DNA from: Crossaster papposus
Taxonomy: Eukaryota; Echinodermata; Asteroidea; Velatida; Solasteridae
Length of the DNA: 64,000 nucleotides
Assembly (NCBI GenBank): GCA_037893245.1
Contig: JBAIAA010000118.1
Span: 372,001 to 436,000, forward strand
Reading direction: 5' to 3'
Shown here: positions 1 through 64,000 of the stretch, in pieces
Layout: each line of letters begins with the position of its first letter
How positions within the stretch are numbered: position 1 is the first letter of the stretch
Position numbers and translations under genes: made by a program
Notes under the pieces: generated by a model
Databases searched by the model: none
What the model was told of the DNA's origin: nothing
Seen by the model: only the letters and a program-made list of their open reading frames with translations

Positions 1-621
1 TATAAGACGGTTAATAATTTGGTAGTAAACAGTTATGGTATACTATTTGTCAATTTTGCATTTTTTCTTCTGTGTGAGAGAGGGTTGGTTTTTTTTGATA
101 GGTGGCGTAAGTTATAATAGTAGGAGGGTATATGTGACCCGCTCCATCGTAATCAGGAATAAGTCGCTGGGGCCGTTTTACGCAATCGGCCGTTGAAGTG
201 AACGCATGGGTGAAAATCGTGAATAAGTCGTTTTTCTGAACATTGTATTTTTAGGAAGTGTAGTTATCACAAATTATTGTCATTAATGTCTTGTATGTAA
301 AAACGATCAATAAAGATGAAAATGAAGAGGATTTGTGTGCACTGTCCGTATGATTTTGGTCAATTTTGTTTATTTCAAAGCTGTTTTACTCAGAATGTAG
401 ATTCGACAAATAAATATACACCTGTCATCTTCATCGGACCATAATTCGTTAACCTAAGAAGATACACACTTGTGATGGGTATCATTAGAAGGCTTATGAA
501 ATTTCCTTTCTCACCATGTGCATATCTCAAAAAGTCATTTCGAGACTTATTCCTGATTTTGATGGAGCGGGTCACATATTGTTTTTCCGATTCTATTAAT
601 AATTTGGCCCACTGTACTGAC
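1..621 (-). other. Last intron (partial)
   Basis: This stretch follows the exon 10 donor. Positions 130-579 are an inverted-repeat element. Positions 1-129 are AT-rich and hold nothing I recognise. A weak acceptor-like CTCTCACACAG near 68-78 would add only EEKMQN and a stop, which does not resemble the family C-terminus. Confidence 0.7.
130..579. mobile_element. Inverted-repeat element ending ATATGTGACCCGCTCC
   Basis: The left end (ATATGTGACCCGCTCCATCG, then AATCAGGAATAAGTC) is repeated inverted at the right end (GACTTATTCCTGATTTTGAT, then GGAGCGGGTCACATAT). A second copy of the same family is at 55310-55765 with matching internal sequence. There is no coding capacity, so it is a non-autonomous DNA transposon (MITE). 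The outermost ATAT is ambiguous between element and target. Confidence 0.85.
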
Positions 622-743
622 CTTCGATGATTTCTTGTTTGATCTCGTTCAGCTGGACACGGATATCTGCCAGGATCTCTGTCTTGAGTCGCTCAAGCTC
701 GCTCTCATTTGACGAGCCGTTGCTCGTTGCTGAGCCCCGCCGT
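622..743 (-). CDS. enah: Exon 10: tetramerisation (TET) coiled coil, incomplete at the 3' side
   Basis: The acceptor is TTTTGTCTCGACAG and the donor ATCGAAG/GTCAGT; the exon enters with one base and leaves with one. It encodes RRGSATSNGSSNESELERL, then KTEILADIRVQLNEIKQEII plus Glu (model residues 483-522). The second part matches the right-handed coiled coil of VASP, which ends EEIIEAFVQELRKRGSP. The remaining 10-15 codons and stop should begin with an Ala codon completed in the next exon. No such exon is visible in 1-621, which is mostly occupied by an inverted-repeat element, so it lies outside the window. Confidence 0.94.
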
Positions 744-804
744 CTGTCGAGACAAAACAAAATAATACTCACAAAAATAGTTCAAAAATAGTTCAAAAAT
801 ATAG

Positions 805-1170
805 AACAAAAATATAAACGCCCACAAAAATATAAACGCCCACAAAAATATAAACGCCCACAAAAATATAAACGCCCACAAAAATATAAACGCCCACAAA
901 AATATAAACGCCCACAAAAATATAAACGCCCACAAAAATATAAACGCCCACAAAAATATAAACGCCCACAAAAATATAAACGCCCACAAAAATATAAACG
1001 CCCTAAAAATTGTTATTTGTCTTGATTTGTAAACAACATTTCTGTCCATCTTTGCCAGTGAGGAATTGCTCAGTAGTGCAGTGATTCCACCCACAACACA
1101 GATGTGGGTGGAATCACTGCATCACTGAGGCGTTTATATTTTTGTGGGCGTTTATATTTTTGTTCAGTGT
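805..1170. mobile_element. MITE with an expanded 18-bp terminal motif
   Basis: The core is the same family as 34454-34618: ends with AACAAAAATATAAACGCCC inverted at both sides, and an internal TTGTCTTGATTTGTAAACAAC. On the left side the 18-bp subterminal motif ACAAAAATATAAACGCCC is repeated about 11 times (805-1003), against two copies on the right. The open frames across the array are a by-product of an 18-bp period. It lies about 60 bases upstream of the exon 10 acceptor. Confidence 0.85.
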
Positions 1171-1171
1171 A

Positions 1172-1721
1172 CAGGGTGTCTCTAAAAAAAGTAAACCCAA
1201 CTTAAACAGCAAATTTTCAGAAAACTATAAAATATTTACACATTATTGTTCATGGTTAGATAGTCCAATAAGTCCTCTGTCCAATTATATCACTTAGGTT
1301 ATGTAACTGTCATGCATGACTGAGCATGATTCAACTTAGTGAATGGGTGTCAAATCATCACTGTGGCAAGTTAGTTCTTGCTATTGTCATGCATTCAGGG
1401 CCTATTTGAAGTTAAATTTTTGTCACATGCTAGGCCTATGATTACAACAACTTCAGCAAAGGTTCTTCCTGACACAGGCACACTTCACATGCTTTCCAAA
1501 CATGGTACAGTTGACAATTGAGCAGAGAGTATTCCTGATTTGACACCCATTCACTAAGTTGAATCATGCTCAGTCATGCATGACAGTTACATAACCTAAG
1601 TGATATAATTGGACAGAGGACTTATTGGACTATCTAACCATGAAAAATAATGTGTAAATATTTTATAGTTTTCTGAAAATTTGCCGTTTAAGTTGGGTTT
1701 ACTTTTTTTAGAGACACCCTG
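1172..1721. mobile_element. Long-inverted-repeat element of Tc1/mariner type
   Basis: Arms of about 190 bp begin CAGGGTGTCTCTAAAAAAAG and are inverted at the other side (CTTTTTTTAGAGACACCCTG). Each end is flanked by TA, the Tc1/mariner target. There is no transposase frame. It directly abuts the end of the MITE at 805-1170, so it probably inserted into that element's terminal GTGTA. Confidence 0.85.
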
Positions 1722-1746
1722 TATATGTATGAATGTTTTTTAATTC

Positions 1747-2062
1747 GGTACCATGTGGACATGAACCCAATGCGGACCATCGGAGTCAAAATGTCTCCGC
1801 AGGGTATATTTCTATAGATAAATGGCTCTCCACAATTTTTTCACAAATTTTACTCAAAAACTAGGATTAGTGTTTAGGTTTGGGTAAGGTTTTGGGTTAG
1901 GGTATAATAAAGAGTATATTTGGTCCAAATTTCAACCCAGGAAATTAACCGTGGTTGAAATAGGAGCATTTTGAAGAGAACTGTTGACAATCCACAAATT
2001 TTGTACACGAGAACAAAGAGATCTCTCTACAGGGATACAAATTTGCGAACAGATATTTGCTA
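1747..2062 (+). repeat. R5 repeat, diverged copy
   Basis: It shares CATGAACnCAATG, GTCTCCGnAGGGTA, TTTCTATAGAT, GGGTTAGGGTATAAT, TTTCAACCCAGGAA and GAACAAAG with copies at 58960-59297 and 60460-60802. No terminal repeats or coding frame were identified, so the class is unknown. Confidence 0.75.
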
Positions 2063-2159
2063 ACAGATCATTTTATAATTGAAACTATACAAAAGAAATG
2101 CTCCAAAAGACTGGATAACTAGAACGGTTCTCGATCCACGAGGCTCGTCTACTTTCGTA

Positions 2160-2460
2160 ATTACAAATGACCTTTGAACTCAGTATGTTACCTTTATTAT
2201 AATTATCACAAGCAAGTTTCCATATTAGATAGATCTACGATTGTAATTAAACTTCAAGTTTTCAAAAGGTTTTACAAGCCTACTTAAGAACTTGACCCAA
2301 AATAACCTTTGACCTCAATACTTAACCTTTAAAACAACCATGATATGAAGGTTGCAATATTACATCTATGAGCCAAGTTTAACTGCAATTGGACTCCAAC
2401 TTTGCATATCAGACTAATCTTTCAAAACTTTAACCAAAATGAAACATAAATGTATACTAA
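2160..2460 (+). repeat. Diverged repeat with TGACCTTTGACCTC phrases
   Basis: Phrases such as AATGACCTTTGAACTC and AACCTTTGACCTCAAT recur here and again around 59515-59720. The remainder of intron 9 between the exon and this block shows nothing else I recognise. Confidence 0.45.
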
Positions 2461-2644
2461 CTTACATACGAATAGATAATTTTGTTGTGAAAGCTGTTCC
2501 CAACCAGGGCTTTATACTTGTTTCCTTGTAGGAGCCCATACAAAATTGTACTTGAAATATTTACAAACGAAGAAAAGGACAAACGCAAGCTAATGAGTAA
2601 TAATATGTTCATTTCATTTGAAGCTGTGCTACTACAGTACTTAC

Positions 2645-2759
2645 TTTAATTTAGGCGAGCCGGATTGGGCCTCGTTGGACATGCCGTTGGTTTTGGCTGC
2701 AAATCTGTTGGCTGTGGGTGGACCCGATGGCTTCTCCCATGGCTTTTTGACACCGCCAT
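2645..2759 (-). CDS. enah: Exon 9: PWEK linker segment
   Basis: The acceptor is GGCTCAGTTTCAG and the donor TTAAA/GTAAGT; it enters with two bases and leaves with two. It encodes DGGVKKPWEKPSGPPTANRF, then AAKTNGMSNEAQSGSPKL (model residues 444-481), with the split codon giving Lys482. KKPWEK aligns with RRPWEK of human VASP, a small conserved block between the FAB motif and the tetramerisation domain. Together with exon 10 it creates the sequence LKRRGS, a classic basophilic-kinase consensus across the splice junction. Confidence 0.93.
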
Positions 2760-2816
2760 CTGAAACTGAGCCAAAATAACATTCTGGTTGTTATTATAGT
2801 TATTATTAAATTATTA

Positions 2817-3355
2817 TTCATAAATACCTGGGACAGTTTAGGCATTCCTATTGGTCGAGAGCCCGTCACGTGGCCGGTATTAAACGGACGATAAAGACAT
2901 GGCTGGAAGTGTTTAAAACCAGCTGGCAACAAAGCGATGTCGCATTATACCCGTCCCCAGGGCTCACTTTATTTCCAACCGTACCTCGTCTCAAATAGTA
3001 AGAGCAGGTAGTGTTGGGCACGTACAGCTCGACACCCTAGGAACGAAGTTGCCAATGGCAGTAATAGTCTGGTTCATAGTAAATACGCTTTATTGCATGT
3101 ATTGTGTAGAGCGACAGAGGCGAAAACATGTCATTTGACACGCACAGAATGACGAAACACCGAAATTTACTTGCGACAATTTTCCGGGATTTTCCGAGAT
3201 TTTTTTGCTGAATTTTACAAAAAAGGTATTTATGAATGGGAATAAATGTGTGTTCGGTCGGTATTAATCACTCTGTTTAATACCGCTTGGAGTCTGGGTG
3301 CTGATAATTACCCTTGCCTTCGGCTCGGGTGATTAAAACCTTTATTCCCTTATTA
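2817..3355. mobile_element. R2 element with attached, partly decayed hairpin
   Basis: The core is bounded by TTCATAAATACCTGGGACAG and its rough inverse AGGTATTTATGAATGG (2817-3240). It is followed by GGGAATAAATGTGTGTTCGG and a hairpin arm reaching the loop CCTTGCCTTCGGCTCGGG near 3313-3330, after which the second arm is short and degenerate. Other copies are at 27743-28326 and 49322-49832. Confidence 0.8.
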
Positions 3356-3374
3356 TTATTATTGTTTTACGGTA

Positions 3375-3616
3375 TTAACCAGTTCGCGCCGGATGACGTA
3401 TATAAACGCACAGTTTTCCCCAGATTCAAAACGGATGACGCATAAACACGCCACGAGCAAGGCCGGAAATGTCTGTCAGCAGAGAGCAAGGCCGGAAATG
3501 TGTGGGTGTGCTTCCCTGCACTATGGACCTGAACCTGCTTCGGATCGAGTTTCGTTAAAAACAATCCCGCCCCTCGGCTCGGTGATGTTAAAATAATCCC
3601 GGCGCAAACTGGTTAA
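3375..3616. mobile_element. R3 MITE (TTAACCAGTTCGCGCCGG), complete
   Basis: Left end TTAACCAGTTCGCGCCGGAT; right end CCGGCGCAAACTGGTTAA. The outer TTAA on both sides is consistent with a TTAA target. The interior has ATTCAAAACGGATGACGCAT, a doubled GAGCAAGGCCGGAAATG, GATCGAGTTTCGTTAAAAA and CTCGGCTCGGTGATG, shared with about a dozen copies here. There is no coding capacity. Confidence 0.9.
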
Positions 3617-3780
3617 GCCTCCAATTTTGTGTGTGTGACACGGCTATAAAAGAAATCAACTGCAACATCTTCCTATTTGCTCAATGGCCTTTTATTCTAA
3701 CTGCATTCACTTGTACATGTACTAGTGGTTTCTTTAGCCTGCCCATTTGACTTGCATGTATCAGAGAGTTCTCATCTCAG
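3617..3780 (+). repeat. R9 repeat, one arm of a distant inverted pair
   Basis: It runs from CCAATTTTGTGTGTGTGACACGG (shortened: CCAATTTTGTGTGTG) through GAAATCAACTGCAACAT to TCAGAGAGTTCTCAT. The inverse is at 11328-11492. It is followed by a 38-base R3 right-end fragment at 3786-3823. Confidence 0.75.
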
Positions 3781-3823
3781 AGTTCTCGGTGATGTTAAAA
3801 TAATCCCGGCGCGAACTGATTAC

Positions 3824-4740
3824 GGAGACAAGTGACATTTCGATGTCTCTTTTAGTGTTCTAACTCCTTGAAAGACAAACATTTTCACTGTCGAAACAGT
3901 CTAGATCGATAGAGTAGAGTTTAAAATGTTTAAATACCAAATTTCGTATAAAAAAAAGGATTAGGGAAAAACGGGTTAGGTGACAGTATACAATTGTTGC
4001 CTGCTGTGACATGGTCCATGGCGTTTTGTACACCCGAGGGGGCAAATGGCACCCGAGGCGAATACCACGGTAATAGATTCTTACGGAGAAAATAAGGCAA
4101 AATTGGAACAGAAAAAAAGCAGACGAACAGCATAAACGAAAGCCGGTGTAAACAACAATGGCGGTCGTCAGTCGTTGCCGAAAGTGCTAACTTCACTGTT
4201 CCCTGTTTACATCGCACAGGAACATACATCAATTTACGTAGTACCAGCTAATATAACACAGCGCCATGTCAAAGGTTGCTAGACTCTAATATCAGTCGCT
4301 TCCATGGTATTTATCACAGAAATGGCCGGCCAGGCTATGCGCTAGCGTGTAAAAAAGAATTCCACGGCCTGGAAAAAGAAAGTTCATGTACCCCGTGGGG
4401 TACATGAACTCATGTACCACGCGTACTCAGCGTACATCACTCATACATCGGCACACTCGGATACATGCGTTTTTGTGGCATGTCACGTGAACGCTTCTCG
4501 ACCAATAACAATTCACAATCTATTGCCGTGGTATAACAATGAAGTTTGACAATTTTGACAACGCTTCTATCGAGATGTCTCCCAAATGACCCATCGAAGG
4601 TAAATTTTGTGTGTTTCAGAGGGTGTCTAAAGTTTATCATGCAAAGAAAGTTTGGATGGGAGAGTAAGGCGAGGTGAACAAGGGAGAGTAAGGCGAGGTG
4701 AACAAGGGGGAGGGGGGCGGGGGAAGGGGGGTATACTAAC
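3824..4740 (-). other. Intron 8, gene-free stretch
   Basis: Nothing recognisable is encoded. There is a small perfect palindrome GTTCATGTACCCCGTGGGGTACATGAAC (described by halves: GTTCATGTACCCC and its inverse, 4382-4409), a purine-rich direct repeat at 4665-4720 next to the exon 8 donor, and a few GC-rich patches near 4020-4060. Confidence 0.6.
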
Positions 4741-4801
4741 CAGTTCTAGGATGTCCAACGTCATTCTGTTGTGGCTTGCTGTCACCTCCGGTTGCACTAT
4801 C
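4741..4801 (-). CDS. enah: Exon 8: short linker exon
   Basis: The acceptor is TTTATATTTTAG and the donor AACTG/GTTAGT, a weaker donor than its neighbours. It encodes 20 codons, DSATGGDSKPQQNDVGHPRT, plus one base that joins exon 9 as Asp. It is a polar, disordered spacer between the FAB motif and the PWEK segment, as in VASP. The identification rests on phase agreement at both ends and position, since the peptide itself is not diagnostic. Downstream in the intron is a short G-rich GGCGAGGTGAACAAGG direct repeat (4665-4705). Confidence 0.82.
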
Positions 4802-4947
4802 CTAAAATATAAACAAATTCATTTTGTTAACAACGAGGGTTTATAAAACGGATCGAGTCTTCTTTATTCATTTGTGTAATGATATCAGTCAAATTCGTAT
4901 TCCAACTGTGCATACTTGTGCACAACATGATTTGACAAATTTTTTCT

Positions 4948-5037
4948 TTAACCCTAACTCCCTCACCATTGTTATTGAACAATACAATTCCTTCAAAATC
5001 CTCCAACTTCCTTTGTTGTGTAGGGAGTTAGGGTTAA
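4948..5037. mobile_element. Short element ending TTAACCCTAACTCCCT
   Basis: The 16-base ends TTAACCCTAACTCCCT and AGGGAGTTAGGGTTAA are perfect inverses around a 58-base AT-rich core. It belongs to a set in this window with AACCCTAAC-type ends (10256-10316, 13226-13675, 40471-40616, 63406-63744). The CCCTAA unit looks telomere-like, but the context is dispersed rather than tandem. Confidence 0.7.
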
Positions 5038-5828
5038 GGAAAGACGCAGAAGATATCAAATTCACACAAGGTTATGGTGAACATGGTAATCAAATTTAAA
5101 GTTTGTGCATTTTTTTCGTGCAATTGAGAAGACGATGGAAACTTGAGTAAGATTAAAACTGCTGCAAACTGCTTACTGGCTGGAATGACCTGAAATACAC
5201 AAATCAAATAAATTAAGAGGGCCTAATTTTCTGATCTTACTGTATATAAGATTTGACACACAAGACACCTAAAACCACTTTACTGTTCAAACTTGTTTGT
5301 TTTTTAAAGGTTACCTCAGAACACGACAAACTCTTTAAAATTTGCTGGATTTCATCTCTATGCATAAAAATTTACACACATACTATTACGTACATTGTAT
5401 GATGAAATGTTTCTCTCGAATGACAAATCGTCGAATATGATGCGCACACGTGCAGTTGGAATACCGAACTGGTTGATTGACATGGTATTTTAAAAATACT
5501 TGCTTACTATGCTTGCTAAGTCTCTATGAAATGAAGGAGGCTGTGTTAAGCACAAAATTTGTTGCCAAGCAGCACTATGAAATTGGGCCCTACTCCAGTT
5601 TTAAGCCAGACGTTTAAAACTGCTCTTCCAACACTATTATTCCCTTATAAGATATTTTAACACGCACTATTCCTTCACAAAGTCTACAAATGTTAGCATT
5701 AAATAAGTGCTAAATTTAGTTCATTTAGGTGAGGAATTGGTCCCCCTGTTAACTGCTTTTGTTCATCGGTTGTCAGTGCTGGGCAAGTAGTAATTTTTCC
5801 CACTCGAGTATCGCGAATAAACTACTTA

Positions 5829-6500
5829 GGTAATAACAGTGTGAGGACCCGGTTATTACTGCGTGATAATGACCGGGTTGGGGGATGACCGCTGGTAATG
5901 GATCGAGCAGAAGGCGAGGTCCATTACCAGCGGTCATCCCCCAACCCGGTCATTATCACGCAGTAATAACCGGGTCTTCGCACTGTTATTACCTTTCATA
6001 AATACCTTTTAAACAAGAAAATTTGTCAAAATGCTCCAAATCTCGTGACTTTTTTCCCGGCGATATTTACAGCGTTTTGTGTTCATGTTTAGGGGCCATG
6101 TTTTAGCTTATGCATGGTACCCTGTCTCTTCAATATGTGTTGTTATTATAACCCATACTTTGAGACCAGACTAGCTGACCACTGATGCCCACCGTGTATA
6201 GCAACGCGCCAGCGTTAGCAGACGACACACACATTTTGAAAAATGCCGCGCGTATAGATACAAACGTTCTACGCGTACATTTTATAGCACGCAGTATCAA
6301 GATTTGACGCGTCCTTGTTACAAGTTACCGTAGAACTGTTGCATTCGGCCAATCATGGGCTTACATGATGCTTGATTTATGCTGGTTCAGGGAACATTTA
6401 TTCGCTTCTTCTTGAAACCCATGATATTACTACCTGATAATCCACTCCACATGATCGAGTCTCGACCAATCAGAAGCCAGCAACTCTCCTAGGTATTTAT
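5829..6500. mobile_element. R4 element with a 165-bp hairpin
   Basis: Positions 5829-5993 form a near-perfect palindrome (GGTAATAACAGTGTGAGGAC outwards, about 72 bp per arm) with loop 5901-5919, read on the minus strand as CTCGCCTTCTGCTCG. The hairpin is followed by CATAAATACCTTTT and the element ends near CTCCTAGGTATTTATTAATC. The layout matches R2 (hairpin, AAATACC end, unique core, GGTATTTAT end), though the hairpin sequences differ. Confidence 0.75.
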
Positions 6501-6723
6501 TAATCACGAGTAATTGAGTATTCGCGAGTAATTATCTCAATTTTCACAAGTAGGGAAAATGACAGTCACACGTGTTTATCACCATGTGTTTTCATTTAAA
6601 AGCATAACGGTAATTTCTCAGCGAGCTTGGCAGCAATTTGGTTTCCTTTATCGCTCAAGTTCCAATTCAAAATGTGTTTTTATTTCTCCATGGTAGAATT
6701 GAAAGTCTATAAAGATCATTATC

Positions 6724-6961
6724 ATATGTGACACGATCAAGCGGAATGAGTCGGATGTCGGGGAATCCCATAAAAGTTTTAATCAGAACTGTGTTCTTCG
6801 TTGGTATTTAAACAAATGTACATAACTCGACAACAAAACATCGAATCAACATGGGGTTTTCAGTTTTTAAAACGTACAGATGCCCTCTTTAAAACTACAT
6901 GAAAACTCATTTTTTGACTGGGGTCGACATCCGACTCATTCTGCTTGATCGTGTCACATAT
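6724..6961. mobile_element. MITE ending ATATGTGACACGATC, copy 1
   Basis: Inverted ends of about 36 bp (ATATGTGACACGATCAAGCG, then GAATGAGTCGGATGTCG) enclose a shared interior. The sister copy is 10435-10650. Confidence 0.9.
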
Positions 6962-7203
6962 CGTAAAACCATGGTAAATGTCGTAATAAATTAATAATCC
7001 CACCGTGTTGCAACGTCCACCTGTACTCGTCAACAATCAATGCTCGATAACAATCACCACTCGCAAGTACCTATTACTACTAGGGCTGGCATGAGTACTC
7101 GAATAGTTTTAAAAACGCGAGTAGTTTAACGAGTAGTAAAAACTAATCACGAGTAATGACATAATCGAGTTAGTCGCTCAGCACTAGTTGTCAGTCTACT
7201 CAC

Positions 7204-7341
7204 TGTTTTCTTCAAGCGTAACTGTAATTTCCTCTGCATTTCGCTCATCAAATCTCCGCCGCCTCCTCCACCTCCACCCCCGGCTCCGCCCACTTTGCTT
7301 GGTGTATTGCTGCTGGAACTACTTGTACTGGATGGCTCATC
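7204..7341 (-). CDS. enah: Exon 7: Ser/Gly-rich spacer and F-actin-binding (FAB) motif
   Basis: The acceptor is TTCTGTGTGCAG and the donor AAAACA/GTGAGT; the exon is 46 whole codons, phase 0 at both ends, so it could be skipped without a frameshift. It encodes DEPSSTSSSSSNTPSKVGGA, nine glycines, then DLMSEMQRKLQLRLKKT (model residues 407-423). The last part matches the FAB motif of VASP (GGGLMEEMNAMLARRRKAT) in the Gly-run, Leu-Met and basic-end pattern; it anchors the tetramer to the filament side. Thr423 stands where VASP has Thr278, a kinase site after basic residues. An R3 element lies about 107 bases upstream of the acceptor. Confidence 0.95.
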
Positions 7342-7447
7342 CTGCACACAGAATCCAACAAATAAGGACATGCATGGATTAAGATCATAGCTATCTGCGT
7401 TATAAAAGGCAAAAACAAAAAGAAATTGCAAGAAAAAAGTCTTGAAA

Positions 7448-7669
7448 TTAACCAGTTCGCGCCGGATGGCGTATATAAATGCAACATTTTCACCAAATTC
7501 AAAACGGTTGACGCATAAACACGCCAAGTTCAAGTTCGGAAATGTCTGTCAGCTGCGAGCAAGGCCGGAAATGCGTGGGTGTGCTTCCCGCTTCGGATCA
7601 AGTTTCGTTATAAATAATTCCGCCCCTCGGCTCGGTGATGTTAAAATAATTCCGGCGCAAACTGGCTAA
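7448..7669. mobile_element. R3 MITE in intron 6
   Basis: TTAACCAGTTCGCGCCGGAT to CGGCGCAAACTGGCTAA; the right end has a single change from TGGTTAA. It is close to exon 7 (about 107 bases upstream of its acceptor). Confidence 0.85.
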
Positions 7670-7674
7670 AGTAG

Positions 7675-8197
7675 GTTTAATGATGTGGGTTTTTTTCATT
7701 CTCTTACCGTAGCATCTAATGAAGCACTACAATTTTAAATCTTTAAACAAAAAGTTGTAAAGACCAATGCATTATTCTACAGAGTTGTGCCATATACCAA
7801 ATGAAAGCTAATTTCCTGCTTTTTCTGATTAAACAAAACCATGTAAAACTAAAATTGGTAATTGCTTGAATTATCATGAATGGGTGGATTTAGGGGGTTG
7901 TATTTTATAGTAAATATCGTTTAACTAACCTGTCCAAAGTTTTACCGAGAAATGTATGAAAAACAGCGATTGTTTTCGCCGGACGGCGATAGCGAATTTT
8001 TCTTTATAAAATTATATTGTTCAGAATAGTTAAAGGATATCTAGCGCAATCATATTGCTGGATGCCTAGAATCATTATTTACTTTCAGAAGAGTAAAATA
8101 TTTCTTAGTAAATTTTGTCGATATCTGCAAATGGTGTATCCTACCTTTAAACAAATATTTGTAACACAGACTCATTTTTGCAGAGTGGGTCACATTT
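7675..8197. mobile_element. TGTGACCCACTC element interrupted by an R1 copy
   Basis: The right end CTCATTTTTGCAGAGTGGGT, then CACATTT, and an interior with GACCAATGCATTA and GTTGTGCCATATACCAAA match 14297-14750 in opposite orientation. Positions 7853-8152 are an R1 element (TTGGTAATTGCTTGAATTAT to GGTGTATCCTACCTTTAAA) inserted inside it. The left end is missing. Confidence 0.8.
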
Positions 8198-8234
8198 ATA
8201 CATACATGTAGTTAATAAAAAAGAAACTTCTCAC

Positions 8235-8479
8235 CCTTGGTGCTTTCTTGAGCTTTGCAGCATTGAGAGCTGCGGCGAGCCCACTGCCACCGGTTGGTGG
8301 GGGCGGGGGTGCAGGGGGACCCCCTCCTACCCCTGGGGGTGGTGGGGGAGGAGGGGGAGCAGGCACACCTGGTGGGAGGCCACCGCTGGGCGATGTCTGC
8401 GGTTGTGATGGAGGGGCGGGTACTGGCGGGGCGACTGGCGGCAACGGCGGGGCGGCCGGTGGGGGTGGGGCAGCTGGAG
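8235..8479 (-). CDS. enah: Exon 6: poly-proline core and G-actin-binding (GAB) motif
   Basis: The acceptor is TTTTCTCAACAG and the donor CAAGG/GTGAGA. The exon enters with two bases and leaves in phase 0. It encodes proline-rich runs (APAAPPPPAAPPLPPVAPP, a run of eight prolines before GVGGG, and PPAPPPPPTGG), which in this family bind profilin-actin and SH3/WW partners. It ends with GSGLAAALNAAKLKKAPR (model residues 360-377), matching the GAB motif GLAAALAGAKLRKV of VASP, the thymosin/WH2-like site that loads G-actin. Human VASP has a kinase-target Ser (Ser239) right after this motif; here Ala-Pro follows Lys-Lys, so that site is missing. Confidence 0.97.
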
Positions 8480-9072
8480 CTGTTGAGAAAAGTAATGAAT
8501 ACACACAATGAACACAACAAATATATGGCCGAGGCCATAGGTTGTTTTTAGGTTGGTTTCGAAAATATTTGATGTTTATTGTTTGGCAATTTGATTCACA
8601 TTTGCAAGAATGCACTTTTATGTACTGGCCTTTATAACCAGGTCTTGGCAGAGTGTTGGAATGTTTGCATAGCGATGGCAATGAGTGATTGGAATAACTG
8701 ACATATTTTCACCTAGATAATTGACCATCATCTTGAATGTCAACATACATGTACTTTTTTTTTATACACCCACTCCTCATCAGGCAATGTGGTACCTGTA
8801 TGTTCAATTGGCTGACATGTGATAAAATTTGTACATGTTTATGGCAGAAAATGTGGCCTGTCCCTATTTTTCTTCACCTGAATCCTGCAAAATCCTGCAA
8901 TTCCAAAAATAAGCTTTAAATTTTGTTTTCACATGCCTGATATGTTGTTTGAGTGGGAATATGTACACTGTACATGCATGTCCTAATCGAGTTTTTTATA
9001 CCATGGAGGAAGTCCGGTACCTCTGTTATTGGTCTAAAATGGTCACGTGTCTATTGTATAACAACGCATACG

Positions 9073-9800
9073 GTATGTGACCTGACAGCACAAAATAATT
9101 GTAAAGCCACACTATGGCTTTTTTAGTTATTTTACCAGTAAAAACAACAATTTTTACTGAAAAGTAAATTTTTTGATTTTAACCTTTTCTATTTGAAAAA
9201 CCTTATTCTGTCATATCCCAGTAAACTAAATCTCTTAAAAGGTTTTAACAGGAGAGAGAAGGGGGGAGGGGGCAGTAGGAATTAGATACCACAACACACA
9301 TCTACTGGTAGTTAAAACTTGCAACCTGTACTTTCAGGAAATACCGATTACGCCCATTTCATGGTAACAGGTCACATGTATGTGACATGGCACCACTAAA
9401 TGAGCGGAAAGTCACACACGACAAAAACGAGTTATTGGCCAAATGTAAACAATTTAAGTGGGAGGTCGGTTTAGAGTTAACGTTTTTACATACAAAATAA
9501 CCTTCATTTTCATGTTCCGACATGTTATAGCTCATTTAAAACTCTAAAGTGTTTTGTTTTTTTTGGCTGAATTGCACTGAGTGATAGTATAGTTAGCACA
9601 ATTCACGGACTTTGAACACCGGTTTCTCAAAACAAGGGAGCATGACTTCCGCTATTTCAAAAGAGTATAGCGGCGGCTAGGAATAAGCTACCGCAACACA
9701 CAATACATTATTTGAAAGCATAGGACTTCTTTCTAGAAATGCAATAATGTAAAAAAATATATTTTGAGACTTCCCACCTATTTCGTGTGGCCGGTCACAT
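9073..9800. mobile_element. Two adjacent elements with TGTGAC-type ends
   Basis: The first runs from GTATGTGACCTGACAGCAC to CATGGTAACAGGTCACATG (9073-9378) and the second from TATGTGACATGGCACCAC to TCGTGTGGCCGGTCACATG (9379-9800). The inverted ends are short and imperfect. No coding frame. Confidence 0.5.
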
Positions 9801-10434
9801 GAAAAACCTTTCACTCTGATCATCTAAGAAGTTCCTAAATAAAATTAATTATTAGTAATCAATATCATAAGCTATAACCGCATCCTGTAATCAACGGTCG
9901 GGTACTCTGGTACCCGGTTCTGATGCGCAGCCCTATAACGAGTACAGAGTTTATCTGTCACGACATGTAGTCATGACATGTACTTGTAGTCATGACATGT
10001 ACAGGTGTAGTCGTTACAACAATTATCTACAACCAATGGGTATTACATTGAACTTGTTGCACGGCACTGGCAACACAATTGTCCTGTTTTCTAGAAGAGA
10101 TGCAGCTGGACTAATATTGTGCTTGTGTTTTTTTATCTTGTGCGATGTTTATTTGCTTGTATACTGTACATTTTGTTTTTATTATTACTGTAATTGTACT
10201 GAGGGCCTCCATGGAAAGCAGTGCTGTGCACTGATCGGAGTTTACCCTCATTAATTTAACCCTAACTCCGTAGGGCGTGCAAAATCATATTGATTTTGGG
10301 AGGGTTAGGATTATTAAAGATGCCGTAAATATTTTTTTTTTTTAATATTTTAAAAATATGACGCGTCGTTACCGTCGAGTCAGGCCGGTTTCAGTTTTGT
10401 GCTTGCGACTTTCGAAATACATTGTAAAAACCTA

Positions 10435-10650
10435 ATATGTGACACGATCAAGCGGAATGAGTCGGATGTCGGGGAATCCCAAAAATGTTTTAATCAGAAC
10501 TGTGTTCTTCGTTGGTATTTAAACAAATTTACATAACTCGACAACAAAACATCGTATCAACATGGGGTTTACAGTTTTTAAAACGTACAGAAAACTCATT
10601 TTTTGACCGGGGCCGACATCCGACTCATTCCGTTTGATCGTGTCACATAT
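10435..10650. mobile_element. MITE ending ATATGTGACACGATC, copy 2
   Basis: Same ends and interior as 6724-6961 with a short internal deletion of about 22 bp. It lies about 170 bases downstream of the exon 5 donor. Confidence 0.9.
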
Positions 10651-10817
10651 AAACCCCCAAAACAAATCATATACCTGAATCTCAAATAGTTATGAAATTG
10701 ATGTGGTACCAAAATTATTGCAGAGTCACTGTGCCCGTTACTGCATTCGTACTACTATTTAGCAGGGTGCTCAAAGAATACCCCAGGGGGAGTAGGGTTA
10801 ATAAGCTGGACCATTAC

Positions 10818-10930
10818 CTGCGGCCTCGGCAGTTTGGCGTTGTTGCCGTTCAAGCTGTTCCTGTTTCAGCTGCTCCTCCTGCTGCTGTCGCCGTAGTAGT
10901 TCCTGCTGTGCCCTCTGCTGCTCGGCCGCT
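10818..10930 (-). CDS. enah: Exon 5: Gln/Arg/Glu-rich helical linker
   Basis: The acceptor is TTGTTTTTCAG and the donor GCCGCAG/GTAATG; the exon enters with one base and leaves with one. It encodes AAEQQRAQQELLRRQQQEEQ, then LKQEQLERQQRQTAEAA (model residues 259-295). The composition predicts a long, solvent-exposed single helix or coiled coil. The vertebrate Mena LERER region is similar in composition and position, but I would not claim direct homology from composition. Phase matches exon 4 (Arg junction) and exon 6 (Ala junction). Confidence 0.92.
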
Positions 10931-11092
10931 CTGAAAAACAATTCAACAAAGAGGCTAAATGTACAGGTACCGTAGGCTTGGAATTTAGCTGTTGAATATT
11001 GTCTTGAGAAGTTCAACAACAAATACCGACGGCAAAGTCACTCAAAAAATAGTGGTGGGAGAAATCAGAAATTTCAATTTTAGTTAGCCAAT

Positions 11093-11128
<36 letters not shown>

Positions 11129-11720
11129 GAAAAACAATTATTTTATTTCACAAGAAGTTTTTTTCCAGCTCACGAGAAGTTTTCATCCAGCTCACAATCA
11201 CGCCCACAACAATTGATGAGTGAGATGCTGCATGAAATACCCTCCCAGTGACTGGGTATAGTTTGCAGGATTCAGTGACCACTGGGTTTTTACAAAAACA
11301 CTCCAGAGAAATGTAATGTTAAAAACAAAATATATGAGAACTCTCTGATACATACAAGTCAAATGGGCAGGCTTATAAAACCACTAGTACAAGTGAATGC
11401 AGTTAGAATCAGAGACCATTAAGCAAATCGGAAAATGTTGCAGTTGATTTCTTTTATAGCCGTGTCTACAAAAACAAATTGAAGGCTTAATTGTTTATTT
11501 AAGGTTAGTTTCAAAACCAAAGAGTGGAATTTAAACCGAATATTCACAAATTTGGTTTAAAATCCCACCACTAGTTTTAAAAGTTCAGGCAAAATACATG
11601 TATTGTTTTTCATTAGGTTTTCAATTTTTTTTTGTCATTAGGCTAAAATTAGGTGAAATCACTGAAAAAAGAAAATAAAAATCCTTGAAAAAGACAAAAG
11701 GCAATGCTGTTTGTTGCGCT
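10931..11720 (-). other. Intron 4, 3' part
   Basis: It contains a poly-T run (11094-11123) that may be the tail of a retrotransposed fragment, and the R9 copy at 11328-11492. Nothing else was recognised. Confidence 0.6.
11328..11492 (-). repeat. R9 repeat, second arm
   Basis: It runs from ATGAGAACTCTCTGATACAT to CAAATTGAAGGCTTAA, the inverse of 3617-3780. Exons 5 to 8 are in and near the 7.5 kb between the arms, so a pre-mRNA could pair here. Confidence 0.75.
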
Positions 11721-12149
11721 TTAACCAGTTCGCGCCGGAGGACGTACATGTACATGTATATACACACAAGGTTTTTCCCAGATTCAAAATGGATGACGCA
11801 TAAACACGTCACGCAGGGAGCAGGGCCGAAAATGCGTGGGTGTGCTTCCTGGTACTATCAGCCTCAGATCGAGGGTTCAATATTATATCTTCTGGATGAT
11901 GTATACTCGCAAAATTGCCTCCAGATTCAAAACGGATGACGCATAAACACGACACGAGCAAGGCCGGAAATGCGTGGGTGTGCTCGTATCGAGTTTCGTT
12001 AAGAATAATCCCGTGCCTCAGCTCGGTGATGCAGGCCTTCATTTTAAAGGAGCGCGATCGCGCTCGCGCTCCTCCGCGCTCCTTAAAATTGTTAAGGAGA
12101 GCAAAAAAAAGCGCTCCTTACAATTTTAACAAGAGCAAAAAAAAATAAT

Positions 12150-12190
<41 letters not shown>

Positions 12191-12842
12191 TTCATTGATT
12201 TTACCACACCAAACCCACACACCTTGCGAGTTAAAACCCATTCCTCACCATGGAATCACCTACCTGCAACTGACGAGTGTCATAACAGTAAAGACACGAA
12301 AGCATTGCTATTGCTAACACAAGAGAATTTGCGATTACAATTCTCTCCTCGCACCCCCAAATAAAATCACATCAGATTTATCTTATACCAACAAATGGTC
12401 ATCTAGTCTTTCGTGTTCACCCATTCCATTTATTTCGGACATAACGGGCCTAGACTAATTCGCGCTTAATTAAACCATACAAGTCACAGAGAGAGAAATG
12501 TCACTGGATGGGAAAGCGCCATCATTCTCTTAACCAAAAGTTGAACTACTGGTGACGTGAATGTTGTGTTCCTTTTCTTGAGTATGTGTTTATTAAAGGC
12601 ATAGACACCTTTGGTTGTCATTTTGAGTAACTACAGATAGTGTCCAGGGCCTTTAAACTTGCGTTTTGTTAGCGAGAGCAAATCACTCTCCTTAATTCAT
12701 TGTTTTGATTTAAGGAGAGCGATTTTAAAATCACTCTCCTTAATTCACCTTTTGATTTAAGGAGAGCGATGCACAGCTCTTCTCAGATTTATTAAAATGA
12801 AGGCCTGGTGATGTTAAAATAAGCCCGGCGCGAACTGGTTAA
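11721..12842. mobile_element. R3 MITE split by a later insertion
   Basis: The left part starts TTAACCAGTTCGCGCCGGAG at 11721 and the right part ends GGCGCGAACTGGTTAA at 12842. Between them lies the insertion at 12032-12807, placed inside the conserved CTCGGTGATG. The left part also holds a partial internal duplication, with two copies of GATTCAAAAnGGATGACGC (near 11782 and 11925). Confidence 0.9.
12032..12807. mobile_element. Element ending CAGGCCTTCATTTTAA with 6-bp target duplication
   Basis: Ends CAGGCCTTCATTTTAA and TTAAAATGAAGGCCTG are perfect 16-base inverses. The host R3 repeat lets the target site be read directly: GTGATG is duplicated at 12026-12031 and 12808-12813. Inside are repeated GGAGAGC/CGCTCTCC phrases, an A-rich tract at 12146-12188 and no coding frame. 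It is a non-autonomous DNA transposon; superfamily not assigned. Confidence 0.88.
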
Positions 12843-12895
12843 TTGGACATTCCATTAACAAGTAATATGGCTGTTTAAAGTTAGCAAGTTAGGGT

Positions 12896-13137
12896 TTAAC
12901 CAGTTCGCGCCGAATGACGTACATAAACGCAAAGTTTTCCCCAAATTCAAAACGGATGACGCATAAACACGCCAAGTTAAAGTTCGGAAATGTCTGTCAG
13001 CAGCGAGCAAGGCCAGAAATGCGTGGGTGTGCTTCCCGGTACTATCATCCTGAACCCGCCACGGATCGAGCTTCGTTAAAAATAATCCCGCCCCTCGGCT
13101 CGGTGATGTTAAAATAATCCCAGCGCAAACTGGTTAA
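12896..13137. mobile_element. R3 MITE, complete
   Basis: TTAACCAGTTCGCGCCGAAT to CCAGCGCAAACTGGTTAA, with all interior landmarks including both AAGGCC/AAATG blocks. It lies 54 bases from the split R3 copy. Confidence 0.9.
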
Positions 13138-13225
13138 TGTCGCAAAAGTATAACGTTGAGAAAAAGGCCCTTGAAGTTTGAGTTTTGTACATGTGATATA
13201 GGAAAATTGTCAATTGTTTTTTTCC

Positions 13226-13675
13226 TTAACCCTAACACCCTAGGCTCTCGCACTAGGAAGCATACCAAACCTAACAAACTTCAACAGCTCACACATGTTC
13301 AGTAATTTTTGGTACACTGTACTGAACCTAACAGTACTAAACCTGCCAAACTCCAACAGTTGAAGTTTTATTGACTTGGAACAGTGATAACTGGCCAGTG
13401 GTATTATGTGTTTTAGTGGGGACACACATACAAGGTGTAAGTGTACATACACTTACAGTTGACCAGGAACTAACATTTTGACCAGGAACTAACATTTTGA
13501 CAAGTCTCATGCCTTTCTGTCCTGAACCTCACAGAATTCAACAGGGTCTCCCTGGGCCTTTGGTACTGAGTCAAACAAAGTCTAACAACAAGTTGTTACG
13601 GTTTAGTACCAAACCTGCCAAAACCTAGCGAAAGCTGCAGTTGGAGTTTGATGGGTTTGGGGTAGTTAGGGTTAA
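13226..13675. mobile_element. Element ending TTAACCCTAAC, self-repeating interior
   Basis: Ends TTAACCCTAACACCCTAGG and GGGGTAGTTAGGGTTAA are inverted. The interior is built of recurring phrases (ACCAAACCTAACAAACTTCA, TACTAAACCTGCCAAACTCC, ACCAAACCTGCCAAAACCTA) and a direct repeat of TTGACCAGGAACTAACATTT at 13458-13500. No coding frame. Confidence 0.65.
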
Positions 13676-13919
13676 AAAGAGTTTTATTCCACTACTTCCA
13701 TACTACCGGTATTTCTTAACAAAATATAGTTAGTACAGTAGGTATACAAGTACCAAAGATTACAAACATTAATAAATCTGAACAAAATAAAATCACCCAT
13801 TATTTAGTATTTCTCAGTTTTCTCCACTATGCCCTATCTGTGCCCAGTTCCGTCTCATATTGCCAGAACGCCTCACATACCGTATTTGAACATTAGGCCT
13901 AAAACCTTTTAAAAAATGT

Positions 13920-14266
13920 TTAAAGGTAGGATACACCATTGGCAGATATCGAAAATATTTACTACCAAATTATTAAAAAATATATTACTCATTTGAAAGT
14001 AAATAATGATTCTAGGCATCCAACAAAATTATTGCACTAGATATCCGGTAATTATTGAGAAATATAGAATTTTATAAAATCGCTAAAAAACTAAAATAAC
14101 ATAAGAATAATTGCTCGACGCCGGTTGAAAACAGACCCTGTTTTTTTGTGCTTTTCTCGGCATCCATGATTGTCAAACTTCGGACAGGTCAGTTAAACGA
14201 TATTTACTATAAAATGCAAACCCCAAATCAATCCATTCATGATAATTCAAGCAATTACCAATGATG
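13920..14266 (+). mobile_element. R1 MITE, near-complete
   Basis: Starts TTAAAGGTAGGATACACCAT, passes TTACTACCAAATTATTAA, GGCATCCA, CGACGCCGGTTGAAAAC and TTCGGACAGGTCAGTTAAAC, and ends CAAGCAATTACCAATG. Terminal inverse GGTGTATCCTACCTTTAAA is partly lost here. R1 is the second commonest family in the window. Confidence 0.85.
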
Positions 14267-14296
14267 TCTTGGATCTACTTCTACATGTACAACGCT

Positions 14297-14750
14297 AAAT
14301 GTGACCCACTCTGCAAAAATGCGTCTGATGTGTTAAAAATGTTTGTTTCTTTCTTTCAATTTTACAGTTGGTCAGCAAAAGCAGGAAATACGCTTTCTTT
14401 TGATATATGGCACAACTCTGTAGTGTAATGCATTGGTCTTTTACAATTTTAGGAAATTTGATTTTTCTCAGTTATATTCAAAATGTTTTTGAAAAGAAAT
14501 GAAGATTTACAATTGTAGTGCTTCATCAGATGCTATGGTAAGAGAATGACAAAACCTGTATTAAATAAATTAAATTTAGGGATCAAAACAATCTCTTCAA
14601 TCGAAAATATAGGTGTCGGAGAAACAAAAAAGGCCTTAAAACTCAAATATTATTTGTTGAAAGAAAAATCACCTCGAAGACAATAAACAGCCCTTTACCT
14701 AAAAATGTATTTTGCGACATCAGACTCATTTTTGCAGAGCGGGTCACAAA
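14297..14750. mobile_element. TGTGACCCACTC element, intact copy
   Basis: Ends AAATGTGACCCACTCTGCAA and GCAGAGCGGGTCACAAA, inverted over about 35 bp with GACTCATT/CGTCTGATG differences. It is uninterrupted and so shows the pre-insertion structure of 7675-8197. Confidence 0.85.
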
Positions 14751-15192
14751 GGTACATACAGGTACTTTGACATTTTAACATCTTCAACGACCTTTTTCAA
14801 GTGTGTACCGGTAATTTCTCTTCGCTCTTGGTCGTTTCATTTTGTTTAATTTATTCTTCAATTTTTTCCCCCTTTTTTTTCTTAGGAAGGCAGATCGTAA
14901 TTATTTGCTTGTGTGTCTGTGGAATGCCAGCCATTTAGTCGGCATGGCATGCATGGTATGGCCTGAATGCCAGGCTACTGTGGTACAATGCACTGGGCAG
15001 CAGACAGTTCAACATCTTCTGGATGACAAAAGTTCAGATGGTGGAACTATTAATAGAAAAGCCCCATCAAAACAACCGATAATCTGGTGACATCCTCGGT
15101 GTGCACAATACCCTTTACATACTGTACTATAGTGTACTGTATGCAAGTTCAGATAGGAAAATACTGTAGTTTTAATAAGGAAATAATTATTG

Positions 15193-15782
15193 CCGGTTTT
15201 AAACATACATATTTGTGACCCGTCACCACAATATGAGAGTAAAGTCGGAAAATTGAAAATTGAGATATTGGTATTTTCAAAATCTGGAGAAAGAGACCTT
15301 TCCAATGGTACATAACACTTTGGGGCTTTGCGATAAATTTATTTTACAGCGCTCCAGAAAGTCATGGGTTTCACAAAACGAGTTTGTGAGAAAACTTACT
15401 TAAATAAACATCTTAACAAAACACCCACAAGATTGCAAAACAGGACAAGTTCGATTGAGCATACAATGTAGCAACGGCTAAGTTCTAATCGATTAGAGGA
15501 CCTTATTTGCATATTTAATTACCGTGTTAATTAGACCACTCATGGACTTTAATCTATGCAAACACCACTCAAAATTGTGTAATTTAAGAGGTTTTCGATC
15601 ATCTGATCACACCAAAAAAATGGGAATATGTAAAGGAGGACTTAGGCTTTCCATATTACGCAAAATATCAAAATTGACCACCCCTTCATATTTTGACTTT
15701 GGATGGCCATATCTCCGAATCACATCGTGCGACTTTACTCTCATATTGTGGTGACAGGTCACATACCGTATGTTTAAAACAG
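15193..15782. mobile_element. Element ending TGTGACCCGTCACC with longer outer repeats
   Basis: Inner ends TGTGACCCGTCACCACAAT, then ATGAGAGTAAAGTCG, are inverted at 15730-15764. The inverted match continues outwards as GGTTTTAAACATAC / GTATGTTTAAAAC. So either the element is longer than the TGTGAC ends, or it sits in an older palindrome. Confidence 0.8.
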
Positions 15783-16077
15783 GCTCTCGGGTCTGGACGT
15801 TCGGGCCTATGAGCTGGTTTTTAACGTACGATTAATACCAGCCAACCACATATTTATTATTTATATTGATTGTTTATATTTATTCATACCTTTCGGGTAA
15901 AAGAGGTCAAAACAACAATTTTTTTAAATATCAGTTTTCAACAATTTTGTTAAACAATTATACGCCAATAACTTCATATTTTGTGAAACATTTCCCTCTA
16001 GCTACATGTATATTATGGTATGTTCCTCGATTATCCTCGCTCGCGTGATCGGTCCAGGAGATACATGTAAGCTCACT

Positions 16078-16167
16078 TTTAATATGGACATTGAATCTGG
16101 GGAAAACTTGCGTGTACATACATCCATCCTCCGACATACATACATCTTCCGACGCGAACTGGTTAAA
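16078..16167 (-). mobile_element. R3 fragment
   Basis: Inverse R3 left end: TGAATCTGGGGAAAACTTGC to CCGACGCGAACTGGTTAA, with a local duplication of ACATACATCCATCCTCCGAC-like sequence. The rest of the element is missing. Confidence 0.7.
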
Positions 16168-16297
16168 ACCACCAAGAGACAGCCTCTCGACTAACAGAAA
16201 TGGATAAACCGTCTTTGACTTAATATTATTTAAACAATATTTATCTCCCTCTCACACTAATTTTAACTAATTAACTTAATTGAAAAGATTAGAATAA

Positions 16298-16526
16298 AGC
16301 CGCGTTCGCATTGGACTTAATATTGTCAAAAGTTACCGTACGCGATTGTCAAAGTTCACGGTGTTAAATCCTCCGCCAGAAGCTTGGGCCTGTAGATCTT
16401 ACTGTTGCGGAGGGTAAAATGGACAATTTGACAATGTTACCCTCTGTCCGCATTGGATTTAATTTGGTTAAAGTTGACAACAGTCTCCGTAGGTTTTACC
16501 CAAAAAAGTCCAATGCGAACGCGGCT
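16298..16526. mobile_element. MITE flanked by TAA, PIF/Harbinger-like
   Basis: Ends AGCCGCGTTCGCATTGGACT and AGTCCAATGCGAACGCGGCT are perfect 20-base inverses, each flanked by TAA (16295-16297, 16527-16529). A 3-bp TWA duplication is the PIF/Harbinger hallmark. No transposase. Confidence 0.85.
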
Positions 16527-17028
16527 TAAGATTAGGATAAATTAAGATCAGTGGGATACATCCGATAACTCTGCAGTCAAGCACGTGCACATTTACCCAT
16601 CAAATTTACCCAACGCGTGATGATTTGAACTTAATTCTATTAAACTACCGATCAATGTACCGGTAGGCATTGCTCATTCAATGCCTTCTGACAAGACGCA
16701 GCTCAACAACTGGCAACAACATTAATTCTGATTATGGAGGGGAATGGGAATGTTTCAATCGCATTACGATACAATTGCCAAGAGATATTGTACTCAGCGG
16801 GCCACTGCAACAACTGTCTTGCTCCAGCGCCAAATCTTAACAAATGTTGTCTACATGCAGCTGCTATTTGATGTGTAGTTTTTAATCATGGGTCGGTAAC
16901 CTCAAGTTTCTTGAACCAGGGTGCGGGTGGTTTAGGGCTGGCCCAAGTATTTGATCATCAACTGACTATTCGAATAGCTTTCTGCCAGTTTGGATATTCG
17001 AAGAGAAACAAATATGCACTTGCACACA

Positions 17029-17449
17029 ATATGTGACCTGTTCTAACGAAACCCGGACAAAGTCGCACAATGTGTTTTGTCACAATGTACTCCTGAAGTC
17101 ATTTCGGGATGGATTTTACCATTTTGAGGTTTTAGGTTTTCCTAAGTCACTCACTATTAATCTACAATCTCCTCAAATTTGAACAAAATCCGTGTACCAG
17201 AAGTGTGTTTTTTGTCATTTTTGTGAAACATTTGTGTATAGAAATAATACGCTTTTCTGAACTTCAAAGCTGTTTATCTCATAATTAGGTTGTCAGGGTT
17301 TTATCACTAAATCCAGACCCCAGGGAAGATAGAGTGGGGGTACATATGTAAATGATACATCCTTTTAAAGCTGAGAACCTAGAGAATTTGAAAAAATCTG
17401 AAAAACTAAAAAGTCGACTTTGTCCGGGTTTCTTTGGAACAGGTCACAT
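17029..17449. mobile_element. Element ending ATATGTGACCTGTTC
   Basis: Ends TGTGACCTGTTCTAACGAAA and TTTCTTTGGAACAGGTCACA with inner CCCGGACAAAGTCG. ATGCACTTGCA occurs on both outer flanks (17015-17025 and 17448-17458), which may be an accidental or composite duplication. A related partial end occurs at 58535-58600. Confidence 0.75.
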
Positions 17450-18244
17450 GCACTTGCAGAAAACATAACTTTCATTGACAGAGCACCATGAAAGGTTCAT
17501 TTTCAAAGATTAACGGTATTTTTTGGCGGGCATGGTGAGGGAAAATTTGCAAGTTAACAAAAATACTAAAGTTAAAAAAATCAAATAAAAGACGCGACAT
17601 TTTAAAATTCTTCCTATATATTAAACGAGGCAGTATTAAAGTCCTATTAACCAATTAACTGGTTGGAAATCGCCACTGATCAAAGGGAGTAAATGCAACA
17701 CAATTTGTTTTCTCCAAATACCGCGAATAGTTGCCTTGATTGTCGTCCTCTGTGCGGGCGCAACCGAAATGAACCAGCGATGAGCCACCATGTCCGCTCT
17801 GGTTCATTTCGGTGGCGCCTGCACGGACAAAGACAAAAGTGTCATAATGACTTGATTTCAAGTCTACACTTGCACATTATCCAAACAAAATCGAAAAACT
17901 TGGTTCCGTGGTCAATCTGACCCCTCTTGGAAAATTATTCATAACTCTCAAACATTGTCAGATTTGGACATTTGTTGTCTCATTTTAAAGTGGAAACCGG
18001 TATCTTTGAAACCATACATGTACATGTATCTATGGTATCGATGCTACGTGTGGTATTCCCTTATATTTTGTTTTTAGACAACCTGTATAATCACCAATTT
18101 TCAAATTATTCATCAGAGAAGACTGGTATTCATTTGTAATTAACTTTAGGTCATTGCTTTCATTTCTATCTGCAAGTTCCGAAAACGAAGATTTCACCTC
18201 ACTTTTTGGGCCGACTTGTGGATAAAGCCCATAGCCATAGCCAA

Positions 18245-19704
18245 TAGGCTTGGACGGTATTGCCTTTTACTATACCGGGATACCGTGACAAAAAAAACCG
18301 CGGTATTCGGTAATACCGAGGTGTTATGTTAAGTGGGTATTACGTCATTATTATCAACCCAAACAAATTACAGCGATCACTGCATGCTACGTCGAACCGG
18401 CAAACCACGTAATTGCATCTTCATGGCAAATTCTTCAACACCTAAGATTCATTATCAGTCTTTATATTTGTAAAAATGTATCACTGTGATGGATTATTGA
18501 AAATTAAAAGCTTACTTTTTGTGGAATCATTGTTTGAGTTTGTAAAGTCATTGATATGTCTATCAAAGAAATGCCGATTGTTAGCGACCGATGCCCAGTC
18601 GTAATGCCCATGCACTGCACCGGCACACTGCGAACTTGCTTCCCACGATCATGCTAGCTATCAGTTGGTATCCTGCATCAATGGCAGTGATTCAATTGGC
18701 TCATCATGCGATTCATGCCGGCCACCAGCGATTCCTACTGCGTGTGCGTTCGCAGCATATGCAGCGGCGATGTACATGTACTGGTACATGTATTATAATA
18801 TCGCCCTGTTTGCAGGGCGGGCGTACGACGATACAATCAGAGCAGGCGCCAATAGGAGGCCGTACTGGAGTAATCGGTGTGACGAAACCTTATTTGTGAA
18901 TGAAAAATGTTCTGGTCGTTGTTTTAGACGGCCAATCAGATTTGTTTAAAATGACATTAGCTCGCGGCGTGCAAGTCGTGCGTGGGAGAAAAGCACGTGT
19001 ATTACCTTGTGCATGCTGTGCGTGGAGTATGCGCTCTTATTGTACCGACATACTATGTACACGCGTACGACTGTACATTGTACAAACACGTGTAGTGACC
19101 CAATACGCTATTTGTTTTCGTTTCGCCTGAGAAGTTGGGAACAAGCAATAGATGACGTGCAATTATAAAAAGTGATTTTTAGTAGTGATATTAACCACGA
19201 AGCAGTTCCATATATTAACTCAATAGCCTAAAACTCGGTTGAACATACAGATGTCACTTCCCAAATCTTTATTTCGAGTAAATAAAGTGGGTGTGGGACT
19301 GGGAGCAGCTTTTGGGCCGCATTTAAAAAGTTGTTTGAACTTTCGTCCAGACACTACACACAAAGAAAACCGCAAACACGGCGGCGTAATAAGCAAACTT
19401 CAAAGGCCTTTCTGGAAGGACGGCTGCTGCTGAAGTATCGGGTTATCAAGTGGAGATTGACAATAACGTCTTATCTTTCCACTTGATTGAATGCAGACAT
19501 GACACTGAATGGAATGAAACATGTGGATCGGGTGTTTCTCTTTCTGTTTGAAAGACTTTTGCGAGGTTCTGAACAATATCGCGGTATTGCAATTCCATAC
19601 CGAGATCACCGGTATTTCGGTTTTTGTAGATCATTAGTACCGACTAGTCGGTAATAAAAAAAAAACGTGACTATCCGGTAATACCGAAATACCGTCCAAC
19701 CCTA
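18245..19704. mobile_element. hAT-like non-autonomous element, 1.46 kb
   Basis: Ends TAGGCTTGGACGGTATT and AATACCGTCCAACCCTA are inverted. The target ATAGCCAAT is present on both sides (18237-18245 and 19705-19713), giving an 8-9 bp duplication as for hAT. Subterminal regions hold many CGGTATT/AATACCG phrases. Internal open frames of 60-100 codons have no recognisable transposase motif. It ends about 47 bases beyond the exon 4 donor. Confidence 0.82.
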
Positions 19705-19760
19705 ATAGCCAATGCTCTGAAAACCTGTTTCTAACCGTGCCTTTTGCCTGTTTTCCTTAC

Positions 19761-19866
19761 CTCTGTCTTGCTTCCTCTTCTGCTTGTGCTGCTTGTGCTG
19801 CTTGTACTGCTTGCTGCTGTTGCTGTTGTTGTTGGAAGTTATGTTGGGCTGTCTGGCTTGGTGGAG
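19761..19866 (-). CDS. enah: Exon 4: Gln-rich linker with an eight-Gln run
   Basis: The acceptor is CCTCTTTCAG and the donor ACAGAG/GTAAGG. The exon enters with two bases and leaves with two. It encodes PPSQTAQHNF, eight glutamines (model residues 234-241, mixed CAA/CAG codons), then AVQAAQAAQAEEEARQ, with the split codon giving Arg. This region follows EVH1 and corresponds in place to the charged, repeat-rich linker of Mena. The Ala/Gln/Glu pattern predicts a helix that continues into exon 5. The exon is the first shared between the EVH1 form and the presumed short form. It is tightly boxed in: a 16-bp minisatellite begins about 70 bases upstream and a hAT-like element ends about 47 bases past the donor. 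Confidence 0.9.
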
Positions 19867-19936
19867 CTGAAAGAGGGATGAAAAAAAGAAAAACTTCACT
19901 GGTTACGGGGTATTCAAAGAGAGGTCAGTCCCTAAT

Positions 19937-20710
19937 GTATGTTTCCCGATCTCTATGTTTCCCGATCTCTATGTTTCCCGATCTCTATGTTTCCCGATCT
20001 CTATGTTTCCCGATCTCTATGTTTTCCCGATCTCTATGTTTCCCGATCTCTATGTTTCCCGATCTCTATGTTTCCCGATCTCTATGTTTCCCGATCTCTA
20101 TGTTTTCCGAACTCTATGTTTCCCGAACTCTATGTTTTCCGATCTCTATGTTTTCCGATCTCTATGTTTTCCGATCTCTATGTTTTCCGAACTCTATGTT
20201 TTCCGAACTCTATGTTTTCCGAACTATGTTTTCCTATCTCTATGTTTTCCGATCTCTATGTTTTCCGATCTCTATGTTCTCCCGATCTCTATGTTCCCCG
20301 ATCTCCGTCTATGTTCCCCGATCTCTATGTTTTCCGATCTCTATGTTCCCCGATCTCTATGTTTTCCGATCTCTATGTTCCCCGATCTCTATGTTTTCCG
20401 ATCTCCATGTTTTCCGATCTCCATGTTCCCCGATCTCTATGTTTTCCGATCTCTATGTTCCCCGATCTCTATGTTCCCCGATCTCTATGTTTCCCGAATC
20501 TCCATGTTTCCCGAATCTCCACGTTTCCCGAATCTCCACGTTTCCCGAATCTCCACGTTTCCCGAATCTCCACGTTTCCCGAATCTCCACGTTTCCCGAA
20601 TCTCTACGTTTCCCGATCTCTACATTTCCTGATCTCTATGTTCCCTGATCACTATATTCTCCATTGCCCATGTTTCCCGATCGCCATGTTCCCCGATCCC
20701 CAAGTTCCCT
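19937..20710 (+). repeat. 16-bp minisatellite, about 48 copies
   Basis: The unit is CGATCTCTATGTTTCC. Variants are grouped along the array: GTTTCCC units first, GTTTTCC in the middle, GTTCCCC next, and CGAATCTCCACGTTTCC at the end. Because 16 is not a multiple of three but all frames lack stops, it yields three long overlapping frames of up to 303 codons; these are artefacts. It lies just upstream of the exon 4 acceptor. Confidence 0.95.
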
Positions 20711-20765
20711 GATCCCTACATGTACGTACATGTATGTTCCCTGTGTATGATCCCTTACCTGTGTT

Positions 20766-20862
20766 CCCAGGGGTTTTGAATGTCTTTTGAGGGGGATTTT
20801 GAATGTCTTTTGAGGGGGGTTTGCATGTCTTTTGAGGGGGGTCTGAATGACTTTTGAGGTGG
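20766..20862 (+). repeat. 26-bp tandem repeat, about four copies
   Basis: The unit is about GTTTTGAATGTCTTTTGAGG plus a G run. It follows the 16-bp array by some 55 bases. Confidence 0.85.
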
Positions 20863-20949
20863 TATATTTTATTAAGAAATAGTACGAGAAGTACATGTAG
20901 TGTAATAAATAGAGAAAAACCAACTGGCATTTTTCATTAACAAAATTCA

Positions 20950-21620
20950 AAACTTTAAAGGCCTTTTTCTCAACATTTTACTTTTGCACCATGTTGATAA
21001 AAATGCGAGCTTTAAACAGCAATAACTTGTTAACAAAATGTCCATTTGAAGTGCAAGAAAAAGCATTGACAACGAGAATTGTATCCTCTTTTCTGAGAAC
21101 CTCATTTCAAGATCTGCCCAGTTTTATCTCGTTTTGCCAGAACCCCTCACATATTTTAAGTCCTATAACCTTGTCCATATAAAGTCAACTCATCCTGGTC
21201 AATTCAAACTAGCCACAAGGATAATACTAGGGACAGCTATGACCATTCCAGTTTATTACCAGCAACATTGCTTGCATTTTTATGACAGTACAAATATGAA
21301 AACCACAGGCCCACAGATTGACAGGCCAGACACGAATATGCCTACCAACTGAGCCAAGGACAGCACCAATTGCCACACATTATTAACTGGGCAAGGAATT
21401 ACAGTATTCACTGATTTGTTTTTACTAATTAGACACTAAGGGGCAAATTGCATGCTGCTACATGTCCATAGTAGCACACAGGGCGTTCGTTAAGCTCACC
21501 CGGGTCGACACAAGTTAACCCTGGGTCGTTCATTAACTCTGACGTCATACTCCGGACTCACCCAAGTCAGCCACTACAGACCCTGCTCTTGGAGCAGGGT
21601 TAAGCCCGGTTAAGCCCGAC
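20950..21620 (-). other. Intron 3 stretch without gene
   Basis: I see no coding or RNA feature. GGGTTAA/TTAACCC and CACCCGGGTCGACACAAGTT-like phrases near 21480-21615 suggest a decayed repeat end. Confidence 0.5.
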
Positions 21621-21621
21621 T

Positions 21622-21918
21622 TATTACTACCAAATTATTAAGAAATATCTTACTCATGAACGGAAATAACGATTGGAGGCATCCAGCAAAATGATTGCGC
21701 TATAGATATCCTGTATTTTTTTGAAAACAAGAACAACATAAGAACCATTGCCCAACACCGGTTGAATACGAACGATGTTTTTTCTTGTTTCCTCAGCATC
21801 CATGATTGTTAAACTTTGAACAGGTCAGTTAAACGATATTTACTATAACAAAAAAATTAAAAAATCTGCCAATTCATGATCATTCAAGCAATTACTAATG
21901 GTGTATCCTACCTTTAAA
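21622..21918 (+). mobile_element. R1 copy, left end truncated
   Basis: From TTACTACCAAATTATTAAGA to ATGGTGTATCCTACCTTTAAA; the first 30 bases of the element are missing and the junction is at CCCGACTTATTACTACC. Confidence 0.8.
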
Positions 21919-22091
21919 AGAGTTGAGCCTGGTTGTGGCGCAAAAGCGAATGCGAACGCAAATTTGCGACTTCACAGGGAGTTTTCGTGCGGCCAATTCC
22001 CAAAGTTAAACACATTTCAACTCCGGCGAATTTTTGCAGCGAATGCTTTTTGACATCAAATTTGTATCGCATTCGCTCTTATGTGAAGTAC

Positions 22092-22343
22092 AGGGGCCAA
22101 TTTCATAAAAATGTAAGCACAAAAACAGGCTTAGCACAAAAATAATGTTTTACTCAGTGAAAACAGGTTACCAGCCTTTTACTCCATGTGCTTTTCATGC
22201 TAAGCAAAAACCAGCTGAACATCAGTCAAAAACAATAAACATCACCTGGATATTTCATGTGTAACCTTGTTTTGTTTTTCCAAGGAAGAATTTTCATGCT
22301 AAGCAAATTTGTGTGCTTAGGTGTTTTATAAAATTGACCCCTG
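22092..22343. mobile_element. R7 element (GGGGCCAATTTCAT ends)
   Basis: Ends AGGGGCCAATTTCATAAAA and TTTTATAAAATTGACCCCT are inverted, with CTTAGCACAAAAAT and TTCATGCTAAGCAAA inside. Another full copy is nested at 48988-49230, and a partial one at 5525-5592. Confidence 0.75.
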
Positions 22344-22689
22344 GTATGAACCAGCCTTCATCGGTGGCAATAAATCTGGTCCCATTTATACGCTTTACCA
22401 GTTGAAAGGCATGCCTAATAATAAACGAGTTCGTATTTCATAGTTCTTAATTTACGATGTAAAACGTGCATCCCCAGCAGCTTGCATTCTGTGTAACATC
22501 GCGCCGTAAGAGAGATGCGCGCCAATGCTCAATAGAAGTTGTTTACGTGTGGGACTGCTAACACGTGTGAGGAAATTGAAGGAACATAAAATAAACGTAG
22601 CCAGAAGGGTGTTTCACAAAACAAGAAGTATAATTGTTGAACAAAATCACAACTATGGGAGTTCAATTGGTTTCAGTCTTGAAATGCTT

Positions 22690-22756
22690 ACAAAATAATA
22701 AAACTACATGTAAATAATAAAACTACATGTAAATAATAAAACTACATGTAAATAGT
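22690..22756 (+). repeat. 19-bp tandem repeat, three copies
   Basis: The unit is AATAATAAAACTACATGTA. It is short and perfect. Confidence 0.9.
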
Positions 22757-23099
22757 CAATTGTGAGTGCATGACTAGAGTTCAAATATTGGCTTTTCAGT
22801 ATTGAAGTTTGTGGTGTGTTTCTGTTTATAGAGTTTAAACTTTTGACTGTTCCTCCTTAGAAAGCTTGTGCTTAAATACACATACCGGTACTCGTTTTTT
22901 TATTAAACAAAGGCCACTTCCCTTATGTACCAGTGCGTGTACAGTACATGTCATATATTGGTACTTTTTTTATTACAATTATAAATACATGTACTATTGA
23001 TGTGCAAATACATGTAGTACATGTACACATCTCAAAATCGGACTAAACCGAAACCAACCTAAACCTAAAACCGACTTCAGGTCCAAAACGACTTCGGGT

Positions 23100-23240
23100 A
23101 GAATTCTATGGCCCAGTGGTTACGGTTGTTCGACTCATGTGCGATGGTGCGAGAGTTCAAACCCTGCCCAGGAACATGGTGTTTGTGCCCTTGGGCAAGA
23201 CACTTTACTACAATTGCATCCGCCTCTCCCCACCTAGAAG
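23100..23240 (+). mobile_element. tRNA-derived SINE with conserved CCTTGGGCAAGACACTTTA core
   Basis: GGCCCAGTGGTTACGGTTG resembles an A box and GCGAGAGTTCAAACCCTGCC a B box of a pol III promoter. The following GCCCTTGGGCAAGACACTTTA matches the deeply conserved core reported for widespread metazoan SINEs (Nin-DC type, from memory). No intact 3' tail is seen; an inverted-repeat element begins at once. Confidence 0.7.
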
Positions 23241-23244
23241 TAAA

Positions 23245-23640
23245 AATATGACTTGCTCCCACGAAATCAGAGTTGACATTTTGAGATATTGGTATTTTTA
23301 GATTCCTTGAATTCTTAGCTTTAAAAAAACATATAATTTATTGGGTAGGGTATTCAAAAAATATATCTTTTGAGCGAAACCAGCCGTCATTACACACATC
23401 AAATTAAGAATAGTTAAGAATTAATTTCGCTACATTTTACTTTTTAGGTACATTGTATGCTCAGTAAAATCTAATCTTTGGCAAAAAATACTTTGGTAGT
23501 TCAAAAGAAAACATATGTGGGAATTGTATCATGCCAAAACTCCCAAAACGATTCCCCACTGTCAAATTGGCTCATTTTAATCAAAACTCAATATAGCATA
23601 GCGCGACTTTACGCCGTTTTCGTAGGAGCAGGTCACAAAT
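23245..23640. mobile_element. Element with TGACTTGCTCCnACGAAA ends
   Basis: Left ATATGACTTGCTCCCACGAA and right TTCGTAGGAGCAGGTCACAA are imperfect inverses. It is another TGTGAC-type element, with GCGACTTTACGCC just inside the right end. Confidence 0.6.
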
Positions 23641-23839
23641 GTGAGGGTTGAGACCGATCGAGTGTCTATAAATGGCTGTTGAGTGGTCCAGGGCCTGATG
23701 AACGGGGTAATAATTGTAAAGCTCCTTGAGATCGTTGATACGATAGAAAGTAGTTATGTAATAAGCATGATAATAAGGTACAATATATTGCAGAATCACT
23801 GTGCCCACCAACAGACTAATAACAGCGCCCAAAGTGTTC

Positions 23840-24110
23840 TAGCCTCCACCTAGTTGTGGGGATAGGTTCTTTTGTTTGAAAAAACCCAGACCGAATGTTG
23901 AGGATATTTTTGGGTCCTCATAGCGTGTTGGGTCTTCAGTAAAGGGGTTTAGAGGTACATGTACAATTAGGTTAGGGTATAATGGAAAAAAATGTAGAAG
24001 AAGACAAATTAGCGAGATGTTGAACATTTTAGAATTTCAGAGTGTTCTGAGTTTGAGTTTAGAGGAATTCCCTTTGACAACTATTTGACAACTTATTTAA
24101 ACCTATTATT
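23840..24110 (+). repeat. R6 repeat copy
   Basis: Landmarks are GGTTCTTTTGTTTG, GTCTTCAGTAAAGGGGTT, GGTTAGGGTATAAT and AGTGTTCTGAGTTTGAGTTT. Three other copies are at 24412-24690, 33004-33265 (inverse) and 48080-48345. It shares GGTTAGGGTATAAT with R5. Confidence 0.75.
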
Positions 24111-24411
24111 TCTTACAGTTCTGAAATTATTTGGAATTTGCAGTTGTGCTAAAGGTTTTTCAATTAAATTGTTTTGAATTGGTTTTAAATGTAAAACAAA
24201 ACTCAATGCTCAATGTGACACACAAGAATTGTGTAGGGTTGAGGTTACTTGGAACTTGGTCTAAAAAGAGGAGTTTGGAGGATTCAGGTTGTTTTATAAC
24301 TTATATATGGTACTGTTCATGTATATACCTTAATTACATATTATCAATGGAGAGCCAATCAAGGTACCAGTACATGTACCTGTATTCTAGCTTACATGTA
24401 CATGTACATGT

Positions 24412-24690
24412 ACATGTAGTTGTGGAGACAAGTTCTTTTGTTTGGAAAAAAAACGGACCGAGTAGTGGGGACATTTTCAAGTCTCCATAGCGCGTTTGGT
24501 CTTCAGTAAAGGGGTCAGAGGTAAAATTGGGTTAGGGTATAATGAAAGAAAATGTAGAAGAAGACAAATTGAGTGATGTTGAATATTTTAGAATTTTAAA
24601 ATGTTCTGAGTTTGAGTTTAGAGAGATTTCACTTAGCACACAAACCCTATGGATTGTACCCATAACGCAATGTAAGAAAATAAATTGTAT
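24412..24690 (+). repeat. R6 repeat copy
   Basis: Same landmarks as 23840-24110 and adjacent to it in the same orientation, so the pair may be a tandem duplication separated by diverged sequence. Confidence 0.75.
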
Positions 24691-24876
24691 CTATTGGAAA
24701 AAGTTGATAAATGTTCACAGTTTTAAAAATTGAAGAAAAAAACAATGTCATGATAGCCGTTTTTTTAAACTTCATTTTTTACTTTATTAAGTTGTGTAGA
24801 ATGTGAACAAAATGGCATATATCGCATTTTGGAATGATGTACACTGTAAAACAGGGATGTAGTCAACTCCATCACA

Positions 24877-25122
24877 AGTCCCTGTAAGTCCCTGTAAGTC
24901 CCTGCAAGTCCCTGCAAGTCCCTGCAAGTCCCTGCAAGTCCCTGCAAGTCCCTGCAAGTCCCTGCAAGTCCCTGCAAGTCCCTGCAAGTCCCTGCAAGTC
25001 CCTGTAAGTCCCTGTAAGTCCATGTAAGTCCCTGCAAGTCCCTGCAAGTCCCTGCAAGTCCCTGCAAGTCCCTGCAAGTCTCTGCAAGTCTCTGCAAGTC
25101 TCTGCAAGTCTCTGCAAGTCCA
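24877..25122 (+). repeat. 10-bp minisatellite, about 24 copies
   Basis: The unit is AAGTCCCTGC with variants CTGT, CATG and TCTGC. All three minus-strand frames are open because 10-bp periodicity without a stop repeats every 30 bases; they are not genes. It lies about 290 bases downstream of the alternative first exon donor. Confidence 0.95.
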
Positions 25123-25408
25123 TCACAAGTCCTCCAGTTCCAATTCAAATTACAAGCTATTTAAATGAGCTTTTGACAAAAGCATTCGTTTGTCATTGTT
25201 TAACAAGTTACTTATGACTGGCTTTATAAGTGGACTTATGAGTGGACTTGTGAAAGGACTTGTGCAAGGAATTGCAGGGACTCGAATACAACTCTGCCGT
25301 AAAAAAGGCTCAAATTTGCAATTCATGAACTGGACAATTTTGTTAAAAATGGTGCAGTCTTCTAATTATAAAGCTATCAACTACCGATACACATTATTCA
25401 AACCCCAC

Positions 25409-25538
25409 CTTCGTTGAGCATGTCGTCGTCTGAGTCGGCCAAAACCATCTTGAGAACGGACCGTGACTTGACCGTCGCACCGCCGTTGCCGCTGCTGTGA
25501 TTGGCCATCGGAAGCTCCAGCTTGGTGCTCACACTCAT
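25409..25538 (-). CDS. enah: Alternative first exon giving an isoform without EVH1
   Basis: The ATG at 25538-25536 has G at -3 and an in-frame TAA 19 bases upstream. It opens 43 codons to a donor GAAG/GTGGGG that leaves one base, exactly the phase needed by exon 4 (Ala at the junction). The peptide starts MSVSTKLELPMANHSS, has a short GNGG turn, a basic-hydrophobic stretch VKSRSVLKMVLA and an acidic end DSDDDMLNE. I see no known domain. Codon quality and local GC rise resemble the other exons and differ from the surrounding AT-rich intron. Splicing from exon 3 through this exon would need an acceptor in phase 1, and none is visible; the upstream stop also argues for a first exon. The product would keep the actin-binding and tetramerisation parts but lack FPPPP-ligand targeting. 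Confidence 0.65.
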
Positions 25539-26620
25539 TGCAAACAGCGAACCCGGTTAAAAAACAATCCCGGAATGATGTAATTCAACACACACAGAAT
25601 GAAAATCCCAAGAACTGATTAATCTACTGAGAACGAGATTAATTGAAGTCTAGAGTCTAATCATCGACAAAAAGCAGACTAGGTTTATCTCGATAACTCA
25701 AGGTCCTCTCACAAAATGCAGCAAAGTCCAAATTTCGAAAATCTCTTCCAAAGTCGGCCACAAATGAATGCACGTAATCCTCAACCGCACTTCAGTTTAC
25801 AAACTTCCTCATCGATCCTATAAGTCCCTTCTTTTTGTCACGTCAGTGCTGAATATTTGTAACCACATCTGCTAAAATACTTCACTAATTACTTCCTCTT
25901 TTAGGTTGATAATGGTCCAAATCCTGGCATGACAAGATCACAATATAATCTATGTCCACGAACATGTACAATGTAGGACAGTACAATCAATGTACGTTTG
26001 GCAATACAGATGCTTCCAAAGATTACTTTACTGAACAAACACAGATTTGAGATGAAGCAACTTCTCCGTAGAACGTTTTAGATACACAATGATCTTATCG
26101 ATGCTGCGTCCTGTTGTATATATATAGCCTTGGAGGGTTTCTGGGATATCACGTACATGCGACCCAGCTGTGAGAGGAGAGGTCGGCACGTTTAAACTTA
26201 GACTAGAGAAGCTGTCATCATCTTATTCTGGGAGAGATACGGTAAGGAGAAAAACAGCAGGCAGCCAAGAATGATCTGGTCTTTAAGGGGGTTGTAAAGG
26301 CTTTGAGATCTAAACTAGTTTTAGGACGATTCGCTATCTTGGGAAAGAGCAGACGAGAGGTCCTTTGATATTTTATCAGAAGGGAAAATCCCTTTCAATT
26401 TAAAAGTGTCGACACATGACATTCGCAGACAATCCAGTAATACTTTCCAAGAAAAAAAAGGCCAAATATTATAAAAAGATGAAACTCGATGAAAAGATGA
26501 TGAAAAAAGATGAAAAGATGAAATATTGCTAGTGTTCTGAAACAAGTTTTGTTGGTACTGAGAATAGAGGGATATATTTTGTTATCCGAACTAGTGATAT
26601 TAAGAATGTCAAAATATAAC
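25539..26620 (-). promoter_or_regulatory. Repeat-poor presumed promoter and leader of the short isoform
   Basis: This kilobase upstream of the alternative ATG contains the TATA box at 26117-26126 and no recognised repeat, in contrast with flanking intron. A small run of GATGAAAAGATG repeats is at 26480-26525. Leader and promoter limits cannot be set from sequence. Confidence 0.4.
26117..26126 (-). promoter_or_regulatory. TATA box for a possible internal promoter
   Basis: On the minus strand the context is GGCTATATATATACAACAGG, a strong TATA box about 580 bases upstream of the ATG of the alternative first exon. A transcript starting about 30 bases downstream would have a leader near 550 nt. 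That leader contains several upstream ATGs, so it may be spliced or the true start may lie closer to the exon. The interval 25540-26200 is free of recognisable repeats, unlike most of the intron, which is consistent with a functional promoter. Confidence 0.4.
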
Positions 26621-26621
26621 T

Positions 26622-26999
26622 TTAAAAGGTAGGATACACCATTGGTAATTGCTTGAATTATCAAGAATGGGTGGATTTTGGGGATTGTATTTGATAGTAA
26701 ATATCGTTTAACTGACCTGTCCAAAGTTTTGCTATCATGGATGCTAAAACAAAAAAGCAAGAAAAAAAGCGTTTGTTTTCAACCGGCGTCGGGCAGTTGT
26801 TCTTCCCGTTCTTGTTTTTTTGCTAACGCCATCTGGCGAATTGTTTTTTTATATAAATTTTGTTTGGAAAAAGTACAGGATATGTAGCGCAATCATTTTT
26901 CTAGATGCCTAGAATCATTATTTACTTTCAAACAAGTAAGATATATCTTAATAATTTGATATTTCCAAATGGTGTATCCTGTATCCTACATGTACCTTT
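26622..26999 (-). mobile_element. R1 MITE, inverse orientation, complete
   Basis: Starts TTTAAAAGGTAGGATACACC (the other terminus of the same inverted repeat) and ends with GGTGTATCCTGTATCCTACA, where GTATCCT is locally duplicated and ACATGTA gained. Interior matches other R1 copies. Confidence 0.85.
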
Positions 27000-27427
27000 A
27001 ATAGATTTATGTATAATCATCAAATCTTCATCGCACTGAGCATCCTATCATGAGCGCTAAATCCTCAGCCAAACTGTCACTTTGTGGTGCACCTACATTG
27101 TACCATACCAAAATAATGGTATTTAGAGTGACGGATTGGTGTCTCATACATTTAAAGTTGCATTGTAGTATACCGTACCATTTGTCAGTTGTGCATTTGT
27201 ATCATTTAAAGCAGCAAAAGTTCTCAAAATATAAAGAAAGATACTTGATAACTAAAACTGTCAGATTTTTTTGCTACCATTTTTTAATTCTTTCATTATT
27301 TTCTTTAGAATGACAGCATGCTAGTAGGAATAATTTCACAGTGAGTTTAGAGTCATTAACCCTAACTCCTTTTGGTGATTTCCTAGGAACCTTCCTCATC
27401 CTTGCAAATCCCAACACCCTGTGCTAT

Positions 27428-28535
27428 TAAAGGTAGTATACACCATTTGCAGATATCGAAAATATTTACTACCGAATTATTAATAAATATCTTACTCATT
27501 TGAAAGTAAATAATGATTCTGGGCATCTAGCAAAATGATTGCGCTAGATATCCTGTAATTATTCCGAAAAGTAGAATTTTATAAAGAAATATTCGGGATC
27601 GCCAGACGGCGATCGCGAAAAAAACAAAGATAACATAAGAATAGCTGCTCGACGACGGTTGAAAACCAACGCTGTTTTTCGTGTTTTTCTCGGCATTCAT
27701 GATTGTAAAACTTCGGACAGGTCAGTTAAACGATATTTACTAAGGGAATAAATGTGTGTTCGAGAGGTTTTAATCACTCTGTTTAATACCGATTGGAGTC
27801 TGGGTGCTGATAATTACCCGAGCCGAAGGCGAGGGTAATTATCAGCACCCAGACTCCAAGAGGTATTAAACAGAGTGATTAATACCGACCGAACACACAT
27901 TTATTCCCATTCATAAATACCTTTTTTGTAAAATTCAGTCAAAAAAGCCCCGAAAATCCCGGAAAATTGTCGCAAGTAAATTTTGGTTCGCCCTTCTGTC
28001 TGTGTCAAATGACATGTTTCCGCCTCTGTCGCTCTCTACACAATACATGCAATAAAGCGTATTTACTGTGAACCAGACTATTACTGCCATTGGCAACCTC
28101 GTTCCCAAGGTGTCGAGCTGTACGCGCTCAACACTACCCGCTCTTATTATTGGAGACGAGGTACGGTTCAGGATTGGAAAAAAAGTGAGCCCTGGGGACG
28201 GAATGGTGATTCCAGCTACCGGTATGTTTAAACACTTCCAGCCATGTCTTTATCGTCCGTTTAATACCGGCCACGTGACGGGCTCTCGACCAATAGGAAT
28301 GCCTAAACTGTCCCAGGTATTTATGAATATAAAATACAACCCCCAAAATTGTTTTCAACCGGCGTCGAGCAGTTATTCTTATAATATTTGTGTTTTTTTC
28401 AGAATAATTAAAGAATATCTAGCGCAATCATTTTGCTGGATGCCTAGAATCATTATTTACTTTCAGATGAGTAAGATACTTCTTAATAATTCGGTAGTAA
28501 AAATTGTTGATATCTGCAAATGGTGTATCCTACTG
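27428..28535. mobile_element. Nested R1/R2 composite
   Basis: R1 in plus orientation (27428-27742) is interrupted within its ATTTACTATAAAATAC by an R2 element (27743-28326). The R1 plus sequence resumes for about 22 bases, then jumps to R1 in minus orientation (28349-28535). The R2 copy includes a complete 165-bp hairpin (27744-27908; ends GGGAATAAATGTGTGTTCG and inverse) with loop GAGCCGAAGGCGA. The R2 core ends CAGGTATTTATGAA. Confidence 0.82.
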
Positions 28536-28539
28536 TGTG

Positions 28540-30960
28540 GCCAAAGGTGCAATAATGTTAATAACATACATGTGTAACAACTTAATTTGACAGTATTCAA
28601 AGAGAGAACGCAGACAAACTCTTTTGCATTCCACAATTCAAACTGACACTTGAAGCCAGAGTGTTTCCCTTTAACTCTCCATAGCTGCAATTCCAAGTTG
28701 TAGGTCTGAAACTCCAGAAGTTTCATCACTGGAGCTGGAGGGAGCTTGGTCCTAGATGACGCAGGCCTGACTTACAATGTAGCCGCAGTCTCAACTATTT
28801 GTCAGACTCGAAGAAGACTCCAGATACCTGGCATTCTTGACTGACTACATTGCGGATTGACGGATGAGATGAATTAAATCGTCTTCGGCATAGAATGGCA
28901 ATGACTCAACAATGCCCCCCACATGTTTCTTGTTAACATGTGTGGCTTGTTACATCTTTGGTTTAATTGTCCTGAAGCTCATGTGTCTTTAGTCTGGGTA
29001 ACAGGACATTCTTCATGTAATCTGATGATGATTATTAAGCCCCAAATACATGTACCGTAGATGTCATGTTAGGTGGAAAATTCATGTGTCTATCATGTGT
29101 TAAAGTTTAACCATGGAGCATAAACTACAAGGAGTTAAAACAAAGACCCCTCTTATCTTAATCCGATTAGCGCCCAGGCTCTCCACCATAGAGAATGCAC
29201 TGCGCCCAATCATGGCCCAATGCACAATGGCCGTCCTTTGTGCACAGAGATGGCCACCGCATTTTCCCTGGTAACCTAACGACTTTCCAAAAGCTGAACC
29301 AGCGAATAAACTAGATCAGTAAGCACTGTAATGACATAAAGCTGAAATTGTAATGCTAATTTTTGTATAATAATACATTTTTCAAAGATTTTCAAAGGCT
29401 GAAAAATAACCGAAGCAGACAATGTCGACATGAGAAAAACGGTGATACATGTTGCACTGCGAGCCAGGTAGAGCCAATTGGTGAAATGTGCGTTCTAACA
29501 ATCCAACGCAATTGAAAATTCCCGACTTCCCCGGCGAGGCCACGGTGGCGCGTAATCTGATTTAGTTATTTCGCTTTGTTTACTGAGTGAGTCTTGCGGT
29601 CGTAGACCTCCTGTCGGTGGCCTTCTGTGTTTCCTTTTATCTTAGGTTGTTCTAACTCCTAGTTTATTGTTCCATGGTTAAACATAGTGCGCACCGCGTG
29701 ATGCGTAAAAATTACTTGTTTAAAAAGCAACGCGCATACAAGTTTCCATGTTTTCGCATTGCGCTATTCGCACTGTGCCATCCATTGAATTTGTTTATGC
29801 TTCAGGTAGCGATTGAAATGGATGGGGTTTGTTGCCTGTAACTACAAGAATCTCCTGATTAACTATTGGGGTAAAAAAACAAAGGTAATATTGGTTGGCC
29901 TATAAAATAGGAGGCAGTTTGTATGTGAATCTTATTTAAACAAAGTAGGATCTGTCTTGATTTCAATGTTGAATTTTTCCATTAATAAAACATTGAACAT
30001 TCACTCCCAGTTTACTCTATTTGAAAGTTAAATCTTGTCCATATTTTTTTCGTAAAATGTAGACTTTGTCAAAGCTAACCCAAATTTAATGGGGACAGTG
30101 GCGACACAAGACTCTCAAAGTTGGGGGGGGGGGGGGGGGGGGGATTGGGGGGAAATTGGGGCGCAATTGGGGGAGGCAAGAAAAAATTCGGGAGGCAGAC
30201 ACTGCGTTTCTGACGCTGCCACTGTGTAGTTGATGGGTACTCACGGCCAAACACGAGACAATTTTAATGCAGCGAATAAACCTACATGTACCCGGTAGCA
30301 GTAATGTACCAACTAAATAGCCATATTAGGTACGTGTACAGGTGTATATAGTTTGTACAATGTACAATGTACAGTGTACATGTATGTACGCGCGCACAAC
30401 CCGCATGTGCCTGTTTTTATGAATGAGAAATGTATCAAATTGCATGTACATGTATACACCAATGTATTAACAATGTACACGTTAGCTGTATGCATGTGCT
30501 GCGTGTTTTGTCTACCAAAGTACCAATGTTTATAATGCTTTCATTGGCCACAAATGTGTCCACAGAACCGATGATTTACTCTCTACATGTATCTTCAACC
30601 ATACTTCAACTTGTAGTAAATCTTAAGGTGTTGGGAAAAACTGGGGGGGGGGGAAACTGGGGGGGGGGGGGGGGGGGGCAAGGAAACAACTTGGGGGGCA
30701 TGCACTGCATGCTCTCTATTTAAGCTTTTAGATTCGTCAAGTGTGCAGAGAAATATGTAAGCATGAAATTTCAGAGTAACATGTATGATATACGGCATAT
30801 ACATGTACCGATATCTCACATCACAGCAGTCAACAATGTTCTGACATACCCGGTAGAGCTACCGGTACCAGTAAAGAAGCATCAAGTTTCCGGTGCATGT
30901 ACGGTACATGTAAACCAGTACATGTACAAGGGTTGGAGGAAGTGATGAGTTTAGGGAATT
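28540..30960 (-). other. Intron 3 stretch without recognised genes
   Basis: Two G-rich runs occur: 30123-30143 followed by GGGGAAATTGGGGC, and 30642-30679; both are followed by GGCA and similar text, so they may be copies of one repeat. ACATGT-rich text is dense at 30280-30480 and 30780-30930. No exon or RNA is supported. Confidence 0.6.
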
Positions 30961-30967
30961 TGTACAC

Positions 30968-31210
30968 TTAACCAGTTCGTGCCGGAAGACTTATGTACAA
31001 TATGTATGCACGCAAGGTTTTTCCGAGATTCTAAACGGATGATGCATAAACACGTCACGAGCAAGGCCTGAAATGTCTGTTAGCAGCGAGCAAGGCCGGA
31101 AATGCATGGGTGTGCTTCCCGATACCATCGGCCTGAATCCGCCTCGGATCGAGTTTCGTATAAACATAATCCCGCGCATCGGCTCGGTGAATGTTACAAT
31201 AATCCCCTTC
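30968..31210 (+). mobile_element. R3 MITE, right end cut by R1
   Basis: TTAACCAGTTCGTGCCGGAA to GTTACAATAATCCCC, at which point the R1 element starts; the right terminal repeat is missing. Confidence 0.8.
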
Positions 31211-31211
31211 G

Positions 31212-31620
31212 TTTAAAGGTAGGATACACCAATTGCAGATATCGAAAAAATTTACTACCGAATTATTATGAAATATCTTACTCATCTGAAAGTAAATAAT
31301 GATTTTAGGCATTTAGAAAAATGCTTGCGCTACAGGTACATGTATATATCCTTTAATTATTCTGAAAAATATTATTTTATAAAGAAAAATTCGCGATCGC
31401 AGGACGGTGATCACGAAAAAACAAATAACATAAGAATAACTGCTCGACGCCGGTCGAAAACAAACACCGTTTTTTTGGTACTTTTCTAGGCATTCATGAT
31501 TGTAAAACTTCGGACAGGTTAGTTAAAACCGATATTTACTTATAAAATACAACCCCCAAATCCAACCATTCAGGATAATTCAAGCAATTACCAATGGTGT
31601 ACATGTATCCTACCTTTATT
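31212..31620 (+). mobile_element. R1 MITE, complete
   Basis: TTTAAAGGTAGGATACACCA to GTATCCTACCTTTA with all landmarks, including CGCGATCGCAGGACGGTGAT, an imperfect hairpin typical of the R1 centre. ACATGTA has been gained in both halves. Confidence 0.85.
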
Positions 31621-32807
31621 TACCAATATTCCGGATTGTATGAGGAAACCTTTACGACGTTATCTACGACTTGCTCTCAAAATGTACAATTTGTTTTCCG
31701 GCCCCAAAAAATTACAGGGTGAAAGATATGACATGTCATTAGGCCCTAATGTTTCAAAATCTATCAAAATTGAAAATTCACTAAATACCCTTCTCCCCCT
31801 TAAATTGGCACACAGCTTGTACTGGTTTCATGAGAGCTGTTCACAAATTAAACAAGTACATGTACATCTGGAAAGCAGATTGCACATACCAGTATCTTAC
31901 CCAAAGAGATGCTCACAGTTGTAATCCTCATGGTCACGTCAAATAACAGTAGCTTTCTAAAATACACTAGCAGTGCAGTGTGATTCAAGGCCGTCAACTG
32001 TTAAACACACTAAATAAAATCTCAAAACTTTGGCAGGACAAAATGTCAACTACTGAAGAACATGGAATGTTGTACAAATTCCACACTTATACGTGTATGT
32101 TGTCTCTCCCTTTGCTCTGTGGATCCTCTTGTGCTCAGAGAAAGAGACTATGAGAAAAAAATATGACAGTGGTGTCCTGAGGGTTCTGAGTGATTCTGCC
32201 AGACATTCCAAGGCTTTTTAAAGCTGGAATGCAGGAAACTGACCACATAAACAGTATATTTAGAATGATGATGTAGTAAACCTTAACTGTTATAAAAGGG
32301 GTGGTAACATGTACATGTACTGGTAGGTGGGAAAGCCTGGGTCCTGATTTCCAGGAAACCACAAACTCACTCTTTGACATTCTGTGCAAAGTTATTTTGG
32401 CAAAAAAAAAAGGGAACTTGATCATATCCGGATGACGATGCAAAAACATACGGTTTCACTTTTCCTGTGTGGCAGAACCACAAAATGAAAACACTCTAGA
32501 TACAATAACAATTTTGCTGGTATCATTTTAAGTAAGAAGAAATTTGAACATTTCATATGTTCACTGAACTTCAAAGAAGATAAAAATTATGCATACAAAA
32601 CAGGAAAAAATAGACATTTGATATACCGTACATATCTCCCATGTATTGTTTGCAGTAGCACCACATGGTAAATATATTTTTAATAAGATAAATAGTTGTA
32701 TCCTCATTGAGTGATCCCCACAATGTCGCTTTGTTGTACAGTAAAATTGGGCATGATCCCTGGCCACACGGCATTCTGGTGTTTACGACTTCTGACTAGC
32801 GCCCTCG

Positions 32808-32955
32808 AACAAAGAAACTGTCAATTTGGGAGACCGCCAACATAGGGAAACATAGCTCAGTTGGTAGAGCGCTTATCCGGTATTCCAGAGGTCGCAAGTC
32901 CTACTTTGCCGATTTCTTTGTTCACAAGTTTTGATATTTTTTTTTAGTTTGAGTG
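32808..32955 (+). mobile_element. tRNA-like SINE fragment
   Basis: ACATAGCTCAGTTGGTAGAG is a good tRNA A-box region and GAGGTCGCAAGTCC a weak B box, 30-odd bases apart. The acceptor stem and T arm do not pair, so this is not a functional tRNA. Flanks GAACAAAGAAA and TTTCTTTGTTC are inverted, and a T-rich tail follows. Confidence 0.6.
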
Positions 32956-33003
32956 TTTTTGAAAAGAACAGAGGAAACTCACACATTCTTTTGTATATTA
33001 CGT

Positions 33004-33265
33004 TATGGGGACAATCCATGAGGGTTTGTCTGCTTAGGGCAATTTCTCTAAACTCAAAATCAGAACACTCTAAAATTCAAAAATTTTCAACATCACCCTA
33101 ATTTGTCTTTTTCTACATTTTCTTTCATTATACCCTAACCCAACCTCTAAACCCCTTTACTGAAGACCCAACGCGCTATGGGGACTTGAAAATGTCCCCA
33201 CTACTCGGTCTGTTTTTTCCAAACAAAAAACCTGTACCCACAACTACATGTACGGTAGGTGGAGG
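33004..33265 (-). repeat. R6 repeat copy, inverse
   Basis: Begins GTTATGGGGACAATCCATGA and ends CACTACTCGGTCTGTTTTTT then the GTGGAGGC flank. It is the most complete at the GGGGACAATCC end. Confidence 0.75.
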
Positions 33266-33326
33266 CTACATGTAGAACAACATTTAAGAGAGTACATGTA
33301 TGCTTTTTCCGTCATCAGGAGACTTA

Positions 33327-33846
33327 GGCCGTGTCCGAAACGAGTGTCTAGAGCTACGGTCTACATGTACGTCTACAGCTACGTCTACGTAGGCTCTAAG
33401 GCAAATGGAATTCGGACGTGGCTACGGTAGAGCCTACGGCAGAGCCGTAGATAGGCCTACGGCTAGTTATTGCGCCCCCAAGCGGTGCTTAAATTAGTGT
33501 TTGCAAAATTACGATGTAAGAATTTAAAACAATTATCGTCTGCTAGATGTTACGCAATGTTTGTTTACAGCCGGTCAAAATACCTGATGATATTGACGTA
33601 TTTGTCGATCTGTTGGTTTTTAAATTCAATGCACTATTATTCAAAAATAAACAAAAATTTGCTCCAAAATTAACAATAGTGCTGCCGCCATTTTGTTTTG
33701 CCTGAGCTAGACAACTTCTTTTACGGCTAGATTTGTATGACGTTGTAGCCGTAGCTCTAGACGGCATTTCGGACAGCGCTACAAAATGGCCGCCGTAGAC
33801 AATAGACCTAGCCGTAGCTCTATAGACACCCGTTTCGGACACGGCC
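33327..33846. mobile_element. MITE with GGCCGTGTCCGAAACG ends
   Basis: Ends GGCCGTGTCCGAAACG and CGTTTCGGACACGGCC are inverted. Subterminal GTGTCTAGAGCTACGG and repeated CTACGG/CCGTAG phrases fill both arms. Flanks TTA and TCA fit a degenerate TWA (Harbinger-like) target. Confidence 0.75.
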
Positions 33847-33977
33847 TCAGAGACAGGCAGACTGTCCGAAACGTTGAGTTCCCTCCGGTCCTTTTTAGAA
33901 GCACACAAATTTAAAACAAGAGACTACCACTTGGTGCTACCGCAAACTACTTACAAACGTCAAATACCCTTTTTTTT

Positions 33978-34096
33978 TTACAATCATTTTGCTGGATGCT
34001 TAATCATTTACTTTCAGATGAGTAAGATATTTCTTAATAATTTGGCAGTAAATTCTTTCGATATATCTGCAAATGGTGTATCCTATCTTTAATTAC
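33978..34096 (-). mobile_element. R1 fragment
   Basis: ATTTTGCTGGATGC to GGTGTATCCTATCTTTAAT: only the last third of a minus-oriented R1. Confidence 0.8.
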
Positions 34097-34453
34097 AGAA
34101 AAGTGCAACTTGTATTCCAGTACTTTTTTACATTGCTTAATCAATAAAATCATTGTTTTATAATGAATTTATATTTATTTGACCGAAAAGTGCTAAATTA
34201 GACCAAAACAGTACTGAGGGCATGGAGGATGGATTTTCTTCTTTTTTGACAAATAAAGCCATGTATACTGATTCCATCAAGATCAACCACCAATTTAGTA
34301 GTGGATCCGTTTTAGTGTAAGAAGTGAGTAAATGAACTTTGGCGGATTTGGTCCAGTACAGTTTACAAAATGTAGTAAAAAGCAGGAAAGTTAGGGTAAA
34401 CAAAAAGAGAACAGTTCGGTGAAATAATAACATGACTGGCATTTATGGGCAAA

Positions 34454-34618
34454 CACTGAACAAAAATATAAACGCCCCAAAAAATCTTTATTTGTCTTGA
34501 TTTGTAAACAACATTTGTTGAATTGCTCACTGGCAGAGATGGACACAATTACAAATCAAGACAAATAACAATTTTTGGGGCGTTTATATTTTGTGGGCGT
34601 TAATTATTTTGTTCAGTG
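34454..34618. mobile_element. Short MITE ending CACTGAACAAAAATATAAAC
   Basis: Ends CACTGAACAAAAATATAAAC and its inverse enclose a palindromic interior with TTGTCTTGATTTGTAAACAAC and its complement. It is a compact version of 805-1170 and shows that the 18-bp array there is derived. Confidence 0.85.
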
Positions 34619-34989
34619 TATCTGAGCTGACTAATCATTATATTATGACTGCACAAGCCACAAGATGTCAAAATACATGTACAATTGGGTTTCCTGTGCA
34701 CCATTTTAACTGATAAAGTAAATAAATAAAGTAATAACCAAAATGGGCAAGGAACTACCGGTATAAAACTTGCTTTGTCACACAAACCGACTCACGGATC
34801 ATAATGCCCCTGTCACACATCACGGATCGGCGAGAATTTTTGTGTGTGCATGCACAATGTTTTCTGGCCACTTTGACGGACATTACCTGACGATGAACGT
34901 CCATCCAAAAGATAAAAAGGACATGAAACGCATTTCAACAGATAATTACAAATTATTAATAAATACCTAGGAGAGTTGCTTAAATTAAA

Positions 34990-35154
34990 GGTAATAACAG
35001 TGCGAGGACCCGGTTATTACTGCGTGATAATGACCGGGTTGGGGGATGACCGCTGGTAATAGACCTCGCCTTCGGCTCGATCCATTACCAGCGGTCATCC
35101 CCCAACCCGGTCATTATCACGCAGTAATAACCGGGTCCTCGCACTGTTATTACC
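34990..35154. mobile_element. R4 hairpin, intact loop
   Basis: A 165-bp palindrome with ends GGTAATAACAGTGCGAGGAC and GTCCTCGCACTGTTATTACC and loop CCTCGCCTTCGGCTCG. It is almost identical to 5829-5993 but with the unmutated loop. AATAAATACCTAGGAGAG lies just to the left (34958-34975), as expected for the neighbouring R4 end. Confidence 0.85.
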
Positions 35155-35159
35155 TAAAT

Positions 35160-35955
35160 AAATAGGTTTACATCGCCGTCCGTCCCTATTTTTAGCTCCG
35201 TCCCAATATTTTTTTATATTTTATATTTTTTCTAAAACTGTTTTTTTTCTACTTCTGTGCATCCAATTGATGGTCTAGGATCGTCGATAACAACTGCGCG
35301 CGCCATCCAGTGCTTGTAGGGAGACGTACGCGATCGCTTCATCAAAACACGCCTTCAGAAAAGTCGCATCACGTGGCTGACGGCATGCAATAGCGTGCTC
35401 TGCAAAGATCGTCAGTCAACAGGGCAAGTCGCTGCATGCTGGACAGGTGGCTAACGATGTCAGATGTACCGTAGGCCCTATTCCTTCCACTACGACTATC
35501 ATTCCAATGTGTTCAAGCCACAATGTATTGATACTATTCAATAAACAATGAACAATCGCTACGTATACAATTCAATTTCAATTTATTTCAATTTAATATT
35601 CACATGTATAACTGTCTGAGTGATTGACGATGTATTTTGGCGGGAAAAGCGCCTTGCGGTTTCAGTCATTTTCAGGGTTAATATAAAATATAAAATATAA
35701 ATTCCCCTCCCCACCAATTTTTTTAAATCTTAGTGATGTAAACCTATTTATTAATTTTAAATGGCCTTATCCAAGTGTGACAGGCGCATTAAAAAAATGA
35801 TTATTGACAAGTCATCATTGCTTGCAAATTGCCAATCACAACAGTTACAGTAGAGTGCAATTGAAAGTTACTGGTGCGAATGGGAACGGGAAATGGTTTT
35901 TTTTTTAATGTAAAAACTTTTTCCCACTTGAAAAAGTAGGAGTGAGCATCAGTTA
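35160..35955 (-). other. Intron 3 stretch without gene
   Basis: AT-rich. TAGGTTTACATCG at 35163 and GATGTAAACCTATTTA at 35736-35751 are inverses, with AATTTTTTT/ATATTTT phrases inside, so 35155-35755 may be a decayed inverted-repeat element. No frame. Confidence 0.45.
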
Positions 35956-35956
35956 A

Positions 35957-36222
35957 AATTTCCCACTTGTGTATAAAAAGCGGTTTCCCACTTGTGTATA
36001 AAAAGCGGTTTCCCACTTGTGTATAAAAAGCGGTTTCCCACTTGTGTATAAAAAGCGGTTTCCCACTTGTGTATAAAAAGCGGTTTCCCACTTGTGTATA
36101 AAAAGCGGTTTCCCACTTGTGTATAAAAAGCGGTTTCCCACTTGTGTATAAAAAGCGGTTTCCCACTTGTGTATAAAAAGCAGTTTCCCACTTGTGTATA
36201 AAAAGCGGTTTCCCACTTGTGA
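35957..36222 (+). repeat. 25-bp minisatellite, about 10.5 copies
   Basis: The unit is TTTCCCACTTGTGTATAAAAAGCGG (first 20 bases: TTTCCCACTTGTGTATAAAA). Copies are almost identical, implying recent amplification. Diverged half-units (TTTCCCACTTTGTG, GGTTACCCACT) continue to about 36365. Confidence 0.95.
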
Positions 36223-36678
36223 GAAAGGCTGTGAAAATTGTGAGGGAAAGTGAGAAAAACGGTTACCCACTAAAATGTGAAAATGTTTTCCCACTTTGTG
36301 AAAAACTGTAAAAATCAGTTACCCGCTTGAGAAGATGGGAAAAAGTGTGACAAGAATTTCCCATTCTACATGTAAAAAGTACGGTACATGTACATGTACG
36401 TACATGTATGTGTAAGGTTAACTTTCAATTGCACTGTACCAGTCAGTACCTCAACACTAGGCCGATCAACCAACAAACGAACTAGTCTATTAACCATTGG
36501 ACAAACCATGGAGGAAAGAAAAAACTAACCAACTGACCAGCCCTGCCCACTAATCAAACAACTTAGGTGAGATATGATGAAAATAGAAAGCCCACAAAAT
36601 AATCAAGGTGTACAAGTTCTATCACAAATATGTTACATAACGGTACAACATGTACATAAAATGTACCCGGTATGTGGG

Positions 36679-38515
36679 CAGCGTTCTAGCTAGGCATTAA
36701 ATAGCGTGCCGGGCCGACACGCTATCGAAAAGTTCCGACACGCTATAATTCCTCCGATACGCTATCGATACGCTTTAAAAATATTAACTTATAATTTTTT
36801 TTATAACGATTTCTCTGTGTTAAATTGTGGATCAATTATTTGTTTTCATATTGTAACAAAACATTGTGCAGCGCGATGCCATACGTCATAAGTCAGCTTA
36901 CCAAATCACGCCGAAGTCGTCACCAACACAGCAAAACGATTACGATCGGTGTGTGGTTACAAGCAAGCAAGTTGCCAAACTCAACATGTACGTACATGTA
37001 CATGTACACGTACACGCGCGCTGCCTCACACAACCCCCACATGCGATACATCTTTGACATAACAGATAATGCACATGGCCATGTGGGTGCAGGTTGGCTG
37101 CATGTCGTGAATCAGGTTACCACTGAAAATCGGCCAAGCACCAGTCAAAATCTGGGATTTTTTTCATGGGCGCTGTTGTTGCGCTGTGCCGACGATTTGG
37201 CATGGTTTAAGAGAGCGGGGGAAAGGGACTCCCCAAGGGGAGGGGGTTGGGAAGGGGAGGGGGTTGGGAAGGGGAGGGGGTTGGGAAGGGGAGGGGGTTG
37301 GGAAGGGGAGGGGGTTGGGAAGGGGAGGGGGTTGGGAAGGGGAGGGGGTTGGGAAGGGGAGGGGGTTGGGAAGGGGAGGGGGTTGGGAAGGGGAGGGGGT
37401 TGGGAAGGGGAGGGGGTTGGGAAGGGGAGGGGGTTGGGAAGGGGAGGGGGTTGGGAAGGGGAGGGGGTTGGGAAGGGGAGGGGGTTGGGAAGGGGAGGGG
37501 GTTGGGAAGGGGAGGGGGTTGGGAAGGGGAGGGGGTTGGGAAGGGGAGGGGGTTGGGAAGGGGAGGGGGTTGGGAAGGGGAGGGGGTTGGGAAGGGGAGG
37601 GGGTTGGGAAGGGGAGGGGGTTGGGAAGGGGAGGGGGTTGGGAAGGGGAGGGGGTTGGGAAGGGGAGGGGGTTGGGAAGGGGAGGGGGTTGGGAAGGGGA
37701 GGGGGTTGGGAAGGGGAGGGGGTTGGGAAGGGGAGGGGGTTGGGAAGGGGAGGGGGTTGGGAAGGGGAGGGGGTTGGGGCGGAGGGGAGGGGGTTGGGGC
37801 GGAGGGGAGGGGGTTGGGGCGGAGGGGAGGGGGTTGGGGCGGACGGGAGCAATTTTTAATGGGAACATTTTATTTTTCTAAATAGATCCAAAACAGAGAA
37901 TCCTTAAAAAAAAAGAGGTTTTAGGGAGGATGTCAATTCTATCTATACCACAGGGACAAAAAGGCGGACGGGGATGATGGGTTGAGCATTTTGTTCTACC
38001 GAGGCCCAATTAAATAAAATAAAACACCAAAACAAAATTAAAATTAGTACTCTGAGTCTGTGTGTTTTCTTAGTAACCGATTAACACTCTCATTTTGTAA
38101 AACCATCCCTGTAATTTCTATAAAAAAAAAAAAATAAAAAAAAATTAAAAAAAAAAAAAAAAAAATCATTTAACAATAAAACCACTGATGACCAACTGAA
38201 AATGTTGTTGTTTATTTGTATTTATTTGCCTACAGATTTGTTATCACAAAAAAAAGAGTCACAAAATATTATGTGGACTAACTTATAATAAGGCAGTTTC
38301 TGCATTGGGTTTAAAATAATTCAGATGAATTTATAGGGTTACCAACTTCTCTGAGTGGTCTAGATTGCACCAGAGAGCATCTACGGCTTCAAAATTTTCA
38401 GGGGCCCTTAAGCGGGCCCCGGACCACACGTCGTAAAGGATTCGCGCTTCGCGCTCGCAAATTTCACGTTTCAGAAATGCCCCTACCCTATAAACTTTTC
38501 CTAGCTAGAACCCTG
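36679..38515. mobile_element. hAT-like element carrying a G-rich minisatellite
   Basis: Ends CAGCGTTCTAGCTAGG and CCTAGCTAGAACCCTG are inverted (one mismatch), and TATGTGGG is duplicated at 36671-36678 and 38516-38523. An 8-bp duplication and CAGnG ends are hAT features. The 17-bp array at 37237-37846 makes up a third of the element. A related right end occurs at 56980-56994. No transposase. Confidence 0.88.
37237..37846 (+). repeat. 17-bp G-rich minisatellite with a 20-bp variant block
   Basis: About 32 near-perfect units of TTGGGAAGGGGAGGGGG, then about four units of TTGGGGCGGAGGGGAGGGGG. Every unit carries several G runs, so the plus strand can form many G-quadruplexes. Long open frames of up to 344 codons on both strands are artefacts of 17-bp periodicity without stops. 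The gene's template is the G-rich strand. Confidence 0.97.
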
Positions 38516-38929
38516 TATGTGGGTACCAGTAATAAATCTCCTTCATTAAAACACATCCATGTCAATGTTACTATTAGACTAATGGATGCTCAGCTGAACA
38601 CTGTTGACTTTTTAATATGTTTTGTCACATCCAATCCCTCATTCTTTAAAGACCAAAAACATGTTATGCTGCCATCTGTTGACGATAAATATCTTCACCA
38701 CAAAGTGTATACAGTACATTTACAGGCACAGAACTGCAACTTGTTTATTGTCACTCTTTCCTTGTTTGTACAAGATACTGGTTTAACCCTAACCATCCCA
38801 AATCCTCCAAATTTTTCTTCGCAAATTGCAGGATTTGCAGGATTGAGGTTACTTACGGTATAAGTTGATCTTTGACCTTATAGATCACACAAACTTGAGC
38901 CAACTCTGGGTTCTACCCTAACATATTTA

Positions 38930-39445
38930 TTTACAATACTGTACATGTACATGGATATCCAAACAAATTGAAGTATAATATTTGTTGTTTTTTCCTAGCT
39001 AATTTCAAAGTTAGAAAAATGTGACATTCATTTGTATCTTGATGCAAATTGTATGCAAATTGGATGTACACACAATGTATATTTACATACATTATACCGT
39101 CACGTCTACCGTTTTTTGCACCAGAAAAATCACATTTTGCCCCCTTTGACATGAGCTAAGAAGCACACAAAAATATTATATCTTAAATTCTTTGATATAC
39201 CAGTACATCTAAATTGTTAAAAACAGCCTGCTCAAGGTCAAGTGATCTACATGTACAATGTCAAATTAAAGGTAAGAGTAAAGGTTAAAGGTCATTGTAG
39301 GTCAAAATTGCCAAGACATACATTTATTTATGATGTTAGCTTTCCAATGAATTCAAAATTACCAAATTTGATAAACAGGTTAGGGAGGTATGGTCCTTTA
39401 AATATTGGTGGCCACGCCAATTTTGGCTATCATCCAAACATTGCG
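38930..39445 (+). repeat. R8 diverged repeat
   Basis: Shares the order AGGTCAnnTGATC, AAGGTCATTG, GTCAAAnTG, ATGGTCCnTTAAATA and TGGTGGCCA with 51035-51420. Moderately diverged, ends unclear. Confidence 0.55.
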
Positions 39446-39706
39446 GTACACTGTATACATGTACAGTAGAGAGTTCTTTGATGTTTTTCCAAGGTGCTGC
39501 TACATTGTACATAAACATGTACAGGTATGTACTTGTACTTCTGAACCTAAACCGATGTACAAGGAATAAATTAAAGTATGAACCAAACCAAAACATGCCA
39601 TGCAGAAAACCGAACCGAACCAAACCTGGATGATTAGTTTCAGCTCTCAAGTACCCCTCAAGCCAACCAGAAAAAAAAAGTGCTATGCAGACAGACTGTG
39701 GATGTT

Positions 39707-39977
39707 TAACCAGTTCGCGTCGGATGACGTACCGGTACAGTACATGTACACAATTGTACACGCAAACACAAAGTTTTCCCAAGATTCAAAACGGATGATG
39801 CATAAACACGTCACAAGCAAGGCCGAAAAATGTCTGTCAGCAGCAAGCAAGGCCGGAAATGCGTGGGTGTGCTTCCCGGTACCATCGGCCTGAACCCGCC
39901 TCGGATCAAGTTTTGTTGAAAAAAATAACCCGCCTCGGCTCGGTGATGTTAAAATAATCCCAGCGCGAACTGATTAA
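39707..39977 (+). mobile_element. R3 MITE with ACATGT gain
   Basis: TTAACCAGTTCGCGTCGGAT to CAGCGCGAACTGATTAA. GTACCGGTACAGTACATGTA has been gained near the left end. Confidence 0.85.
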
Positions 39978-40470
39978 GATACCAGTAAATGCTGCTTCTG
40001 ATCTACATGTACATGTACATACGCACTCTCTATATTTGAATGCAATTATCTAGGAAAAACAGGCCGGGAAGTACAGCTTTATGACAATATTTTGTAAGAT
40101 AATTCTCACACCCTGTGTTACGCCCTTATTAATAAAAACAAACAGAGCAGTGAGCTCCAAGTGCAAGATAACAGTGTTATTGATTGGATACAATGTGGAT
40201 ATTGATGTACAATGTTGATGTACTTCCTGGTTTTAAATGACTATGCAACTGTTGGTGGCACAAACACTGTCAAGTATTAGACTAGAAATATGACCTCATA
40301 AGAACAGGAAACACCTCTCACAGCTCCCAAAATTATATTATATTACATGTCCATGAATGTGCTGCGACGTACAATGTACCGGTACATGTTATCAAAGTTT
40401 TTTTAATTTCATTTTTTTCCGAATTGTTTGACCCACTCAACCACCCACCTAAATTTTCGATCTAATTAGC

Positions 40471-40616
40471 TAACCCTAACCCTGCCAGATCCAGCACAGT
40501 CCATCTCTGGTGACTGCTTGACCTTGCTGGGCTCTGCACACAAGTCAATGTGACAAAGTATGTAATCTGATGCATCTGGCAGGGTTTCTAGCCAAAATAC
40601 CCTGGAGGGTTAGGGT
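40471..40616. mobile_element. Element ending CTAACCCTAACCCTGCCAGA
   Basis: Ends TAACCCTAACCCTGCCAGAT and TCTGGCAGGGTTTCT plus GGGTTAGGGTTTT are partly inverted. A related piece at 41029-41340 has TTAACCCTAACCCTGCTACT and TTTGGCAGGGTGCTTTAAGA. Confidence 0.5.
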
Positions 40617-40679
40617 TTTAAAACACTAACTCGCTATTCAATAAATAAATGCCTTGTCGCTCGGGATGCTGTGAATACA

Positions 40680-40958
40680 TGTTCCGGTACATGCAAAGTT
40701 TTTCCGGAATTCAGAACGGATGACGGATAAACACGTCACGAGCAAGGCTGGATATACATGTACGTATGTAGCTACATGTACATGTATCAGCAGCCAGATA
40801 TCTATCAGCAACCGGATCACAGTGAGCAAGGCAGAAAAGATCAGAGTGTGCTACCCACAGATGCTGGCCTGAAACCGTCTCAGATTGAGGTTTGTGAAAA
40901 AGAATCCCGCGCCTGGGCCCAGTCAATGTCAAAAATAATTCCAGTGCAAACTTGTTAA
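40680..40958 (+). mobile_element. R3, highly diverged copy
   Basis: AGTTTTTCCGGAATTCAGAA, GGATGACGGATAAACACGTC, GATTGAGGTTTGTGAAAAAG and CCAGTGCAAACTTGTTAA are recognisably R3, with an inserted GATATCTATCAGCA repeat. Confidence 0.65.
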
Positions 40959-41280
40959 GTGACGATGTGTTAAAGGCAGCCAGGAGCCGCGTACAAATTT
41001 CATACAAATCCCTCTAGTAGTTTGTCCTTAACCCTAACCCTGCTACTGTAGATGCAGTGCAGTGCATCAGGTATAAAATAAGTCTGGTGCACTTTGATGC
41101 ATTCTGCTGTCAACACTAGTGCATAAACGACCACAGTCTAAGACTATGAGAGCTACGTGTAATCCCCATTGAACAATGCCAGAGAGGGATTCTGCTGCAT
41201 TGGGTGACCACAGACTCTGAAGCAGTTTGACCCTGGGATTTCTGACCTGATGGAGCTCGCCGCACTCTGAAGCCAAGTCA

Positions 41281-41619
<339 letters not shown>

Positions 41620-41708
41620 TCAAAGGTCAAACAAGAAAGTTCTTTTTTTTACAGGAGATTTGGTGTCGCAGTGAATGTTTATTTCTCCAAAGCTTGGGCA
41701 TCTTCTTA

Positions 41709-41921
41709 AACCAGTTCGCGCCGGGATAATTTTAACATCACCGAGTTAAGTCGCGGGATTATTTTTAACAAAACGCGATTCGAGTCGGGTTCCGGTTGAT
41801 GGTACCGGAAAGCACACCCACGCATTTTCGGCCTTGCTCGTGACGCGTTTATGCGTCATCCGTTTTGAATCTGGAGAAAACTTTGCGTGTATATATACGT
41901 CCTCTGGCGCGAACTGGTTAA
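41709..41921 (-). mobile_element. R3 MITE beside exon 3, inverse
   Basis: TTAAACCAGTTCGCGCCGGG to GGCGCGAACTGGTTAA, interior inverted relative to most copies. It lies about 95 bases upstream of the exon 3 acceptor. Confidence 0.88.
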
Positions 41922-42041
41922 TACAAGTGGCAGCCTGGTGGAGACAGCCGTTTCGTACCCTCATAGAAAAGCGCACACGCACACGCGCACACAACCTCAT
42001 CAGTACAAAGGCATACATGTACATGTGTAGCTGAATGTCAA

Positions 42042-42460
42042 TTGTGACCCACCACCCCGAAACCAGGCTAAAGTCGAAATTTTTCATATGAGAGATTTGT
42101 ATACCATTGGATTGCTAGCATTTTAAGCTTTAAAATGATACATCACATGCACCAGTACCGCTATGGAATGAAAAGTAACGACGCTTCAAAAAGTGACATT
42201 TTGTTGCCGTTCGCGGCAACAAGTTTGCTCAATTTGAGTAATACATGTACCCGGTAGCAACGACAACAAAAATCAAGAGAAGGCCGATATTATCACTTTC
42301 GAGATTTTTAAAAAGGTTTAAACATGAACAGCCTATAAATTAGAGTTTTAACTAACGATTTATGAAAGAAAAAACAATCGAACGGCAACACATTTTTGTG
42401 TGTACAATGCCATATCTCGAAATGGCATTTGCCGACTTCCGCCTGGTTTTGGCTGATGAG
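42042..42460. mobile_element. Possible TGTGAC-type element
   Basis: TGTGACCCACCACCCCGAAA, then CCAGGCTAAAGTCG, is loosely inverted as CGACTTCCGCCTGGTTTTGG on the right. The right terminal TGTGAC inverse is not found. Confidence 0.4.
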
Positions 42461-43025
42461 ATGCTACTCTCGCAGACTAAGGTACCACAGACGAAGATGA
42501 GCTACAGTATCATGTAGTTTTCACTAAATTTGAGTGCAGTTCAATTTGTTTATTGATTACAAACAGTTTAGAAAGGGTCACACAATCACTGGGGCCTAGT
42601 AACTTGATCTCATGAAACAGCTACATGTACGATACATGTATGGTACATGTACAGGTATAACAGAAGAAAATATCATAGGAAGCTGACGAGGGGTGCTCTT
42701 CCACCAGGACAATTATCAGCCTACACATCCACAGTAGCCATAGCTGCCATCAAGAAATATGGATTTGTACCGTAAATCCTAATTTGGCACCCTCTGACCT
42801 CTTCCCAAAGTTGAAATGGTCGCCATTCTGCCTTAGATGATGCTGTCATTGATACTGTGAGCCACTTCCTGTGAGCTCAATACAACAGCTCCCACAAAAT
42901 TACCAGTTTTTATCATAACCCCCAAAAAATAAAAAAATTGAAGCATTTTTTTACAAAAACAAAAAAAATGCAATTTTGAATTCATAAAAATTAAATAAAA
43001 TTTGATATTTTGCTTCATTACTTAC

Positions 43026-43240
43026 TGCTTAAAGGTAGGATACACCATTGGTAATTGCTTGAATTATCATTAATGGGTAGATTTGGTGGGTTGTATTTCA
43101 TAGAAAATATCATTTAACTGACCTGTCCGAAGTTTTACAATAATGGATGCCGGGAAAAGCACGAAAAACAGCGTTTGTTTTCAACCGGCGTCGAGCTGTT
43201 ATGCTTATGTTATTTGTGTTTTTTCGCGATCGCCGCCGTT
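43026..43240 (-). mobile_element. R1 copy, truncated
   Basis: TTAAAGGTAGGATACACCAT, GTAATTGCTTGAATTATCAT to TTTTCGCGATCGCCG; the second half is missing. Confidence 0.8.
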
Positions 43241-44689
43241 CAGAAAAAGAAATAATGTACATGTACATGAGTTGTTGTTAATATTGTATTATTTTGTAAT
43301 TTCTACTTTCCACACCCCTAATGTGTAGGGTAAAATGGCTTTTCAATTTTGCCTTGCTCGTTTTGGCTGAAAAACAATAACCTGAAAATACTCTTCTGGA
43401 GGTAAGAAAAAATGGCAACAGGAATTTTTCACTTCTTAGTGATTTTTTAAAAGCATTTGACGGTACATGTACATGTACATTGTAGTTGCCAAAAATTCAA
43501 ACGTAAAATCAACGGGCACCTCTTTGAATATCATTGGCTCTCCCATTGTTTATCCTTTTGAATATTTTAAACCATGTACAATGTATATTGTATGGCAGCT
43601 ATTTGAATATTCAGTTGATTGAATGTTCGGTTTATAGACGATGTGCCCTCTGACGTCACGTGTTTACATCTGTATTCAAATGTACCCGGCAATATGCGCA
43701 CACATCGTGTTTTGCATAAGATTTGGTGGAGGAGTGACACCACAGGTCAGACCACCTTTGAATTATGTGACCTCTGATGTCGCCTCTTAACAAAATTTAT
43801 GTAAAACACGATGCGTGCGCATATTGACGGGCACATTTGAATATAAACAGAGGGCACATGGTCTATATTCGGGACATATGGATTGGGTTTTCAGTACCTG
43901 GTTGCCGGATTCTGTGGGTTTTTCCCAGAATATTCTTCTGGGGTTAACTCCCACCTCTAAAACTATAAACTTCTCCTTGTCTTCTCTCTGTGGGTTTCTT
44001 CAGGCTTGCGAGCTGCAGTACCCGTAGGGCACTTTTTAGGGATCCTTGGTTTCATTACCAGAACCAGAAAGAAATTATATTCGGGACAGCCCTAGCAATG
44101 TATGATATGAATATTACTCAGTCAATGTGAGTAACTTCCACTTTTAAAAAAATAGAGGAATTTAAAGGAAATGAGGCCAGAAAAAAAAGAGGAAAAGATG
44201 GTATTTGCTATACTTTTGTACACAGAAATTGAAAGAAAAGAAGAAAATCAAAACAAAAACAGAGGAAATCAGCTTAAAAGAGGAAATTTCACATGGCTTA
44301 TTACTCTTGCATAGAATACTAAAGTTAACGTACAGACATCCATGTACATGTATCAATGTTTTGTATTTCTGTAAATATTCTTGTACGTTTGTAAATATTA
44401 CATTTGTATTTTTGTGTAAATTGCATTTATACCGGTTTGAGTTTGTAAGTTTACAGTTTTGTTTATGACTTTTGATGTATTTTTTTATCCAATTGTATTT
44501 AATGATGTACGGTATGTAGGGCCCCAATGAAAACCATTTTTTAAACTATTTTGGCACACTCTGGGTAAAGAAATGTAATAAATAAATATATAAATAAGCA
44601 TGGAGCTGTACATGTACAAGCAGTTTGCTTCTTTCTTTTTCCCTCTGTGAAATCCAGACGACTTTTCACTCATCACTGATGACTGGACA

Positions 44690-44723
<34 letters not shown>

Positions 44724-45385
44724 GGGAGATGATGTGCTCCAACGATTTGCCCTCCTCATCCCCAAGACGAAACAAGAGAGGAATTGGTCAGTAACCCAAG
44801 GAGCAAACAGAGCAATTTAGAATGCACTGCCACAGACTGCCGGGGATAAGACATGTAACTGGCATCAGAAGTTGGCAGATGAAAAGGAGATTGTCTCAGG
44901 CAAGAAGAATTTGGATGCGCGAGATACTCGACTCGACTTGAAAGAGCAGTTGCAGATGAATCGCTGCCGGGCATTTTACATTCTTCTGGTACATGTACAC
45001 TGTACATGTACATGAAGATTCTAATTGTTTTTATTATTATTATTATTTCTTTCTGGTAATGAAACCAAGGATTCCTCAATCGAGCATACACTGTACACAT
45101 AGGCACTGTACAGTAGCTCGAAAGCCTGAAGAACCCTGCAGAGAGGAGACAATGACTACTCTGAGAAGTTACAGTTTCAGCCATGGGAGGACAACCCCAG
45201 AAAAAATATCCTAGGGGAAAACCCATCGAATCAGGCAGGAACTAAAACCCAATCAACATATTGGCTCAGGCTGGATTGGAAACCAAGTCATAGGGGTGGA
45301 AGGCGAGGAAAGAACTGTTACACCAACCAACCTGACTTTCCTACAGACACTGACAGATTAGGTGGGTAGGCACTCACCGCGTTAT
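43241..45385 (-). other. Intron 2 stretch without gene
   Basis: It contains a G run of about 32 bases (44690-44722) and ACATGT tracts. An inverted pair TGCGCACACATCGTGTTTTGCAT / ATGCGTGCGCATATT-like (43694-43830, cited by AATATGCGCAC and GTGCGCATATT) marks a possible element at 43620-43870 with GAGGGCACAT ends. No exon found. Confidence 0.5.
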
Positions 45386-48087
45386 AGTGAGGTGGATTAA
45401 GGACAAAAAACACGAAGATCGTGACACGGTGGACAAAAGCACCAATTTTTTTTTTTAAACTCCTATGGGTATGTAGATTAATAAAATCCCATGCTCCAAA
45501 AAAATTGCAATGACCTTGACCTAATTATGACGTAATATATTCAAAATGGCCGCCATTTCCTTAAAACGGCATGTTTTTAGTTATATAATGCTGAGGCAAG
45601 TGATTTTAGTAGCAAATTATATGTATCAAAGGCCAAGGAATCGCATGGCAACGTTTGTGTTGCGCTGAAACAAACAGTTTCATCATTTTTGTATTACATT
45701 TGTCTATATTAGCATATGATGGTATAAAATACATCATCATCACCTTTGGAAAATCAGTGGTTTGTATTAAAATATTTTAACATGTTTCAATTTCAGCTCA
45801 TGGTTGTGATGGCTAGCAGACCAATGTTAGTAACATTTGTAATTATAACTCGGTTTTGGATTGAAATGGTTTTGTTTCAGTTTCAGACAATGCAATTGCC
45901 ATATTTAACTGTGTAAACTGTTTCTTGGGCAACTGGTGTCGAAAATGTCCTATGATGACCAAACCACAGACAGCGCGGATACATAAACGAAGACCTAGCT
46001 CTCCTTTCTCAAAGGGGAAAGACTCCCGCGGACCCTAAGCGTGAAAAAAACCAAAAACAATATCCCACTGGTGTTCGTCCTACCATACTACCCACATGTC
46101 GCGCACCCAGCCCTGTAACGGCTATCCTCAAACACTGGCCCTTGATTAGCGAAAACGAATATCTGAATAGGCTATTATTTTGATACCGAACCCATCCTGG
46201 CATACAAACGGCACAAAAACATAAAAGATGAACTTGTTCGATCTAGGACTAAAGCGTCTCCACAATCCAACCAAGAGGAACAAAATCTTGATGAGGAGAA
46301 TCTGCAAATTCTATTGGAACTATTGAAAGAACAAAACAATGATCAAAGAAATGGATCTCAAGACTGTGACAAAATAAATAAGTCAACCCCCCCCCCCCCC
46401 CCCCACCAACCCCCCAACCCCCCTTGTCCTTGCCACGCGTCATAATAAACCGACACACAATTAAATAAAAACAAGGAAAGTGAAATGAACTATAAGAAGG
46501 TGGCTGATGACGTGCACGATAGCACAGAAAATATGCCCTGCTCCCCTTCCAAAAAAGGAGAAAAAAGAGAGGACTGCATATTATCACCGGTAAAAATCAA
46601 TCACTGTGTGAACTAAAAACAAAGGGACCACTGTGGCAATACACAAACCAGTCATAGCGTCGCCAAAACCAGAGACAGGGTTTGAAACTCCCGCTTTTAG
46701 GGAATGTCTAACCCAATTGACCTGCAGACGTTTGATGTATTTGCCCGTCCACGAACTCCAACCACGGACTGTCATCTAGCAGAGATAAGGTGGCTAAAAC
46801 TGACCCCCAGATGCGTGATGATTTACGGAAAAAAAGAAATAAAGAGTTAAAAATCACGCTCTGAAGAGACCAGTCAAACAGCCACTTTCTAGCATACCCA
46901 CTAGTTAACGTACAATTACAGATTTATCTTCGGCAGAACAGTCACAAATACAATCCATATGATACTTGTCAGCAGAACCTCTTCCGCGTCTCAAAAAAAT
47001 AACGAAAAGCACGGAGGGGTTCTGTTGAAACTTGTACACGAAAAACCCCCAAAACTCCCATAAAACACCCTCTCCTTCCCACATAAAATGAGTTCTGATT
47101 CACTGCAGCTAACTCTGGAATTGATAAAAAAAAAAAAAAAAAAGATTAACTGATCATTCCTTAAAGTATGCCTGCATAAACCGGTTTCTCTGTGCTATAC
47201 CTTCTTGCAAAAGCACTCCATTAGAATTTAAAAACCTAATAGCCTCACAGAAAAAGAAAGAAAATTTAACAAAACCCAGTATTACACGTCCTTCACGTTA
47301 ATGTCCTTCCCAGGTGACCGAGAATCGCTCAAAAAATTAAAAAAACCTTGAGTGACATGTATGATTACGCTGCTTCCCATTAAACACGATCCTGCCCCTT
47401 TAAGTAGGTGGTTAATAGTAATAAACTGTAACAAAAACTGTAAGATGCAGTTAAATAAATGGTAACACACTATAAACCCTCGTCTACACAAACCAACTGT
47501 TATATGCGCTATTCAATATAATAAATATCCTGTCATAACCTATATCCGGTCAGAATCATTGTGTTTCATTGTGTTAATGTGTTATTGTTTTGGTTGATAG
47601 TTATTGTTTTTTATATTATAATGACATCATGGTATCTTGTAGATCAGTGCCATGGTAATTATACTGTTACCATTTTGAACACACAAAAAATAGCATTTTG
47701 GTGAAAAAACGGCAATAAAATCTGGGTTTTTTTTCAAATTTTGTGTTATTTGTGTAGTATTGACGATGATGACGTCATATTTACATCAATATACATGTAG
47801 TCACCATAAAGGATATTAATTTTTTACAAACTAATACCACCCTCATTGAATTCCTTGACCTCAGAAACATAATTTTGGCATGTAGAAATCCCACCATGAC
47901 ATTTGCGTTTGCTTTATTATATAACAAGAGGTTATGACGTCATAATGACGTAATTCAAGGTTAACAATTCTCAGATCTTTTGGAGCATGACTTTTTTGAA
48001 ATCTATGGGTCAAACGGATACTTTGGAGAAAAAATGGTGCTTTTGTCCACCGTGTAACGATTTTTTCCTTAATCCACCTCACTATTA
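45386..48087. mobile_element. 2.7 kb inverted-repeat element with decayed coding remnant
   Basis: Left TAGTGAGGTGGATTAAGGA, ACACGGTGGACAAAAGCACC and CATGCTCCAAAAA are repeated inverted on the right (TTTGGAGCATG, GGTGCTTTTGTCCACCGTGT, TCCTTAATCCACCTCACTA). The arms are about 150 bp, diverging inwards. The outer flanks are TA on both sides. It contains the reverse-transcriptase-type remnant at 46003-46400, a SINE-like piece near 46670-46720 (GGGAGTTTCAAACCC in the minus strand) and a C run at 46387-46404. Confidence 0.78.
46003..46400 (+). pseudogene. Decayed C-terminal part of a reverse-transcriptase-type ORF
   Basis: One frame reads PTGVRPTILPTCRAP, then ILKHWPLISENEYLNRLLF; after a frame change near 46170 a second frame reads FDTEPILAYKRHKNIKDELV, then RSRTKA. 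This resembles the segment after the reverse transcriptase in Penelope-like and related retroelements (T/NxLP..ILKxHWPLI, then PPILAYRRxKNLKDLLVRAK). The frame is broken and followed by low-complexity text, so it is inactive. The family is inferred from memory of that motif. Confidence 0.55.
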
Positions 48088-48345
48088 GGGGGACAGGCTC
48101 TTTTGTTTGGAAAAGACAGACCGAGTAGTGGGGACATTTTCGAGTCCCCATAGCGCGTTGGGTGTTCAGTAAAGGTAGAACAAGGTAAAATCAGGTTAGG
48201 GTATAATAAAAGAAAATGAAGAAGAGGACAAATTAGAGTGATCCTGAAAATTTTAGAATTTTAGAGTGTTCTGAGTTTGAGATTAGAGAGATTTCAGTTT
48301 ACACACAAACCCTATGGGTTGTCCCCATAACGCTATGTACCAAAA
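48080..48345 (+). repeat. R6 repeat copy
   Basis: AGTAGTGGGGACATTTTCGA to ACCCTATGGGTTGTCCCCAT. It begins exactly where the 2.7 kb element ends. Confidence 0.75.
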
Positions 48346-48553
48346 GAATTGGTGCACTTGCACGATCATTTTCTTTTTTCAACTTAAAAACCAAATTGGC
48401 AAATTTGCTGCAGATGATTTTTGTCATGACGGTTTAGAACCTTTCAAAGTTCACTCCATCTAATTTCATTACGTTCTACAAACACGTACACTGCCGGTAC
48501 ACGTATGATTTCAAAATGTCTGCACACAGGATGGAGTCAAAGGATATTCGCCC

Positions 48554-49244
48554 TTAACCAGTTCGCGCCGGATGACGTATATAAACGCACAATTTTTCCC
48601 AAATTCAAAACGGATGACGCATAAACACGCCAAGTTCAAGTTCGGAAATGTATGTCAGCAGCGAGCAAGGCCGGAAATGCGTGGGTGTGCTTCCCAGCAT
48701 TATCAGCCTGAACCCGCTTCGGATCGAGTTTCGTTAAAAATAATCCCGCCCCTCAGCTCGGCGATGTTAAAATAATCCTGGCGCAAACTGGTTAACCAGT
48801 TCACGCCGGACGACGTGTAGTATACCGTACACGTACACTGACCAACTTTAACTGACTGATGACTGATAAACATGTCACAAGCAACCCGCAGCGGCTCGCA
48901 GCTGGCATGTGTGGATGTGCTGCCCATAGACTGCCAGCCTGCGTGGGCTTGCTGGGGTTGATGTTTGTGAAAAATAATCCCACACCAGGGGCCAATTTCA
49001 TAGAGCTGCTAAGCACAAAAATTTGCTTAGCATGACAATTCGTCCTTGCCAAAAACAAGGTTACAGACCAAATTTTACGTGATATTTATTGTTTTGGATT
49101 GATAATCAGCTGTTCTTTTGCTTAGCATGAAGAACGCGTATAATTTTGGCTGGTAACCTGTTTTTAATGAGCAAAACTTGTTTGTGCTAAGCGCATTTTT
49201 GTGCTTAGCAGCTCTATGAAATTGGCCCCTGACGAACTGGTTAA
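48554..49244 (+). mobile_element. Two tandem R3 copies, second interrupted by R7
   Basis: The first is complete (48554-48795, TTAACCAGTTCGCGCCGGAT to GGCGCAAACTGGTTAA). The second starts immediately (TTAACCAGTTCACGCCGGAC) and ends GACGAACTGGTTAA at 49244. Inside it lies a full R7 element (48988-49230; GGGGCCAATTTCATAGAGCT and its inverse, with GCTAAGCACAAAAATTTGCT). Confidence 0.85.
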
Positions 49245-49321
49245 GAACGAGGAGATATAAATGTAGCAAAATTCATATTTTAAACAATGCAAAATCAATA
49301 CAAATTAAAAATATATATATT

Positions 49322-49832
49322 GCCCATTCATAAATACCTGGGACAGTTTAGGCATTCCTATTGGTCGAGAGCCCGTCACGTGGCCGGTATTAAACGGACG
49401 ATAAAGACATGGCTGGAAGTGTTTAAAACTAGCTGGCAGCAAAATACGTCACGCGATGTCGCATTATACCCGTCCCCAGGGCTCACTTTATTTCCAACCG
49501 TACATCGTCTCCAATAGTAGGGTGGTGTTGGGCGCGTACAGCTTGACACGCTGAAAACGAGGTTGCCAATAGCAGTAATAGTCTGGTTCCTAGTAAATAC
49601 GCTTTATTGCATGTTTTGTGTAGAGCGACAGAGGCGGAAACATGTCATTTGACACGCACAGAATGGCGAAACACCGAAATTTACTTGCGACAATTTTCCG
49701 TGATTTTCGGGGCTTTTATGGCTGAATTTAAAAAAAAAGGTATTTATGAATGGGAATAAATGTGTGTTCGGTCGGTTTTAATCACTCTGTTTAATACCGC
49801 TTGGAGTCTGGGTGCTGATAATTACCCTTAGT
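49322..49832. mobile_element. R2 element with half a hairpin
   Basis: Core CCATTCATAAATACCTGGGA to AAAGGTATTTATGAATGGG (49322-49759), then one hairpin arm GGGAATAAATGTGTGTTCGG to GGGTGCTGATAATTACCC. The second arm is missing; the sequence changes at CCTTAGTAAAATACG. Confidence 0.82.
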
Positions 49833-50878
49833 AAAATACGAAATAACGTCGTTATTTTTTCATAATCCATATGTATACAAGTAACTTCCTACAAACTTTG
49901 AATGGGATTATACAGAGAGGCAAGATGACCTTCGATGGCACTGTGAATGATGATACTCCCAACATGTTTGGGATGCTCATTATTCCCTAGAGCAAGAGCA
50001 CACACAATTATAAGAACCTTACTATTACTGTGTGAACATCCTTTTTATTCATGTACATGTAGTTAAGAACCATCGATCAAATTTCACCAAATACTAATAT
50101 TTCTCACACCATAATTTGTTTTTCAATCCACATTTGTGACTGTTATACCCTAGGATGTTCCTCTTCACTTTTTCTATGTAACCCTAACCCGTTTTACCTC
50201 TCGCGTTCTTTATCAAACAGGAAAAACCTTGTGTGGACTTGGCCAAGTCTACAGAAGGTTTCAGGTTTGTCTAAATTGTTGACATCTTTTGTAATACCAA
50301 GTCCACATTAAGGTTCGTAATTATGTACTGTACTGTATACTTGTAACTTAACCAAGATACCAGTACATGTACAGCTACATGTACATGTACATGTACCGGT
50401 ACATGTTTAGAACACCCTCTGAATCGAAGAATGCATTCTCTTAAATGCACAACATGTCTACATGTACAATAAATGTGTGTTGTGCAACTTTATGGAGTGG
50501 AACCGCCTAACATGTTGCAGTAACAATTATCTGTACACAAGTGTACAGACTTGTACACTTTTACATGTACAATGTAATTACTGCAATTTCAATGCATGAG
50601 TCACTTTCAATTAAATGACCATATGATTATGAAGGGTACTAAGGTTATGTTGCCTAAGCTAAGTGTGGATAGGGGTAATGTCTCACTGCTTTTGTCTATT
50701 AAAAATACAGTAAATGTTTGGTTAGGATTAGGGTAAAACTTAATGATTGATACGTTTGGTTATTAAAGGAAAAGTACACCTTTTGCAGCTATCCCAAAAG
50801 TAATCAACCAAATTAATATTCAAAAACTTACTTGTTGTAAAGATAACAGTTCTGGATATTTATTTTCTACAGATATTT

Positions 50879-50927
50879 ATACAGCGCAACATACCGTACA
50901 GATACATGTACGGTATGTTGCGCTGTA
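50879..50927. repeat. Perfect short palindrome
   Basis: TACAGCGCAACATACCGTAC and its exact inverse flank AGATACAT. It is a 20-bp-arm hairpin with no related copy noticed in the window. Confidence 0.85.
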
Positions 50928-51034
50928 TAAATGTATACTTATTATTAGTTAGGCTTGCATGACATAAATTTATTACAATGACATCAACTCAGTCCCGGGT
51001 ATGGGTTAAATTTACAGTTGCAAAGTCCACATTT

Positions 51035-51420
51035 TAAAATATCATGTACGGGTGACCTTTGCACACCAATGTACAGGTACATGTACCTGTACATGAATAT
51101 CACATGTTGCCACATGTATATGTAGCCAACTCTGAAATGAGCTACAAAGCAATTTTAACCAAAAGTCAGCTTAAGGTCACATGATCCACAAGGTCAAAAC
51201 TAAGTTCAAACTAAAGGTCAAACGGTCATTGCACCAGAATGTCAAATTGTTCAGACAATAAAAATAACACGGACATTAAAAATAATGCCAACATTTGAAA
51301 TCAGTAAATTTTGTTAATTTAGGTACAGGGAGTTACTTGTATGGTCCATTAAATAATGGTGGCCATGCTAACCGGTACTGTGTATCTTGGCACAATATTT
51401 GGCTAGCACAAAAACAGCTC
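51035..51420 (+). repeat. R8 diverged repeat, second copy
   Basis: See 38930-39445; same orientation. It includes TGGTCCATTAAATAATGGTG. Confidence 0.55.
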
Positions 51421-51982
51421 GTCGGATGCAGCTAAAACTTTAAATTTTAGCTTTTTCATAAACAATAACCGTATAAATAACTAATAAGAGGTTGGGGTGT
51501 AATTTGTATTTATTTATGTTTTACTTATTTATTTATATATTTTTTTAGTTTTTTGGGGTTTTTTGGCGGGGGTATTTGACATGGAATGACCTCGTACATT
51601 TTTTCCATACAGTCTCATATCCTCCATTTGGCAAAGATAATTTTTTGGGAGATTTGGGGAGGTTAAGGCTAATTACCGGTATGGGTACCTGATCTCTAAG
51701 GCTTAATCTGGAATTGGTTCACATCTGTCTCGGGTACTATCTGGTACCCATTTCCGATGCATGACCCTAAATGCAGAGATTTACATACATGTATTCAAGT
51801 CCGTCCAATCACAAGTCCTTTAGTCTCAAGTCAATTACAAGTCCTTAGCTATTAAAATGAACTTTGTAATTGTTCAACCAGTAATTTGCGACTGGCTTTA
51901 AGAAAGGACTTGTGAACGGACTTGCTGAGACTCGAATACTACGAGTACTAGCTGGGTATTAAACGGGTATTCATCAACTCAC

Positions 51983-52148
51983 TGATTGGTCTGTTGAAAG
52001 CCTTCCCACAACTCGGAATGTTTGGTTGGCTGAATGCTGGTAGATGTGTACCCTTGACATGCCCTGGTTTCCAGAGGACACCCATTTCTTCTGGTTGTCC
52101 TCGTACAGCATCACGGAGGCATAGGCCTGGCAAATGGACTTCTCAACA
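51983..52148 (-). CDS. enah: Exon 2: first half of the EVH1 domain
   Basis: The acceptor is CTGTTTGCAG and the donor TCA/GTGAGT; the exon enters with one base and leaves at a codon boundary. It encodes model residues 104-159, beginning [17 protein letters not shown], then [20 protein letters not shown] and [13 protein letters not shown]. This is the start of the EVH1 (WH1) fold as in Mena/VASP. Two of the three aromatic residues that grip the FPPPP ligand are present: Tyr119 (Mena Tyr16) and Trp126 (Mena Trp23). There is no start codon in the exon, so a separate first exon is needed to supply the ATG. The following intron is 10.4 kb and repeat-filled. Confidence 0.95.
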
Positions 52149-52799
52149 CTGCAAACAGATACATGAACACAAAGGAGAAAATGTCCATATTAAACAAAAA
52201 TGAACGAAACAAAAGTTAACAGAACAAAACATAAAATTGAAAAAAAAATTACTGCCGTAAACTTGAAATACAATTTAGAGCTGTTCATTTTTTAATAATT
52301 TAGCCCTAACTCTACCCCATTTGTTAAAAACATAACCTGAAAGTTATAAAGCAGCCAAACATTGAATGAACAGCTGCTACAATGTATTAGTGCCCTATTT
52401 AGTATTACAACAAGAGTCTGCACACATGCAAACGTTTCCTATCCTTGACACCTTGAAAATTACTTTACACCTTGACTGAAGCTCTAAGAATGTGCATAGA
52501 GCATGAGCAGTGTGAAAGTACAAAAGTAACAAAATAACCTCAATCCTCCAAAATCCTCATTTGGATAAAAACCCAAGTACAGGTAACCTCAATCCTACAA
52601 AATCATCCAACAGTACAGTTTGGGCCAATGGGAGTAATAATGAATGTCATGTCATGTACCACCAATCAAATGACCAGGATCTGTTGGTCAGTGGCACAGT
52701 GCCATTATCAATCCTGGAGAAGATTGTTACTGCTGATCAGGTGATGGGTGACTAAACATTTGTACATTTGTACATTTGTAAACACTGAAAGGCGGAAAC

Positions 52800-53265
52800 T
52801 ACATTGTGTAAACTTACTGTAATGCCTTAAAAGTTAGATGCACCGGTACATGTACCGATACATACATGTATGCACAATGTATCGGTATGTACATGTATGT
52901 ACTTGTACCGGTATGTACAGTAAGGTAGGGAAAAAATGTTTTTTAATAACTTTATTTAATTTTAAAGTAATTTTCTTTTCTTTTCTTTTCACAAGTACAA
53001 GTCGAGTCGAGTCATTTTTACCAGTTCGTGTCGGATGCTGTGTATACGGTGCATGCAAAGTTTTTGGGAAATTTAAAACACATCAATAGCAAAGCCAAAA
53101 ATAATATCTGTCAGCGACCAGCTCGCACCGAGCGAGGCAAAAATATATCAGGCTGTGCTCCCCACAGATGCCGGCATGAACCCGCCTCAGATCGAGGTTC
53201 GTCAAAAACTATCTCACACTTGGGCTCGGTCAATGTCAAGATAATGCCAGCACGAACTGGTTAGA
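52800..53265 (+). mobile_element. ACATGT-rich tract and R3, diverged copy
   Basis: Palindromic GTAC/ACATGT text is dense at 52840-52920. The R3 copy runs from TTACCAGTTCGTGTCGGATG (53018) to GCCAGCACGAACTGGTTA (53264). Confidence 0.7.
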
Positions 53266-54016
53266 GGGGAACATAAAGAGTATTGTTTTTTATCCTGTTT
53301 AATTGAACAATTCGATCTGACTTTGCAAAGTACCAAAGTCGGTGGTCACAAAACAATCCTGTGCAAAGCGAATGGGCAAAATCACTTTAAAATGCCAAAT
53401 TAAATCCCGTCTACCAAAACAATATTTTCTTCAGCAGTGAGGCAGAAGTAAATAATAAGTCTGCTACAAAGGCACTAATGAGCGTTAGAATAACAAACAT
53501 ATTTGTGGAGCCCCATAGGCCTCGGTGTGCTATCTCACTACCAACGCATGTGTGGAATGTGGAACAGTGTCTGAATAGAACTTCCAACGGGAATTGAGTT
53601 ACTGTGTACAGTCTACCCCTAGCCTATGAAACTGTATTTTGTTTTCTCAGTGTAGGGCTGAACACAAATTTATTTGTTTGTTCTCAACATTCTTTTGTCA
53701 CAAATCATTCGAAGGATAAACTTTTATTTCTGTGTTTTGATCATTTGTATGATACCGGTATGTTTTAAAGGTGCATAGGATGTACACCATCTATATCGAA
53801 AATATTTACTACCAAATTTTATTCTAGGCATCCAGCAAAAATATTGCGCTGGATTGTATAAGCACAAGCTTTATGGTACTAAAACAAAGAGAGGAACAGG
53901 TTTTGTTTTTAAACAAAAGGTTTAAATTATTGCTTAAATTGCTGCAGTGCAAACATATGTTGTATGTTTACGTGTTTCATGTAAGAATTTTGTTAGTCAT
54001 ATTGTACCAGTAAACC

Positions 54017-54178
54017 ATATGTGACCCAGCACGAGTAAATGAGACACTTCGAGGCAAAAATTAAAATTGAGATTTTGATTTCATAATTTAAAGCTAAACA
54101 AGCTTTAAATGTTGAAATCAAAATCTCAATTTTCATTTTTGCCTCAAAGTGTCTCATATACTCGTGCTGGGTCACATA
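54017..54178. mobile_element. Fold-back MITE ending ATATGTGACCCAGCACGAG
   Basis: Almost the whole 160 bp is a single hairpin: ATGTGACCCAGCACGAGTAA, ATGAGACACTTCGAGGCAAA and TTGAGATTTTGATTTC are all repeated inverted, with AAACAAGCTTTAAA at the centre. A second copy is 58379-58538. Confidence 0.92.
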
Positions 54179-54656
54179 CTGTACAAATGTACAATGTGTA
54201 CATGTACATTGTACAGTATACATGTACCGTACCTGTACATGTATTGTACGCACACCCAATGCAGCACAGGTGTGCATATTTGTCTGTATTCCCATGAGAA
54301 GGTTAATATTGATCTGTACCTATGTATGCACTTTGCACATGTGTAATGCTTAGATAATGTGTTGAGTTTTGTAATGTCGCAGCTGTGATTTTATTTTTCT
54401 GTATAGAAAAAAAGAAAATTGTAGATGTACACGTGTACATGTACTGTACCGGTATACATGTACATGATCTGTATGTATTTCCAATGATATATTTTTTTTT
54501 TTGGGGGGTAGGGTGGGATAATCACCCTCTCATCGACCCCTCCCATCTTCGTCAGAAAACTACAACTACATATTCTGTGCAATCAAGTACCGGGTACGCA
54601 TGCGCAGTGGGGAAAATGTTTCAAACAGTACATTGTACATGTATACATGTATAAAC

Positions 54657-54862
54657 GGGATTATTATTTACGAAACTCGATCCGAAGCGGGTTCAGGCCG
54701 ATAGTACCGGGAAAAACACCCACGCATTACCGGCCTTGCTCGCTGCCGACAGACATTTCTGGCCTTGCTACCGGTACATGTAGTGGCGTGTTTATGCGTC
54801 ATCCGTTTTGAATCTGGGAAATACTTTGCGTTTATATACGTCATCCGGCGCAAACTGGTTAA
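54657..54862 (-). mobile_element. R3 MITE, inverse, left part missing
   Basis: TACGAAACTCGATCCGAAGC to ATCCGGCGCAAACTGGTTAA; the CTCGGTGATG end is missing. Confidence 0.82.
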
Positions 54863-55309
54863 CCCCTTGACACCAGTATTAATTCCTCACTGACTTGATT
54901 ATACACATGACTGCACAGCAGCCCTTGTCCAGCAGCTGAACTGCACAATGGACCAGAGCGTGCAGCAGTAAAACACACGGTGTGCTTCTGCATAGCACAG
55001 CTGACAACAGCATTCCGGAGTGACACTACCCTGCGTCAAAGGTTTAAAATGTCTTTTTGAACAATTGTACATGTATACGTACAGTACACTACGGGTGGCA
55101 ATATATATTTTTTTCGTAGTCGATTTTTTTTCCCCGCGATATCGCAGATATATATGGCAATAAAATTGGCAAAAAATTAAGGCATGAAAAGAAATTCGCA
55201 AAAAGCTACGCTCAAACAGCTTTCGGACACCGCCAAAGTTAAACCGCCATGATCGTCCATCAAACACGTTGCAGCGTATGGTTTTTGTTTTTTTCCTGCG
55301 ATATTGCCA

Positions 55310-55765
55310 ATATGTGACCCGCTCTATCGTAATCAGGAATACATGTAAGTCGCTGGGGCCGTTTTACGCAATCGGCCGTTGAAGTGAACGCATGGGTGAA
55401 AATCGTGACCAAGTCGTTTTTCTGAACATTATATTTTTAGGAAGTGTAGTTATCACAGATTATTGTCATTAATGTCTTGTATGTAAAAACGATCGACAAT
55501 GCTGAAAATGAAGAGGATTAGTGTGCGCTGTCCGTATGATTTTGGTCAATTTTGTTTATTTCAAAGCTGTTTTTCTCGGAATGTGGATTCGGCAAATAAA
55601 TATACACCTGTCATCTTTGTCAGACCATAACTCGTTAAGCTAAGAAGATACACTCTTGTGATGGGTATCATTAGAAAGCTTATGAAATTCCCTTTCTCAC
55701 CATGCGCATATCTTAAAAAGTCATTTCGAGACTTATTCCTGATTTCGATGGAGCGGGTCACATAT
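55310..55765. mobile_element. Second copy of the TGTGACCCGCTCC element
   Basis: It is the same family and orientation as 130-579, with closely matching internal sequence and terminal inverted repeats. One end has gained ACATGT within AATCAGGAATACATGTAAG. It lies in intron 1. Confidence 0.85.
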
Positions 55766-55769
55766 GGTG

Positions 55770-58086
55770 ATAAAATATAATTAACTAAACTTTTTAGTAT
55801 CCCTTTATAGCCCCTTAACAAAAAAGTAGTGTTCCGCAGGGTTTTCTGGCATTCTAGGAGTTCCAGGAGTACGAACGTGTTCTGTAAAATACCCACATCC
55901 AGACACCATTCATGTTACTGCAGGGGCCGGTTTTCATACGAATTCCGGTCTCTTTGTCATGATGTGGCACACAGTCTCGCACGTGTGTGCGAGTATTGGT
56001 TGCACGGAGACATGCGCGATACGCTTAAACAAGTCTGTTCTTTGAGTACTAATTGCACACACCGGTAACCGGGTCATCAGGCCACGCGCAGTCAGCTCAG
56101 GACCATGCGCGCATTGTGTTGGTAAATGCCATGCCACACCACACCATGCATGGCCGGCTAGGTTTATCATTCATCACGATAAAATCGCCGTATCGTCCAG
56201 CGCTAATGTACAAGTACATTGTACATGTACGGTGCAGCAGATTTGGATTGGCCACAAATCTCGACTGCCAAAATGCCAATGCGCATGACAATCCGTAGGC
56301 TGTGACATCATTTTAAAGGGGTTTAGGTTGATGTACATGTGTACCGGTACATATACATGTACATACACAAGAGTGTTTTCTTTTGTTTTAATACCAAAAA
56401 AGTACAGACTAGTGTACAAATGAACAGTCTGTAAACTGCACTCTTTAATATACTAGAGGAAATTAACAAAGAAAAACCAGGATACAGTTTATAACCAAAG
56501 TCAATGGGGAAATCCCCATGTACATGTACATGTATGGGTACCCAATGCTACTGCAATTGTTGCCAATTGTATGGCGGGCATGCCTCACAAAACCTTTGAA
56601 ATTCTTGCATGTGTTCACAAATGTCAGGCACCAAACCAAAAAGATATTGCCAAAACTTTCTGAAAGTTGAACAGCCCGGTTCAAATTGGCTGTGCCGCCC
56701 GGCACAATTTTTTTTTTTATTATTTTTTTTTTTATTATTATTTTTTTTATTATTTTTTTTAAATATTTTTTAAAAAAATAAAATTATGAGCACAAAAGAA
56801 AGAGAGGAGATACAAAGTCACGTTAATCATGTTCATGTAGTAATTTATTTTATTAACTTAGCTGGACTTTCACAGAAACATGCAAAATGAACTAGACCCC
56901 CGGCCGTGAGGTGCGAGAGCTCCGCTCGCTGCGCTCGCAACGCTTCGCAATCTGATAATTTACCCGGCAATAAAAAGGTCCTAGCTAGAACCCTGGCACC
57001 AAACCAAAAAGATATTGCCGAAACTTTCTGAAAAGTTTAACAGCCCCAGTGGAAGGTACGGTAGGTACCCCTGGGTATGTTTCTAAATTCGGTACCCTGT
57101 GTAAACCAATGTTGTAGTCGAGTAACAAAATCCGAGTATCATTTTTTCCAAGTTCATTTAGTGCCGAGTAAGGGCCGAGTCCAAGTACTTTGTCATCGAG
57201 TACTGGGCCCAAAATCCTAGTTCGAGTTTTTCAGGGGCCGAGTATGGGCCAATCGAGTACGAGTACATAAGTAGTCGAGTACGGGCAGAGTACGAGTTCA
57301 TTGTACACCAAATGAATTTTTTTTAAAAACACTTTCTAGTGTTTTTAAGCCTGGCATTACTGCAGGAGGTTGATGGATCCAGGATACAGACATTCAGGTG
57401 ATGGACTGTGATGGACTCTATGGACAAACGCACTGCAATTTTTTGTATGCCACCTAGGTATCCTGAATCTGTCACAGTCCATCAAACTTTTGCTGGTGGA
57501 TTATGATGGACTCAGGATCTCTCCAGAATGCATACTGGTGGAGTCTGATGGACTCAGGACACCAGCAGTTTTTGCAAACCAAAATTGGGTAACTGTGGTG
57601 GATTCAGGATACTTTCTAGTAAAAGCTGTGAGGGAGTTAGGGTTAAACATACATGTACATGTACATGTACCGTTTAAAAACCGGCCAACCACACTTTTAT
57701 TTACTTATTAATACGAGTGTACGTAATCACAGACAAATGTACAATTTGTATTGTGGATCAATTTCTTTGATCCGTTTATGAGGAGGTACTGGTGGAGATC
57801 ACAGCCACATGTGCCTTGTCAAACATTGCACGTCTACATGTCATAATACAATTTACACAGCCTAAGGTGTTAGTCTCGGTCAATGCTAGATAACACTTCT
57901 ACTTACCAAATTCCTTCCACTTGAACTAGAACTTGATGAGGCAGAATAACGATATGACAACAGTAGAGTGCTCCGTGCTGATGTACAATGTACTGTATAG
58001 TATCTGCCAAGGTTAATATTTTTTTTTTTTTTTTTTTTATTGTTTTATTCGGTAACTTTGGATCTTCACATTTGACGCCACTATTG
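55770..58086 (-). other. Intron 1 stretch
   Basis: No exon is seen. Contents: A/T low complexity (56707-56790); a right end of the hAT-like family CCTAGCTAGAACCCTG at 56979-56994; a 60-base direct repeat GGCACCAAACCAAAAAGATA at 56626 and 56994; GAGTACGAGT-rich text (57110-57305); and GATGGACTCAGGA-type phrases ending AGGGAGTTAGGGTTAA (57350-57645). Confidence 0.55.
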
Positions 58087-58759
58087 TAAGGCTGTCAGTT
58101 TCCGGTTATTAAATTAACCGTGTAACCGTATGTTTTACGGTTACGGTTAACCGTAACCAATGTAAAATAAATAATTAATAAAAAAAAAATAAAAAAAAAA
58201 ATTTATAATTTTTTTTTTTAATTAAACAAATGCACGGGCCTGTAATGCATATCTAATTAGCGCTGCTAATTTGCGCAGTTCTGCGATTGCTAATTGTCTG
58301 CATCAATTTGTGTAATGTAGGCCGACTATGTATGTTAGATAAGCTATCATGTCCATACACAATTTAATCAGTTGTACTATTTGTGACCCAGCACGAGTAA
58401 ATGAGACACTTTGAGGCAAAAATAAAATTTGAGATTTTGATTTCATCATTGAAAACTAAACAAGCTTTAAATGATGAAATCAAAATCTCAATTTTCATTT
58501 TGCCTCAAAGCATCATTTACTCGTGCTGGGTCACATTTGTGACCTGCTACAACGAAACCATCCCTTTTCCCAACCAAAGCTCCAACGAAACCCGGACAAA
58601 GTTCACAATTGATAGGTTTTTTGTATTTAAAAAAAAAAAAATTTAAAAAAAAAAATTTGTTTTAAAAAGTTAAAAAAAAAAAAAAGTTAACAGAACCGGA
58701 AAAATGTAACCGTGTAACCGTTTGAACGGTCGGTTAACCGTGTAACCGTTGCAGGCTTA
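58087..58759. mobile_element. hAT-like element with 8-bp target duplication
   Basis: Ends TAAGGCTG and CAGGCTTA are inverses bar one base, and CACTATTG is duplicated at 58079-58086 and 58760-58767. The ends are filled with GGTTAACCGT / ACGGTTA phrases. A fold-back MITE is nested inside. Confidence 0.85.
58379..58538. mobile_element. Fold-back MITE, second copy, nested
   Basis: Same hairpin as 54017-54178. It sits inside the hAT-like element 58087-58759, so it inserted after that element or was part of it. It is directly followed by TTGTGACCTGCTACAACGAA, the end of another TGTGAC-type element. Confidence 0.9.
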
Positions 58760-58959
58760 CACTATTGTACAGTACACATACCAGTAATATAAATTGTAGT
58801 ATCGTACTAAAATTAATTTTGCCATACCGGTACAATGTGAAGAAATCCCAGCTAAGAGTGAAAAAGCACATGTGTTTTTCTTGCAAATTTACGAGCATTG
58901 TTAATGTTATCTGGGTGACATCAGCATTTCCCAAAAAAGATTGTTGTAAGGGTGGTGCG

Positions 58960-59297
58960 AAATACCGTACCCTCTGGAGACATGAACACAATGTGTACAA
59001 TGGAGACAAAACGTCTCCGGAGGGTAAATTTCTATAGATGAATACTGTAGGTCTCCATTGGGAATTTCACGAATTAGATTTTTGGATTTTACTTAAATTA
59101 CTCAAAAAATAGGATTAGGATGTGGGTTAGGGTTAGTGTTTGGGTTAGGGTATAATATAGGGTACATGTTGGGTCAAAATTTCAACCCAGGAAAAAAATT
59201 ATGGTCAAAAGGGGAGCATTTTGAAAAACGTGCTCGACTTTCTAACCATTTTGTAAACGAGAACAAAGCCATGTCTCCACAGTGATACAAAAATGCG
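58960..59297 (+). repeat. R5 repeat copy
   Basis: It is nearly identical to 60460-60802 and diverged from 1747-2062. It begins near GGTGCGAAATACnGTACCCT and ends near CACAGTGATACAAAAATGCG. The high identity of the two copies 1.5 kb apart suggests recent spread or a local duplication. Confidence 0.8.
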
Positions 59298-59771
59298 AAA
59301 GGGTGTGCAAAAGCATTTATATGCGAAAAAGCTTATTTACACTGGCACAGTATTGATCACCCTCCTACTGCTACTACATGTACTGTACATGTACATGTAC
59401 CATATGCGTAGCCTACATACGGTACTTGTACAGTATACATGTACACATACATTTACCAGTACGTGTATCAACAAGTTACAAGTTGTTTGCGTTGTGAAAC
59501 GACAACCTCAAATAACCCCTAAATGACCATTGACCTCCAATTTTGAAAGAGCTGTGAGGAACTCTCACCCAAGAATCACTCCATCCAATTTAAACAAATT
59601 ATGTAAGCAAAGAAACATTTGAAGCATATTTGAAAAATGACTCTGATATGACCTTTGACCTCAGTAATCCGATGAAGAATTGTGTCTTTCCACTCTAGGG
59701 TCACTGCATTCAAGTTTCACCAAAATCCATGAAAGCTAGTACATGGAGGAGTTTTACACTTTTTCAATAAC

Positions 59772-59995
59772 TTAACCAGTTCGCATCGGATGAAGTGTAC
59801 ACTTACAGTTTTTCCACAATTCAAAACGGATGACAAATACCCGGTAAACATGTAACGAACAAGCCCGGAAATATCTGTCAGCAACCAGCTCGTAGCGAGC
59901 GAGGCCACAAATGTCAGAGTGTGCTACCCAAAGTGCTGGCATGAATCTGTCTCGGATCGAGGTTTGTCAAAATAATCCTGACATTAACTGGTTAT
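59772..59995 (+). mobile_element. R3 MITE, diverged
   Basis: TTAACCAGTTCGCATCGGAT to CCTGACATTAACTGGTTA with the usual interior order. Confidence 0.8.
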
Positions 59996-60459
59996 TAACC
60001 TGAAACTGAATTACATACGGTCAATGTCCCCCTAAAACTTTATTTAGGCGACACAAAAAAACAACCTCTTTCCTCTCTCATACGTACAGACTGTACGGTA
60101 CGTGTAGACAGGGTACCGGTAGCTGACTCTATTTTAGCAGTAAGAGAAGGAGTTTAAAAAAAAAAAAAATTTACCTGGGTTAGTCCATAAATAAGGGGTC
60201 CAATAGTGTGACATTTTCTTATGTCCCGGTTACGCCTGACCTGTGCTTTAATTTCCCACATTTCCCATTCAAGTGTCAGGAATTTTAAGATACACTCCTC
60301 TATGTATAATCGATATATATTGGAGGCATCACAGAATGTCCTAAATAAAAAATAAAAAATTACAAAGTGTCAGACGCAACCGGGACGCAACAAAATAGAC
60401 CCCTTCATATTTATGAACAGACCCATGTACCGGTACATGTACAGTGTACATACACATGG

Positions 60460-60802
60460 TGCGAAATACGGTACCCTCTGGAGACATGAACACAATGTGT
60501 ACAATGGAGACAAAACGTCTCCGGAGGGTAAATTTCTATAGATGAATAGGTCTCCATTGGGAATTTCACGAATTAGATTTTTGGATTTTACTTAAATTAC
60601 TCAAAAACTAGGATTAGGATGTGGGTTAGGGTTAGTGTTTGGGTTAGGGTATAATATAGGGTATATTGGGTCGAAATTTCAACCCAGGAAAAAAATTATG
60701 GTTAAAATGGGAGCATTTTGAAAAACGTGCTCGACTTTCTAACCATTTTGTACACGAGAACAAAGCCATGTCTCCACAGTGATACAAAAATGCGAATGTG
60801 TG
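60460..60802 (+). repeat. R5 repeat copy
   Basis: It is a close sister of 58960-59297 in the same orientation. The similarity begins and ends at nearly the same bases, which supports a discrete element rather than a larger duplication. Confidence 0.8.
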
Positions 60803-61149
60803 TACAGTTTGTTTGAGGTGTAAATTGAGTAGTTCCTTTTGTTCCTCTCGATAATTTCCTTTGGTTATACTTTTCCGACGGCTCTCATTGGTTTTGTACA
60901 CGAATCTCAATCGAGGTCGTCCTCGATTCTAACCCTAACCCCAATTCACCTTGGTGTCGCCAGGCATGTGTCCTCCATTTACACCATAAATAAACGCATG
61001 TATACGTGTATTTACCAGGATGTGTAACAGTGTTACTGGTGTACAGGTAACGAGGGTTGACTGTAACAGATTCAGTGTCCTACTTGCGATAATGCACTGA
61101 GATTTTAGGCTTAATTGTAATCCAACAAAGTAACGTAAACTGTTGCTAC

Positions 61150-61460
61150 CTGTGTCCCGGTTCCGTGGGATCCCGTCCATAGTTATTGGGCTTTGTGGAG
61201 CTTAAGTAAGGTGACAAGTAAGTATCCTCGTCTCCAGGTTTCACGCGGGGAATTTCCGGCAGCGGTAGATCGGGCGGTTTGAGCTGTCGCTGGCGTGGGG
61301 GAACACAGGGCGCCAGACGCTTTACATGCAACGCTCGCCCCTCCCGATCTGCGGCCCGTCTCGGCCCGTTGTCCTCGCGGTTGTTTCTGCTTGTACTGCC
61401 ACTGCACTGATCCCAACCCAGGCTGAATTCGACGGTAATCTCGGCGTTCCATTCGGACAT
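61150..61460 (-). CDS. enah: Exon 1: start codon and 103-residue N-terminal extension
   Basis: The ATG is at 61460-61458, with A at -3 and an in-frame TAG four codons upstream. The frame is open to a donor, CACAG/GTAGCA, leaving two bases (AG). Exon 2 begins with a single T, so the junction encodes Ser and is in phase. The peptide begins MSEWNAEITVEF and is polar and low in complexity, with a basic middle (about residues 25-50) and a proline-rich stretch (PPDLPLPEIPRVKPG, about residues 63-77), ending near DPTEPGH. I recognise no domain. Vertebrate family members have only a few residues before EVH1, so this extension is unusual. The exon is GC-rich compared with its surroundings, as expected of coding sequence. 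It could instead belong to another minus-strand gene with a matching phase by chance (one in three), or a shorter unseen first exon may also exist. Confidence 0.7.
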
Positions 61461-61520
61461 GTTGTCGTCGGCCTAGTATTGGTAGAAGCTGAATTTATGA
61501 CTCCTAATTACTGGTTCTAA

Positions 61521-61556
61521 TTACATACATCCTGGGTTCTGAGGAAAAGCATTCAT
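61521..61556 (-). other. Possible 12-codon upstream ORF in the 5' leader
   Basis: An ATG at 61556-61554 opens a short frame ending in TAA at 61523-61521, about 60 bases before the exon 1 start codon. It lies in the presumed leader between the TATA-like site and the main ATG, so it could lower translation of the main frame. It follows TTTATTTTTTAG directly, which could also be a splice acceptor; in that case the leader begins in an exon further upstream. No conservation could be tested. Confidence 0.3.
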
Positions 61557-61611
61557 CTAAAAAATAAACCCACAGTCGAATCCCGGTTATAGATTCCACA
61601 CAAATCGAGAG

Positions 61612-61618
61612 CTTTTAT
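61612..61618 (-). promoter_or_regulatory. TATA-like box of the upstream promoter
   Basis: On the minus strand this reads ATAAAAG in the context CTCATAAAAGCTC, about 150 bases upstream of the exon 1 ATG. A start site 25-35 bases downstream would give a leader of roughly 125 nt. The flank at 61630-61870 is relatively GC-rich, which suits a promoter. This rests on a short motif and its position only. Confidence 0.35.
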
Positions 61619-63351
61619 GAGGTGGCGCGACCGAGTAGCAACAACGTCTCGCACTTGCAGGAGGACAATAAACGACAAAATGTGACCTGCCGTGACACTT
61701 CCTGCCTCTTGTGATGATCAACTCTCAGTGTTGCCATGTACATAGAGCTCCTGCGCGGCATTTTGTTGTGGGAGTGCCGCGTCTGGGCGGCGTAATTACA
61801 TTACTGGGGAACTTGCTTGTCTCGAAGAGTCTGGGGGGATTGCGAACTCGTTCATGGCCCGCTGGTTAACACCTGATCGGGGTTAATTTGAAAAGTTTCC
61901 TGTCCGGATCTTCAAAATAAATTTTATGCACACGAGTAGAAAGGTGTCCATAGGTGATGATGTGTACACCATACACCATGTACATGTACAATAAACATTT
62001 AACTTTTTTTCATAAAAGAGCTTCATTGTTAAGATCAGCATATAATTCTGACATGCGCCGGATACAATGTACGTACACGTACATGTCTCATCAGTTGCTT
62101 GACATTGTTGTAGGCATTCAAATGAAATTGTTTCTCAATATGATATCATGAATCATCGTTTACACGTTCCCAAAATACAAAAGTTGTACATGTAGGCGAC
62201 ACTGTTGAAGCAGTAGTTTGATCTTTCTTCCAACATTTGCATGTATGGTAGTTTGGATTTCGCAGATTTCTCCCCAACTTTGCCAGGAATGATTTCAATA
62301 AACCTTGCTCCAATCTACATTGTACTCTGGCAAGAACGGTTGATATGGTTTTTTTGGGTTTTTTTATGTGACAATGTGCAACATAATGTCATACGTGTAC
62401 ATGTATGAAATTGCTTCTCAGTTGTTGCTTGAACTCTGTTTCACACAATGACATTGAACTTCTAGATGTATTACAATGTTGTTACAATGTAGGTAATATT
62501 AAGAATAACAACCAATTCTTAAAAACTCCCAGAGTTTGTATTTAATTTTATTTAATTCTGATTTGAAATAAATAAACCAATAATAATTTATAATAAGTTT
62601 TGATAAACCTAAATGTGTTTAATTAGTACACTGTACATTTGTGCACAGAGGCAGTGGCATAACGTTGTGGCATAACTTTTAAATTAATAAAGCCAATTAT
62701 GTTGGCCAATTATGAATAGCAATTTCATAGCAGATAATTAAAATCACAATGTTCACTTTTATGTAACACTTGTTGTTCCAACCTGATAGAATGACCCAGT
62801 TAATGTACATTATTTTCAAAAGGGCAGGCTTATAATTATCATGAGTCACTCAAGCCCAGATTATTGGAACCAAATGTTCTAATCAATCACCTACATGTAC
62901 AGTACATTGTACTGGTACAAAGCACATGAAGCTGACTGGAATAGAAAACAACCCCAAAATAAATTTGGAGTGGTCTTTAAACAACAAAAAAACATTGTGC
63001 CAAAGTTCAAATACCAAACAGGGCACACAAATTCCAACACCAAATTGCCCTTTTGATAAAATGTAAGGGTGGGATTTAAAACTATATTTTGTTATATTAT
63101 GAACTACATGTATACATATGTACATATGTGACTAACATGGCTAAGTCGGTACAGTTTTGTTTACACGTGTACATGTACATACAGACTGACCCATCAAAAG
63201 AAGAACAACAATATTTGTTAGTTGACATTTAATTTGTTTCCATCTCCATAAATTGCTTATAAAATGCAGTAAACTTGTGTTACACCATTACACAATGTAA
63301 GTTGAATCTCAAGGGAATTGAACAAAACTTTCAGCTACCGGTACTTTGTTT

Positions 63352-64000
63352 AAAGGTAAGATATTGGTAATTGCTTAAATGGGTGGATTTGGGGGGTTGT
63401 ATTTTACCCTAACCCTACCTAATGCTACTTTTTACTACTAGTACAGTAGTAGTAAAAAGTAGTATGCAGTACTCTCACTGCAGTGTAAGGTGTTCTAAAC
63501 TCTCCAGCCAAATTTGTCACTTGGGACACAATGGGTCAAGGCTGGACTACTGCATTTTTTTGCCAGATAAGTATACTAACCTGTATTGCCACTGTTAGTA
63601 TTTTTTAGTTGGCAATATCTGTACTCTGTCAGTTACACACCCAATCATCAGTCATGGAGACACCCAGTGCTACAAAATACTAAGTAGTATTCTGTAGTAC
63701 GCAGTTCTTTAGCCCAAAGTAAGGCAAAGGGGGTTAGGGTTAAAGTAAATATCGTTTAACTGACAGGTTCGAAGATTTACAATCATGAAAAGCAAGAAAA
63801 GCAAAAAAACGGCGTTCGTTTTCAACTGGCCTCGGGCAGTGGTTCTTGTATTGTTTTTTTTTTTTTCCCCAATCGCCGTTCGGCGATCTTGAATTTGTTT
63901 TTATAAAATTCAATTTTTCAGAACAATTATAAGATATCTAGCGCAATCAGTATGCTGGATGCCTACAATCATTATTTACTTTCAAATAAGTAAGATATTT
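63352..64000 (-). mobile_element. R1 copy split by a CCCTAACCC-ended insert, runs off the window
   Basis: R1 starts TTTAAAGGTAAGATATTGGT and breaks off after GGGGGTTGTATTTTA (63405). It resumes at 63745 with GTAAATATCGTTTAACTGAC and continues to the edge. The insert (63406-63744) starts CCCTAACCCTACC and ends GGGGGTTAGGGTTAAA, and contains an internal palindrome TACTTTTTACTACTAGTACAG with its inverse. Confidence 0.8.

Follow-up and report, generated by a model that had tools for sequence, protein, structure and literature searches.

A candidate alternative first coding exon within intron 3 of an Ena/VASP gene predicts an isoform lacking the EVH1 domain

Results

Within a stretch of 64,000 nucleotides of the Crossaster papposus genome (hereafter the window), the sequence from 25538 to 25409, located in intron 3 of an Ena/VASP gene, is likely to be a genuine alternative first coding exon, which we term ALT. 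Its codon statistics, its donor, its phase and its uniqueness lend good support to the notion that ALT is a coding exon able to start an Ena protein without EVH1. Its status as the first exon of a transcript, however, is that of a candidate, because an untranslated exon may be located further upstream and because the TATA-like stretch preceding ALT is no better than expected by chance. Thus, of the internal first exon for an EVH1-less isoform proposed by the initial annotation, the coding exon is well supported, whereas its place at the head of the transcript is retained as a candidate.

The Ena/VASP gene and its putative transcripts

The window is part of a contig of 1.54 Mb, one of the 1,841 contigs that make up the 1.02-Gb genome searched. 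We identified an Ena/VASP gene on the minus strand; its features are given below from 5′ to 3′ of the gene.

61150..61460, minus strand: probable first coding exon of the EVH1 form; 103 codons and two bases, donor CAG/gtagca, phase 2
51983..52148, minus strand: exon 2, first half of EVH1; Pfam WH1, 34.8 bits
41424..41613, minus strand: exon 3, second half of EVH1, ending in phase 1; Pfam WH1, 68 bits
25539..26538, minus strand: unique 1-kb stretch, probable 5′-UTR and promoter region; single genome match, TATA-like stretch at 26126
25409..25538, minus strand: ALT, likely alternative first coding exon; 43 codons and one base, donor AAG/gtgggg, phase 1
19761..19866, minus strand: exon 4, Gln/Ala-rich linker, acceptor tttcag; common to both predicted forms
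10818..10930, minus strand: exon 5, Glu/Arg/Gln-rich linker
8235..8479, minus strand: exon 6, proline-rich region and LAAALNAAKLKK, which we take to be the G-actin-binding motif
7204..7341, minus strand: exon 7, Gly-rich stretch and DLMSEMQRKLQLRLKKT, presumably the F-actin-binding region
4741..4801, minus strand: exon 8, based on splice sites and phase only
2645..2759, minus strand: exon 9, KKPWEK motif
622..743, minus strand: exon 10, bulk of the tetramerisation domain (VASP_tetra)

In this gene model, the donors of exons 1 to 10 are GT, the acceptors of exons 2 to 10 are AG, and the frame is open throughout. Both exons encoding EVH1 exceed the cut-off of 22.4 bits for PF00568, and their identity to a Mena/EVL EVH1 is 61% for exon 2 and 82% for exon 3. 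The WH1 search yielded nine places in the genome, two of which are the exons of this gene and seven of which are located on other contigs; judged by eye, a single one of the EVH1 domains among these places is of the Ena/VASP type. Likewise, the tetramerisation domain was matched by PF08776 with 27.9 bits (cut-off 25.8), and a genome-wide search for VASP_tetra gave this one match at E ≤ 1. The proline-rich region and the actin-binding motifs of exons 6 and 7 were assigned by eye and by alignment to an EVL sequence, the C-terminus of which matches exon 7 with an E-value of 1.6e-4 and the motif in exon 6 with an E-value of 0.8; a Pfam search with exon 6 gave no match. The linker encoded by exon 5 is comparable to the LERER repeats that are a feature of Mena. 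The last exon probably lies beyond the window and would end with AVRTELSKR followed by a stop codon; with 3.0 bits only, it was the top entry of a list and was picked by phase and by likeness to relatives.

The EVH1 form probably begins with the exon at 61150..61460. The ATG is located at 61460 and is preceded by an in-frame TAG 12 nucleotides before, and the donor leaves two bases, as required by exon 2. The segment 61472-61224 was flagged by the same codon scan as ALT. This exon has no match in Pfam and matches only itself in the genome. With this exon as exon 1, the EVH1 form would comprise 531 residues as summed from the exon lengths, with approximately 100 residues preceding EVH1. The two top-scoring segments of the window outside of exons and tandem repeats both fit the phases of the gene, which supports the method, although each phase has a one-in-three chance of fitting.

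Structure of ALT and of the predicted short form

The open frame of ALT begins with an ATG at 25538-25536, with an in-frame TAA 24 nucleotides upstream, and encodes the 43-residue peptide MSVSTKLELPMANHSSGNGGATVKSRSVLKMVLADSDDDMLNE. It reaches the donor AAG/GTGGGG, which places the exon end at 25409, and closes three codons past this donor. Exon 3 ends with CCCG/gtaagt at 41424 and has one base left over. Since the donors of ALT and exon 3 each leave one base and exon 4 provides two, either of them can be joined to exon 4 in frame, an agreement that by itself has a one-in-three chance. Hence, both the ATG with its upstream stop and 43 open codons, and the phase shared with exon 3, were given correctly by the initial annotation, the coordinates being exact when read on the minus strand.

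In silico translation across the junction of ALT with exon 4 is in frame and remains open through exon 10. The resulting predicted form comprises 352 residues (summed exon lengths), 43 of which are new, and contains the linker, the proline-rich region, the G- and F-actin-binding motifs and the tetramerisation domain. EVH1 is absent by construction, the start being located downstream of exons 2 and 3. When the 43 residues were searched against Pfam, no family was obtained at E ≤ 1, and none of the PDB sequences matched at E ≤ 10. Moreover, neither the DNA nor the protein search revealed a second copy of ALT in the genome, the one match being ALT itself.

The donor of ALT ranks among the strongest of the intron

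Using a donor matrix, the donor of ALT scored 5.54, which places it among the best 4 of the 1,270 GT dinucleotides of the intron, ALT counted. It exceeds eight of the ten other donors of the gene; those of exons 3 and 4 score higher. We then looked for stretches resembling ALT, in which the first ATG that follows a stop codon opens a frame of 43 codons or more leading to a phase-1 donor no weaker than that of ALT; the thresholds for length and donor were thus ALT's own values. Besides ALT, one stretch in 94 kb on both strands fits this description (20930-20759); it scores −27.8 for coding, as compared to +23.6 for ALT, and overlaps a tandem repeat. In gene-rich loci amounting to 456,774 strand-bases we observed 10 comparable candidates, four of which score at least as high as ALT; two of these four (loci L013 and L042) overlap the kinase matches by which the loci had been fetched, and the remaining two are located in L036 and L067.

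Codon usage of ALT exceeds expectation from base composition

The codon model was trained on 20,127 bases of this genome, in 48 kinase or RRM segments, with 49,745 bases of the window as background. For training, 60 loci were taken, four with stops in the hits were dropped, and removal of near-duplicates reduced the remaining 56 to 48 segments. From the background we removed tandem repeats, exons 2 to 4 (two of them with ends off by 1-3 bases), ALT and positions 1-9999; exon 5 and the exon at 61 kb were kept, and both are among the top background scores. Elsewhere in the genome, the contigs C282, C359 and C701 harbor more than 30 equal-scoring kinase-like matches with open frames of mostly 534-546 codons and a spacing of mostly ~6.7 kb. 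In the contig pairs C866/C692, C727/C365 and C741/C275 the matches are equal in length and similar in score, which suggests that haplotypes were left uncollapsed in the assembly or that the copies arose by recent duplication.

With 0.548 bit per codon, ALT outscored every one of 10,905 overlapping background windows of 43 open codons, the best of which are located at 61.4 kb, followed by exon 5 of the Ena/VASP gene, and 78% of the 134 training chunks. Read in any of the five remaining frames, this DNA reached at most 0.258 bit per codon. ALT is GC-rich (57.7%, with 79% at third codon positions). Of the 2,143 windows of 130 bp taken from intron 3, 75 reach this GC content; these correspond to a 17-bp array at ~37.5 kb, a G-rich patch at ~30.1 kb, the beginning of a 10-bp array at ~24.9 kb, and ALT. 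None of 5,000 composition shuffles with an open frame reached the score of ALT. When synonymous codons were redrawn, none of 10,000 sequences reached it with local noncoding triplets, and 46 of 10,000 with a GC-matched model. As shuffles and redraws rarely or never attain the score, composition alone does not explain it.

In a segment scan, ALT scored 25.0 bits in its own orientation, with a maximum of 11.0 bits on the opposite strand, and the top-scoring segment covers all 43 codons. Between ALT and exon 4, no segment on the minus strand exceeded 9.3 bits outside of tandem arrays. In the 30 kb of flanking sequence scanned, one GC-rich stretch outside of assigned exons scored high, at 64557-64808 in window numbering (locus L076), with 30.5 bits when read on the minus strand and as much as 25.0 bits on the plus strand. 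A high codon score by itself is therefore no proof of an exon. Short coding-like fragments were also noted on both strands at 7548, 12996, 31079, 39836, 48654 and 54676 and in the flank; these are variants of KHTHAFPALLAAD and its antisense, and probably represent pieces of one dispersed repeat.

ALT is located in a unique stretch of a repeat-rich intron

The kilobase upstream of ALT matches only itself in the genome. In contrast, of two control kilobases from the same intron, 27401-28400 consists almost entirely of an abundant repeat (6,982 candidates at first look), and 22001-23000 contains a repeat in ~270 of its 1,000 bases (4,508 candidates). The description of this kilobase as repeat-poor is thereby borne out, and ALT together with the upstream kilobase makes up 1.1 kb or more of unique sequence within a repeat-rich intron. 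An origin of ALT from a mobile element or retrocopy is not supported, because ALT and the upstream kilobase match only themselves. The repeat at 27401-28400 has matches of ~600-900 bp throughout the genome with up to 98% identity, those on the opposite strand being ~200 bp in length. The intron further contains a G-rich array of 17-bp units at 37235-37838 (35 copies, 98% matches), and an array of 16-bp units at 19938-20698 (TATGTTTCCCGATCTC, ~47 copies) ends ~70 bp upstream of the acceptor of exon 4.

Concerning promoter signals, the TATA box placed ~580 bp upstream by the initial annotation does correspond to a TATA-like stretch (26126/26124, 588 bp before the ATG), but it is not significant: the minus strand of the window contains 23 instances of the pattern, the CpG density is ordinary, and five ATGs lie between the TATA-like stretch and the ATG of ALT. 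It thus does not place a promoter, and as it is no better than chance we set it aside as support for ALT. A scan with a bacterial-type promoter consensus, which is not suited to animals, singled out no start site, and no RNA families were found in the window at gathering thresholds.

Other explanations for ALT

ALT could be the coding start of a separate gene or transcript that is nested on the same strand and does not include exon 4. Its donor looks real, exon 4 as its partner is only a candidate, and weak coding-like pieces are present between the two, for instance at 23602-23739 (9.3 bits). However, such pieces score no higher than many in regions without recognised exons, the one at 23602-23739 has no Pfam match, and the next recognised exon after ALT is exon 4, with the right phase; we consider a nested gene unlikely. 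We give still less credence to an unspliced reading, in which ALT is a stand-alone short open reading frame of 46 codons. The frame is indeed open for the three codons beyond the donor before the stop is reached, yet the coding signal ends at a donor among the best 4 of 1,270 of the intron and in the phase of exon 4.

A long-dead exon is expected to have lost some of its ATG, frame and donor. In ALT all three are intact, and the codon choice goes beyond composition-matched nulls, which argues against a decayed or chance coding-like stretch without a living transcript. The non-significant TATA box, the likewise high score of the GC-rich flank stretch at 64557-64808 and the origin of all evidence from one genome would be in line with such a stretch, which we nevertheless judge improbable. 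Use of the region as an internal insert joined after exon 3 appears very improbable, as the in-frame stop upstream of the ATG bars the whole stretch in frame and the best-scoring segment covers all 43 codons. One AG within the frame, seen by eye, could give an in-phase exon of 21 nucleotides, but its pyrimidine tract, again by eye, is poor. In favor of an insert, the position just downstream of EVH1 is, in the protein, the site of the INV insertion of Mena according to the excerpt of PMC5099927.

Discussion

As an alternative first coding exon, ALT would be transcribed from a start inside intron 3 and spliced to exon 4. The short form would tetramerise with itself or with the EVH1 form, and mixed tetramers would carry fewer FPPPP-binding domains per tetramer. 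The polymerase activity of Ena would then be coupled less to partners such as lamellipodin, zyxin, the WAVE complex or formins, and more to actin filaments themselves. The short form would most likely act as a less targeted subunit that reduces the EVH1 valency of mixed tetramers. Both roles put forward by the initial annotation, a dilution of targeting domains in mixed tetramers or an action outside of normal recruitment, are plausible in view of published constructs. More tentatively, and with some doubt, we consider that an internal promoter of its own could provide a dedicated EVH1-less Ena that lowers the number of targeting domains per polymerase by cell or stage, and that the 43-residue start could bring its own partner.

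The excerpt of PMC4721544 reports co-precipitation of full-length Mena with EVH2 domains in isolation, as well as mixing among Mena isoforms. The introduction of PMC4543927, citing others, states that targeting to focal adhesions and the membrane is lost upon removal of EVH1, and that EVH2 by itself is concentrated in the actin of lamellipodia and not tightly at the membrane. As described in PMC8290545, UNC-34 without EVH1 retains a weak enrichment at the tip, is less enriched at the tips and swellings of dendrites, and does not restore filopodia. For the fly, the excerpt of PMC3992947 describes that Dia-driven filopodia in cells are not diminished by ProEVH2, and that ProEVH2 can reduce Dia-stimulated assembly in vitro. 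As far as these excerpts go, the non-rescue of filopodia and the result with ProEVH2 indicate that EVH1-less Ena has little activity in some settings.

The EVH1-less proteins in the excerpts of PMC3992947 and PMC8290545 are constructs. The splice forms covered by the review passages (PMC10340426; PMC3728509) are EVL-I and, for Mena, INV, 11a, delta-v6 and other insertions or omissions, VASP being without splice forms, and none is described there as lacking EVH1. Among the matches listed from a search of mainly open-access literature, in which the unslashed spelling of the family name may miss some papers, we recognised no natural EVH1-less Ena/VASP isoform; such a form may exist elsewhere, in gene databases or in further papers. 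If transcribed, ALT would provide a natural form of the Ena/VASP polymerase that is uncoupled from FPPPP targeting. As EVH1-less forms have been studied in the shape of engineered constructs, a natural one would show whether the choice of promoter serves animals to adjust the valency of their Ena tetramers. Moreover, codon statistics can point to first exons that are missed by homology searches as used here.

In terms of kinship, ALT is an alternative first exon in an already known gene family. The gene shares with Ena, UNC-34, Mena, VASP and EVL the order of EVH1, linker, proline-rich region, actin-binding motifs and tetramerisation domain, and the predicted short form differs from these proteins in that it lacks EVH1 and begins with 43 new N-terminal residues without Pfam or PDB match. 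The Mena forms INV, 11a, delta-v6 and + exon as well as EVL-I likewise arise from alternative coding exons in an Ena/VASP gene, and INV is located just downstream of EVH1, as ALT would be. In the review passages, however, the Mena and EVL forms are insertions or omissions elsewhere in the protein, whereas with ALT transcription would start past EVH1, and the domain would be lost. The ProEVH2 and delta-EVH1 constructs of Drosophila Ena and UNC-34 have a domain content much like that of the predicted short form, but they are laboratory-made and lack the natural 43-residue start. Finally, in the case of Homer1a, a short product of a single gene changes the valency of a multimeric EVH1 protein; Homer1a retains EVH1 and loses the multimerisation domain, while the form predicted from ALT would do the reverse.
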